Below are positions 1 to 64,000 of a DNA stretch of 64,000 nt, one piece after another. The notes under the pieces are model-generated. The model was not told the DNA's origin, searched no databases, and saw only the letters and a program-made list of their open reading frames with translations. The translations under genes and the position numbers were made by a program. Source of the stretch: Simmondsia chinensis (lineage: Eukaryota > Streptophyta > Magnoliopsida > Caryophyllales > Simmondsiaceae); the NCBI GenBank assembly GCA_018398585.1, contig JAGTTD010000012.1, forward strand, positions 19,291,036 to 19,355,035. The letters are read 5' to 3'. Positions within the stretch are counted from its first letter, which is position 1, and each line of letters begins with the position of its first letter.

Positions 1-409
1 TAAAGTAAAAGGCCTGTAGATCTAAATTAAGAATTTAGATATGTAGATTTAAATTATGAATTTAAATCTATAGATTTAAAATTATGAATTTTAAATCAAA
101 CCCAGGTTTAGAATTATGAATTCTACACCCCTTCCATTGCGTATACTTTAGGGAGAATTTTTGAAATTCGTTCTAACAACCGGTATTAGGGCAAAAGGGT
201 TTATAGAGATAAACCTATTCCTGGGAACTCTCGCATGTGAAATGTCACGAAGCGTGACTCTCCAACGGGGCGCTTAGGTAGAGAGAAGAGTCTCTTAATC
301 TAAGTGCTCTAATAGGTGCTTATTGTTGTGACCATAGTTGAGAACTGTAAACCCAATAGTCAACATCATAGTTTATTTTTCCAACAAAAATTTATGTCGT
401 TTCCCAACA
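1..409 (+). repeat. 3' part of the 5' LTR
   Basis: It aligns base for base in length with 6238-6646, with scattered substitutions, and ends in CCCAACA as the 3' LTR does. It contains the same repeated words (GAATTTAGAT, GAATTTAAAT) and the GGTTTATAGAGATAAACC inverted repeat near 200-215. Confidence 0.9.
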
Positions 410-411
410 AT

Positions 412-424
412 TGGTATCAGAGCC
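412..424 (+). other. Primer-binding site, tRNA-iMet type
   Basis: TGGTATCAGAGCC starts two bases after the LTR end. It is complementary to the 3' end of plant initiator tRNA-Met, the usual primer of copia reverse transcription. The same motif follows LTR ends at 33942 and 41375 in this window. Confidence 0.88.
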
Positions 425-2128
425 AGGTTCTGATTACATTCATAATATACGTGACTAGGTATAATAGGATCGAAATAAATAGATTTGCGAATTAATAAAA
501 TAGAGATTTTATTAAAGAAGGAAAAACTTGTTTGAATTAGTGATTTAAATTGCTTAAATCATTAAAGTAATTAATTGTTAATTAGATTGTTTTAAAGCAA
601 CAATTTAAATTATTTAAATCGGTTAAAAGAGTTAATAGTTAACTAGATTATTTAAAGTATCGATTTAAATTGTTTCAATCGATTAAAAGATTTAATAGTT
701 AACTGGGTTGTTTATAGTAACGATTTAAATTGTTTAAATTGTTAATGAATTAATCGTTAATTTGGAACAATCCATAAATTTGCGATTATGTTGTTTATAT
801 AATGAGATTGTTCATTCTCCTGATTTACGAAATCGGATAAAATTAATCTAAGATTAGATTCACATATTTTTAACAATAATGGACAAAATTGGTCTAATGA
901 GATTAGATTCAATTAATTTTTTCAAAATTGGATAAAGTTGGTCCAACAAGATTAGATTCAATTATTATTTTTTAAATAAAATTTTTTATTTATTTACTCG
1001 TTTACATAACAATTATTAATTAATTTTCTTTTAGAATGAGATTCTAAATTAGATTATGAGATAATTTAAATTGTAAATCAGTGTTATTTTAAATAAAAGT
1101 TGTTTGAAATTATTTTAGAATAAGATTCTAAAATAGATTATGAAATAGTTTAGGCCTGTCTTATTTTCTAGAATAAGATTCTAAAATAGACTATAAGATA
1201 GTCTAAAGTTTATTTGATTTTTAGAATAAGATTCTAAAATAAACTATGAGATAGTCTAAGCCAAAAAAAAAAAAAAAAAGAAAAAAGATACTAATTTTAA
1301 ATAAAATTAATTTTATTGATTAATTTAATTTAAAATTAGATTCTAAAAATAGGTTATGAGATAATCTATGGTACCGTTTTTAAAAGTAAAATTAATTAAT
1401 TAATTTTATTGAATAAATTTAGAATAAGATTCTAATGCAAGATTATGAGATAATCTATATTGTAAAATAATAATATTTTTGAATTAATTAATTAATTAAT
1501 TTTGATTAATTTTAGAATGAGATTCTAAAAGGGGTTATGAGATAATCCGGGTTATAAATGCAAGTTAATTAAAAAAAAAAAACCACAAGTTATAAAAATC
1601 AAGTGGGAGCGAGGTTTCAATTGTTGTAACCTCGCGGTCTCCATTATCAGTCTAGCAATATAGTAGATCGATAGACCTCCCTGCGGAGGATGTCGGTTTG
1701 CAGATTACAGGATTAGACTTCTATTGTGATTAACCAAAGAGCAAAGAAGTGATGCGACCACGCTTCGGTGGAGTATTTCGTGTATTTGTATGGAGGTTTA
1801 AGTAATGGTTTACACTTAACTGGCATGATGCATTAGCCTCACTGAGGAGCTCTGTTGTGTCATGTTGGAGACTAAGGTAAAGTGGTAAGTTAATCATATT
1901 TAGTAAGAGTTACAAGAAAACAGGTTAATTGAGAATAATTCTCACTTGAACTCGCTTCATGCGACCCTGCTGCCAGGGGGTAGGGAGTGGTGTGTTTGGT
2001 TCATCATTGTATGCATGATAGTACAGTTTGATGAATATCCTAAATTGAAAAAAATATATATATCACTGCATTATACATGACTCATATACGGTTGTTACAC
2101 GATTGTTTGCATTTACAGTGTTTTTGAA

Positions 2129-3104
2129 ATGGCTGCGACTGGTGCTCTTCTTTCAATTCTTAAAAATAATGCCTTAATTGGACTGAATTACTTCACCTAG
2201 AAAATGAACCTAGACATAGTATTAATACATGAGGGTCATAAGTTTGTTCTCACTGAAGCTCGGCCTAAGGTGCCCGATAATAATTCTGCAGCTGCTACTA
2301 AAGAGCGTTATGAACGCTAGAATAACTAATGAGTTAGCCAGATGCTACATTTTGGCATCTTTGATCAATGTACTCAAGCATCAGATGCTTGAGATGGAAA
2401 TAGCAGCTGAGATTATCAAACACTTAAAGGAAATGTTTGGTGGTCAAGATAGGGCAGCTAGGCAAGAGCTGATGAGAAAGCTCTTGAATATGAGGATGTC
2501 AGAAGGGTCCCCAGTTCAAGAACACATCATGAAAATGATGGCGTATTTGTCCGAATTGGGGATTCTAGGTGCTAAGATTGATAGTCAGTCTCAGCAGGAC
2601 ATCATCCTCAGCTCTCTATCATGCTCTTTCACTCAGTTCAGGCTAAACTACACAATGAATAATAACGATTATTCATTACCTGAGCTGATGAAGGAGCTAT
2701 AGGTAGCAGCGGGTGTTATGCGAGCCAAGAGGAGTGTCCACTTGACTCAGGTATCAAGGGCTAGTGGGAGCAAGCAAAATAAGGGACCGACTGGAAAGAA
2801 AGGCAAAGGAAAGGTTGCTATTATAGCGGCTAATCCTAACAAGAAGCCAGCAAAAGGAAAGTGTTACTTTTACGGAAAGATAGGCCACAGGAAGAGAAAC
2901 TGTGCAAAGTACATGGCTACTCTTCCTGCAAAGACTGCTAAGCCATCTGGTGAAGGTATGATGATATCTCACTGCTTTGAGTCTTGTGTAGTTGAGAGTC
3001 CACGAGATTCCTGGTGTGTGGACTCAGGTTTAATTGACCAAGTCTGTAATGTATTACAGGGGCTTAGACCAACCAGGAGCCTATATAATGGAAGCTGTAC
3101 CTGA
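2129..3104 (+). pseudogene. Copia gag, broken
   Basis: Likely start ATG at 2129, reading MAATGALLSILK. The plant copia gag core follows, including EGSPVQEHIMKMM and the YSLPELMKEL stretch (2500-2700). At least three in-frame stops interrupt it: near 2200, where Trp is expected (TAG), near 2319, and at 2701. A zinc knuckle at 2859-2900 reads CYFYGKIGHRKRNC; its second Cys has become Tyr, so metal binding should be lost. Basic residues before the knuckle fit nucleic-acid binding. A sister copy lies at 19976. Gag would form the particle that packages element RNA; this copy cannot make the full protein. Confidence 0.85.
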
Positions 3105-3462
3105 TAGCTGAATGCAGTACAAGAGTAGCAGTAGTGGGTGCTAATAGCTTAGATTTTAGTGTGAGAATTTCATTTTTGCTTTTTTGAATTTTTTATTATT
3201 TGTATCTGCATTGGACAAGAATTTCATTTATGACCAATTGTTATTTGGCTTGAATATGGTTGTAAACCTTTATTTCAAGAAATAAAATGTTTATTCGTTT
3301 ATGATTTATTCATGTTGTTTTCCTGTTCAGAAATCATCTTAGAAGTGAACAATGCGAAATACTTAGAGAAGAATTTTGCAAGAAAATTACAAAAGCAAAA
3401 ATAAAATGGCATTAAAAGAAAATGACACTTATTCTGAATAGCTAGACACAACTCAAGACATA
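3105..3462 (+). other. Deleted copia internal region
   Basis: No protease, and no integrase core, could be read here. The sequence goes from the start of the protease or pre-integrase zone (SWCVDSG near 3010) to a hinge before RT. I read this as an internal deletion of 2-3 kb compared with full-length copia elements. Confidence 0.55.
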
Positions 3463-4386
3463 GTGGGTGCATTAGATGCACCTACTAATAGGAACGAGAA
3501 TGTTCCAGGTACACGAGAGCTTAGGTGTGGTGGGAGGATTGTCATAACACCTGACAGGTTGATAAGGGGAGCCTTAGTAGTTGACCGTGGTATTGAATTT
3601 GATCCCTTTAGCCACAATGAAGCAATCAAGTGTTACAGTTTTGTGCAATTGGTTGATCGAGCCATGCGTGTACATCGATATTAAAAGAAAGTAATGACTT
3701 TCTTAGTATTATATGTCAATGATATACTACTCATTAAGAATGATGTAGGGGTGTCATTAGCTGTAAAGGTTTGGTTGTCAGGATAGCTTGATATGAAGGA
3801 CATAGGAGAAGCCAACTTTATTCTTAGGATTAAGCTTCTGCAATGTCATGAAAGTAGGACGTTGGGTCTCTCACCAGCCACTTATAGTGACAAGACATTG
3901 TCAAGGTATAGCATGGAGTCCCTCTTTCTTTTGATTAGTGTTTTAGAACACCTCAAGAGGAGGGCCAATTGAGAAATATTCCAGATTTTTTGGCAGTGGG
4001 AGGCCTTAGGTATGCCATATTATGAACAAGACCTAATGTCTGCTATGCTGTAGTATAGTAAGCGGGTGTCAGTCTAAACAAGGTCCAATAGACTAGGTGG
4101 CAGTGAAGTGTTTTCTCTAGTTCTTATATTGATCTTTCAAAGTGATGAGCTGAATCCAGTTGGTGGTACTAATTTAAGACTTCCAGTCAAATTAAAGTGA
4201 TAGACGTTCGATGTCTGGGCATGACTTTACCCTTGGAGTGGGAGCCATTAATGAGAGGAATGTCAAGCAGTATTGTACTGCTGACTTTACAATAGAGTAA
4301 TTGAGCTCACTAAGGGTTAGACTCAGTAGATCTTTGATTCAAACTTAAAAAAAGTGAGTATGGACTTTGTCGTAAATTGGATTTAG
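3463..4386 (+). pseudogene. Copia RT and RNase H remnant
   Basis: Frames around 3463-3640 resemble the linker ahead of copia RT (a GGRIV-PDR stretch, then a DP-S-NEAIK stretch). At 3712-3723 the catalytic RT box reads YVND instead of YVDD, followed by ILLIKNDVG and a MKDIGEANFILRI stretch. Pieces of the connection and RNase H region can be seen in shifting frames up to the polypurine tract. Stops and frameshifts are frequent. Reverse transcription would need the lost Asp, so this pol is inactive. Confidence 0.8.
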
Positions 4387-4400
4387 GACAAGTGGGAGAT
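4387..4400 (+). other. Polypurine tract
   Basis: GACAAGTGGGAGAT lies directly before the TGTTAGGAAC start of the 3' LTR. This is the usual plus-strand priming site of copia elements. Confidence 0.8.
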
Positions 4401-6646
4401 TGTTAGGAACAGTGTCCTGAAATCCAAATTTATTCCAGATATATTATTTAATTAATAAATAAAATTAAAGTCCAAGTCATTTCCTAGTTAAATTTGTGTA
4501 AGCGAGCATTTATACTGCAAGTGATTTTCTTTTGGGAGACATCCATGAGATGGGTGTAGTCCTTAAACTACAATTTACATGTTTGTTCTAAGTGGTTTAT
4601 AAGACTAAGCCACAGATAGACTTGGAACAAATGGTATGGATTGTTGTTTGAAAGACTCGTGGTCGAAGACAAGCTTGGACCACTTGTATGTTAAGGCTAT
4701 AATGTGTCACTTTAGATGACTTGTCTTGGTCATATGGATGGAGATCCAAAAGTGTTAAGTTAGTGCGTTTAACAAGATTGACACGGTGAGTTGGACCCTG
4801 TGGATTACTTACTTCTAGACTACTATCGGAGATGAGTGATTCATATTGTACTGTTGAACGACTACTCTAAATCCTGAAGGTATTCTGGACTTGTGCATGA
4901 ACCGTTAGTTACTTTGGTATACTGTAAGTAAGGTCTAAAGGTATGACTAAATTCTCACGTACACTGGGAAGCGGCATGAAGTGTGATAAGGATCATTTAT
5001 TGAATAGGGAATCTATAGTCTCTTATGAGATACAAATGTCCCCTTAGTTGATTCGCAAATATTTGAATAGTTCGAAAACTTTAGCAAAAATATTCCAAGT
5101 GTTTGACATTTGGAGTTTATACTATGAATATGTTCAAGTATAAATAAATTATTCAGTAAAGAGCAAGTCGGTAACTAATGAAGAAGCTGTGAGAAGGATA
5201 ATGGTAGTGGTTATATTTATTCTTTATCATAGACATCTAGTGGAGGGGATTATTGTCATCAATACAGTTTATTAGGGAGATTTCAAATAAATGGTTTAAC
5301 TCTGGAGTGCGGTAAGACTTATTTAGTGGAATTAAATCTCATTAAATGGTAATTAAATTATTTCATGAGATGATTAATTTGACCCATTTGGAGCTAGATT
5401 TAAATTGTCCCTGAGGTCCCTAAGCAAGTCTCTGTATTTATTGCCATTAGAAAAATATTAAAAAAATCATGAGACTAATTATTTATCCATGAGATGGGTA
5501 AATTTAATTTTGTCAAATATTATTCATGAGATAAATAAAAGTTAAAAATTATAAAATAAAATATATTTGGAAAGTTAAAATTCATAAGATGAATTTTTAC
5601 ATGTGGGAACAAAAGGAAAAAAAAAAAACGAAAATCGCGTACAGGGGTCACAGTCTGTGTGACCTGAATCGGACGAACCAGGGCGTGATAGTCACTCCTT
5701 GACGATCCACGTGCCATAAAGAAGGCCAATCACAGCCCGCCATGTGGCACGCTAAATCAAAACAGGGCATGGGTTTTTTGGTTGTGAAGCGCAGCGTTTT
5801 GAGTTGTTTTCTAAATGAAACGACGCGTTTTGTTTTAAACTCCACATCAAAAAATTGACAGTTTTTTTGTTCCGGTAGCCTACTATAAATAGAGGTACCT
5901 ATTGCAGAGGTTTGGCATTCAGTGAAACAAATTATTTTGAGTTTCTAAAAATTATTTCGGAGACCTAATTGGAGAGACAAATTTCCATTGAAATTTTTCT
6001 TTCCTCAATTTAATATTTTTCGGAGCCCACCCTCTGGGCAATTCTAGGTCATTGCATAGAACATCGCGGGGTCTCAATTTTGGTATTCTTTTAAAGAGTG
6101 TTATTTCTTTCTGATATTATTATATTGGAGCAATACCAGGTATATTTTCTTTCCCTCTTCTTTTAGTTTTCGTTTTTCTATTTATTTACAGTATTCATTA
6201 TTACACCTGTTTAAGTTTATGTATTATTATGAATGTATTAGAGTAAAAGGCCTGTAGATCTAAATTAAGAATTTAGATATGTAGATTTAAATTATGAATT
6301 TAAATATGTAGATTTAAAATTAGAAATTTTAAATCAAACCCAGGTTTAGAATTATGAATTCTAAACCCCTTCCGCTACGTATACTTTAGGGAGAATTTTT
6401 AAAATTCTTCCCAACAACCGGTATTAGGGCAAAGGGTTTATAGAGATAAACCTATTCCTAGGAACTCTCACACGTGAGATATCACGAAGCGTGACTCTCC
6501 AACCGGGGGCTTAGGTAGAGAGAAGAGTCTCCTACTCTAAGTGCTCTAATAGGTGCCTATTGTTGTGACCATAGTTGAGAACTGTGAACCCAATAGTCGG
6601 CATTAGAGTTTATTATTCCAACAAAAATTTATATCGTTTCCCAACA
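4401..6646 (+). repeat. 3' LTR, family A (2246 bp)
   Basis: It begins TGTTAGGAAC and ends CCCAACA, so the ends are TG...CA and form a short inverted repeat. A related solo copy of 2252 bp lies at 11250-13501. U3 carries several near-palindromic motifs of the type ATTCATGAGATGAAT (about 5466, 5485, 5521, 5580), then a GC-richer block with a G-box and CCAAT, then a TATA box. The length is large for copia, though long LTRs are known in some plant lineages. Confidence 0.88.
5708..5891 (+). promoter_or_regulatory. LTR promoter: G-box, CCAAT and TATA
   Basis: CACGTG at 5708-5713 and CCAAT at 5726-5730 lie in a GC-rich block inside an AT-rich LTR, and TATAAATA at 5884-5891 marks the likely core promoter. 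The related solo LTR has CACGTG at 12602-12607 and TATAAATA at 12759-12766 in the same order. Function is inferred from position and motif only. Confidence 0.55.
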
Positions 6647-7732
6647 CGTATGAACCTGACCCGCACCAGTCCAAACTCCAGTCCAACATGCAGCATCAGC
6701 CCAGCGTAAGCCCACCATCGTCCTCAAAAGCCGCCCCGGACCAAATCACAGCCTCGCTAGGCCCACCGTCATTTTCGACCTCCAGATTTGTCCCATTCAA
6801 TGCAGGCCCATCAACCTCAGCCCACGCTTATCACCAAGCTCACCCGTGACCAAACGCCAGGCCCACTTGCATCCTCCTAAGTCCAAGTCCACACCAGTAC
6901 ACATAAGGTTCAACGAAAGGGAAAGTCGGTTTGGAGAGGAGGATATTTGTTTTGGGGGGTTATGGGGAGACTCGATTTTCGGGAGTTCGGCAGCACCGCC
7001 TGACTCAATTCTCTCTTTTTATTCTTTTTAATTTTACTTTTCGTTAAGTTGGAATGAGAGCGAAATTAGCGTGAAGACTGACATGAGTTTGTTCGTGTCC
7101 TCCTTCACCGGTTAATCATTGATGGAGAGCTAACTTGCTCTCTAGGGTTAGATGAAGTCTTAGTCTCTTTACTTTTGTACTACTTTTAATTTGGGTTAAT
7201 TTGATTGTTTACATGAATTGCTTGGTTGAGATAAATACTTTTAAGTATTGTGTTTTTTATCGTTTATTCAATTGATATGATTATTGTGTTTGCAACCTTT
7301 GATCATTGATGTTGGTATTTTTAAATTAATTCTTTATGCTTATAGCCTTAGGATTAATCAATTAAGTAATAGTATTCACCGAGTTGTTAATTTAAGCTTA
7401 TCTTCTCTATGCTTTAGTTAGGTAGGGTCAATACGTGATAATCAATAATACGTTAGGTTGAGTCTATTTTCCTTATGCTTTAGTTAGATAGGGTCAATAC
7501 GCAATACTAACAACATTACCTTAGTAGGTTGAAGCTTGTAGCCTAAACCACTATCCGTGTGACAATTAATAATCCCAATTTAAGAGTTAACGCAAGAATA
7601 ATTAGCTATGATAGATTCAAAACCTTAGGTTCCAATTTAATACACTCTCTCGCCCTACACTTCAATTTATATGTGTTTAGTAGATAGGGTTTAATATTAA
7701 ATTTTGATTGACGTAGAAAAACACATCAGATA
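6647..7732. other. Unassigned sequence between the copia LTR and the gypsy fragment
   Basis: 6650-7010 is unusually C-rich and GC-rich for the window, rich in CCCA/GCCC words, and holds a short open frame (6846-7031) that I do not recognise. 7040-7730 is AT-rich and has a repeated phrase (TATGCTTTAGTTAG-TAGGGTCAATACG at about 7410 and 7477). No protein motif or LTR boundary was found. It may be a leader of a truncated retroelement. Confidence 0.35.
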
Positions 7733-8691
7733 TCATGGTCAAATCAAAATTCCCAAGTTAAACACTTGGAAGATTTGAGGAGTGTGTTCTTTAGAATAAG
7801 GGCTCACAATTTTAAGACGAATCCAATGAAATGCGCTTTTGGCGTCCAAGCTTGAAACTTTTCTGGGTTTTCTGGTAGACCAATGGGGCTTCAAGGTGGA
7901 TATTAATAAGATAAAGGCAATCCAAATGGCTAAGCTGCCTTCAAACAAAAAGGAGCTTCAACACTTCTTTGAGTAGGTTAACATCCCAAGACGTTTTATC
8001 TCGAATGTTGCTGGAATAACCAGGGTCTTCTTTCTGCTGCTGAAGCTCAATTCTAAGAAGGACTTCAAGTGGGGGGAGTCACATCAAACAGCATTCGAGG
8101 CCATCAAGGGGTACTTGATTAGGCAGCCAGTACTAGTTCCACCAAAGTAGGGAAGCCTTTGAAGATCTATGTCTTTGCTTCAAAGGATTCTATTGGTTGT
8201 TTGCTTGTAGAGAACATTGAGCAAGGTTTTGAACAAGCTGTGCTCTACCTTAGCCGTTGCCTAAATGAATGTGAAATAAAGTATTCCTTAATTGAAAAAC
8301 TCTGTCTATCTTTGTTATACGCATCATCAAAATAAATACATTATTTCTTAGCATTTACTATATATGTGGTAGCCCTGACAAATGTCCTTAAATATATGCT
8401 AGATAGACCTTTTCTCGAAGGGAGATTAAATAAGTGAAGTGTAGCTCTACTTCAATTTGAGCTGATAAATGTGTCACAAAAGTCAGTAAAGGGGCAAGAC
8501 CTAGTCGACTTTTTAGCTGACCATCCAAATATCCAGATCGGCTTAGGCAGTGTGCCAGAATGCCTTCTAGTGGTAGAATTAGCTCATTGGAAACTATTAT
8601 TCGATGAATCAAGGACCAGTTCTAGTGTTGGAGTTGGAATTGTGATAGAATCCCTTAAGGGAAGCATCACTAAGTTGGCTGTCAGCTTGGG
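7733..8691 (+). pseudogene. Ty3/gypsy RT C-terminus and RNase H, decayed
   Basis: Reading begins inside RT just after the catalytic box: NPMKCAF near 7825, then FLVDQWGFKVDINKIKAIQ. The thumb and RNase H follow: FKWGESHQTAFEAIKGYL, then LSRCLNE and IKYSLIEKL. Several stops and frameshifts break it. The end of this stretch (from 8467) carries GQDLVDFLADHP, the link to a second RNase H. Domain order RT-RNase H-second RNase H-integrase is that of the Tat branch of plant gypsy. The 5' part (gag, protease, most of RT) is absent. Confidence 0.83.
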
Positions 8692-8694
8692 AAA

Positions 8695-9827
8695 TTCTTA
8701 AGCGAATATGTTTAATTCTATGATAGTCAATTGTTATCATGAGATGAAAATCAGATTTAACCCATTTGGAGCTAGAGTTAGATTGTCCTTGAGGTCCCTT
8801 TGCAAGCTTTAACTTAAGCACTGTTTAAAAATATTTAAATTAAATTAATGGGATGAATTATTTATTCATGAGATGAATAAATTAATTTTACTAAACATAA
8901 TTCATAAGATGAAAAAAATTAATTTTACAAAATAATATTCATGAGATGTATTTTATACATGTGAAAATTTAAACAAAATAAAATAAAAATAAAAACAAAA
9001 AAAGAGCTAAATATTTGCACAGCCCCGGACGTGCATCACATGCATGGGGCACACAGTGACGCAAGGATGCGCCCGCCTCAATTTAAAAAAAAAAAAAAAG
9101 CCACTAGCAATCCCCGCCTCATGGCGCGGGCCAATGAGGGACTGACACGTGTCCGTCTACACTGGGCAGGCAAGTTTGTTATCCGCATCATTTGACACTG
9201 ATGAATTGTAGCGCGACACATGTTATTTTTTTATTATTATTATTTTTATCAATGCGCAACGGTTTTTGAGCCATGCAGAATTATTAAGTTTTGTTTTGGT
9301 TTTAGGATTTGGAACCAGGTTTTCTCCCATAATGAAAAACCTAAAAATATTTTAGGATTTTTCTAAATTAATGTTTTGCATAATATTTCTGAAAAATTAT
9401 TTTTCAGAAAGATTAAAAGGAAAAATTTTGTTCCAAAATTTTTCCGAAATTAAAATTTTGGGAGTCCATACTCCAGTGCTGATAGAGGTCATTGAGGAGA
9501 AGATCATGAGGTGTCAAGAAGCTTTCTTATTCCAATTTTAGATCTACAAATTTGGAATTTGAATTTGCACTTCAGGTATGTCTAAATTAAGTATTTGATA
9601 CTTAATTTGCATTTTCATTTATTTCATTTATTCTACGTACTATGTTTATACATGTTTTATTTGATGTTTTGTTTGCTATATTATGAACCCATTAGAATAA
9701 GATCTAGGTCTAATTAAATAGTTTAATTAGATCAGGGCATTAAATTTAAAATTAAGAATTTTAAATTGGTTTTCCGCTGTGCTCGCTCTAGCCGTTTAAA
9801 AAAAAATTTTGAAATACGTTCCCATCA
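8695..9827 (+). repeat. Family B LTR fragment inside the gypsy element
   Basis: It matches the reverse complement of part of the solo LTR at 54761-56769 and the fragment at 40905-41372. Its right end, GAAATACGTTCCCATCA, matches the LTR end GAAATATGTTCCCAACA at 41372. The 5' part of the LTR is missing. It carries three ATTCATGAGATG-type motifs about 37 bp apart (8864, 8900, 8937). About 225 bp of gypsy sequence occurs on both sides (see next entry). Confidence 0.78.
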
Positions 9828-10492
9828 AGTATATGTGTCACAAAAGTCAACAAAAAGGCAAGCCCTACCAAACTTTTTAGCTGATCATCCAAATATTCAA
9901 GCAGGCTTAGGTAATGAGCTAGAACACCTTCTAGCTGTAGAGCTAGTTCCCTTGAAGTTATTCTTCTACAAATTAAGGACCAGCTCTAGTGCTGGAGTGG
10001 GAATTGTGATAGAATCCCCTAAGGGAATCACCACTAAGTCGGCGGTCACCTTGGTGGGCAGATACTCCAATAACATGGCTGAGTATGAGGCTCTATTAAT
10101 TGGTCTCCGGACTCTATTAGAAATGCAGGTCCTCAATGTTCTTGTCAAAGGGGATTCGCAATTGGTGATTTGCCAAGTAAATGGGGTGTTCTAGTTTCTC
10201 AGTGATACCTCTAATCTATATATATATATCAATTGTACCCAAGCTGTTGAGTAAATTTAATGAGGTGCAGTTCGAGCACATCCCCAGGGAAAAAAATAAA
10301 GTAGCCAATGACTTGGTTCAGTTGGTATCTGGGTATAAATTACCTAGAACTTGGCATGAAGAGACTATGGTCATTAAAACTAAGGCTTTGGACCATGAGA
10401 TCAAGTATACTGAGCCCTTCGAAGGTGTGCCAAATGAATGTTTGGAGTACTATGAGGCACATCAGACTGTCCTAAGTCAACAAGAGGACTAG
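9828..10492 (+). pseudogene. Second copy of the gypsy RNase H linker plus archaeal-type RNase H
   Basis: 9828-10050 repeats the same gypsy segment found at 8467-8691, diverged. It then continues with YSNNMAEYEALLIGLRTL and VKGDSQLVICQVNG, the signature of the extra RNase H domain of Tat elements, and EHIPREKNKVANDLVQL at 10276. A TA-rich insertion and frameshift near 10200 separate the two open parts (9766-10194 and 10181-10492). The domain would remove RNA from the RNA:DNA hybrid during replication. It is not usable here. Confidence 0.8.
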
Positions 10493-10497
10493 ATTAA

Positions 10498-11249
10498 GGC
10501 TTTGATGTATTACTTCAATAACCCTCAAAATTACATTAAGGACAGAAGGATGGAAATGAAAGCTCATAGATTCCACTTAGATGGCAGTTTGGAGAATCAT
10601 ATAAAAGGGACGCTATTGGAGTGCTTCTCAAGTGTCTTGACTTGTACGAAGCAATCCTAGTAATGGTAGGAGCCCATGAGGGTATCTGCGGATCCCATCT
10701 AGCTGGCAATAAAATGCACTGGCTCATCAAGCGTTATGGCTACTATTGACCATCCATGATGGAAGATTGCATAAGCGCCAAGGGATGTAGAGCATGCCAG
10801 AGACATGGACATGTACCTAGGATCCCTGCTGCTGAAATGCATGCCATTAATAAGCCATGGCCATTTAGGGGCTGGGCAATGGGCATTATAGGGGAGATTA
10901 ACCCCTCTTTTAGTAAGCAACATTCTTATATTCTCGTGGCCACTAATTACTTCACAAAATGGCTGGAAGCTAAACCATATAGGAACATCAATTAGCAAGA
11001 TGTGATTGATTTCATCAAAGAATATATCCTATGTAGGTTTGGTGTTATAGAAACCATCACAGTGGATCAATCTAGAGTGTTTGATGGAGCTAAGGTGAAC
11101 GAGTTTACCAAGAGCATTAATATAGAAATCCTGAACTCAACGCCCTATCACGCTCAAGCTAATGGCCAGGCAGAGTCAACTTATAAGATTCTAAAAGCCA
11201 ACATCGAGAAGATGATTAAGGACAACCCCAGAGAGTGGCATGAGTTGCT
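10498..11249 (+). pseudogene. Gypsy integrase, N-terminal part, interrupted by a solo LTR
   Basis: An H2C2 zinc finger can be read (HEGICGSHLAG near 10675, CRACQRHG at 10791). The catalytic core follows with KPWPFRGWAMG and YFTKWLEAKP. The first catalytic Asp is replaced by Asn (codon 10945-10947, ATNYF instead of ATDYF). The second Asp (VDQS) and the Glu (NGQAEST) remain. A stop lies near 10993. At 11249 the frame is cut by the solo LTR and resumes at 13502. This enzyme would insert element DNA into the host genome. Confidence 0.85.
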
Positions 11250-13501
11250 TGTTAGGAATAGTGTCCTAAAATTCAGATTTATTATGTTAATATTATTTCA
11301 TTAAAGAATAAAATTGAAGTTCCAGTCGCTTCCTTGTTGAATTTGTGTAAGCGAGCATTTATATTGCATGTGATTTTCTTTTGGAAACATCCATGAGTTG
11401 GGTGTAGTCCTCAAACTATAATTTGCATGTTTGTTCGAAGTGGTTTATGAGATTAACCCACAGATAGACTTGGATCAAATGGTATGGATTGTTATTTGAA
11501 AGACTCGTAGTCCAAGACAAGTTTGGACCACTTGTATGCTAAGACTATAATGGGACACTTTAGATGACTTGTCTTGGTCATGTGGATGGTGATCCAAAAG
11601 TGTTATGTTAGTGTGTTTAATAAGATTGACACACTGAGTTGGACCATGTGAGTTGCTTGTTTCTAGGTTACTATCGCAAATGAGTGATCCATTTTGTACT
11701 GTTTGAACGACGATTCTAAATCCTGAGAGTATTCTGGACTTGTGCATGAAGCCTTAGTCACTTTGGTGTACTATAAATAAGGTCTAAACGCATGACTGAA
11801 TTCCCACTTACACTGGGTAGTGGCGTGAAGTGTGACAAGGATCAGATATTCAATAGGGAATCTACTGTCTCTTATGAGACATAAATGTCCCCTTATAGTT
11901 GATTCACAAGTATTTGAATAGTTCGGAAACTTTGGCCAAAGTATTCCAAGTGTTTGACATTTGGAATTTATACTATGAATATGTTCAAGTATAAATGAAT
12001 TATTCAATGAAGGGCGAGTCGATAACTAATGGAGAAGCTGTGAGAAGGATAATGGTAGTGGTTATACTTATTCTTCGTCATGAACATCTAGTGGAGGGGT
12101 TGTTGTCATCAATACAGTCTATTAAGAAAATATCTAATAAATGGATTAAGTTTGGAGTGTAGTGAGATTTATTTAGTAGAATTAAGTCTCACTAAATGGT
12201 AATTAAATTATTTTATGAGATGATTAATTTAACGCATTTGGAGCTAAATTTAAATTGTCCCTGGGGTCCCTACGCAAGCCTCTGTATTTATTGCCATCAG
12301 AAAAATATTAAAGAAATCATGAGATGAATTATTTATCCATAAAATTGGTAAATTTAATTTTGCCATACATTATTCGTAAGATAAATAAAAGTAGAAAATT
12401 ATAAAATAAAATATTTTTGGAAAGTTAAAATTCATAAGATGAAATTTTACATGTGGGAAACAAAAGCAAAACAAAAAAAAAATTGAAAATTCAAAGCCTA
12501 GGCCACGATCCACGTATACGCGGATGCATCAATCAGCGTGCGACACATGGATGGCCCAGGGCTTAATCCGAGTGTACGTGCGTGGGAGAATCGCTGCCCT
12601 CCACGTGTCATACGGTATAAAATAAAAAATAGCGATTTTTGGACTAGCAACGAAACGCGGCATTTTGATAATTTTGTTGTGCAAAATGCTGCATTTTGTT
12701 TGTTTTTTATGCCTGTCCCACATCGAATTTTTAGTTTGTTTTCACTCCGGTAACCGACTATAAATAAAGGTATCTATTTCGAGGTTCAGTAATTCAACTG
12801 AAATAAATATTTTTGGGTTCTGAAATTGTTTCAGAGACTTAATTGGAGAGAAAATTTTCCACTAAAATTTTTCTTTCCTAGTTTAATATTTTTCAGAGCC
12901 CACTCTCCAGGCAGTTTGAGGTCCTTGCGTAGAAGATCGTGGGGTCTCGATTTTCTTAGTATTCTTTATTATTGGAGCAATTTCAGGTATGTTCTTCTTT
13001 CCTTCTTCTTTTAGTTTTCACTTTTCTATTTATTTACAGTATTCATTATTATGCATGTTTAAGCTTATGTATTGCTATGAATGTATTAGAATAAAGGCTT
13101 GTAGATCAAAATTAAGAATTTAGATCTATAGAATTAAATTATGAATTTAAATCTGTAGATTTAAAATTAAGAATTTTAAATCAACCTTAGGTTTAGAATT
13201 ATGAATTCTAAACCCATTCCGCTATGTAAATTTTATAAAACTAGGGAGAATTTTTGAAATTTGTCCCAACAACCGGTATTAGGGCCAAGGGTTTATAGAG
13301 ATAAACCTATTCCCGGGAACTCTTGCACGTGAGGTGTCACGAAGCGTGACTCTCCGACCGGGGGCTTAGGTAAAGAGAAGAGTCTCCTATTTTAAGTGCT
13401 CTAATAGGCACCCCTTGTTGTGATCACAGTTAAAAAATTGTGGATCCAACGATCGATATTAGAGTCTATTTTTCCCACAAAAGTTATACTTTTTCCTAAC
13501 A
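11250..13501 (+). mobile_element. Solo LTR, family A, with 5-bp target duplication TTGCT
   Basis: It starts TGTTAGGAAT, ends CCTAACA, and is flanked by TTGCT at 11245-11249 and 13502-13506. Removing it and one TTGCT restores the integrase frame exactly. It has the same block structure as 4401-6646, including the palindromic motifs, CACGTG at 12602 and TATAAATA at 12759. A solo LTR arises by recombination between the two LTRs of a full element. Confidence 0.93.
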
Positions 13502-13985
13502 TTGCTGCTGGATGCCCTTTGGGCCTACAGAACCTATAAAAGGGATGCCACTATGACAACTCCTTTTCATTTAACATATAGCCATGATGCAGTGCTTCTT
13601 ATGGAGATAATGTTTCAGTCTATTAAATTAGCTCATCAGGGAAAGCTTTCTGAAATTGAATATGAGCAGTCCACGATGGACGAGCTTACCAGCCTAGACC
13701 AAGTACGGCTCAACCCCGTTTATAAATTGGAGACTCAAAAGAGGAGAGTTGCCGAAGACTACAACAAGAAGGTCAAGCCTAGCTCTTTTGACTTGGGAGA
13801 TCTCATCTGGAAGATGGTTTAACCCATTGGCCAAAAGGATTGTGTCCATAAAAAATTGTCCCCGAATTGGGAGGGCCCATTTAGAGTCATAGAAGTTTTT
13901 GGAGGAAATGCTTATTTACTCCAAGAACTAGACGAAAGGACTCACCCAAGGGTCATCAATGGTAGATTCTTAAAGGAATAGGTAC
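13502..13985 (+). pseudogene. Gypsy integrase, C-terminal part
   Basis: It resumes with ALWAYRT and TTPFHLTYSHDAV, then MDELTSLDQVR, KKVKPSSFDLGDLIWK and a GPFRVIEVFGGNAYLL stretch in shifting frames; one stop lies at 13820. These are the end of the core and the C-terminal DNA-binding domain of Tat-type integrase. No chromodomain follows, in keeping with Tat. Confidence 0.85.
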
Positions 13986-14620
13986 ATCGATCAGCGATTC
14001 TAATAAGAAGTCCTTAAGAATAGATTCCCAGAGTTGTGGAACCAATTTCGATACCAGTGTCTTCAGGAACAATCCCATGATCCTTGAAAAGAAAAGAAAA
14101 GAACTGCCAATCTGAGACTCATATTGAGCAAATGCGAATTTCATTGATTAAGCAAGGAGTACATCGCTTACATACACAGACATAACAAATAAGTAATTTG
14201 TACAACCAAAATCTCTTTTACAAAGACTAAAATTCAAAAGAGTTGAACCTTGATCCTCACTATGGACTCCTCTATTAAGGATAGACGGTTGGTTGTATTG
14301 TTCAGCTCGTGGTCTAAAGTGAGAGCTTCCTCTTGAAGGGCTTCACTGTTTCTATGGGCTTCCACGATGGCTTCCTTGAGTCTTCCAACCTCTGGACCTT
14401 AGGAGACACACTGTTGTCCCAAGGAGAGCAACTCTTGCTTAAGTTGTTGCAATATGTCCTCCAAGTGGTGGATTTCATCCTCTAGACCTTAGATCCTTTG
14501 AGCTTGTTGATCGTAAATCCCTCTCGCTGCTTGGAGCTCTTCAGATAAATGCTGCAAACCTCCCAGGCCAGCTGAACGCCTTAGATTCCTGATAGCATCC
14601 TGGCAATGTCGTTTTCTCTA
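13986..14620 (+). other. 3' untranslated region of the gypsy element
   Basis: No sense-strand ORF of note. It lies between the integrase end and the antisense ORF and contains purine-rich and direct low-complexity stretches. I see no boundary here, so I treat it as part of the same element. Confidence 0.45.
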
Positions 14621-17330
14621 AAGAAGGCTGGGGATCTCTTGGTTGATCTTCAGGAGCACCTCATCGAGGACTTCAAGTTCCCTGGTAATAGAAGGAGCTA
14701 CCACTAGATCCTGTTTCAAGGATCTCATTAAGGACGTGGATTCTTTGAATGTGGCTCCCTTAGCCAATGTTAGAACAGGGAGGTGCACAATTTCCCTCAA
14801 CCATCGGAGTTTGGGAGATGCCTAGTCAAGCTGCTGGAAGGCCAGCCTACCACTTGCCTCAAGCTTCTCTAATGAGGAGAATGTTCCTCATAGCTTTGGA
14901 AAAGGAATGGCTTTAAGGGGAGTAACTTGAAAAATTAACAAGATCAGGTAGAGTTTTGGCATTGGAAAACAACCGAGGTTAAAAAGGAAGCCTTGACCTC
15001 TGAGGCCTCAGTCTGAGGTAAGGAAGGTGCTGCTGGTAGTGAGGCTGTCGTGGGAGCTTCTCATGATACATCCATCATTGAAGTTTCAGTAGGACCCTCA
15101 GCTAATGAGATTACTGCTGGCTTTTCAGCGGGTTCAAAAACTCCCTCCGAAAGAGTTTTTAGGGGACAACACTTGCATGTTAAGACCAAGTACGGTTTGA
15201 AACATCAAGAGAGAGAAAAATCCAATAAAGGTCTACCTTCAGATATCTCTTTAATAGGGATTAAATCTCAAGGAGGAGGAAAGGAGCCTGGATAAGGCCC
15301 TGGTATAAGGAAACTAGGGAAGAAGCTTCTCGAGAGGGGTAATTAACAATTGGCTCCATAGCTGAAGATGGAGAACCTGGAATCTCAATAAGGAAGCTAG
15401 CTTTTCCTGTGGCCATTGAAGGCCATATTAAAAGACTGCTTTGATAAAATAAAATGAAAATACCAATTAAGAAACACTAATACCTATGCTTCAGGGAACC
15501 TGGTTCCTCTTTTTCTTCTCACTAATTATGAGATGGGTATTTCCCCATCTTCTTCTTCTCCCTCCACTACAACTGGGAAAGTTGGAGGAGCAACATCTTT
15601 CTTCCTCTTCTTAGAGCTACTAACCCCATAGGCCGGTGAAGAGGATCCTGGAGGGGATTCCTCGAGTAGCATTTGAGTGAAGCTCCAGGTCCTAGCACTC
15701 ATAGGAGTCACATGGACAGCTACTTTAAAGGTGAAAGAATAAGGATCAGATCTTGTTCAAGCCACTGATAATTGAGGCATATTTCAGAATGGCTAACTAC
15801 CTAATTGCGTCTTTTGCGGGTTAGGCCCATGAAGGACTGGCTGGCTTTTCCTAGAGCTAGGACCTGTAATCTCAAGAAGAAGCGTAAAATGTTGCCTGGC
15901 ACCTCTAGCCTCTAAGGAGGACCAATAGGCTTACTATTAAGCTGAAAAATGTGGCATGGCACATGGGGTGTACCTACAAGCCACAGGGTACCCATAAAGG
16001 GACTTGATTTCTTGATTCAGAGCACAAAGCTTTAGGAGGTGAGCAAGTAGAAGTGGAATCCTGTTGGCCCGCTAAAGGTTCTTATACCTTAGGTTTAGAA
16101 AAGGTACGTCGTGGACCTACCAAATTACCTGGCAAACAATCTAGGCCTGTAGGTTTCCACACCAGGATGAGTCTGGTGATAAAAGAACAAATCTTGGGGG
16201 TACAAGATTGCTTGCCAGATTTGGGAGTTGATGTCTGCCGAGACATCATTGTGAAGGTCTAGTTTTCTGAACCATTCAGGACCAATATTTCTCCTCTTGA
16301 AGGGAGCCCATTGAGTCCTTTGACGGCTTCAAGGGGATACAAAGCCTCAAGGCCCTGGTCGAATGACCATCCTAGAGGGAGTTGGACGTCACAACAAGCA
16401 AACTGCTCACCAAAGCTAGAAACCCCCTCTCTTGGGAAAGCACAGGGACCTCTGGGACACAACTCAGGGAAATGGGCTTGGGCCACCTACATCAACACCA
16501 CAATTTTTGGCTATAATGTCTCTGAGATAGCACTCAAGGATAAAGAGCAACTACTGAAAGCTAGATTGACAGCCATGGTCTTAAGGAGCTTAAGAACTGA
16601 GTTAGAAGATTTGGAAAAGAAAAACTTGTTTAACCAAAACAAGTAGAAGCATACCTCCTCTTCTCTGGAACCTTGCCCAAAGTCATGAGCTTCTGTTACG
16701 AACTTTTTGACCAAAAATTCATAACCTCCAGGCAATTCGATAACAGAGAAGGAGGAGGCAAAAGCTTCAGTTTTTGAAGAAACAAAAGAATTAAAGGGCA
16801 ACACTTCTACCCCAGGTGAAAGATCCATCAGGGCCGCTATGTCCTTTAAAGTGATTCTTAAGATCCCCCTTAGGGAGGACAAAGGCGTTATAACAGGTGT
16901 TCCAGCAGCAAGTCAATGCTGTTACAATGGGGAAATCATACCTAAGGGCAATGGTTGAGAGTCTGATGGCTTCGTAGATGCGAAGTTGCTTCCATTTTTT
17001 GTAAGTCATTGTCAGCTCATCTACCTATTCAGGGTATCGCTCGGTCAACGAGTCCACCCTTTAAAGGACGCCGCTTCCTAGCAAATGAGTCTACCATCCA
17101 CGGTGCACGTATAGAAGAGGAGACTCGTCAATATCTGGAAATAGTCCATTAAGACTAGGAATGTCGTGAGATGGAGCAAAGATTAGCCCTAAGGCGCAAG
17201 ATGGCAGGTTTGATGAGGGATCATTCTCGGACAACCAAGAAAGATCCTCCCCGATGACACTAAGGTTAGTTGGGCTTCGAAGAACATCAGAGATGATTGA
17301 AACATCAAATTGGAGAAATCGGGTCAATTG
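14621..17330 (-). pseudogene. Antisense ORF with plant mobile domain, broken
   Basis: Read on the minus strand from about 17330, several frames join into one product: YEAIRLSTIALRYDFPI with a CWN-YNAFVL stretch (17000-16890), then after a frameshift LKDIAALMDLSP (16840), then SSFSVIELPGGYEFLVKK, a KKRKKD basic patch (15610) and a C-terminal part rich in Leu and Lys that looks coiled-coil (14800-14620). The N-YNAF...L-DIAAL-LSP pattern is that of the plant mobile domain (aminotransferase-like). Tat and related elements are known to carry extra ORFs, some antisense, downstream of integrase. Stops and at least one frameshift break it. The function of such ORFs is not settled. Confidence 0.62.
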
Positions 17331-17639
17331 CTCAAGGGGCTATCCGCCTGAAGAGGGGGAGCAGAGATGGCAAATGAGAGTTGTGCTATTATTAGATTGA
17401 AGGGAAGCAGAAGATTGAAGAGTGGGTAGAGTTGAGGAATTCGGCTATTCAAGAACGAAGACAAGAGATTGCAAGTGCGTTTGATGGCAACGAAGAGAGA
17501 ACAGAGCAGAAATTGAAGAGTTCAAAGCCTAGCCATCATACTTATAGCAGCGTGGGAAGGAAGAGCAAGTGACATACGTGTTCTCTCGAGAAGTCCCTGT
17601 AGCCGTTAAGGGTCACATCAGTCAAATTTTGCCCAATGT

Positions 17640-19030
17640 AAATTTAAATTTACCAACAGCTAAAAGGGGGCATTTATTTACACCCTAATTTTAACAGGGA
17701 TGGGACGACGCCGTTTTTGAGTAAAGTGCCACGTGGTCCTCCTGTGAGGTTATCCTCGAGAAGGGTTAGGCCTTTGGGTACTGCAATAACGGCATCTTGA
17801 GCCCGATTCTTGGGAAGCATTATCACCCTTGACAAGGGTATCAGTCACTTGAGGCTCGAGATGGATGAAGGGTGAAATAAGCTCGAGCTCGAGGGGCTGC
17901 CTGGAAATCTACAAGAATGGTAGTTTCCGAGCTCGGGGAAGTTACTTAGGGTGCAATTTCAGTTGCTTGGGCCTTAACCTTAATTCAGGGGAACGTGGAG
18001 CTTTTAGAGGGAACTTCTACTAAAATTAAGGACGTGGGCATCAAGGATTTTCCTCCAAAACTCAAGATACGTTGGTGAAGAATAAATGTCCGTAAAAGAA
18101 GAGCTTAGTGGCCAGACGTGGGTGAAGTTTTCATGAAAATAGGAGTAGCCATTAGTTTCTTTTTTGATAAATAAAGGACTCTGCCTCAGTCCAAAGTAGT
18201 ACACATACACTCAACACAAAACTTCTTCAAGTTTTTTACTACACACTTGTGCTCTTTTCCTAGGATTAGCGTAACTTCACTAGGCATAGAGTAATGTAGA
18301 TCTCTGCTATACTTACCTCCATAATAATACAATTTTCAGGCTTCAGGTATGACTTTCTAGTTTTAACTTGTTCCCATAAATTGAAAAGTTGAAACTTGAG
18401 GCTTTAGTTTAAGGCTTTGACGGCCAAAGCTTTGTCCCTTGATTGCGTTGGTCTTAACACTACTGTCACTGCTTTATAAGTCAGGTGAACTTAGGTTCGT
18501 GCCATTGATTAGGGCTTTGATGGCTAAGGCTTGTCCCTCAATTGCATTGGTCCTTATCCAATGACCTTAATACGATTTGCTCCACCTTAATCTTGTTAGA
18601 CCTAAACTCATCTAAGTTATTATAAGTCAAAGGTGCCAGGTTTAAAAACTTGATTAACTCGGGCTTATACGTGGACTGTTGAGCTATTTTTCGCCATCCC
18701 AGTTACTAACTTTTAAGTATACGAAGAAATGTGCATGTGGGCCTTGCTCCATCGCTATAACTGCCACTTGAGTTAGGTCCTTATCCTTTAATTTTCTGTC
18801 ATAAAAATACGTAAAATCCACAAAAATACTTAGCAAAGTCTTCCTAATTGAAGAGTAAGCAGAACTCGCGGTATAACAGAAGTAAGATACACTAACATAC
18901 CACAACCTTTTCTCCAAAAACGGTGAGTGGTTGAGGTCAAAGACATGCGGTTTGTAATTAGGGCTCGCTCCCTAGTTGCGGTGACTACCTTTTGGACGTT
19001 TGTTTTGTTTTCACATTTACGGCGACCACA
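17640..19030 (+). repeat. Candidate 3' LTR of the gypsy element
   Basis: A purine-rich tract (AAAAGGGGGC at about 17662) is followed by sequence with LTR character: GATAAATAAAGGACTC as a TATA region at 18167, CACACACTTGTGC and a string of repeated phrases (GGCTTTGA-GGCCAAAGC near 18413 and 18510). No second copy is in the window, so both ends are estimates and no TG...CA pair could be fixed. Confidence 0.4.
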
Positions 19031-19975
19031 CACACATCACTTGAAAGAAAATAGAGCAAACAAACTCCAAAGGGAGGAGCAGGGCAGTTCTAACATTGAC
19101 CTTCTCAGGAAGCGTCCCAAATTGTATTTAGACCCCTTGATTAGTCTCCTTTTTGGGGTTGCCTTCGATCGGCGCGTCCTAATCTTGCTTACTAGGACTG
19201 CTGTCAGTCGGCATATCTTGATCTAGAGGTTGGTATTTGGATCAACCCCCTTGGTGTTTGAGACTTCTCCATAGGTTGGGAGAAGTCCTCCTCATGGAAT
19301 TCATCCTTAATGTCATACCATATCAGGTTAACACGGTAGAAAGGTTCCACTATATTGATGCTGAGAGGGGAATACTGCTCTTCACCATCAAATAACCTTC
19401 TGAGCCAATGAATTCTTGGCAAGCTGGTCCCACCAAGATTCTTGTTCTTCAGAAGAGGAGAAACTAGTTGATTTGTCAAGCTTCTTACGTGTTTTTCTTT
19501 TAGCAACAGTGGTAAAAGGCTTGGGCTCATTTGTTAGATCTTCAAGATCCACAAGCTGAACTTGCTTGCTCTTGCGGACCCTTACTTCTTCTTCAGAGAG
19601 CCCAGTTAAGCAAGTATTTAGCAGAGCCCTTCATTGGGCTGCTTTCTTTCACAGTTGCCTCCTCTTCTAAGTTCGAGTAAGGCTGAAAAAGTTGGCATCC
19701 TCTTGATTGAGGTGGTTCCTCCTCCAGACATTACCGAGATGGACCCTAAAAGGCTGGTGCCCTGACTGTCATGGACCTTGACTAGCATCCATGTCCAGTA
19801 GGTGATATTTCGAATTTCTCCTTGGATGCCCAGTCTTCATGATGATCTCCCCTTTTGGAGGTAGATCCTCAGTAGGCTCATATCCATGGGACTTCTCAAA
19901 TGGCATCTTTAGTTCCAAATGTCATAGATAAATGCATGACTCGTATGATTTATTTTACATCTTTTTAGTATAATC
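19031..19975. other. Unassigned sequence
   Basis: A minus-strand open frame at 19204-19530 and fragments on both strands give no motif I recognise. It may be leader sequence of the copia relic that follows or flank of the gypsy LTR. Confidence 0.35.
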
Positions 19976-21061
19976 ATGACAACTGCTAGTCCACTGCATT
20001 CCATACTTAATGATAACCTTCTTATTGGGCTAAATTATCCGAACTGGAAAATGAATCTTGATATTGTTCTAATTCATGAGGGATATAAACTTATACTAAC
20101 TAAACCCTGTCCTATTGTGCCTGTTAATAATGCCGCCACTGCTGCCAAGGAATGTTATGAGCACTAAATTAAGTCCAATGATTTAACCAAGTGCTATATC
20201 TTAGCTTCCGTGTCTAATATTCTCAAGCATCAGATGCTTGATATGAAGACAACAACTGAAATAAAGGAACATATTAAAAAGATGTTCAGTGAGCAAGATA
20301 CAGCAACCCAATAGGAGCTAATGAGAAAGCTGATGTTTATGAGAATGTTTAAAGGAAGTCCAGTTCAGGGACATGTTTTGAAAATGATGGCTTATTTAAA
20401 CGATCTAGTGTTTCTTGGTGCAAACATTGATGGTCAATTAGAACAGATTAGAACAGGACATGATACTTGGCTCCTTGGTAAGGTCCTTTACTCAAATCAG
20501 GCTGAATCATACAATGAATAATAAGGATTATTCGTTACCTGAGTTTATGAAGGAGCTTCAAGTAGCTAAAGGGGTGATGAGAACTAAGGGGACTATCCAC
20601 TTAACCCATGCACCTTGGACAGGGAATAGGAAATCATCAAAGAGAAAGTTTGGGAAGACGAATAAGAGCAAAGCTGCTAATGTGGCATAACTAATGAAAA
20701 AGAAGTCATCAAGAGAAAATTGTTTCTTTTGTGAAAGGATGGCCACTGAAAGAGGAACTGCACTGAGTACTTAGCTACTCTTCCTACTAAGACAAAGAAA
20801 CCATCAGGACAATTTATAGAGATATCCTATTTGACCGAGTCATGTGTAGTTGAGAATCCACCAGGTTCTTAATGTGTAGACTTTGGTTCAACTGACCATG
20901 TTTGCAATATATTGCAGGGACTCAGGCCAATAAGGAGGTATGATAAAGAGTTGTACCTAACTGTAGGAGATGGGAGGGGCATTTCAGTCTTAGGAGTGGG
21001 AGACATTAGCTTAGTTTTTAAAAGTAGAGTTTTAATTTTAAAGAACCATCTTTATGTACAG
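19976..21061 (+). pseudogene. Second copia gag relic, sister of the one at 2129
   Basis: Start ATG at 19976; it reads LNDNLLIGLNYPNWKMNL and EGYKL, closely parallel to the gag at 2129, with KGSPVQGHVLKMMAYL (20350) and YSLPEFMKELQVAKGVM (20530). Stops lie at 20165 and 20312. The zinc knuckle begins CFFCER at 20721 but is broken by a frameshift. Beyond 20830 the start of the protease region can be traced in shifting frames. No LTR of its own was identified on either side. Confidence 0.82.
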
Positions 21062-21201
21062 CATTGCACAGGAATTTGATTTGTGTGTCTTGTTTAGTCG
21101 ATGATGGATATTCAGTTAGTTTTAAAATTTTGTCTCCTATGGGAAATGATAAAAAAAATCTAATTTTAACAAGCTAAATTAATTTTCTCTATTGCTCTTT
21201 T

Positions 21202-21557
21202 GGGTTATTTACACTAGTTGTTCCGGTACTTTATCTATTGTGTTAATTTAGTCCTTATACTTTTAACCGTATCAATTTTGTCCCTGTATAATTGATATTA
21301 CGCCAATTTGGTCCTTAGAGTAAAATTTATGTCTTGTTTTTAATAAAATTTGTGGTTGTTCGACTATGAGTTGGGCAAAATTGAATTAACAAATGAATTT
21401 GTAATTAGTTACTTGCATCGAACATGATTGTGCTGTTAAAAATTATGTAAATAACTTAAATTAAATTTGAACAAATGATTAAATTGAAACAATATAAACT
21501 ATAGGTAGACTAAATGAACAAAATTATAAAGTACATGAACATTTAATGTAAATAACC
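21202..21557. mobile_element. MITE with GGGTTATTTACA terminal inverted repeats
   Basis: The left end GGGTTATTTACAC...GTACTTTAT is mirrored on the right by ATAAAGTAC...GTAAATAACC. The inside has alternating phrases (TTTAGTCCTTATACTTTTAA, TTTGTCCCTGTATAATT). A second, better preserved copy is at 37607-38020. No target duplication was visible for this copy. Confidence 0.7.
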
Positions 21558-22910
21558 TAAGGTTTTTTTTTTTTTTTTGGGTCTGTATATCCAAAGAAAA
21601 TAAATTCATCCTATAATTTGCCTAAGGTTAAAGTGGAGAATATATTGTGAGAGTACGACAAAAAAGTCTTCACCTTTCGTTGAGGGATAGTCAATTTCTC
21701 TCCAATAAAAGAAAGTATTTTTCATATTTATGGTTGTCGCTATGAAGTTTTTGATAAAATATTAGCAAGTTATTACTATCCATAGTTTGAGTAGGCAATG
21801 CTCAGAACAAGTTGGAATGAACTTATCCTCAGTAAAGTTTCTAACCATGTTGCCTTCTAGCGAGTCACTCGTTAATAGAGGTGTAAATGAACTGATTGTT
21901 CGATGAACTATTCGTCAAAATAGATTACAACTTGTTTTTATTATAAGGGCTCGATAACTTATCGAGCCAAGTTCAAATATGTTTGGTAAGCTAAACGAAG
22001 CCGAATTTTAACAAGGGTCCTCAACTTGTTAATGTTCGTAAATAGTTCAATGACGACTTGTTACGGGCTCAATAAGAGCTTATTAATAGGTGAAATTAGC
22101 TCAAAAGTGGTTTGATAATAGCTCAAATAGCTTACTTCAATAGCGTGCTCAACTAGATAGCAAACTAGGCTTGATTATGAGTTCAATCTTGCTTGATAAC
22201 AAGCTCAGCTTGAATTTTAAATATTCAAATTATTTTTTCCTTCAGTCAAAAGATTATTTTTTTCTCTGTTTAAAAGATTATATATATATATATATATATA
22301 TATCTTTTTCAAATATACAAATATTTTTTGAATATATTACCAAAGTCTGGGGTATTTAAAATGCTTATAACTAAACTTAAAGGTGCCTAAACTAAGACTT
22401 CTCAATTGTTGAAATTTAGCTTCGGCTTGTGCTTAAAAGTAAAAGCATCAAATTTCTGTTTCTCTTTAAAATTAGAAAAAAAAAATATTTTTAATAAAAA
22501 GCACATTTTTACTTTGTCCAAACACCCTCAATTTTGAAAAATTGCTATTTTTGGGGAAAAAAAACATTTTTCCCCAAAAAGCAATCCCAAATAGGCCTTA
22601 TACGGTGCAACCCTATGTCTGAAGGCCCCAACCCTTAAACAAGATGTTATTTCTAATGCAGTTTTTTTGGGTCTCTTTTCTTATATGTTACACCATTATT
22701 TTAACAATAATAACTTATACTCTGAAACTAACAATTCCTTATAATTATAATGAACATTCAATCATAATAGTAATAATAATTAAATATTAAAACTGTTAAA
22801 CCATATGCATGATCATAATAATTCGGGTGCGAGCCTCAAGGAGGTGCAAGAGAAAGCCTGAGTAGAATAGGGCACCAAACAAGCAGTTGCTTTCTTCCTT
22901 TATTTTTCTT

Positions 22911-22941
<31 letters not shown>

Positions 22942-23329
22942 GGATCATACTCCGTTAAAAATCAGCACAGTTCAATCCATTGCTTTTGTTGGTGCCCCTG
23001 CAAAATTTCTAAACTTGAAAAAACTATTTAGCCAAAATACAATAAAAATAAAACAGATCATTATCAACTTCCACAAATGAAGAATCCTAATCGTAACACT
23101 TGGCTCCAAAAGGACGACCAAGGGAGGGAGTGGCCTAGGCTGCCTTTCGAGGACCATGTGGTACACAAAAGCTATTTAACCTTGGTTTGGTAGCCAATGA
23201 GCACCATTGGGTGCTCTATGATGTAAATATGCCACCCAACACCTGTACTCAATCACTCATTAACTCCTAAATGGATAGTATTACCATGGTTATATGTGAT
23301 CATAAAATCTTGTTGAGACTCCACATGAG
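21558..23329. other. Intergenic AT-rich stretch with simple repeats
   Basis: It contains a (TA)n tract at about 22279-22302, a 23-base G homopolymer at 22921-22943 directly after a T run, and 21877-22200 with repeated CTCGATAAC/AGCTCAA phrases that may be a non-autonomous DNA element beginning AGAGGTGTAAATGA. No coding evidence. Confidence 0.4.
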
Positions 23330-24084
23330 CTCTACAAGCTAGCAATTAGACTTACTATGCTTTATGGCTCTAAATGTTGCACACCGGAAGCTAACATGTA
23401 CAGCATATGAATTTTGTGGACATGAGCATGCTTAAAAGGATGTACATACACAAAAAATGAAGAAGAAATGTTGAGATAGTATATCCATGTGAAGCAGAGA
23501 CCTATACTGTCATACGGAAGAATGACTGCGTTGACATAAGCTAGGTGTTTCAAGAAGGGAAACCCAAAATGACACAATAAGGAAAGAGCTTAGTGAAAGA
23601 GTAGAGCACAATATCTGCAACATAGTCAACCCACCTAGAGAGAAAAGGTCCAGATTGTTGTTCGTGTTGCCATGATGCCGTTCCCACCTAGACTATGATA
23701 AAAAGGCTTTCAGGAAAAACACAAACTAAAAAGCACTATCGAATAGAGGCTGTCACACTCTTTGTTTCCTCCCCTCCTTTCCTTCTATTTCTTCCACATC
23801 TTTTCTTCTCCACAGTGTAGAAAAGTTTGCAGCACGGCAAGTAAGGCTATGTAAATTCTCTGTCCTAGGCCTCAACTACTCTAGTGCTTTATCATTCAAC
23901 CGAGGTCCCATTCAGACACAATCTGTCGCAGCCACATCTCTTTAAAATATTCATTTAAAAAAAACTGAAGGTGAAAATCATTCTATTTGCAACGTAAAAG
24001 AAATCTTAGTAAATATCAACAAAAAAAGGAAGCTAGAAATACTCTTTGTTTAATTTATTTTCCATGTAAAACATGCATATAAGG
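23330..24084 (+). pseudogene. Weak RTE LINE RT remnant
   Basis: At 23350-23375 a frame reads LTMLYGSKCC, like the LYGSECW box near the RT end of plant RTE LINEs, and 23408-23440 encodes a decayed version of the MRMLRWM region. The rest is too decayed to follow. It lies just upstream of a clear RTE tail, so both may be one insertion. Confidence 0.4.
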
Positions 24085-24612
24085 AGACCGACCACTGCTC
24101 CTGTCCGGAGATGCAAATAACTCCATATTACGCACGGGAGAAGAGCTAGAGGCAGGTTAAAGAAGAGTTGGATGGAGACGATTAGACACGATCTCACCCA
24201 CCCAGACCTAAATGAGGTGGTGACCTTAAATAGAGCCAACTGGCAGGTTATAATAGGTGTAGTTGATATAGCGGATTAGAATTGAGGAGCACAACGAATC
24301 TAGTCCGTAGCGTCCTTAGGCTTGCTTGCTTGCTTGTTGGTTGCTTGTTGTGCGCATGCCTATTGTTGCCTTATTATGTTGTGTGCTTTCTGCTTTACCT
24401 TGTGTTTTGCACTTTGTAGATTGCTTTTTGACTGCGCCTTATGTTCCTTTGCTTCTGTAGTTTTTAGGATTGGAGGCACTTAGACATAGCCTACCTTTAG
24501 GGTAGCATCATAAAAGGGTTTAGGCTGCACACATCTCCCCCCCCACTTCCCCTAAAAAAAAAAAAAAAAAAAATCCTACCCTTGTGGCACTGAAATTGAT
24601 GTTGCCAAACAT
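24085..24612 (+). mobile_element. RTE LINE 3' end
   Basis: It matches the 3' part of the LINE at 57860-58329 in order: CTCCATATTACGCACGGGAG, GGAGACGATTAGAC, a GTGTAG-TGATATAG-GGATTAGAAT stretch, then TAGTCCGTAGCGTCC, a TTGCTTG-rich zone, and a tail ending CTTGTGGCACTGAAATTG. An A run at 24555 interrupts the tail. It is part of the RTE family, whose end is shared with the short elements at 30487 and 31121. Confidence 0.72.
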
Positions 24613-24713
24613 GCATCCAAGCCATGTATACGCTTTATTATACGAATCCCATCCCACTAATTGAAGGTTATTTCTAGTTTTAAGCCTCCCCAACCCCAAC
24701 ACCTCTCCCCCTC

Positions 24714-24766
<53 letters not shown>

Positions 24767-25192
24767 TTCTCTTCTCACCTACTCCATTAAACATCCCCAG
24801 TTTGACTCCAAGTAAAATTCACGCCAACATCGATTTTCACATTATATTCTCCTTCCTATGAGCCGACTCCACCTGAATATAGTAGTTCCACTTCCAAGTT
24901 GCAAAATGACAGACCAAAGTTGATACACCCCTCAACTCATCCAAACCACAATACCAACTGCCAACCACTATCACCTTTTTAAATGCCAAGCTTCACTAGT
25001 CTACTTCTTTTCTACCCAACATCATCCTTGCGTCTCTCCCATTCCCATTCAAAATGCCCCACCTAGAAAAAATAAGGCAAGATGAACCTTTGTGCAACCG
25101 AAATTGATTGATATGTCTATTGTGATGGAGATTGAGGAGGAAACAATGAGATCTACTTCAAAGATGATTAAAATTATTGTAATTTCTATCTG
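24613..25192. other. Intergenic stretch with a 52-base C homopolymer
   Basis: 24715-24766 is an uninterrupted run of 52 C. The rest has no recognisable gene. Open frames crossing the run (poly-proline) are artefacts of the repeat. Confidence 0.6.
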
Positions 25193-25480
25193 TTAGCATT
25201 TATTGTTAGTTATATTCACTTCATGATGAAATTTTACTCTTATTAGATTAGTCTATTATTATTAGGTTAGGAGTTTTTAGTCTACCAGAACTCTAGTTTT
25301 ATATTTCTACAAATACTTATGTGATCAAAGCCAAAAGGCATACTATTAGACTATTGAATAAAAATGGTTCTTTCCTATTTTCTTAAGCACGAGGTTACTT
25401 AAAGCTAAGTACAGGAATACTTAGTTGGTTGGGCACAAGGTTGTTCAACCATCTTTCTAGGATGAATTATGAACAAACCT
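25193..25480 (+). repeat. Probable LTR relic
   Basis: TGTTAGCATTTATTGTTAG opens a stretch with TAGTCTATTATTATTAGGTTAGGAG and a TTGAATAAAAATGG polyadenylation-like motif, a layout common in plant LTRs. No partner copy is seen. The following 25480-26162 is AT-rich flank and 3' region of the RRM gene. Confidence 0.4.
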
Positions 25481-26162
25481 ACAAAAACCACAAGTAAAAG
25501 AAAAAGCGCTGCAAAAGACGAACAAGAAAGTGGTTAAAGGTAAGAAGTAACACTCTCATCGTCATATCAAGAGTTTCTTTCTTCTGATACATGCCCATCT
25601 AAACAAATACTCTTTAAGAACTCACAAATATCACCAAACCTAATGCCTCATTTTCATAAATTTTGTGATTCATACAGAACAAACACCACGGTTTATCTAC
25701 AAATGATCTTACTGAAAACAGACAGCAGAGGGGCTATATAGGGCTAAATGTGAAAGTAAAATACGGACCCACAAGAATGCGAGAAACAAGCCAGCAATGA
25801 AGAATATTACATCGACCGTCAACAAATGGCACCTAAAAAGTTGCAAACATTGACTAGTAAAAATTTAAACATTAACGCAGAGGAAATTCGACATTCAATA
25901 GTTAGCATTTGAATTTAAAAAAAAAAAAACAGAAATTCAACATTCAAGAGTATCCCATCTGAACACAAAGTCACAACCAAGAGTTCTAATGAGAAGTGTC
26001 AAGTTAGTAATAAATACGACACATACCATTCCACACGCTCACCAGCTTTAACCATAAATACTGCATTAAATTACCTCTGATATTAAGCATGCACTACCAG
26101 AATTGACCTAATATACTGATCTCACTGCCAAACTAAGATGTCTGCAGTCCATCATGGAGAAG

Positions 26163-29100
26163 CTAGTAAGACGGGTAACTAATTGAGTTACTTGAATCAT
26201 TGCGGCCTGACCTAGAGCGATTAATACTATCCATTGTTGCCCCAAATACTCTTCGTGTGTAATCATAATTGTGGCCATCATAACGAGATCTACACCCATT
26301 AAAATCATGTCCTACACAAAGGGAGGTTGATATTGAATAAGAAACAGACATTGTTCAGGACAAAACGAATGCAGCACTGAAGAAGCAGGGGCAATAAAAG
26401 GAAAGACAAAGGGAACAATTAGAAAGGAATATAATTAGATTGCACTGAGATTTTACGTTAATCGAAATTAAAAAGAAAATACCTTGCTCATAATTTACTG
26501 GATGCATTGGAAACCTAGAAGAGGTTGATGAGCCCAAAGAATGTGAAGGAACTTCAGCACCATAAGAGGGTGAGGGATAAGGCCTAGAACGCAAGGATGA
26601 AATTGGCGATGGAGTGGCTGCAGAGGCATTGTTTGAAGAGGGCTTATCTTGCCCAGATATCTGTTAATCAAATTGAAATGTTACTACATAGAATTGGATA
26701 AAATATTGGAAGCAGTCTATCCTTCCCGCAACTATTCATTATTTTCCTCAGACAAGTGAAGGATTAATCAAACATATAGGGCCTCATCTAGCCATTGGTG
26801 TCATGACATATCCCAATACATATAGTATTTGTGGACTATCATAGACCAGGCTAATGCTACATAGAAATGCAAATGTATGCAAGTTTAAAGGGAAAGCAAC
26901 GAACTGATTCACTAAAATTAAGCCAGCAATCACTAATCTAATAATGTCTAACATAATGACATTGACATCAATTGTGTAAAAGATCCCAACAAAGATAACC
27001 GCATCAAGGAAAATATGAAAATTGAAATGAGAAAGGACATACCCCAAATTTCAATGTTCGATTGTAAAGAGTCACCAGACCAGAGAAAAGCTTGACTGCA
27101 TAATTTGCGATCTCCTCACTTTCATATTCTGCAAAAGCAAATCCCTTGGGCCTATCTGTTTCCTTGTCTCGAGGTATGTACAGATCTACCACACGGCCTG
27201 CTTGGATAAGGATGTCATACAGAACCCTGTCACTTACCCTTTCATCCAAATTTCCTAAGAGGAAACAACAAACCAAGGGTTGATCATTCCAAGGAGAGAA
27301 CAACCTCCGAAATCACAATATCAAGGTAGCTACAAGCTATTTCTTATGAAAAAAATTATATATGAGAATGATCATGCAAAACAAGTGTCAATATTTCCAG
27401 CACAGTCAGCTATGTGAAAGCTTATTCCTTATGGTTACGTCTAATTTTATATGCATTTATTATATGATTTTAGACTAACTTTTTAACTACCTTATACATA
27501 ATTTCTATGAATTTTGCTCACTTTTACTCTTTATGTCATTTCATTAGGAAAGAAGCAAAATTCATGATTTAAGGCTAAAAAGGATCACATTCGTATTCAA
27601 GTCCAAACCCAAGGTCAAAAATAAGAGAAAAATTCAATTCAAATCATCAATTGGGTCATTATTTACAAGATTAAAAGTCTAGTATGATGATAAAATATCA
27701 AATAAAGAAAAGGACATTGTAGACTCTGACAATTAGGTAGTAGCTATGTAATAGGACATGAGACTTGTGACAATTTCTTGGCTTTGGGAGCATGATTAAG
27801 CTGCTAAAGAGCTGAAAATTGGTTCTACATTACCTAAAGCAAGCAAGCAAGGAAAGCATGAGCATAAGGTATGGGGCTGTCCACTACGCAGGAGGAGCTC
27901 AATTTGAGCCGAAATTTTTGGCTATAAAAGCACGACGATGCAGCAGCAGTAGCAACATGAACTTGTGGAAACTGAAACCTGGACTGTTTGGGAGCTGAAA
28001 AATTCAGCAAACAGCTCAATTCTGAGCTGGAATTTCAGTAACTAAGAAACAAACGCGGCAAGGGGAGAAGAAGAGAAGAGCTTAGAGCTTGGTTTGGGTT
28101 TCCTCTTCCATGTTCTAGCTTTATTTACTCTTTTTCTCTTTGATTTATGTCTTTGATTTTACTTCTACTTATTATTAGGGTAGTCATGAACTAAATTTAT
28201 TTTGCCAAGGCTATGATGTAGCCTAAGTTGTAAGATACATTCTCCCTTGTTTAAAGGTATTCTATGTTTTGGTTATCCTAAGGTTGAAGTGTTTGTTATT
28301 GTTCTTCATGTTTTATGAGTGCTTGATCACCATTCAAAATTTCTAATGATTCATAATGAGTCCGAGAGGAGATTTATAATGATTGCTAAAGTAATAAACA
28401 CCATAGACTGAGCGAATGCTAGAGATAGGTTAACGCAATCTGTGTAGTCTTAGTGTGAAAACCATAGTTCTTCATGACTCTTTTTTTATTTAAATTCATG
28501 CAAGAAATTGATGGGTTAATAGGTCAAAAAGGGCTATATATTGCTTGATAGAGAATATATAGTATAATAGGTTTTTCGACCATCAACATGGGTAAACAAC
28601 TTGAATACCGAGAATAACAAGATCGTATCAAGTCAACTAGGTGAAATCGAATGCTGTGGTCCTTAAATCCTAATATCCCTACATTTTAATCACTACTTCT
28701 ACTTTAACCTTATTAGCTTCATACTCAAATCTCAACTTTTGATTCTTCAAATAGTATTAAAACTAATAATTTCGGTACTCATTCGGTAAAACAATCCTCG
28801 TGGGAACGATATTTTACTCACTTCTTTATCACTTGATACGACTTAGTGTACTTGCTAAATCAACACGCATCAATTATTCACCATGGCAGCTAGGTAAAGT
28901 TGAATAGGCATAGCCCTTTCTCATTCACTATTCACCCATTGATGCTTTATTCCTTGTATGAGAATATTGCTTTATTCAACCCATATTCTGCATTCGTGGT
29001 GGCTGATGCTTTTATGATGGAAATTTTAGGCTGCAAGGACTTCCAGAAGAAATCATTTTGGTCAAGATCCCACCTTCACAAGCAACCTGAGAAGAGGAAC

Positions 29101-32100
29101 TCTATAGGCTTCAAGACGTTGAATAGCACAGCTTGACAAAGGTGAAACTGAAGCTCTAAGCCGATGCATGGGAGCTATTCCCGATGCATGTGTTTCAAGT
29201 TCCCAAAGAATTGGTTTGACTGGCTGCTGCTAAGGTGGTATAACACGAACTATCATTCAAGCATGCATACCACTCCTTACGAGGTGGCCTACAGTCAACC
29301 CCCACCAATTCACTTACCTAACTCACACTTCTTCTATTGAACAAGTTGGGCGCAGTCTACAAGCCCAAGCAAAGGCAATCCATGTCCCCAAGCATCACTT
29401 TAATTGGTCCCAAAAATCAAAAGAAGTAGCTCTTGCACAAAAAAAGAAGTGCCAGAAGTTTTAACCAGGGTGTACTTAAAAATTACACTCCTCTAGTCAA
29501 TATTCAATTAAATGTCAATTAATCCAAAAATTGTTTGTTGTTCCCCAAGTATTATGGCCTTCTTAAGGTATTTGACATGGTTAGTCAAGTCGCCTATACT
29601 ATCGAGACCTTCCAGAACAGGCAAGCATTCATCCCACCTTCCATATTTCATTTTTCAAGAAGTTTCATGGACCAACCCGTCGCTGGTTGTACTACCCTAA
29701 GAATTTCACAAGCCCCAATTATCCTTATATCGGACGAGCGGTGCATGGTCAAGTATTGAAACCAGGCCATTGTTAAGGTCCTAGTCAAATGGCAAGGGAA
29801 ACTATCTGAGGAAGCAACTACGGAATATTGAACGAACTTTGGGAACACTTTTCTCATTTCAACCCTCATGGACAAAGATCTCTTGGGGAATGCTGTATTG
29901 TTAACGAATAGCTCAAGAGGAGCTTGAATAAAGCTCAACTCTTAACTCAAATTAAGTAAGTTTGAGTGTTAAAAAATACTCAATTATGTTACTCGACATG
30001 ATATTCGGTTTTCTTGTATTTTTTGACACTTAGCTTTTGAAGCATGTTGAGTATTAATATATTGGTAATTTATGGTTGTTTTTGTTAAAATGTAGTGTAA
30101 ACAATAACAATAATCGAGTACCCAAGTCAAGTAGAACTAATGGTCGAGTATAAAGAACAATGTTATAATGAGCAAATATGATGAACCTTAATATACATTA
30201 TAAAGTGTACTCAAATCGATTTGAGTACTCAAATAGTTAATGGAGTACGAGTTCGAGCAAAATTAAATACTCGTCTCAAGTTCGAGTACCAATATAGTTA
30301 AATGAGTTCGAGTCGAGTACTAAGTTATTTGACTTGACTCGATTACACCCCTAATTGTTACGGCCCATAAATTAACAACCTAGCTCACTTCTAAGAGACA
30401 TCTGTCACAGTGAAGTGTTAAGTCCTGTGACCGGGAACTAGGCTCGGCCCAAGTGCCAATTCCTGGCCTGCTGCAATAGCGAGCAGCAACAACAACAACA
30501 ACAACAACAAACCCAGTGCCTCCAAGGGCTCCCGCATAAGCAGGGTCTGGGGGGGAATAGATGTACGCAGCCTTCCCCCTTTAGGGGGCTACCCTGAAGA
30601 GAGGCTATTTCCGAGGACCCTCAACCTGAGAAGCTGGTCCGCAGCATAGAGCATGTGACCTGGCAGCAGGAGAGCATCAAAGCATGAGTAGGGCAAAACA
30701 CACGGCGAGCAAAACAACAAACTCAAAGCAAGCCACATCAAGAAAAAATCAAAAGATAAGTAGGCAAGTAGAAGCTCATTAGAGTAAGTACACAACCTAA
30801 GTGCGCCAAGAGAATGTCAAGGCATAGCACTAGTAAGCTAGACTACCCTACTCCAACTGGAGCATCTATTACCCCATGCTGCAATAGCAAGCAGTGTTGT
30901 CAAAGGCGTGACACGGCACTAAGGCGCAAAGGCTCCTCGAGCTTGAGGCGCGAGGTGCAGAACTGAGGTGCACGCTTCTCAGATGCGAGGAGCACTTAAT
31001 AACAAAGACCCAATAGTAGCTAATTTGAATTAAATATTTATAAAAGATATTACTTGTAAGATGTATTCCTTTACAACTTAAGTTGCTAGCAAGTGTTGTG
31101 TATTTAAAAAACACATAATCAACAACAACAGACCCAGTGCCTTAAGGGCTCCTGCTTAAGCAGGGTCTGGGGGGTGAATCTATACAGCCTTACCCCTTCA
31201 GGGTGTAACCCTGCCAAGAGTCTATTTTCGATGACCTCCAACCTTATATAGTTGGCAACACGAGGACTTTCCAGGAGGTCACCCATCTTGGTACTTCTCG
31301 CCCAAGCACGCTTAACTTCGGAGTTCTAATGGGATCCGCCACATTAGTGCCTGGTAAATGAATCTTAAAAAACACATAATCGATATCACAAAAAAGAAAA
31401 TATAATAATTTTTATTGGCCATGTATATGATATATGTACACCATTTTTGTATAAAAAAAAAATAAATTATAAAAAATTAAGATAAATTTTTTTAGATTTA
31501 GTAATTTATACATATTAAATTTTAAAGTTAAAAATTTTATAAACATACTTATATTCAAGAAATAATAATGCATCAAAGATATTTGAATCATAAAAAGTAA
31601 TTAATAAAAATGTTAGTGGCAGACAGCCAAGGGACAAAAACTAAGAAACCAAATGCATTGTATTATTATAATATAAAAATGTGAGGGGTTTTAAATATTA
31701 TTTTTCCAAGCGATTGAGGCGCAAGCCTCATTAGCACTATAAAAGCTGGCGCCTCAACGCGACTACTTGCGCCTGCGGGAAAATGAGTGGCTACGGATAT
31801 ATGGAGGCGAGCACAGCAGCGCCTATTGCGCCTCAGGCGCATTTGAAGCGCGATTTTAACAACACTGATAGCAAGCTCGCACAGATCTCTCCAAGTGGCG
31901 CACCTCTGCTAAAATTGGGAGGAAGGCACATCGTAGCACACATGCGCAAAATTAGAACGAAGGAAGAAGAAGATCGGCCACGGAGGTGACACTAGAATAC
32001 AAGAATTGATTCTCTCAAGATTTTCCTCGTTTTTAAATGCTTTTTGTCTTGCCTAGCCTGGCTATTTACAGCCATGATTGTAAGTGGAGAAATCTACTAA

Positions 32101-33577
32101 TGAATTGCTTGTTCTTCAATTTCTTGAGTTTTTCTTGATACAAACTAAAATATAGTGGGTAAGTGAGGGATAATTTAGATATTAATAAGTAAGCTAAATC
32201 TTTTATTCCAACTATATTCATCCTCTAGCTCTATAAATCAGGACCTTTAGTATAGAAGAGGGGTATGGATGAAATCATTTGAGTCTATATTGCTTCACCA
32301 CCCCCCTCGGTCTCTCCCTCCCATGTCTCTTTCTAGTCTCTTTGCCCTATCTTCCCTCTTACTATATAAATCTTAGCATATACTCATAAATCATATACTT
32401 TTGTACAGATTACCAAGTTTTATACAAATGTACTGCTACTTTTGAGTAGACTGAGTGGTTCAGTTGTTTGAATTGATAAGGTTCGTATCGCATCTCTTCT
32501 AGGCTTTGTTTGTTTTGGAGGAAAAGTAGGTTTTAGGAATTTCTTTTTCTTCGCAAAAGGTTTTCCCAAGAAATATAAAATCTGAGTGATGTTTTCCATC
32601 GTTTGTTTCAAAGGAAAACTTCATTCCGCATTGTGACATCTTCTTGTATGTTTTAAGGAAAATATTTTTCACCAATCATTTACATCTTGTTTATAGGACA
32701 ATATAAGTAATAATACAACATATATGAAAAGTAACCAAAAAATAAAAATTAAGTTAACTATCAAAATTCTATAAATCAAGAAAATTATCTCTTACGTATC
32801 CTAAAGTTTGAGCATTTATCACCTAAATATCCTATTATTTTCATATATACAATGAGATACCTGAGATAAGAAATTTTATCACTAATGTTATATAACAATT
32901 CAACTTGATTAAGATTGTTCTGTTGCAACAATAACAAAGTAACATCCAAGCTGTTTATAATTATTCGGTCCAAATCTTGCTCGATGTCGAGACGTTAAAT
33001 GTCTACGGTCTAGTCTAGTTTATTTCGATTTGATCTAGATTCGCATGATAATTACCGCGAAAGTTTTTACACCACTTAAAATTATGACTTCTCCCATTCT
33101 CAAAAGGAAGTCATTTTCCACCCAATGAGCAGAAAACCTTTTCCGTTACTAAGTGCACAACAAACAATGGAAAATGCGAAAACCACTTCCGAGAGTCTAC
33201 TTTTCCGCCAAAATAAACGGAGCCCTAATTTAGCTTAATTTCAGCAGTCCCTAATAAAATCACAACACTTCTATTGATCACAACCCTAGAAAACAACAAA
33301 TAAAAGTCAGCGATCAAGTAATGGCAAAGAGTAAAGACGATGCATTGTCCGTGACAGACAGGACATCAACCTTAGCATCAGGTCGCGACAACCAAACAAA
33401 CCATAAGCTTAAGATGAATAAACCGCACTGAAACAAATTGAATTGCGGATTCGAACCCCACATGCAAATATATTGATTAGATCAAATATGTTTAAGAAGA
33501 ATTGAATGGAGTCAAATTGAAGGAGGTGACAGGAAAACTTTACCTATGTAAACAGTGCACTTCGGATTCCCCGCCAT
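26163..33577 (-). CDS. RRM-domain RNA-binding protein, RBM7-like, four exons
   Basis: Exons on the minus strand: 33577-33544, 27254-27043, 26660-26483, 26311-26163. All introns are GT-AG, and the total of 573 nt gives 190 residues plus TAG. A single RRM spans about residues 7-82: RNP2 is VYIGNL (9-14), split by intron 1 within the Gly codon, and RNP1 is KGFAFAEY (48-55). DLYIPRDKETDRPKG and LFSGLVTLYNRTLKF are typical of plant RBM7-like proteins. The C-terminus is rich in Ser, Pro, Tyr and Arg without other domains. Animal RBM7 works in the nuclear exosome targeting complex; the plant role is inferred. SF3B4-like splicing proteins are the main alternative but have two RRMs. Intron 1 is 6289 bp and full of transposons. 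An LTR element lies 68 bp upstream of the ATG. Confidence 0.88.
27600..28880 (+). repeat. LTR-like sequence inside intron 1
   Basis: 27820-28870 has LTR-like features of plant gypsy elements, ending with TCCTCGTGGGAACGATA and CACTTGATACGACTTAGTG followed by CTTGCTAAATCAACACGCATCA. This resembles the 3' end of Athila-type LTRs. Start and end are estimates. No second copy is present. Confidence 0.42.
28900..29940 (+). pseudogene. Gypsy chromovirus integrase C-terminus and chromodomain relic
   Basis: 29225-29300 encodes WYNTNYHSSMHTTPYEVAY, the end of chromovirus integrase. After decayed sequence, 29535-29600 gives FPKYYGLLKVFDMVSQVAY, and 29780-29830 encodes VKVLVKWQGKLSEEATTEY, a chromodomain-like segment that in intact elements reads chromatin marks. 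Stops and frameshifts are scattered. It differs from the Tat-type fragment at 7733. It lies in sense opposite to the host RRM gene, within intron 1. Confidence 0.75.
29941..30468. other. Unassigned repeat-like stretch in intron 1
   Basis: Repeats of CTCAA/GAGTA/TTCGAGT run through 29930-30350 and the right end reads ATTACACCCCTAATTG. Such ends occur in non-autonomous DNA elements, but no left terminus or target duplication was fixed. Confidence 0.3.
30487..30876 (-). mobile_element. 5'-truncated RTE LINE or long SINE with (TTG)n tail
   Basis: On the minus strand the last 125 bases match the RTE LINE 3' end and end in about eight TTG units. The body (30660-30876) resembles the LINE 3' untranslated region only loosely. 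Flanks TGCTGCAATAGCGAGC (from 30469) and TGCTGCAATAGCAAGC (from 30877) form a 16-bp target duplication with one mismatch. The hAT element beginning at 30892 inserted later into the right copy. Confidence 0.75.
31121..31364 (-). mobile_element. SINE with 5S rRNA head and RTE LINE tail
   Basis: On the minus strand it begins at the first base of a 5S rRNA-like head (31364 to about 31253), continues with about 130 bases matching the 3' end of the RTE LINE in this window, and ends GTTGTTGTTG. Perfect 17-bp direct repeats TTAAAAAACACATAATC flank it (31104-31120 and 31365-31381), so the head and tail moved as one unit by target-primed reverse transcription. The head keeps an internal promoter like that of 5S genes, which would allow RNA polymerase III transcription. 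The LINE supplies the enzyme in the usual SINE-LINE partnership. It is inserted in the hAT element at 30892-31867. Confidence 0.88.
31253..31364 (-). rRNA. 5S rRNA-derived sequence (head of the SINE, not a functional rRNA gene)
   Basis: On the minus strand the match to plant 5S rRNA covers essentially its whole length. The A-box AAGCGTGCTTGGGCG is intact, the intermediate element has one change (AAGATG for AGGATG), and the C-box has one change (GGTGACCTCCTGGAAAGTCC). Small gaps near the start and at GAGTAGTAC separate it from true 5S. It lacks the 3' end base pairing and any tandem array, so a working rRNA gene is unlikely. Confidence 0.85.
31876..32135. other. Intron 1 sequence, unassigned
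   Basis: It begins with the right-hand target copy of the hAT element and has no recognisable repeat or coding motif. Confidence 0.4.
32136..32425 (+). repeat. Diverged solo LTR related to the element at 33645
   Basis: TGATACAAACTAAAATATAGT parallels the LTR starts at 33645 and 36017. The series (TAAATC, GGGGTATGGATGAA, CCCTCGG...CTCTC, TATATAAATC) keeps the same order. The right end has decayed and no target duplication was found. Confidence 0.6.
32502..33224 (-). mobile_element. TIR element, copy A (Harbinger-like)
   Basis: The ends GGCTTTGTTTGTTTTGG and, inverted, GGCTCCGTTTATTTTGG are flanked by CTA on both sides (32499-32501, 33225-33227). It is homologous to 34901-35931 in the opposite direction, including the AACAATAACAAAGTAACATC segment. 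It encodes no transposase. The 3-bp duplication and G-rich TIR favour the PIF/Harbinger superfamily, but CTA is not its usual TWA target. Confidence 0.78.
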
Positions 33578-33974
33578 GGAATTGTGAGCAAATCAAAGAA
33601 CGACAAGGGGTCCTGGAGGAGGAACAAGAGGGAAAAGGGAAACCTGATACAAGCCAAAACATATAGTAGTTAAGCAAGCGGTAATTTAGGTATACATAAA
33701 TATATTAAGAGCTTAATTACACTTATACCCTTTCCTTGATTCTATATATAGGGACTAAGTGTTAGGGATGAGGTATGGATGAATTGATTTGAAATCCTTC
33801 TCTCCCTCAGCTTCCCTACCCCTTTCTATCTCTAATTCTCTCTCCCCCTACCTTCTTATACTATGTAAATCCTACACATTATATACAATATACTCAATCT
33901 TTTGTTGATTTATGCTTGGATTGATATTCGACAGCAACAATTGGTATCAGAGCGACAATCTTCGGCACACAACA

Positions 33975-34394
33975 ATGGGGGTTCGCAGAAATTCATCAAA
34001 GGAGGTCGATACATTCATATTAGATGGATTGACTAACATGAAAGCAATGATCGATGATTACCTTAGAAGAGTCAATTATCAATACAAATCAGCGGTGGTT
34101 GTTGATGATCTAAAAGTGGAGAAGTTGGGATCAACAAATCTGACCACCACCGAGGTGTCGGAGAACCACCAGGACGACGAGCAGAGCGGTGATGTCGACG
34201 ACAGCCAGGAGCAGAACCACGACCGCACACCGGAACCACCGACACCGATCGAGCACCACGACAGCAACACGGAGATTGGAGTCGACGAGATGATCGAGAC
34301 CAAGTATCACCTCCAAACTCTGAGCCGCGCTCCGCAGGAGAAGGGAACGACGCGTGGCCAACACCGAGGGAATCGAAGAGGTTTAAGAGGCTGA
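33975..34394 (+). CDS. Hypothetical ORF of the small LTR element
   Basis: ATG at 33975, 27 bases after the primer site, opens 139 codons. An upstream in-frame ATG at 33912 lies inside the LTR and is less likely. The N-terminus (MGVRRNSSKEVDTFILDG, then a helix with KAMIDDYLRRVN) resembles the first residues of some plant gag proteins. The rest is acidic and hydrophilic, with DDEQSGDVDDSQEQ, a PEPPTP patch, and a basic C-terminus. No zinc knuckle or gag core is present. From about 34130 the base composition becomes much more GC-rich than the surroundings, so part may be captured sequence. Confidence 0.5.
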   Translation: MGVRRNSSKEVDTFILDGLTNMKAMIDDYLRRVNYQYKSAVVVDDLKVEKLGSTNLTTTEVSENHQDDEQSGDVDDSQEQNHDRTPEPPTPIEHHDSNTEIGVDEMIETKYHLQTLSRAPQEKGTTRGQHRGNRRGLRG

Positions 34395-34900
34395 CCAAAG
34401 CCCGGGGAGTTAGGGTTTCGTGGGTGGTTTCAATAGGAGGGACGACGAAGCGCCAGGAAAATGTGAGATTAGGGTAAAAATTTTGGTTATCTAACTACGA
34501 TTTTGCCCCTCATGTAGTTTATAATTACCCTACACTTAAGTATTTTAAAGAAAAAAATAGGATAAATTACATATTGGTTCCTAAGATTAAAATAAATATT
34601 TTAGTGTATAAACTTTATGAAATAATTTTTTAATCTAAAAAGTTACATAAATTTAATAAAATAATTTAAATAGTAATTTGTAAAAGTGCAAAACATGCCC
34701 TGCTTTTATTCTTTCTTTATAGTTATTTAGACTATTTTATTAAATACACATAATTTTTTGACTAAAAAATTATTTCACAAACTTTGTGTATTAAACAATT
34801 AATACACTAAATCTCTTGGTATTAATAGGTAATTTACCCCAAAAAAATGACACCCTTTATTAATTTTAGAAAATTTAATTGGATAAAATTTGTACGTATA

Positions 34901-35931
34901 GGCTCCGTTTGTTTCAACGGAAAAGTAGATCCTGGAAAGTAGTTTTTCCATTTTCCGCCGTTTGTTGCGCATTTAATGATGGAAAAAGTTTTCTAACGGA
35001 AAATGTTTTCCTCATTTGGGGGGAAAATGACTTCCCTTTTAAAATGGGGGAAGTCATGATTCTAAGTGGTATAAAAACTTTTTCGGTAATCATCATGCAG
35101 ATCCCAATGGAATCGAAATAAACTAGACTGGACCGTAAACATTCAACATCATAATATCAGACAAAAATTGGACCGAATGATTAAAAGCAAGCTTGAATGT
35201 TACTTTGTTATTGTTGCAACAATTTTGCTCAAGTTGAATTGCTATATAATATTATATAGCAAAATTCTCAAGGTGCCCCAATATTTTAGCATTTGTTACA
35301 TAGGTACCACGATATTTCAGTAATATATAATGATATATCCTAAAGTTTAAAAGTATTATCATGAATCAGGTATCTTTTGCAAAAAATTAGTAAATTTTAA
35401 ATGAAAATTGTTGATATGAAACATGATCATAATGCGATAATTTATTTTGTATGAAAATGCTAACATGACACAATTTTTTGACAATAATTTTTGTCAAAAA
35501 CTTGGACAACCTTTTGATATCACATCATTTTTTTGGAAGAAATTAGCCAAAATTTTTTTGACAATTTACCAGATTCTAAAACTATATAAATATAAGTGAT
35601 AATATTTCTTATATCAGGGTACCTCATATATTTAAAATGACATGGTACTTACATGATAAGTGCTCAAACTTTAGGATACCTAAGAGATAGTTTTCCTAAT
35701 TTATAGAGATGTAATAGCTAATTTATTTTTTGTAGTTACTTTTCATATATGTTATATTGCTATTTATATTATCTTTTTAAAATATATAAAAAGACATTAC
35801 AATATGGAATTAAGTTTTCCTTTGAAACAAACAACGAAAAATCCCATTCAGATTTTACATTTCCTAGGAAAATCTTTTCCGAAGAAAAATCAATTCCTAG
35901 AATCTAGTTTTCCGACAAAACAAATGGAGCC
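34901..35931 (+). mobile_element. TIR element, copy B (Harbinger-like), inside the LTR element
   Basis: The ends GGCTCCGTTTGTTTC and, inverted, GGCTCCATTTGTTTTG are flanked by ATA (34898-34900, 35932-35934). It shares both terminal regions and the TTATTGTTGCAACA core with copy A at 32502 in reverse. It is longer because of an AT-rich internal part that repeats phrases such as ACCTCATATATTT and CAAACTTTAGGATACC. No coding capacity. Confidence 0.78.
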
Positions 35932-36307
35932 ATAGTGTTTGATGCTGGATGATTACCAATTTGGGGTATCAATACATTGACCCCTAACGACAAAGGTCTT
36001 TAAAAGGGGAATGTATTGATACAAACCAAAATGTATAATAGTTAAGTGAGAGTAGTTTAGGCATAAATAAACAGATTAAGAGCTTAATTACAATTATACC
36101 CCTGCTTTGATTTTATATATGGGGACTAAATGTCTCATATGAGGTATAGATAAATTAATTTGAAATCTCTCTATCTAAGCCACCCTCCCCTTTTTATCTA
36201 TAATTCTCTTTCTTTCTACTTTTTTATACTATGTAAATCCTACATATTATATACAATATACTTGATCTTTCATTGATTTGTGCTTGGATTGATTATGGAC
36301 CATAACA

Positions 36308-36904
36308 AAACCCTAGAATGAAATTATCAAACAACGATTTGGCAACTAGAGTCAGCTTGCCTTACTCCATTTTCTTGAACTAGCCATTCCCGTGTGATGT
36401 ACAATCAAATTTTACTGTTAATGAAATACAATTAATTTTGAAGTACAAATATTGTTTGAAATTTAATTTTTTTTCCAAAATATATAATGTAGGATACAAT
36501 GTCTTAGTTGTAATTAAGAAATCCCCCATGATTTTAAAAGATAAATGAATAAAGAAAATCTTATACAAGTGAAAAAAAAAATGTCAATTGAATATATAAA
36601 TTTAAAAGATGTATTATTATCTATAACAAAAAAATTAAAAATTAATAAGAGAAAATTCTGAATAGTAAGATGTTAAAATTTTTAACTTTAGTTAAAATAA
36701 AGGATAAATTATAAAAAATCTCCTATCTTTCGCTTCAAAAATAAAAAACTTCCGACAAATAAAATCATTCAATTAACCCCCTCACTTTTAAATCTTCATC
36801 ACTTTACCCCTATTCAACTTTTTTTTTACCAATTTGTCCCTCAAAAATGAGAAGATTAAGTGTTTGATTTTATTTTTAAAAGGCAGTTTTATATTTTTAG
36901 GCAA
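36308..36904. other. AT-rich upstream flank of the RRM gene
   Basis: The sequence after the second AAACC (36308 onward) is the original upstream flank of the RRM gene, so the native 5' leader or promoter probably lies here on the minus strand. No clear TATA box was picked out. Confidence 0.4.
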
Positions 36905-38140
36905 AAATTAAATTTATCTACTTATCTAATATAAATAATGAGATTAAGGTTAATTTATGTTGGCATTAAAAGATCTATATATTATAAGTAAATATATTAT
37001 TATTCATTATTTAATTTATAATTGTTCTAGCTAATTAAAAATAAATTAATAAAAAAATAAAATAATAACATATTATAAAAAAAGGTAAAAAACCCTGAAG
37101 TACCAAAAAAATAGCACAATGACAAAAAGTGAAGATTAAATTTATCTAATCTAAACAATGAGAGTGAGATTAAGTTAGATTGGAATGAAAATATTTATAT
37201 ATTATAGTGAGATTAAGTTAGATTGGAATGAAAATATTTATATATTATAATTTCATAATATTGATTATTATTCATCATAAATTTGTGATAATTTTACCTA
37301 ATTAAGTATATAGATTATATAATACCACAATGATATAAAATTAAGATTAAATTTATCTAATATAAATAATGAGAGTGCGATTAACTTATATTGGCATAAA
37401 AAGATTTATATATTCTTATTCATTATTCAATTTTTAATAGTTCTAGTTAATTAAGTATATATTTATATCAAAAATATGGTCATGTTAAATAAAAAATAAA
37501 ATAATCGAAAAGAAAATAATAACATATTACAAAAAGTAAGTAAAAAAATTCCAAAAATACCAAAAAAAATAAAAGAGCACAATGACATAAATTAAGATTA
37601 AATTTAGGGTTATTTGCACCAAAGGTCTTTGTATTTTATTCATTGTGTTAATTTAGTCCTCTTACTTTTAATTGCATCAATTTAGTCCTCTTACTTCTAA
37701 TTGTGTCAGTTCAGTCCATATACTATTTGAATTGTGTCACTTTTGTCCAATTATCAAATTCAAGTTAAGTTAATGAAGCAATTTTTAATAGTACGATCAT
37801 GATTGATGCAAGTAATTCACTAGAAATTCGCCCCTTGACTCAAAATCTAACTTATAGCCGAATTATTAAAAATTTCATCAATAACTTGACATAAATTTTA
37901 CTAGAGGGACGAAATTAACACAATTCAAATAGTGGAGGGATTGAATTGAAACAATTGAAAGTACAAGGACTAAATTGATATAATAGGCTAAGTACATAGA
38001 CATTTGATGTAAATAACCCCTAAATTTATCTGTTTATCTAATATAAATAATAGAGTAAGACTAACTTATGTTGGCGTGAAATGATTTATATAGTAGATTA
38101 AGATTAACTTAGGTTGGCATGAAAAGATTTATATGTTATA
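36905..38140. repeat. Degenerate AT-rich tandem array, unit about 210-260 bp
   Basis: The phrase TAAATTTATCTAAT-TAAA-AATGAGA...TTATATTGGCATAAAAAGATTTATATATT recurs near 36906, 37137, 37350 and, split by a MITE, 37599 and 38021. Between units lie GCACAATGACA and CCAAAAATACCAAAAAA phrases. A 42-base part is repeated exactly in direct order at about 37165-37250. It has the look of a small local satellite. Confidence 0.65.
37607..38020. mobile_element. MITE, second copy, with 8-bp target duplication
   Basis: The ends GGGTTATTTGCACC and, inverted, GGGGTTATTTACATC are flanked by TAAATTTA on both sides (37599-37606, 38021-38028). The 8-bp duplication fits hAT-type transposition, though TAAATTTA is itself palindromic and common in this array. 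Same family as 21202-21557. Confidence 0.78.
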
Positions 38141-38779
38141 TGTAGAATTGTTTACATTTTAGTACCCCGACCTTTTTGGTAATTATAAAAAGGACCATGA
38201 CCTTTTGAAATTTATTACAAAATACCCTAAATTTTTATCATATTAATTAAAAAGACTCTCTCCGGCGACCTGACATCATTTTTTGTCATCGGCGTTGTTG
38301 TGGCAAGACTATTTTAAATTGTGCTAAAGTATAATGACCATATTACCCAAAAAATATATGGTTTATTTATATTTTAGTACCTCTGACCTTTTAAAATTAT
38401 TAAAAAGGACCCTCTCTGGCAACTTGACGTCATGTTTCGTCATCGGCACTAACTTGGCAAGACTATTTTAAATTGTGCTGCAGTATAATGACCATTTTAA
38501 ATTCAAATGCATATTTCTATCTTCCCTCCACTTCCTTTTTCTTCTTCTTCATTCCACCATTAATATTGATCTTGATTTATTTTCTTTTACGACTCAACTT
38601 TTTTACCCTTCCTCTTCTCCTTTTTTTCCTTTTTGATGTAGTCTTGTATGCCATTAAAGGCCACCGTTTTCAACAAATTTGAGCAGTGTGTTTAGGTGTT
38701 GTGGTGGAGTTTGGTGTGGGGAAGGGTCATAAAGATAAGCCGAATTCAAGCTTTTTGAGGTGAAAGAAACCACCAAGAT
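38141..38779. other. Unassigned AT-rich stretch
   Basis: A direct repeat of about 80 bases occurs (GACCTTTTGAAA... CTCTCCGGCGACCTGACATCA near 38200-38300 and again near 38390-38440, both ending GGCAAGACTATTTTAAATTGTGCT). It may be part of an LTR or DNA element. The small open frame 38473-38682 has no homology I can name. Confidence 0.4.
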
Positions 38780-38941
38780 AGCCTTTCTCTAGCTTGCCCC
38801 TTTCTTGCTAGTCTTTTTCTAACACGTCCTTTTCTAGCTAGCCTTTCTCTAACTCGCCCCTTTCTAGCTAGCCTTTCTCTAGCATGCCATTTTTTAGCTT
38901 TTCTCTACCTCGCCGGGGGGGGGGGGGGGGGGGGGGGGGGG
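38780..38941. repeat. 30-bp minisatellite ending in a 27-base G run
   Basis: Four copies of a 30-bp unit (AGCCTTTCTCTAACTCGCCC and the following ten bases, with changes) run from 38780 to 38899, followed by a partial copy, then G27 at 38915-38941. Confidence 0.85.
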
Positions 38942-38989
38942 TGGGGTGGGGGGTTGAATATAACAGTTTGAGCTTTTCTAAAATATTTT

Positions 38990-40140
38990 TTTCAGTGACA
39001 TTTTTAAGCTTAATTTACTAAAGTTATTTACCAACTTCACGCGTTTACAAAAAAAAAAAAAAAAAAAAAATTACCAAAGTGGCACCATTGCAAAAATATT
39101 TACCAAAAGGCACCATTTACTGTAGCATACTCAACGTACGCCATTTGAAACGGCGTGTGCCCGTCGTTAATCACCATACTCTGTTTCTAACGGCGTACGG
39201 TGAACAGTAATTTTTTAAATTATTTTTATTTTTTTTATGGAAGCACGGCTAATTTGTATTTTAAAAATTATTGCATTAAAACTATTGTAATAAATAATTT
39301 AAAATTTTAATAATTTTTAAATTTGTTTAAGGAAGTGTATTAACTTCGTCATAACAGTATATGTTGCTTGGGTACTCAGAAACAGCCTCTATTCAGCGTA
39401 GCACCCTAAGGAGAGAAGGATGAGTACATCCACCCCTTTAGGCCCTACATAGGCGGGAGCCCTTGGGGCACTGAGAATGTATGTTGCTTTCTATTTATTA
39501 TATTTAATATATTGAATAATAACGATAATATATAAAGGTCATTTCATCATTTAGGTACTCGTTAAATTTTTATTGAACCAATATTACATAAATAAAAATT
39601 ATGCATTACTTTTTGGATGAAAACATAAATGGTGAAAGTTTTGAAAAATGATATTATACATAGTAAGGGCAACATACTTTGCAAAAATGACCAAGAAGAA
39701 AAATATTATTTAGAAAAGGACCATGAAAGGTATCAACTATTTATAAGTGACCAGGATAATTACTCAAAAAAATAACGTGACATCCAAAAAGAATATGTAG
39801 TAGATAACATGACAATCAAAAATATGACACATATAATGCTATGACGAAGTTAATATACTTTCTTAAAAAAAATTTTAAAAATTATTAGAATTTTAAATTA
39901 TTTATTAGAATAGTTTTAATGCAATAATTTTAGCAGTGCTTCTGTAAAAAAAAAATTAGTGTTCACCGTACATCGTTAGAAATGGCATACGATGATCAAC
40001 GACGGGTGTACGCCGTTTCAAACGGCGTACTTTGAGTATGCTACAGTAAATGGTGGCATTTTGGTAAATATTTTTACAATGGTACCATTTTGGTAATTTT
40101 TTTTGAAAAGGTGCCAAGTTGGTAAAAAAATTCATAGGTT
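38990..40140. mobile_element. Foldback-type element with long terminal inverted repeats
   Basis: The left arm (about 39020-39365) is the reverse complement of the right arm (about 39800-40130) over most of its length, including CATTTACTGTAGCATACTCA, the AAACGGCGT phrase and ATTAACTTCGTCATA. A direct repeat TAAAATATTTTTT at about 38973 and 40141 may be the target duplication. The centre contains the short retroposed insert at 39370. Arms of this length are seen in MULEs and foldback elements; no transposase lies between the arms. Confidence 0.75.
39370..39479 (+). mobile_element. Short SINE/LINE tail insert
   Basis: The sequence ACAGCCTCTATTCAGCGTAG...TAGGCCCTACATAGGCGGGA...GGGCACTGAGAATG matches the shared RTE/SINE 3' end. 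TATGTTGCTT on both sides (39360-39369 and 39480-39489) is the likely target duplication. It is 5' truncated and sits at the inner edge of the left arm of the foldback element. Confidence 0.68.
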
Positions 40141-40225
40141 TAAAATATTTTTTGCAAATGTTGTTTTTTCACTTTTTTTTGTTTAAGTTTATTTTCCAAG
40201 TGTGTTTTTGCAAATATTTCGTGGC

Positions 40226-40650
40226 TCATCGGCCAACCTCCATCTCTTCTTTCATGGTCAGCAGTGGAATGTGATCCACGGTTAGCCACATGCATGGATC
40301 ATTGATTGGATGTATTATCCTACTATAAGTGAGTTTGTATCTCTCAACTATGTAGTATTCATCCATGAACTCCTCTAAACTTTGTTTAGACAACAATATG
40401 CATTGGGCAGCATGCTTACATGGTATTCCGGTTAATGCCCAAACATTGTCATTATGCCTAGTGTTTAGGTTCACTGTGAAAGTAGTAAAACCATCAACAA
40501 TGTCAAATTCCCCATTCCCGCGAAAGTTAAGTGACACAATCTTGAATTTCTATCTACAATTTACAGCTTATCTTTCACTTTTAGTACAAATCTATCTTGC
40601 CATGACATGGCCTTCTTCCTCCTATTAACTATCTTCCTCGACATCGACCT
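40226..40650 (-). pseudogene. MULE transposase C-terminus with SWIM zinc finger, relic
   Basis: The minus-strand frame 40537-40226 contains NVWALTGIPCKHAAQCI and YIVERYKLTYSRIIHPI, typical of the SWIM finger and tail of MuDR-like transposases. CKH supplies the last Cys and His of the finger, but the first CxC pair is not seen, the upstream frame (40540-40650) is broken, and the DDE domain is absent. It adjoins the long inverted repeat at 38990-40140. Confidence 0.75.
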
Positions 40651-40904
40651 CCTAAGTTCATCCAATAACACCTACGGTTGGATTTTAAAAGTAAGAGAAA
40701 TAACAAAGGTGATATGAAGTGGAAAGTGGCAGTGGGTATAATTATACTTGAATTGGTTTGTCCCAAATGCATTAATTTTTTTTAAAACAAAACTCTCAAC
40801 AAAATTTGTAGTATTACCTTCACATTTATGCCCGAATTAAATTTGTGTCTAGCCCAATGCTTCAAGAGCTCGCTTCTCAAGTAATCGTATGCTCTTTGAT
40901 TTTC

Positions 40905-41372
40905 CCTCTAAATTATTGTTTAACATAATGTTTTTGAAAAAATGTTCTTCAGAAAAATTAAAAGGAAAAATTTTCTTATGAAATTTTTCCAGAAATAAAT
41001 ATTTTTGGGAGCTTACACTCTGATGCTAGAAGAGGTCCTTATGAAGAAGACCTTGAGGTGTCAATAAACCTTCTTCTAATTTCAGGTCTTCAACGTAGAA
41101 TCAGGATTCTCACTTTAGGTATATTTAATTAAATATGTGATATTTAATTTATTTTTCCTTTATTTTATGTATTCTACACACCATGTTCATATTTGTTTTA
41201 TTCGATGTCTTTTCGTTTTTCATATTATAAACCTATTAAAGTAAGATCTAGACTCAATTAAATAATTTAATTATATTAGGGCTTTAGATTTAAAATAAAA
41301 ATTTTAAATTGGTTTTCACCTGTGCTTGCTCAACCTGATATAGGGAAAATTTTTTGAAATATGTTCCCAACA
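40905..41372 (+). repeat. Family B LTR, 3' fragment
   Basis: It matches 9330-9827 and the reverse complement of 54761-55390, and ends GAAATATGTTCCCAACA. It is followed at 41375-41387 by the primer site TGGTATCAGAGCC, so this was a 5' LTR with internal sequence to its right. Its 5' part is cut near 40905. Confidence 0.82.
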
Positions 41373-41387
41373 ATTGGTATCAGAGCC

Positions 41388-42346
41388 AGCTCTGAATACA
41401 TTTATGATTGACCCTTGTGGGCTAATATACACACAAGAGCAGAGGGTGGTATAATAGAAAGCAGGTATAACATGACAATCTTATACCTTGGCACACATGA
41501 TTGACAAACACGTCTTTATAAGAGGTTCAAGCAATATTTAAGGATCTATACATACAACAATGTCACGGATGATTTGTGTTAAGTAAATATTTCATTTAAT
41601 TATCGAACAAGTACATTAGAATTATCCCAGCTATCTGCGTTAGTGTCAAATCCAAACAAGTATGGGAGATATAGCTATCAAATCCAAATACCCTCCATAG
41701 GTACTATGTTATACTTACCTCTACATAATGTCGTTAGGATACCACCAATTGCTAACCATGTAGTTATTAACAAGGACATTATGACTTAGATATTCTTAAA
41801 TTTTCCATGAACGCTTATATAAGCATCAGAATGTTTTCAATACTCTAGTTCCAGAATGCTTTAGAGGGTTAGATTCATTTAAGTATTCTTACACAAATTA
41901 AAATTGCTATATTCAAACAAGTAACGAGTTAAACACCTGATCCCCGATGGGCTAAACGCCTTGTTAAGGTGAACGATGTGTTAAATGCTCTACTAAGACC
42001 CCAATTAGGTTAAACACCCTGTTAAAGTTCATGATGGATTACGCGCCTAGTCGCGAGCCTTAATGATTTAAACACCTACACCCTATTAAGTGTCAGATAC
42101 CTTATTACACATCTTATTTAGGTCATGCACTCTATTAACTACAGGTAAGGTTCAAAACACACATGAATGACAACTACGAAGTGCCAAAAATAGAATGTTG
42201 AATACCTCCATCGCTCGGGCAAACGGTGTGCAACAAGAAGCTATGGTCAAAAACCGGCTGGCATTATACTCCCTCGCCAAACTCTGAATGACCGAAGTTC
42301 TCCACGGAGTAGGGGGACTATACTTTTATGATATAAGGGGGTAGCT
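41388..42346. other. Unassigned internal retroelement sequence
   Basis: 41920-42150 has loose repeats of TAAACACCCTGTTAA and similar phrases (about 50-60 bp apart). A polypurine tract ATAAGGGGGTAGCT precedes the LTR at 42347. No coding domain was found, so this may be the 3' non-coding end of another element joined to the family B leader. Confidence 0.4.
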
Positions 42347-42951
42347 TGTTAGGCGAGTAATTTATACAGATCGGTTATACTTATTTTGACTTACTCGCTC
42401 GATACCCACTCTCTTGGTACCTACACACCCGGTACCTACTCACGCGGTACTTACTCGCCTGGTGCCTAGAAGCTTGGTACTTACACACTCAGTATTTACA
42501 AGCCGGATACTATAAATATAACGAGCAAGTGATTATTGTATATTAATCAGGTAACAAATGAACTAGACTTAAGCCCCAATATACCAAACAAATGAATCTG
42601 AACAGATCGGCCCCATGCAGCACTACAATCTCACACCTCCCCTTCCACTTTTCCTTGGTGAGTAAGAATTGAGATCATAAAAGGGGAAGAGGAAGTGATG
42701 GTAAAGGGGGAGGGGAAATGGAAAAAGGAAAGAAGGAGAAAAAGGATGATGCGCATGGATGGTAAGGAGGTATGGGGACAAGGGATGTGATGAGGCATGT
42801 TAATCCAAAAGAGGCATCACACGGCTCTCCTTTCTCCCTTTTTCATAGCTTTCTCTCCGAAGTAATAATTGTTCAAGCCTTCTATTCCTTATACGCTAAA
42901 AAATATCAAGTCAGCCGTGTAACTAGAGCTTGAATTCAACTTATTCTAACA
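42347..42951 (+). repeat. LTR of an unidentified retroelement (605 bp)
   Basis: It starts TGTTAGGCGAG, ends TTCTAACA (6-bp inverted ends TGTTAG/CTAACA), and is preceded by a polypurine tract, so it is a 3' LTR. U3 contains the 15-bp array below, directly followed by a TATA box. Confidence 0.7.
42401..42518 (+). promoter_or_regulatory. 15-bp tandem repeats abutting a TATA box
   Basis: The core GGTAC or a variant recurs at exact 15-base steps: 42401, 42416, 42431, 42446, 42461, 42476, 42491. The unit is about GGTACYTACWCRCSY. TATAAATA at 42511-42518 follows at once. Position and periodicity suggest an enhancer-like U3 repeat, as known for some plant LTRs; binding factors are unknown. Confidence 0.75.
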
Positions 42952-43017
42952 AACCCCACCTCATACAGATTCCAATGTGATGTATAAGTACACTGACCCC
43001 AAACATTATAAACAATG

Positions 43018-43540
43018 TGATTGGGAGGAAACATCATCATCTTCTTGAGGTGGGGCGCGCATTACATTTTGAAGGAGGTCTTCCACTTTGGATCTGGGGT
43101 GAGTGTTTTAACGAAAATATACTCGATTAATTTGATGCCTACACCTGTTCTTCATAATAAAAGTCCTTATTAGGTCTTTTTGGGGAAACTCACTAGTTAT
43201 AATCATTTAAGTATTTTTGAATGTTTATGTAATACCCATGTTAGTCATTCTAAAGATAAATATGGAAATCATGCAGTTTGATGTGTTTTCAGTGGTTTTC
43301 CTCATGGAAAGAAAGCATATAAAGTTTGTAATCATGATAGTCACAAAACTCTAATTTCACGCGACACGGTGTTTTATGAGGATATTTTTTCATATCTTGA
43401 AAACTCAAACTTTGATGTGTCTTTGGGGGTAGATTCACAAGAATTATGCGTGGTTGATGAAAATTTTTAGTCCTGTGGTTGAACCAATGCAAGCCTCGAA
43501 TGTGGCGTTACAACTAAGTGTCATACCGCTAGCTATGGTT
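43018..43540 (+). pseudogene. Copia integrase C-terminal relic
   Basis: It reads GVSVLTKI in one frame at about 43097, and around 43170-43370 shifting frames give PTPVLHNKSPY, LTSYNHLSIFECLC and YGNHAV, then FSGFPHGKKAYKV and HDSHKTLISRDTVFYED, all typical of the end of copia integrase. Frameshifts and stops are frequent. It belongs with the RT relic at 44300, the two being separated by about 750 bases. Confidence 0.82.
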
Positions 43541-44281
43541 GTTGCTGAAGGTATGTGGCTGAGATGATAGCCACCAGCAGTAGGCTGGTGGCGCGGCTGG
43601 TGGCGCGGCAGACAATGGTAGCAATTCACCGCAACCCGAGGTCAATGGGGCTTTGGGTTAGGGGTTTTCATGTTCAGTTTATGCCTGTTAAATATCATGT
43701 TTACGTTTGTGATATGCCCTCTTCTATACCCCATATTTATGTCACGAACATGATAGTGGCGCATTCGTGGTTCTCTTACAGTCGAGTATGTTGCATATCA
43801 TGGTCAGTGGGTGTCGTATGTGTGTCATGGCATTGGTTTTGTCGTGACCAGGGTAGCACAAGATGGCTTGTCACAGTCGGGTGTTCCACGCACTGTTAGC
43901 ACAAGACATTATCACAGGCAAGTCATGGCAGGCGCGCGCATGAGGAGATTCCAGTGCACGCTATTGTGCAGCATATGTCACAGTTGGGGTGCATTAGCAT
44001 AGCTTAGTTTTTAGGTTGTTAAGGAGTTCGGCTAATGTACTTAGTTTAGTATAAACATAGCATGGGAAACCACTTGTAATCAATCTTAAAAAAATTAATG
44101 AAAATTCTCTACATAAAAGGAGCATGGAAACCTCTTGTAATCAATCTTGAAAAAAATTAATGAAAATTCTCTACTTTCTCATCTCTAAGTCTCACTCTCT
44201 CATCTCCAATTCTTTATTTCTCTCTCTCATCTAAACTCTAACTCACTTCCTTTCTCTTCACTAACCTTAGGTTTGTGACAA
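43541..44281. other. Insertion between copia integrase and RT relics
   Basis: Sequence unlike either side. 44058-44111 and 44122-44174 are a near-perfect tandem duplication (ACTTGTAATCAATCTT...GAAAATTCTCTAC). It is followed by a pyrimidine-rich zone and ends TTTGTGACA, as an LTR would. Probably a solo LTR, but the start and target duplication were not found. Confidence 0.42.
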
Positions 44282-44299
44282 CTTAATCTACTACTATGT

Positions 44300-45890
44300 T
44301 GCCTAAATCAGGTATTGTAAATCCTATAACACAATTTGTGTCTAATACACATTGCTTTAACTCTCATTCAGCTTTTTGGGGCTATCACTTCTATTGATGA
44401 GCCAAGGCATTTTGCACAGGCTCTTCGAACATTGGAGAGAGGCAATGCAGAAGGAAATTGACAACTTAGAGAAAAATAAAGCATGGACTTTGGAGGAGCT
44501 TCCACTGTCGAAGAAGGCGATTGATTCAAAATGGGTGTATAAAATCAAGTACAAGTCAGACCAGTCCATAGAACGCTACAAGGCTTGGTTGGTGGAAAGG
44601 GTTATTCTCAAGTTAAGATATTGATTATCATGATACTTCTGCCTCAGCTGGTGAACTTGTTACTATAGTTCATGCAATAGCAGTGGGTCGTGATTGGATT
44701 GTTCATCAATTGGACGTAATAATGTTTTTTCTCCACGATGATCTCAGTGAGGAAGTCTAAATGAAGCTCCCACAAAGGCTTCGAGCAAGGACATGAGGGT
44801 AAAGTATGCCGGCTTTGTAAATCTCTTTATGGACTTAAACAAGCATTTCAATTTTGAAACCAAAAGTTTATGTCATCCCTAGTTAATACCAATTTTTGTC
44901 AGTCTAATACAATTGTTCTCTTTTCACCTTTACACGTGGGTCAATGTTTTTATCTGTAATTATCTAGGTGGATGATGTAATCATTACGGGTAACAATTTG
45001 GAACATATGATAAAAGTTAAGTCGGTTCTTAATCAACAATCTGGCAGCCAAGATCTAGGATAGTGAAGTATTTTCGGTATAGAGGTTTCTCGTTCACAAA
45101 CTGTCGTCGTGTTAAATCAAAGAAAGTATTTATTGGATATTTTGAATGAAGCCGGTCTACTAGGGAAAAGAAAGACACCCACCCCCTATTGTTCAAAACC
45201 ATCATTTAGCCAACACTGTGGACGACCTAGTCTAAGAACCGGAATGGCATCGACGTTTAGTAGGTAGGTTATTATATTTAATTACTCGACTATATCTAAT
45301 ATGTAGTTCGGGTGCTTAGTTAGTTTATACATGATCTTTGCGGTCCACTTCTAGAGGTAATTTTTTGTGTTTTACGTTACTTAAAGGGAGCGGCCAAGCA
45401 AGGGGTTTTTCTTCGTTCCGAGTGTGACCCTAGGTTATGTGCTTATGTGATGCTGATTGGGCTGGATGTCCTCCTACAAGACGTTCTACCACATGTTTCA
45501 TTGTGGTTTTTTTGGTGGGGCGCGTATTTCATGACGTTCAAAGAAACAATCCGTTGTTTCACGTTACTAAAGTAGAGTATCATATTATGGCTACTGTTAC
45601 CATTGAGTTAGTATGGTTGCATCACATACTTTGTGATCTTGCTATTCCAATTGATCAGCTGACACTATTGTTTTGTGATAATCAAGTTGCACTTCACATT
45701 GCATCTAATTCTATATAGATTGACTGTCCTTTTGTCAGTGAACTCTTCTTACTAAGGGAATTGCTTCTTCTTTTGTTCACTCCACTGGTCAATTGGTTGA
45801 CTTTTGCACTAAAGCACTTGGTTTTCCTTCCTTTTCTTTACTCTTGAGTGAGTTAGACATTGTTAATTGACATGCTCCAACTTGGAGGGA
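44300..45890 (+). pseudogene. Copia RT and RNase H relic
   Basis: SIDEPRHFAQAL (44391, one frameshift), NKAWTLEELPLSKKAIDSKWVYKIKYK (44476-44560; RT fingers), SLYGLKQA (44825), VDDVIITGNN (44967) with a stop just before, and RNase H motifs DADWAGCPPTRRSTT (45449) and LLFCDNQVALHIA (45665). It ends with a polypurine-like GGAGGGA. Multiple stops and frameshifts make it inactive. Confidence 0.88.
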
Positions 45891-45892
45891 AT

Positions 45893-46190
45893 GTTAAAAT
45901 ATGTAATTTGTATTATATTTTGTATTTTGTATCTTATTATGTGTTTGTAATTAGTATTGGAAGTAAATTAGTATGTAATTAGTACTAGGAGTTAGCGCTA
46001 AGGTCTCAATGGCTTTCAATAGCCCTTTTCCACTTCCTCAACCGATCCCTCTTCCTCTCCTAGCCATGAGTTTTTACTGGTTTATACTACGTTGTGTAGG
46101 ATATTATGTAAGTAGTCCTATGGACGACTAGGATGTGTACTATAAATTTGGTGCTTTCTCAATGTAATAATCATCCAATTTTCCGTTCAT
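45893..46190 (+). repeat. 3' LTR of the copia relic (approximate end)
   Basis: ATGTTAAAATATGTAATTTG follows the purine tract. The stretch contains ACTATAAATTTGGTGC, a TATA-like start region, and ends near CCGTTCA at 46190. No partner LTR was found. Confidence 0.55.
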
Positions 46191-46722
46191 TTTTTGTATC
46201 TTGTTTCTTTTATGTTTTAAGTTATTTTTGTTCTAAATTGATTTTATAGTTTCTATAGGTTGGATATTGGATATTTTTTTCTATTCTGGGCTTTTGTTAT
46301 TTAGTCTATCTTGTATATGTATTCTTGCATTAACTAGCTTTGTAAAGTATTGAGAAATAAAAAGAAAACATGAGAGCTAGTGCTTTATAGCTCGCTTCCA
46401 AAAATCTTATTTCTACTTCTTCCTTGACTATTGTTGTCTTGCTAATTTATTTCCAACATTGTTTTTTATGACTTGTGGTTTTATTTGGCATCTTGATACG
46501 ATTGTCATATAGTATATTTGCTCTTGCCAATGAGAAAGGTCACTACTTCTCGAACGGCCTACTTAGTTTTGTATTTCAAATTAGCCAAAAAAGGGACAAT
46601 TTGGCAAAAAAAAAATGATCTCTGACATTGCTTATTCTTCTTTTGCACAACCTATTTTATTGGCCTCTCGTGAATAAATCTATAATCTTTTTCAAATTAT
46701 TCAAAAGGGAAAAAGAAGATTT
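46191..46722. other. Intergenic, downstream of alpha-galactosidase
   Basis: AT-rich, no recognisable gene or repeat boundary. It includes the likely 3' untranslated region of the alpha-galactosidase gene at its right end. Confidence 0.4.
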
Positions 46723-46728
46723 TTTATT
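46723..46728 (-). terminator. Polyadenylation signal AATAAA
   Basis: AATAAA on the minus strand lies 35 bases after the TAG stop of the alpha-galactosidase gene. Plant poly(A) signals are variable, so this is a candidate. Confidence 0.5.
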
Positions 46729-46762
46729 GCTAAAATAAGCCCATGATGCCATGTCTGTTCCA

Positions 46763-49425
46763 CTATTTTTTCGGTGTTAAGACATACATCTTAACTGAAT
46801 GCTTCTCCACTTGAGCAGAAAGTTTGCTTTGGACACCTGATTGTGTTGAATGCTGCACAAAAGAAAACACAATACAATGTAAGTGTTAAAGTATTAAGCT
46901 GTGCTTGTATATGTTGGGTTTATTATGTGGAGTTTGATTTTTATACAGGCCCGATCTAGAGTAAAAATGGACTGGCGGGTGCTCATGGATGCTCTATGGG
47001 GTTCTGGACCCATCTGAGGATCTTTTTGGTACTGAAGCAGCTATAGTTCTCTATAGTAGTTTATATAAGTCCTACTTGGTGATTGAGAGGATTATAAGAG
47101 AGAAAAAAAGAGAAAAAAATCTTGTAAAACTTTCCAAAAATAATGGAAACCCTCCAACTTTATAGAAGTAGGCCCAATTGGCCGAACCATGTAAGTCTTG
47201 GGTATCTTGTTTCTTTTCTCGTTGTTCATTTGGGTTCATTTCCCTAACTGTACATTCACGCATTAACTTAAGCTTTTAAGATAAGAATGAAAGAAGAAAA
47301 CTCACTGCCCATAAATCTCGAGCATCAACCATAGTTGAAGATCTAAAGCCAAGATCAGACCAGTAAACAGTCATATTTGCGAGCGTTAATCCTCTATTCC
47401 ATAGAACAACGGCCACTCTATTATTACTTAGAGGACCAGCCCACACCTGAACATTAGTTGAATATATCATTTAGCCGATTATCACATTGAAAACAATTAA
47501 TGGAAAATAATGACCAAATAAGTGTTGAATAAAAGTGTATGGTATCACTGTACAAAAGGGATGGCTTTCCTTAAAAGGAATTATCATTAAGGCTTCGTCT
47601 GCTTAAGAGGGGAAAAAAAAAAATTCTAAGAATTGGTTTTCTCTTTTTTATTGCTTGACGTGCATTTATAAATGGAAAAAGTTATTCGTAGGAAATTTTT
47701 TTTAAATATGCTTCCCTTGTAAGAGAGGGGAAGCTATCACTCCAAGCAGCCTAAAACGCTTCAAAATATATATCCGTCCTAATACGAATTAGACCAAAAA
47801 GAACTAGACGGGATCATAGATGGCTAAAGATTATAATGCAAGACAAGGATTCAACCAATCCTTGAAAAATGATCAGTTAGGTCCGACCTTGTACTAAATT
47901 ATGTGGTTCGGTTTGATCTTGGCTCCTGATTGATAATTATATTTTAAGATCTTTATTATATCACACATGAATTGAGGTAAGTTGAAGATCAATAAGGATC
48001 CGTAAAATAGCCAGAGGATCAAACCGAGTAACAATTAATTCGACCAAATTAAAGACAAAATAGCAAGATATTATCTGAGTCTATAGTTTGGACTACTACT
48101 TTAAAAAATGTGTATTTCCTCAAGGGGCAACGTCTCTTCTAAAGAAAATAATATCTAGAATTTCTAGAATTTTTATACATGATCCGAAAATTCCAACTAC
48201 TTAAGAAGTAAATGTACCTCAAGATCTCCATTTTTCTTGACTTTCTTCCCTTGGACTCCAAGTTTATCTGTGTAGTTAAAGAAAGAAATCTTATTCAGAA
48301 TTCTATAACATCTTGAGTTGAAATCTAAATAGCATTCACTTTAAGTACTAATATAATCTCCATATAGCTTATGTGACTAGTTTGTTACATCCATGTTTCA
48401 ATTCTAGCAGACATTTATGTAAGCAATAATAGAATAGAAAACACTAGGTACCTTGATTGACTGCAATCACCTCCAGGTTCGTAAGCAGTTGATAAGTTGC
48501 AGCATCAATTGATCGGACGTCACATCCGATCAATAGTGGAGCCTACAGAAGAAAATCCAGTGCATTAAAGTTGAGATTATAAGACAAAAGATTGTAGATT
48601 CAACCATTCAAATAGTAGTATATAAGACAAAAGATTGTAGATTCAACCATTCAAATATTAGTATTGCTTACCAAATCCAAAAACAAAAAGAAAAAAAGGG
48701 TGAAGGTGAGAGATGACCTTGGCTAATGCCCAAATGCTGAAGTGAGAGCGGTACTCCTCAGTTGTCATACCTCCATTTCCTACTTCAAGCATATCTGGAT
48801 CTGTGCCAACATGCCCAAACTCAATACCGATCTTGAGCATTTCTATGTAAAACTTCCATTTCTAAGTTTAGCATATTAGAAGATATTATCTCTTAGATCT
48901 ACTCTGCATTTTTATGCAATAATTTCCACTTAGATCTATATCCCTTGTACTCATCTTATCTCCGAATCTACATCTTGTATTATCTAACTAGGGGTATTTT
49001 GATTCTTGTGATCATTGTTTATTTTCTATGCATTATATTTTCACTTGACACATACTTTTTGCTTCTTTTTCACGTTATGGCAATACAAGATGCTCATAAT
49101 CAACAAGATAATCAACGGCCTATTGAGTATCATTCTTATTAAAGTTTTTTAAACCCTAGTTTTCAGTTTTAAGAAAAAGTAAAAAAAACCTGTAAATAAA
49201 AAGTGATAAAAAAAGCCTAAGTAGTGAAAGGATGTTAGAAAAAAAGGGTACCATTCCATCCACCAGGACCAGCATAAGATGCCCATTTATCATTTTGATC
49301 AGCTATACTTGTCATGCTATTCCAGTTGTCTTGGATGTCACCCGTTGTTCTCCAACTGTTGCCTACACTTGGTGCCCATGTTGCCGGATCTTCCACTCCC
49401 CTGTTCATCCTCCCATTCTCTATCA

Positions 49426-49473
<48 letters not shown>

Positions 49474-52400
49474 CCTCTTGTTTTGTGCATTCTGCTGCGA
49501 CTTTATATGATCCAACTATTTTAAAAACTTAAGTTGTTAGATACATGATTATTGATGATTTTTTACCCCTTGAATTTAACCCTTAATGAATGTTCACTAG
49601 GCTTGAAGCACAAATGATGCACATAAAAATGTCACTTTGATTGGCCTTAAGTTGTTTATTTGGAAACGTATGAGTGAACTAACTGCCGAAAAATGAACTA
49701 TCCAAAAAACTTAAGTTAATGGATGAACGTCTACACTCTAACACGCCTCCTTATGCAAATCCAAAATGGGCTTGAAGCTTAAATAATATACAAGCACACG
49801 TCAATACCCCGTGCTCAAATTATATTAGTATTAGTAATAAGAGTGAGGGCTGTTGGGATTTAAAATTGTGACCTCTTGGTCAATAATCTGATATTATATC
49901 AAGAAACCAAGTATCTGAAAAGATTAAGTTGACAAGTGAAAGTTCATGAATGATTTTATACTCTTGACGCTCACCATTCACACAAGGAGAAGAATATGTG
50001 TCTGCTGCTGTTCAACAAGGCCTTGCTCATCTTGGGGTACCTACCAACGATGTAACGAGCGCGGTAAATACACCACTTTCCTTTGGTAAGAGTATTTATT
50101 ATATATGTGGCCACAAGAAGCAAGATGGTACTTACCTTTCCTTGGGGCTTATAAGACTATTATTACAGTTATCATATTTCAAGTAATCAACTCCCTGTAC
50201 ATGGTAAAACTCACAAGTTAGTAACAACACAAATGTGAAGCCTAAATCTTTATTAACATTATACACACACACATATATATGAAAAGATGAATAAAACAAT
50301 AAACACATACCCATGAGGCAAATGTCTTTGCATCCTGCTCTTCATAGCCCAGTGAACCAGGCATTGTGCCGCTACAAGTCCGAGTTCTGTTTGTGGAACA
50401 AAAATAAATAAATGTGCAGATGATCTCTTTTATTGAATGGCATTACTTAAGGATTTTGGAATATAATTCCCTTTCCTATTTTGTTATTTTGTCAATTTAA
50501 ACGTGCTATATAAGTATTGTCTTAAATTTAAGGCCCTACAGATTTTGAAGTGGGTTCAATGCGGCTCAAATATGGAGGTTTGTGATAGGAAAGAGCTAGC
50601 TTTTGAGACATGAATAGTAGTTCTCCACAAAATATAGAGGCAGATTGTGTGCATGTGAGTGAGGTTTGAGAAAGGGTATGAGAGAAATCTTGTAATCTTT
50701 TAGTTGTTAGTAGATTATTTCATTTTGTGTCGATGGTTTTACCCTCATATTGAGGAGTTTTCTGCCAAGTTTGAAGACTGATAGTCTTCTATTATTCATC
50801 TTTGTATTTATTGGGCTTGAATAAATAGCTTAGATGGGGCGACGCTTAAGCCTCTTGCTGTAGTAGAGTGTGCAAGAATTGTAATTCTCAGTTTATATAG
50901 TAAATTTCTTTACTCCCCCGCCACGAACGTAGGCTTCAATCGAACCATGTAAATTTGGGCGTCTCAATTTTTCCCCCAATCCCCTTTATTTGTGTTTGTT
51001 ATTTTGACTTATGGTTCGGTGTTCGTGGTTAGTCCAGACATCATCCATATGTGATTTAATCCCTTATTAATGTTGATCTTAACAAAGTCAAAAAGCTTAG
51101 GTGAAAGTACAAATACCCAGCATCAGAGTAAATTCCAAGCTTGAGGCCTTTGCTGTGAACATAATTTGCTAATGCCTTGATACCTGAGGGAAAAGTTGAA
51201 GCCTTTGGTGCCATGTTCCCCTGCAGTCAAATTCTCTTCATTTTCAGTTAACCCCAAGTTCTGAAATTATGCTACATAGTCATATATCATCATACTTAAC
51301 TTTTATCATGGATTGAAGCGTATTGTTAATGTTAAATTTCATTGGGTCCACCCATGGAATTGGAACATACAAGATCCACATATAAGCCCAAATGAGATTC
51401 CATCCTAAAATCAATTGACATTAAGTAGAGTAATCCTTTAGTCTTATAAATTGATCTATTTACTCTCACAACTCCTATATAGGATTCTAATTACCCTAAT
51501 ATAAAGAACAAATAATTTTTTAAATCAGTAAAATAAAACTTTGCAACAGCAACAAGCTCTGTTAGTGAAAATACATGTATAATACATATTTTGAACACAT
51601 ATTCATACTTTTTTCATTTAAAAATGGTGTTTACATATAATTGTTAATAGTACGATAAAATACATATTTTCTTGATGTTATCCATATAATACACGTATTA
51701 TAAAACGTATCCTATTTTTCCCATTTACAAAATAAATGAGCAATTGAAACAATCAATCCTTATACCTAAAATAAATATTCATAGTCTAATTTTTTCTAAA
51801 TTTTTCACTTTTAACTCTCAAATTATTGATTTCTTCACTATTGTTTACTATGTGTTGTGCATCTAAGACACTTTTTTTGGTCAAAATTTGCTGCACTATT
51901 ATAACTATTATCATCCTTTACTTTTATAAATTGAATAATACAGATATGTATTAGATCACGTTTAACCCCAGTGCTGTATTTTACTGAGGGGGATGGGAAA
52001 AGGATGGATGGGAGGGAAAAGTACCTGAGAGTCTCTATTAAATTCAGCCCAACAGTCATCTGATAAAATAATAAGGAAGATAAGAGTAAGTATCTTTCCT
52101 TTTACATGTTAGAGAAATGATCAGAGGAGGATTAGTTGAGGTTTAATCACCTAAGTTTACGTATTTATATCCTAGCTTTGCTAGCCCAGTTCTAACTATT
52201 GCTTCCGCTGCACAAAGTTCCATAAGTTTCAGTTAAGAGAAGATGAAGATAGAATCACAAGACGATGAAAGAGGAATCAACAATAAAAAAAAAGGGGGGG
52301 GGGGGGGGTCTCTCGTTAAAGTAAATAAGAGAAAAAAAAAGAGCAATTTTATCATTCATGCCAAAGCGCCTTTTAATTAGAAAAGACAATATTGTTACTA

Positions 52401-52955
52401 AACATTGTTGAGCACCAATCAAACGATAAGTTACCTACCGGTTTCCTTAATCAACGTCTCGTTTATGTTACAAGCAAAATGGTTCCAACTGTTCCACCTG
52501 ATAATTATCAAATAAACATATACAATGTTACCAGAAACAATGTAATTAACAGCGGATAGACAAGTTCATGGGTTTTTTCTTTTTTTTTTTAACTAATGGC
52601 TGCACTTAAGACTGTAAGACTGCACATTGCCCAATGAATGCCAATCATATTGAAGGATGGGTAATGTATAAATCTATTTTATATATTGTACTTGAATCAT
52701 TAATATTAAAATTGGGAACTATTAGAATTTACACAAGTCTAAGGCCTCCAACTCAATACATTAATAAAATTTCACAAGGCAAAAACAAAAGAGCTGACAA
52801 GGGAGAGAGAGAGTTAACCCCATTGGTGGAGTAAGACCAAGCCTGTTGTCGAGGAGACTCCTGCTTCTAGCATGTTTAAGGCGAGCTGTATCACAACCCA
52901 CCGACGCAAATACCGCCAGCAACACCATCCTCCATATCAATACACGCATAGCCAT
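46763..52955 (-). CDS. Alpha-galactosidase, glycoside hydrolase family 27, 14 exons
   Basis: Exons (minus): 52955-52819, 52497-52439, 52207-52151, 52059-52025, 51220-51117, 50386-50311, 50194-50136, 50040-49975, 49400-49252, 48800-48718, 48542-48452, 48267-48218, 47446-47306, 46852-46763. All introns are GT-AG; 1197 nt give 398 residues and TAG. It releases terminal alpha-galactose from raffinose-family sugars, galactomannan or galactolipids (EC 3.2.1.22). A hydrophobic signal peptide covers about residues 1-20; [17 protein letters not shown] follows. The nucleophile is D164 in YLKYDNCNN and the acid/base is D219 in [11 protein letters not shown], a 55-residue spacing equal to that of D130/D185 in the rice enzyme. 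[16 protein letters not shown] and the beta-sandwich end (MYVLTPKK) are present. The length is usual for plant acid alpha-galactosidases. Secretion to wall or vacuole is inferred. Confidence 0.95.
46914..47250 (+). repeat. Copia LTR relic in intron 13
   Basis: It begins near TGTTGGGTTTATTATG and contains GAAGTAGGCCCAATTGGCCGAACCATGTAAG, broken here by reading only its parts GAAGTAGGCCC and CCGAACCATGTAAG, a common 3' LTR word of plant copia elements. It is antisense to the host gene. Limits are estimates. Confidence 0.5.
47591..48175 (+). mobile_element. Degenerate third copy of the Harbinger-like family, intron 12
   Basis: GGCTTCGTCTGCTTAAGAGG, CATTTATAAATGGAAAAAGTT, CTTCCCTTGTAAGAGAGGGG and GAACTAGACGGGATC match copy B (34901-35160) in order. 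The right end has decayed and no target duplication is visible. Confidence 0.6.
49429..49472. repeat. (TA)n microsatellite in intron 8
   Basis: About 22 TA units ending 27 bases from the splice acceptor of exon 9 (49402-49401). Length variation here could alter the distance from the branch point. Confidence 0.9.
50520..51010 (+). repeat. Copia LTR relic in intron 5
   Basis: GAGAGAAATCTTGTAATC, TTGTATTTATTGGGCTTGAA and ACGAACGTAGGCTTCAATCG followed by AACCATGTAAATTTGGGCG are LTR R-U5 words of plant copia elements. No target duplication found. Antisense to the host gene. Confidence 0.5.
52294..52308. repeat. 15-base G run in intron 2
   Basis: G15 follows an A run. It is one of four long G/C homopolymers in the window. 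Confidence 0.85.
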
Positions 52956-53250
52956 GGGCCTTTTTTTTGTACCTATTTTTTTTAATCAATGTACCTTACT
53001 AGGAATTTTTGCTATATAAAAACCTGGTAGTGCCTTTTATTTGGAAAAAAAAAAAAAAAGGACACGGGGTTAAGGCTGCAATGCAGCACTGCAGGGCCAA
53101 ATTCTGCAGTTGGAAAACAAAGTGGGGGGAAAGAATAAAATAATAAGGGTGAAAAGAGGTGAAGAGTGACAGGGATGGCACATGAAATGGGGCACTAACT
53201 TAGAAAATGCATCTTGCTGTGTTGTCCATTATCCTTGATTTTATAATTGT
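52956..53250 (-). promoter_or_regulatory. Alpha-galactosidase promoter region
   Basis: On the minus strand a TTTATATAGC at 53021-53012 lies about 60 bases before the ATG, and CCAAATAAAAGG further upstream. Either may serve as a core promoter element, but the strong TATATAAA reading is on the plus strand, so the assignment is weak. Confidence 0.35.
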
Positions 53251-54164
53251 GGGCTACATTACAACATTTTGTGCCGTTTGGATGTGGCATTGGGGGAGGG
53301 AGCTTCGGGAGCAGTTGGTGTAGTTGTTGTTCATTTGTTACTCAAGTGATTCCCCTGCTGATCCGGTAACTTAGATGCTGAAATTTTGAATTTTTGGCTG
53401 TTAATGTTTTGTTTTTAATGTTGTGGATGGGTTGGTGGATTTTATCTGTCTTTTTATTTTTTTATTGTGTAATAATATAGAACATTAACTTTAGTTTTTA
53501 TTTTTTAATTGTCAATTTGTGATTTTTTTTTAACCTTTATTTTTTTCTTCACTGATTAGTCATATGCATTTTTTTTCTCTCGCAATGGCAGGGAAAAAAT
53601 AGGCGACTTATGCAGAGATATAAGAGATAAGTTTATCATTAATTGTTGATCAAACTGTTCAATTAAAAATGAACTAAAAAGTTAATATGAGTTATTTTTC
53701 TAAGAAGAATCTAGTACTTAGAGATAGTTCCTTTTTGTCCCAAAAAAAAAAAAAAAGAGATAGTTCCTTTTTTTTTTATTTTTTAGATTTTAAGTATTTA
53801 AATTGTTTGAAGAGTCTTCAATTTAGGTTTATATTTGTTTTAGAAACTTAGAAGTTTATGTTGTTACTTAGAGAGAAAAAAAATAAATAAATAAAGAGGT
53901 TTATGTTGTTTCAGATTTTTCAATTAATCCAATTAGAATGTAAGCATAATCCTACTTTGTCAAAAAGTGAGTAAAAGAGACAACATAGGGGCTTGAATCC
54001 CACGGTGCATTTCTTTACATTACATTTTTATATTTATCATACAAGTGAAAATATTTTAGAATATAGACATAGATAATATACATAATTTATATATTTAAAA
54101 TATAACAGATTAATAATACTAAATTAATATATTGTCATAGTGTATTTAGTACTGGGTGAGCAAA
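53251..54164. other. AT-rich intergenic stretch
   Basis: A and T runs, including a partial duplication of AGAGATAGTTCCTTTTT at about 53721 and 53757. No gene or bounded repeat seen. Confidence 0.45.
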
Positions 54165-55143
54165 TGAGCCATTCTGTAGAGAATTTTGGTGGTGATGTAG
54201 GGATATCCAAGATAAGATTATGGCAAAAAAGAGATTGTTTTAAGAAATGAGATTAAAATGGAGATTATTACAAGAAACAACAATATAAACAAGCCAAGAA
54301 AGAAGAAAAGATAGCAATCAGAGAGGTAAAATCTAAAGCTTACGAGGATTTCTACAAGAGGTTGGAAACTAGGAGGGAGTAAGGGACCTGTACAAAATGC
54401 TAAAGCCAGAGAAATGGGGACTAGGGATTTTGATCGACTCAAGTGCATCAAGGGTGAGGATGGCCATATGCTTGTGGATGAGCAACAAATTAAAGCAAAG
54501 TGGAAAGTGTACTTCCACAATTTGTTTAACGACAAAGGGGATACAAATATATCCAAGGAGACCTCTAGTCATTTGAGGAGCACCAGAACTACTGTTACTG
54601 TAGGCATATTAGACTCGAGAAAGTCAGGGAAACTTTGAAAAAGATAGGTAGGGGTAAAGCAGTAAGCCCAGACGGAATACATATTGAAGTATAAAAATGC
54701 ATTTGAGAGATGGGCATAAGTTGATTGATTAAACTATTCAACCAAATTCTTCAAGGTAAGTGTTAGGAACATATTTCAAAAATTTTCCATAAACGAGCGT
54801 AGCGGAAAATCCAATTTAAAATTCTTAATTCTAAATCTAAAGCCCTAACCTAATTAAACTATTAAACTAGATCTAGATCTTGAAAACATATATAAACATA
54901 GTACATAGAATAAACGAAATAAAGGAAAAACAAATTAAATATATCTAAAGCGTAAATCCCAACTCCGACTTCAAGATCTGAGATTAGAAACAGATTTCTT
55001 AACACCTCAAGGTCCTTTTTGCAATGACCTCTAACACCGGATTGTGGGCTCCCAAAATATTTAATTTAGGAAACATTTTGGAACAAAATTTTTCTGAAAA
55101 ATAATTTCATTCTTTTCGAAAAATGATTTTTTAGAAAAATTAT

Positions 55144-55334
55144 TATTATTATTATTTTTGGCGATGAGGGATTGGGTTGCCCCAACCAACCCCGGCCCAT
55201 AAGAACAGCCCACAAGCCCCTATGAGCAGGTAAGTCAAGAGTATATCCTCAGCGAGAATTGAACTCCTCACCTCTAGGCAATGACCGTTTGGATAGGAGA
55301 TGTCATTAATTGAGACATCCTCAAGATGGGCTTC
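55144..55334 (-). mobile_element. tRNA-type SINE-like insert in the solo LTR
   Basis: An 11-bp direct repeat AGAAAAATTAT (55133-55143, 55335-55345) brackets 191 bases absent from the other family B LTRs. On the minus strand it contains a B-box-like GAGTTCAATTCTCGC (55266-55252) and ends in repeated AAT. The A-box is not clear. Confidence 0.65.
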
Positions 55335-55467
55335 AGAAAAATTATGCTAAACAATAATTTAGAAAATCCATAAAATAATTTTAAGATTTTCGTCGTGGGA
55401 GAAAATCAGGTTCCAAAACCTAAAACATTACCATAATAATGCGATTATATATAAATAAAAACAAATT

Positions 55468-55550
55468 GCTGACGTCACCCGGACATCAGCACCAAAAACG
55501 CGTAAAAGACGCATATAGTACCATGCTACTAATGTCAACATGACGTCAGC
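55468..55550. promoter_or_regulatory. Paired TGACGTCA sites in LTR U3
   Basis: GCTGACGTCA at 55468-55477 and its exact inverse TGACGTCAGC at 55541-55550. TGACGTCA is a classical plant bZIP (TGA/CRE type) target. It occupies the GC-rich block where family A LTRs carry a G-box. Confidence 0.6.
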
Positions 55551-58496
55551 GACACCCCCTTTTTTTTTTTTTTTTGAGGCCAGGCCCGTGCCTTGTTCAG
55601 CACCAACCCGCATGCGAGGCCGGGTATTCTTCTCCACTTTTTTTGTTAAAAAAAACACAATGTAATTTATCATATTAAATACTCATCTCATGAACATTTG
55701 TTTAGCATAAAAATTTATTTATAAATAAAGAATTCATCTCATGAATTCATTTCTAAATATTCTCAAACAATGCTTAACTTGAGGCTTGCGAAGGAACCTC
55801 ATGGACAATCTAACTCTAGTTCCAAATGGGTTAAATCTGATTATCATGTCATGATAACAATTGATTACCATTTAGTAAAGCTTAATTCTACTAAATAAGT
55901 TCTACTGCACTCTAAAATTAAATATATTCATCCAAAAATTTCCCAAATAACTTTTATTACAACAATTAACTCATATATTAGATATACGTGAGCAAAAGTA
56001 ACTTTAACTTCTATCGTAATTTTTCTTACATCTCTCTTGTAGTTCCCAACTCGCCCTCTTGAACAATTCAATAACACAGAAATAATTTTCGTATTAATTC
56101 CAAATATCAAACATATGAAATACTTTAGCCAAAGATTCTAGAATTTGTTCGTATATTTGTGAATTAATTAAGGGGACATCTTTATCTCGTTAGAGATTAT
56201 AGATTCCACGTAAAAAAAATGTTCCCGCTACACTTCATGTTGTTCCCCAATGTATGTAAGATTCAAATCAATTCCCTTTGACTAATCCTTTTGGCACATC
56301 AAAGCAACAAACTATCCATGCACGAGTTCAGTCTGTTTCCAGGATTTAGAGCTATCGTATGAGATAATTATTTATTTTTGATAGCAGTTAAAGAAACAAC
56401 TAATTCATATAGTCTTGCTAATTGTTCCAATCTTATTGATAACACCAACATGATACTCTTGGATCCCTATTCATATGACCAAGACAAATCATCAAAAGTA
56501 TCATATTATAGTCTTATCAGATAAGTTGTCCAAACTTATCACCGATTATGAATATTATCTAAGTCTATCTGTGGTTCAATCTCATTGATCACTTAAGCCA
56601 AACTGGAATGTGATCTTGGACTACATCCATCTCATGGAACATTTTAGAAAACAATCACATGTATATTTGACTCGTAAAATATAATCAAACAATAAAAAAA
56701 ATAAAACAATTTTATTTATTTAATATTTAAAATCTAACTAATTTGGTTTTTAAGACACCCATTCCAATAGTAAGAAGATGCCTAACAAGTGGAATAAGAG
56801 CATATTGACATCGATTTATAAGAGCAAAAGCGACATTCAGAGCGTGCCAACTATATGATATGAAACTAATGAGCCACACTATGAAGCTATGGGAGTGGGT
56901 CATAGAAAGAGGGCTACAACAACAAATGGGCGCCTCAGAGAACCAATTTAGATTTATGCAGGGTATAGATCTATGATAGAAGTCGCCCTTCTGCTAGGGC
57001 ATACTATAAAGTATTACAGAGTTAGACAAAAGAGCCTATACATGGTTTTCATCAACTTGGAGAAGGCATATGATTGAGAGTCAAAGAAAGGTCATATGGA
57101 AGATCTTGGAGAACAAAGGCATCCTAGTATCATATATTCGAGCCACTAAAGACATGTATGAGGATGTATGGACCAATGTGCGTACAACGGAAGGGGAGAC
57201 AGACGATTTCCCGATTACAGTCGGTGTACATTAAGGATTAGCCTTGAGTCCCTTCTTGTTTATTCCGGTTATGGACGAGCTCACTAGGCACAACCAAGAG
57301 GGTGTGCCTTGGTGCATGCTTTCCGCGGATAATATAGTATTGGCAGGCAAGTTATGGAGAAGGGCCTTGGAATTGAAAGGCTTACAGCTCTGTAGTTTTA
57401 AAACCAGTATATAAAATTTAAGTTCTATATCTCAATCAGACCAAGGATAGATGATGTGAAGATTGGGTTGGAATGCATAATGAAAAAGAATGCTTCAGAT
57501 ATTCGGGATCCGTGGTGCAATAGGACGGCAAAGTTGACGAAGATTAGCAACCGGATTAAAGTAGAATGGCATAAGTGGAAAATGGCTTGACAGAAAGTTC
57601 TGAATAAAATTGAATGGAAAATACTATAAGACAGTAGTTAGACCGGCTATGTCATACGGTGCAGAGTTCGAGCCAGTTAAACGGCAACACTTGTAAAAGT
57701 TGAAGGTGGTAGAGATGAGGATGTTGCGGTGGATGTGTGGACACATGAGGAACCATAAGATAAAAAATGACATTATATGGTCCCAATCAAAGATAAATTA
57801 AGGGAACAACGTCTGCAACGGTTTGGCCATGTTATGAGGGGACCAACCCTTGCCCTTATCAGAAGATGCGAACGACTCCATATTACGCATGGGAAGAGAG
57901 GGAAAGACGGGCCAAAGAAGAGCTGAATGGAGACAATTAGACATAAGCTCATCCACCTAAACTGAAAAGAAGGGATGGCCTTAGATAGAGATGAGTGGCA
58001 AGTTAGAATAAGTGTAGCTACATGGCGGTTTAGGATAGAGGAGCATAAGGAAGCTAGTCCATAGCATCCCTAGGCTTACATGTTTGCTATTGTTGATTGT
58101 TGCTTGTGCACATTATTGTTATTCTATTGTTTCTTTGTGCTTTGTGTTATGCTGCTTGTTTATTATTATTATTATTATTTTGTTTTTGCTACTAAGCTTT
58201 TTAGGGTTGGGCCCTCGGATATAACCTTCCTTTAAGGTAATACCCCGAAGAGGTAAGGCTATGTATATCTTAGCCCCTCTAGGCCCAACTATGGTGGGAG
58301 CCCTTGTGGCATTGAAATTGTTGTTGTTATAAAAATATAAATTATACATATTATATAGATATAAACATTATTTAGTGTCAACTAAATATATAATAATGCT
58401 ATATTAGTTTAATATTATTATTATAATATTTTTAAAAATATAATGTTAATTTATGTATGCTAATATATATAAATTATGCATATTATATAATTTTAT

Positions 58497-59058
58497 GGTT
58501 GTGTTTGGTTCAACTTTTTAATAGTTTAAAGCTGTAAAAAAGCTCTACTTGACTGTAGGGCTTGCATTTAGTTGAAAAAAATATCTTTTTATATCTTTTT
58601 CATAGCTTAAGTAAGAAGATAATAAAAAATTGATTTGTTTAATAACTAAGTAGAAAAAGATGCAATACTGAATTTTTTTACAGCTTATTTCAAATGTTTT
58701 TAAATCTTCATGAAAATGGCTTAATTTCACTTGTTAGCACCACCGCACCTACCACCACCCTTTTTACGCCCATGGATTACTATACTCGCTATTTTCTACT
58801 ATCATGACCAACTATTATTATGATTATCTCCTACCTACTATTATTAGTTCGTTTATATTATTAAGTCATTTTTATATTATAATAGATAAATTTCTTTTTT
58901 AAACTAGTATACAAATACTTTATTATGTGAAAAAGATCTTTCTGTACTGTACAACCAAATATTTTACTATAAGAAATACAGATATCAAATTCCCAAATCT
59001 TATTGAAATAGATAAACTAAAAAAAGATAAGGTGAAATACGTTGAACCAAATGCACCC
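58497..59058. mobile_element. Tourist-like MITE
   Basis: The ends GGTTGTGTTTGGTTCAAC and, inverted, GGGTGCATTTGGTTCAAC are flanked by TAT on both sides (58494-58496, 59059-59061). It is 562 bp, AT-rich and without coding capacity. TIR sequence and 3-bp duplication fit PIF/Harbinger MITEs. Confidence 0.85.
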
Positions 59059-59061
59059 TAT

Positions 59062-59396
59062 ATGTTATAAACTTTAATATCTAGTAGACACTTTGTGGTG
59101 CACTTACAGAAGAAAATGCACCAATCTTCGCCCACAACATAGTGGATATAGGATGACAAAGTGTCGGGATCGCAGGCGGGTAGGGGGATACATCCCCCAT
59201 ACCCATGCCTATAATCGCCACCCTCTCTACTTTCATGGAAATCCAATGAGCAGCCAGCTTCCGTTTCGTCCCAATTCGTGTACCAAATGTTCGCAGTTAT
59301 CAATATATGTCCACATGTAATTACCTAAAATTATTTTCCTTTGATTTAATTATATTTACCACATTAATTAATTAAATATAAATTAGGGTGGGTGAG
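59062..59396. other. Unassigned flank
   Basis: Antiparallel open frames at 59058-59303 and 59093-59320 cover the same GC-richer stretch; neither has a motif I recognise. Confidence 0.35.
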
Positions 59397-61139
59397 AGTA
59401 AAACCCTTGACATTGGGATGCCGTGTGCAAGGTGGTGCTTGGCGTTAGGCGCATTGTGCTACGATCAGTGCGTTGACATTGTCAGTTAGTGCGCTGACAT
59501 AGTCAGTTGGTGCGCAAACCTGTAGTGCTTGGTTGGATGTTAGAGCCCAGATGTTGGCGGTGACATGGGACATAGCGGACCTTGACCCAAGCATGACCCA
59601 TGGAGGGCATGCGCACTTGAAGCAACGCCTTGATCTAGTTACAGACCACTAGATAAACGCATGATCATGCTCAAGCGGGTGCACTTTAGTTGCGCCGCAC
59701 TTGTTAAAGACAGACCCTTGACTAAGGGCAACGCACGTGTTACATGCCAATACATGACGGACATCGATCAGGAACAAGTATATACGCAGTGCGCATCCTT
59801 TCTATGGATGAGTCGGGCCTAACAGACATGACATCAATGGACCGAGGGCCATGCGCTTGTTGCATAGCACTGAACCAAGGAGCGCGGGTCAGGGGCATTA
59901 CGTGCACAAGCAAGGACAGGGCATGTAAAGCTAAGTTCTAGTGCACCGGACTAGATGTGCCGCGCTATTGTGACAATGGACTCTCACCAAGATGCAATAT
60001 GGCGCCAACTTGAGACGGACCTTGAGGGTGTCAAAGCATTGATGTTAACTTAGAGTGGGACAATGGACATTCTTATGTTAAGGCCTTGACCAGCGGATGG
60101 GTCTAAGGTTTGTGTAGGCAAAACGCAGCACCAACAAGCAGTGCACAGGAACAGCACACAGGCGTGCGTACCAGGTGACAAGTGCTGGGATTGCTGGATG
60201 TCGAAGGCACAAGTGTACAGCTGGGCCCGTGGAGTCACAGGGCATGCGTTGGCTTGCGCATGAGATGGGCAAGCACGCGCACTAGTTGCACAACACTGCG
60301 CACCCCAGTGGGCCTACAATGCACTTGAACTAGCCAGTGCCGGACACTGGCAGGGCGCGGGTGCGGCGCAGGTTGCGCACTGGGAGCGCGCAGCATACGT
60401 GGCCCCTGGGTGAAATGCGCAGGCCTTGTCTGGGCACAGCGCTTGATGCGCGCGACGCAGCGCACAGGATATGAACACTTGGGAAGCCTTGCACATAAGG
60501 AAAGGTGCTTGGTACGTGCGGGTCACGTGACTTGATGGTTATTGAGCTTGGGACGTGGAATCTTTGAAGGAAGACCCTTGACCATATGTATGAAGGATTT
60601 GAACAGAGCTTTGACCCAGTAACTGCAGCAGAAAATGGAGGAAGCTTATTTAGCAGTCTTTGGCACGCCCTTTGACTGGTAACCGCTCCTTTGGGCGGGA
60701 AAAGCCGCGGGGGGCATTTGTTGACTGGAATTTAACCCAGTAACTACCCCTTGAAGAGGCGCCCTTCAAGGGGAGTGGGGAACAGGCTTAATTGAGGTGC
60801 TGGCAGCTATCCAAAGCAGTTACCCCACTGCCAGATCATGGGTAACTGCTGGGAAGTGATATAAAAAGGTGTTGCTTGTCCAGATTTGGGGCATTCGGTT
60901 ATTGAATCATATTTTGAGTCTTATATAAAAATTTTAGAGTGAATTGAGGGCTTTTCATTGTAAATTCGAAAGAGTGCTCAAGTAATAAAAGTTGTCCCTT
61001 GGGTCTTGTATTCCATTACTTGTGTCTATGCTTGTTTATGTTTAAATTCCAATGTGCTTGTGTATGCTTACGTGAGTTTTAGGCTGAGTGAGGAGTAACC
61101 TCACTGTCATCACAGGTAGTCAACAAATTATCTGTGACA
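59397..61139 (+). repeat. 5' LTR of the gag-only element (1743 bp)
   Basis: It starts AGTAAAACCC against TGTAAGACCC in the 3' copy, so the first T has mutated. It ends ATCTGTGACA. 59400-60880 is unusually GC-rich with many TGCGC/GCGC words and a local repeat (GTGCG-TGACAT-GTCAGTTAGTGCG). TATAAAAA lies at 60860-60867. About 640 bases are shared with the 3' LTR seen in the window. Confidence 0.85.
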
Positions 61140-61600
61140 ATCGTGGTATCAAAGCCAGGTTTGCGTGAACCTTGCTATCCAGACCCTATCCTAGTTGCTA
61201 TCTGGCCCTGCGTGCTTGCTGGTGAATTTTGTGGCTCAGTTTCAAATCAGTTTCCCCCTTGTATTTGAATTTTAATTTTGAAATTCTAGTCAAGATCTCA
61301 TTTTCAAATTATGGCCTTGGCTGGTACTTGTGGGCTTGTCCTAGCGTCAGTTGTGGCGGTGCTTGGCTGCAAAATTGTGGTTTTGTCCCTGCTGTGAGTT
61401 TTTCGTGTTATGCGTGCTGGGTTGCGTGTTATTTTGTTCTGAATTGTGTGAAATTCTGCTTGTAAGTTCCTGTTGTTGTGTGGGCCGGGTTAATTTTGAC
61501 CCCCTTGCACTAAGATTTTGTACGGGCTGTGTGAGTCTAATCCTTGTGTAGGTAGTTTCGGTGTTGGTTGCTTGAATTATAGGGTTGATTAGTTGTCACC

Positions 61601-62739
61601 ATGACTCAAAATCAGCAAGAACCAGGAAAACGCCTTAAAGCTAATGATGACCTTCCTCCTGGAACGGTTTTAGGTGCGATGAAGTCTTTGTCTAGTGAAA
61701 TTGGTTCTCTTAAGGGGAAGATTGAGTCCCAAATTGCTGCCTGAAGAACACCATCTCCTGCCCCTGCTCCCCTTACTAATGTGTTTCGCAGGTTGGATCT
61801 TAATGGTGTCAGAATTAGCGCTCCAAATGTACCTCAGGTTGGTGAAACTTCCATCCCAACGGTGGAAAGTTTACAAAAAGAAATTTTGGTGCTGCGTAAG
61901 GCGCTTGATTCAGGTACCTTTGGGCTTGACAAGAGCAATATTAAAGTGCCTACTCCGAAAGCCTTTTGGGGTGAACTTGATGCCAAGACGTTGGAGAACT
62001 TCCTTTGGGACATGGAACAATATTTTATGGCTGCCCATGTCCGTAAGGAAGATAGGGTTGTCATGGCATCCATGCACTTGATGAGTGATGCTATGTTGTG
62101 GTGGAGAACTCGTGTGTCCCAGCACGCTCATGGGAGATCTTAAAGAAAGACCTTCGTGACCAATTCTTCCCAAGTAACGCTTCGTGGTTGGCCCGTGAAT
62201 CGTTGAAGGAACTTAAACAAAATGGTTCGGTTTGTGAGTATGTTAATGCTTTTAGTTTCATAATTTTAGAAATTAAAGACATGACGGATGAGGACAAATT
62301 GTTTAATTTTATTTCGGGTCTCAAACCATGGGCTCAGCTACAGTTGAGGCTCCAAAAGGTCCAAGATCTTGCCTCTGCTTTGGCTGCAGCTGAATCTTTG
62401 GTGGATTTTAATGTTGGCTATGACTTTAGTAGGAAGGACCACTTCAAGAAAGGAAAGAAATTTAACCTTAAATCCTTTCAAAATGGTAAGGGTCCTGCCA
62501 CTAAACCTAACAACATTAAGATTTTAGCACAAATAGACGGGAATGAAAAAGGAAAAGTTCCTAAGTCTATTGCTTGTTTCATAAGTGATGGTCTACACTT
62601 CGCTAGGAATTGCCCTAACAAACAACCCTTAAGTGCTGTTGTTCAGCAGGATGAAGTTGAGGATGAGGATCACGAGCCATCTCCTTCTCATATGAGAATG
62701 AGCTCGCTAAAGTTGAAGGACAAAATAGTTTATGGGTGA
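61601..62739 (+). pseudogene. Gypsy-type gag, disrupted
   Basis: ATG at 61601 (MTQNQQEPGKRLKANDD), an in-frame stop at 61742, then a long frame with LENFLWDMEQYFMAA and AMLWWRTRV (to 62100). After a frameshift the gag core continues at about 62130: LKKDLRDQFFPSNASWLARE, VCEYVNAFSF, DKLFNFISGLKPWAQ, and ends with a zinc knuckle CFISDGLHFARNC, whose second Cys is Ser. Acidic residues (DEVEDEDHE) and a stop at 62737 follow. Two breaks and a damaged knuckle make it inactive as it stands. Confidence 0.85.
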
Positions 62740-62909
62740 TGCGTAGGGTGCTGGTCATCCAAGCAGGCCGGTGGGCTGCTGTTTTGTTGATGTTTTATGT
62801 TTAGCTTATGATTATGTTTTATTGGGCTCCGTCGTTTTGGAGGCTTTTGATGTAATTTTCATTTTGATGCTTTCGCTTATGTTGTTTTCGATGGTCGTTT
62901 AACTTGATG

Positions 62910-62949
<40 letters not shown>

Positions 62950-63359
62950 CTATCAAATGTGTAGCTTAGCGGTGCATCTAATGGACTTGAATGCCCCTAA
63001 ATGAGCCTTGAAACGAATGAACTTCTAATGGACCAACTAATGGACTAGTATGTAACCTAATATATGCTAGAACTAATGGACAAATGAGACTCTGTCAAAG
63101 CACCTAACGGACTTGTGTGCACAAGGACATGTTAGTATAAACGAGTGAAATTGCGTCAAAGTACCTGATAGATTTAGTTGCATGAGGATTTGTATAAGCC
63201 TAGCTGGTTCGTGTGAACCTTAGACTAGTGTTAGGCATGATTAGAAGAGGATGTCGCTGGTTCCCATGAAATGACTAAGGCAACGGATGACCAAAGTTAG
63301 TTTCTTGGGGTACTTACACTTCCTGCCGAGGACGTCAGTTTCTTTTGGTGGGGCAGGTT
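62740..63359 (+). other. 3' non-coding part of the gag-only element
   Basis: A (TA)n tract at 62910-62948 and repeats of CTAATGGAC/ACCTAA-GGACT phrases (62970-63170). A G-rich tract TTTTGGTGGGGCAGGTT (63342-63358) before 63360 is the likely polypurine tract. Confidence 0.6.
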
Positions 63360-64000
63360 TGTAAGACCCTTGACATTGGGATGCCGCACGCAGGGTGATG
63401 CCCGATGTTAGGCACATCGTGCTCCGAAGCGCGCTGACATAGTCACTTGGTGCACAAACCTCTAGTGCTTGGTTGGATGTCAGCACCTAGATTTTAGTGA
63501 TGACATGGGACATAAAGAACCTTGACCCAAGTGTGATCCATAGAGGGCATGCACGCTTGAAGCAACGCCTTGATCTAGTTATGTACCACTAGTCAAGCGC
63601 ATGATCCTACTCAAGCGGGTGCACGTTAGTTGCGCCGCACTTGTTAAAGACGGACCCTTGACTAAGAGCAACGCACGCATTATGCGGATACGAGATGGAC
63701 ATCGATAAGCTCAAGTGTATACTCAGTGCACATCCTTTGTATGGATGAGCCGGGCTAATGGACATGACATCGACGGAGGGCCATGGGCTTGTTGCACAGC
63801 ACTGAACCAAGGCGCACGGGTCAGTGGCATTACGTGCACAAGCAAGGACAAGGCATGTAAAGCTAAGTCCTAACGCACCGGATTGGATGCACCGCGCTAG
63901 TGTGACAATGGACTCTCACCAAGATGCAATATGGCACCAACTCGAGACGGACCTTGAGGGTGTCAGAGCATTGACGTTAACTTAGAGCGGGACAATAGAC
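63360..64000 (+). repeat. 3' LTR, 5' part, cut by the window edge
   Basis: It starts TGTAAGACCCTTGACATTGG and follows 59397-60065 with substitutions and a few deletions. Confidence 0.88.

Follow-up and report, generated by a model that had tools for sequence, protein, structure and literature searches.

Within the window, by which we mean the whole stretch of 64,000 nucleotides analyzed here, a sequence closely related to 5S rRNA is joined to one resembling the 3′ end of a LINE, and the two together are bracketed by a direct repeat. What kind of element is this, and is it a single accident or one member of a family? The component parts of the locus, together with the neighboring copy of the LINE to which it is related, are as follows.

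31121-31364, minus strand: SINE insert of 244 bp, flanked by two identical copies of GATTATGTGTTTTTTAA
31365-31381, minus strand: 5′ copy of the target-site duplication (TSD), 17 bp, the same sequence as 31104-31120
31104-31120, minus strand: 3′ copy of the TSD, identical to 31365-31381 at 17/17 positions
31251-31364, minus strand: 5S rRNA head, from the Rfam RF00001 match and alignment to the host 5S gene
31302-31318, minus strand: putative box A region, AAGTTAAGCGTGCTTGG, the same as the family consensus
31296-31301, minus strand: putative intermediate element region, GCGAGA
31270-31289, minus strand: putative box C region, AAGATGGGTGACCTCCTGGA, compared with AGGATGGGTGACCTCCTGGG in the consensus
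31245-31250, minus strand: linker between the 5S part and the LINE-like tail, TATATA; CTATA-type in the family consensus
31121-31244, minus strand: LINE-derived tail with terminal TTG repeats, 79.7% identical over 128 bases to 30627-30500
30487-30876, minus strand: 3′-end portion of the partner LINE, truncated on its 5′ side, from the search and its upstream continuation

An earlier note on this DNA had described a near full-length 5S sequence starting at the first base of the insert, a perfect 17-bp direct repeat around the unit and a terminus of TTG repeats, and all three descriptions are accurate. The Rfam 5S_rRNA model matches 31360-31255 on the minus strand with a score of 58.6 bits (gathering score 38, E = 1e-9), extending over model positions 1-120 of 120. 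This is the sole Rfam match above the gathering score in the 64-kb window, and no tRNA was detected there. Alignment of the head with the host 5S gene gives 101 matches, 12 mismatches and 7 gap columns. We presume that the limits of box A, the intermediate element and box C lie at the positions listed above; the window copy has a 2-base deletion just 3′ of the intermediate element region. The 5S part ends at ~31251 and is followed by a linker of ~6 bases, with the LINE-like tail running from ~31244, and thus the previous placement of the junction near 31253 was off by no more than a few bases. The 5′ end of the insert has a one-base alternative placement relative to the family consensus (GGGTTC, compared with GATTC in the window copy).

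The host genome provides a direct reference for the head. Twenty genes of the host 5S array (L029-L048) are identical among themselves, and the consensus head derived from 28 copies of the element is identical to the host gene at 110 of 121 columns, with 7 mismatches and 4 gap columns. The consensus therefore has a 5S-derived head at its 5′ end, as in SINE3 elements, and it contains the boxes A, IE and C that also characterize that class, here putative by sequence. The SINE head stops at the point where the terminator of the 5S gene would start; TTTTT follows the gene directly in the three array genes for which the flank was examined. When 20 loci were analyzed with Rfam there were ten 5S matches above the gathering score, all on SINE heads, three of them being further copies of the SINE in the flanks. 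Every seed head included in this analysis was matched.

The canonical C-box core is given as AGGATGGGTG in a passage of PMC10853983. The C-box of the host 5S gene departs from this (AAGATGGGTGACCTCTTGG / AAGATGGGTG), whereas the SINE consensus keeps the canonical core, and a gene-like A is found at the variant position in 11 of the 28 copies. Since the canonical sequence is present in the consensus and has been departed from in the host gene, the head may derive from an earlier or different state of the 5S gene. Conservation of the promoter boxes was considered as a line of evidence and dropped. Variation among the 28 copies is 7.0% in box C, 5.5% in the whole head and 3.6% in box A, and promoter conservation lacks support because box C is no less variable than the remainder of the head. 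Two further features can be seen by eye. An inverted repeat, CCAACC-CTATAA-GGTTGG, spans the junction of the long-family consensus (the family of the window copy), and the GGGTT that opens the consensus could form base pairs with the AACCC that closes the head, possibly restoring helix I of 5S RNA.

The tail had been matched previously to a LINE at 58200-58329. That similarity is genuine though weak (71% identity across 93 bases, E = 6.8e-6), and a better relative lies at 30627-30500 on the minus strand, just 500 bases away (E = 1.6e-26). This falls within the truncated partner LINE copy, which is itself bracketed by 18-bp repeats at 30877-30894 and 30469-30486 having one mismatch as judged by eye. 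Searching with this copy gave 40 scored candidates, all with at least 90% identity and including the window copy, and of 12 loci that were fetched, 11 stay similar further upstream. The idea that 30490-30880 might represent a separate non-autonomous family was withdrawn, because those 11 loci extend upstream into LINE sequence. Several of the partner LINE loci carry long reverse transcriptase frames; that of L057 comprises 438 codons and matches RVT_1 with E = 9.7e-31. Pfam reverse transcriptase domains were found in three frames of the LINE relatives, one of them below the curated cut-off, while five LINE frames at 56809-57923 in the window gave no Pfam reverse transcriptase match. Comparison of the consensus tail of the SINE with the 3′ end of the LINE consensus shows identity at 114 of 126 columns. 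Thus the SINE has its 3′ end in common with a LINE of the same genome, one that includes RVT_1, as expected of SINEs.

Relatives of the protein encoded by L057:1-1314 were compared. Among the best 120 of 2,939, those from named plants (Malus, Glycine, Lycium, Zea and others) are mostly 58-65% identical. In the data given in PMC3747384, all seven plant RTE families have TTG-type repeats, compared with 0 of 233 plant L1 families. Taken with the RVT_1 match and the plant relatives, the TTG tail makes it likely that the partner LINE belongs to the RTE clade. Decayed LINE copies are also present in the window at 56809-58329 and 24300-24604, ending in or near TTG-type tails. The top-scoring relative of L057, again among the best 120 of 2,939, is a protein of the catfish Hemibagrus guttatus, with 51% identity, which scores higher than plant proteins of 65% identity. 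The tail of the 5S-headed SINE may resemble the Angio-domain. The SINE superfamily of that name is described as having a conserved 37-bp 3′ domain (PMC9033089).

Is this arrangement confined to the window? The genome from which it comes comprises 831,394,711 bases in 35 contigs. It also includes decayed plastid matK insertions (L093-L095) whose best match is Simmondsia chinensis (Caryophyllales); one is 90% identical to that species over 98% of the region (367 bits, compared with 273 bits for the next match), and a second is identical at 178 of 196 residues. Jojoba is on these grounds the probable host. The 20-base junction sequence GTGTTGCCAACCCTATAAGG, allowing up to two mismatches, is found at 6,694 sites in the genome, divided between the two strands as 3,459 and 3,235, compared with just 3 (1 and 2 by strand) for the reversed pattern. 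The figure of 6,694 leaves out a second 5S-headed family, discussed below, as well as copies with more than two changes at the junction. A genome search using the whole unit gave 5,853 first-look candidates, of which 40 were scored, comprising the window copy and 39 others. All 40 cross the junction between 5S and tail, with E values of 2.9e-77 or better, and the 39 are 85-90% identical to the window unit. A set of 28 copies, picked for likeness to the window copy, diverge from the consensus by 3.3-13.3%, the median being 6.1%. The consensus is ~248 bp in length, begins with GGG and ends in TTG repeats. In being short, dispersed and present in many copies the family has the general character of a SINE. 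The exact junction was found in none of the bacterial and archaeal genome contigs and in none of the viral contigs searched.

The insertions can be distinguished by their duplicated targets. Locus L067 has the same flanks as L066 and was left out, giving 39 independent insertions. Of these, 26 have a TSD of their own, each with a score that none of 1,482 mismatched flank pairs reaches, the maximum among those pairs being 10; the repeat around the window insert scores 17. In the other 13 no flank repeat exceeds that maximum. The 26 TSDs are 13-24 bp in length with a median of 18; ten are perfect, and there are 22 mismatches in a total of 469 positions. If L067 is kept the null becomes inflated, whereupon 1 of 40 copies lies above the null maximum and 28 of 40 above the 99% point.

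Sampling in map order avoids selection by likeness to the window. The first 30 exact junction sites were taken, all on contig 1, and all 30 retain the 5S head, in whole or in part, attached to the tail; 20 are of full length. TSDs score above the 99% point of the null in 12 of the 30 and above its maximum of 13 in seven, leaving 18 with no TSD above the 99% point. One extra 5S-headed copy was found within the 90.6 kb of these loci. A random sample of 20 segments of 2 kb contained three matches to the consensus, of which one is 5S-headed, and there were no consensus matches in the flanks of 11 LINE loci. These small samples agree with a family numbering in the thousands or tens of thousands.

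The earlier note had read the insert as a plant 5S-headed SINE, and had asked for additional copies that preserve the junction and have separate target duplications. The 6,694 sites and the 26 duplicated targets provide these, with all 40 scored candidates spanning the junction, and that reading is upheld. We conclude with high confidence that the insert is a 5S rRNA-headed SINE with the tail of an RTE-type LINE, belonging to a high-copy family that has presumably been amplified via the LINE machinery.

Other explanations have been weighed against this. The earlier note offered a one-off event, in which a single switch between LINE RNA and 5S RNA generated a lone pseudogene without descendants. 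The junction does resemble that of a template switch, and in the window just one of five copies of the tail bears a 5S head; yet a junction that recurs at thousands of sites, compared with 3 for the control, in insertions of which 26 of 39 have their own TSD, is not that of a lone pseudogene, and we consider this origin of the insert highly improbable. A template switch remains the likely origin of the family. The same note named a Cassandra-type LTR with TG...CA ends as another possible source of the head; in such elements the 5S sequence lies inside the LTR. Cassandra makes a target duplication of 5 bp, whereas the duplications here are 13-24 bp, the unit starts with GGG and finishes in TTG repeats, and its tail is the 3′ end of a LINE. 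Cassandra elements are indeed described as widespread in vascular plants, with a 5S region in their LTRs (PMC10853983, PMC7215508), but according to section 14 of PMC10853983 the 5S sequence is never at the LTR ends, while here it starts at the first base of the unit. There is hardly any likelihood that the head belongs to such an element.

Alternatively the 5S head, instead of being fused straight to LINE RNA, might have displaced a tRNA head on a pre-existing SINE that already carried this tail, a scheme put forward for HaSE3 in Helicoverpa (PMC3272025). RTE-type TTG tails do occur on tRNA-headed SINEs of plants, such as TS of tobacco as described in PMC3747384, and there are many tail-only fragments that have no 5S head. 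Against this, ARAGORN found no tRNA upstream of eight headless tails, a small sample from which degenerate heads would escape, nor any in the window, and the tail consensus agrees with that of the LINE at 114 of 126 columns. We regard replacement of the head as unlikely. A tRNA-headed plant SINE with boxes A and B was also considered as a classification of the insert itself and rejected, the head being 5S.

The genome also has a second 5S-headed family, which is shorter and more diverged. It is represented by L075:136-332 (minus strand), a copy that came from the random sample and differs from the long family, and by six further copies that were fetched (L126-L131), which have the features of L075 with small variations. 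There are extra bases 5′ of the head (ACCTAAAA in L075, ACCTAAGA in other copies), and ~8 bases have been lost near the start of the head. The junction is GTGTTGCACCC(C)TCAGG, the body is shorter, and the 3′ end lies near GAATGTTGC. Using L075 as a genome query gave at least 39 other places that match across the junction with 78-85% identity, together with one partial match, and in five of the seven copies, L075 included, the TSDs score above all 42 mismatched pairs. The junctions of the two families differ, GTGTTGCCAACCC-TATA-AGGTTGG in the long family and GTGTTGCACCCC-TCAGGTTGG in the short one, and both would represent joins to the 3′ end of 5S RNA. A tail-only insert of ~115 bases is found in the window at 39370-39486 between two TATGTTGCTT repeats, with a terminus like that of the second family.

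How might such an element be propagated? Polymerase III and the 5S factors would transcribe it from its first base using the internal 5S promoter, and transcription would pass through the tail to end at an external T-run. Reading through beyond the head would be possible because the fusion removed the 5S terminator. That the consensus has no TTTT was dropped as evidence for read-through, since 1,039 of 2,000 dinucleotide shuffles contain TTTT and 961 are without it. The reverse transcriptase of the RTE-type LINE would then recognize the tail and its TTG end, and copy the RNA at a nicked target by target-primed reverse transcription; it is the tail common to SINE and LINE that points to this enzyme. 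Integration would leave a duplication of ~18 bp, and duplications of this kind are observed. The amplification of the family and its near-intact 5S head suggest that the polymerase III promoter was active at the time of insertion. The family itself probably originated in a template switch, in which the LINE enzyme, while copying the terminus of its own RNA, jumped to the 3′ end of a 5S RNA; the junction lies just where the 5S sequence stops, which suggests such a switch.

The long family is a high-copy plant 5S-headed SINE, a member of SINE3 in a kingdom for which the literature found has only tRNA heads. The passages available describe 5S SINEs in fish, mammals and insects (PMC3272025, PMC8010984), and 5S-related SINEs have been claimed in Aspergillus (PMC5063351); PMC10853983 gives SINEs in animals as its example, and plant SINEs are treated as tRNA-derived in a 2022 review (PMC9033089). 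No plant 5S SINE was found in the literature searched; subscription papers, Repbase and Dfam lay outside that search, and priority is hence not established. The presence of thousands of copies in a single plant genome shows that plants, too, are able to assemble 5S SINEs with RTE-type tails and to multiply them. A likely reason for their being overlooked lies in the plant SINE pipeline outlined in PMC8825457, which looks for tRNA boxes in its structural step and discards any candidate that is almost the same as an RNA in Rfam. There is a converse warning for annotation, in that SINE heads can be counted as 5S genes because they exceed the Rfam 5S threshold.

It has been suggested that Cassandra arose from a SINE3 element inserted into an LTR (PMC10886601), and the plant 5S SINEs are the kind of element postulated there as the source of its 5S promoter. 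That the same LINE machinery of the plant took up 5S RNA on separate occasions, in two births corresponding to the two families, and that plant 5S SINEs were in addition the promoter donor of Cassandra, is a combined proposal that we put forward tentatively, and think rather less probable than not.

The architecture can be compared with several known systems, in so far as these are described in the sources cited. Ped-1 of the springhare likewise has a 5S head and the 3′ end of an RTE-clade LINE, in the form of a BovB tail (PMC3747384). It is a mammalian element of presumed separate origin, and the likeness is one of described architecture. HaSE3 of Helicoverpa and PxSE4 and PxSE5 of Plutella also have 5S heads with boxes A, IE and C, and the tail of HaSE3 is common to HaSE1, whose tail resembles an RTE LINE (PMC3272025, PMC8010984). 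These are insect elements, and the heads of PxSE4 and PxSE5 are ~63% identical to 5S rRNA compared with 110 of 121 columns here. Thus the plant element has the same build as that of the springhare (PMC3747384) and, via a shared tail, of a moth (PMC3272025). Within plants, TS of tobacco shares with it a 3′ end of ~100 bases in common with an RTE LINE and the TTG repeats, but has a tRNA head in place of 5S (PMC3747384). Cassandra is likewise a plant mobile element that uses 5S sequence, but it is a non-autonomous LTR retrotransposon with the 5S inside the LTR (PMC10853983), and not a LINE-tailed SINE of the kind found here.
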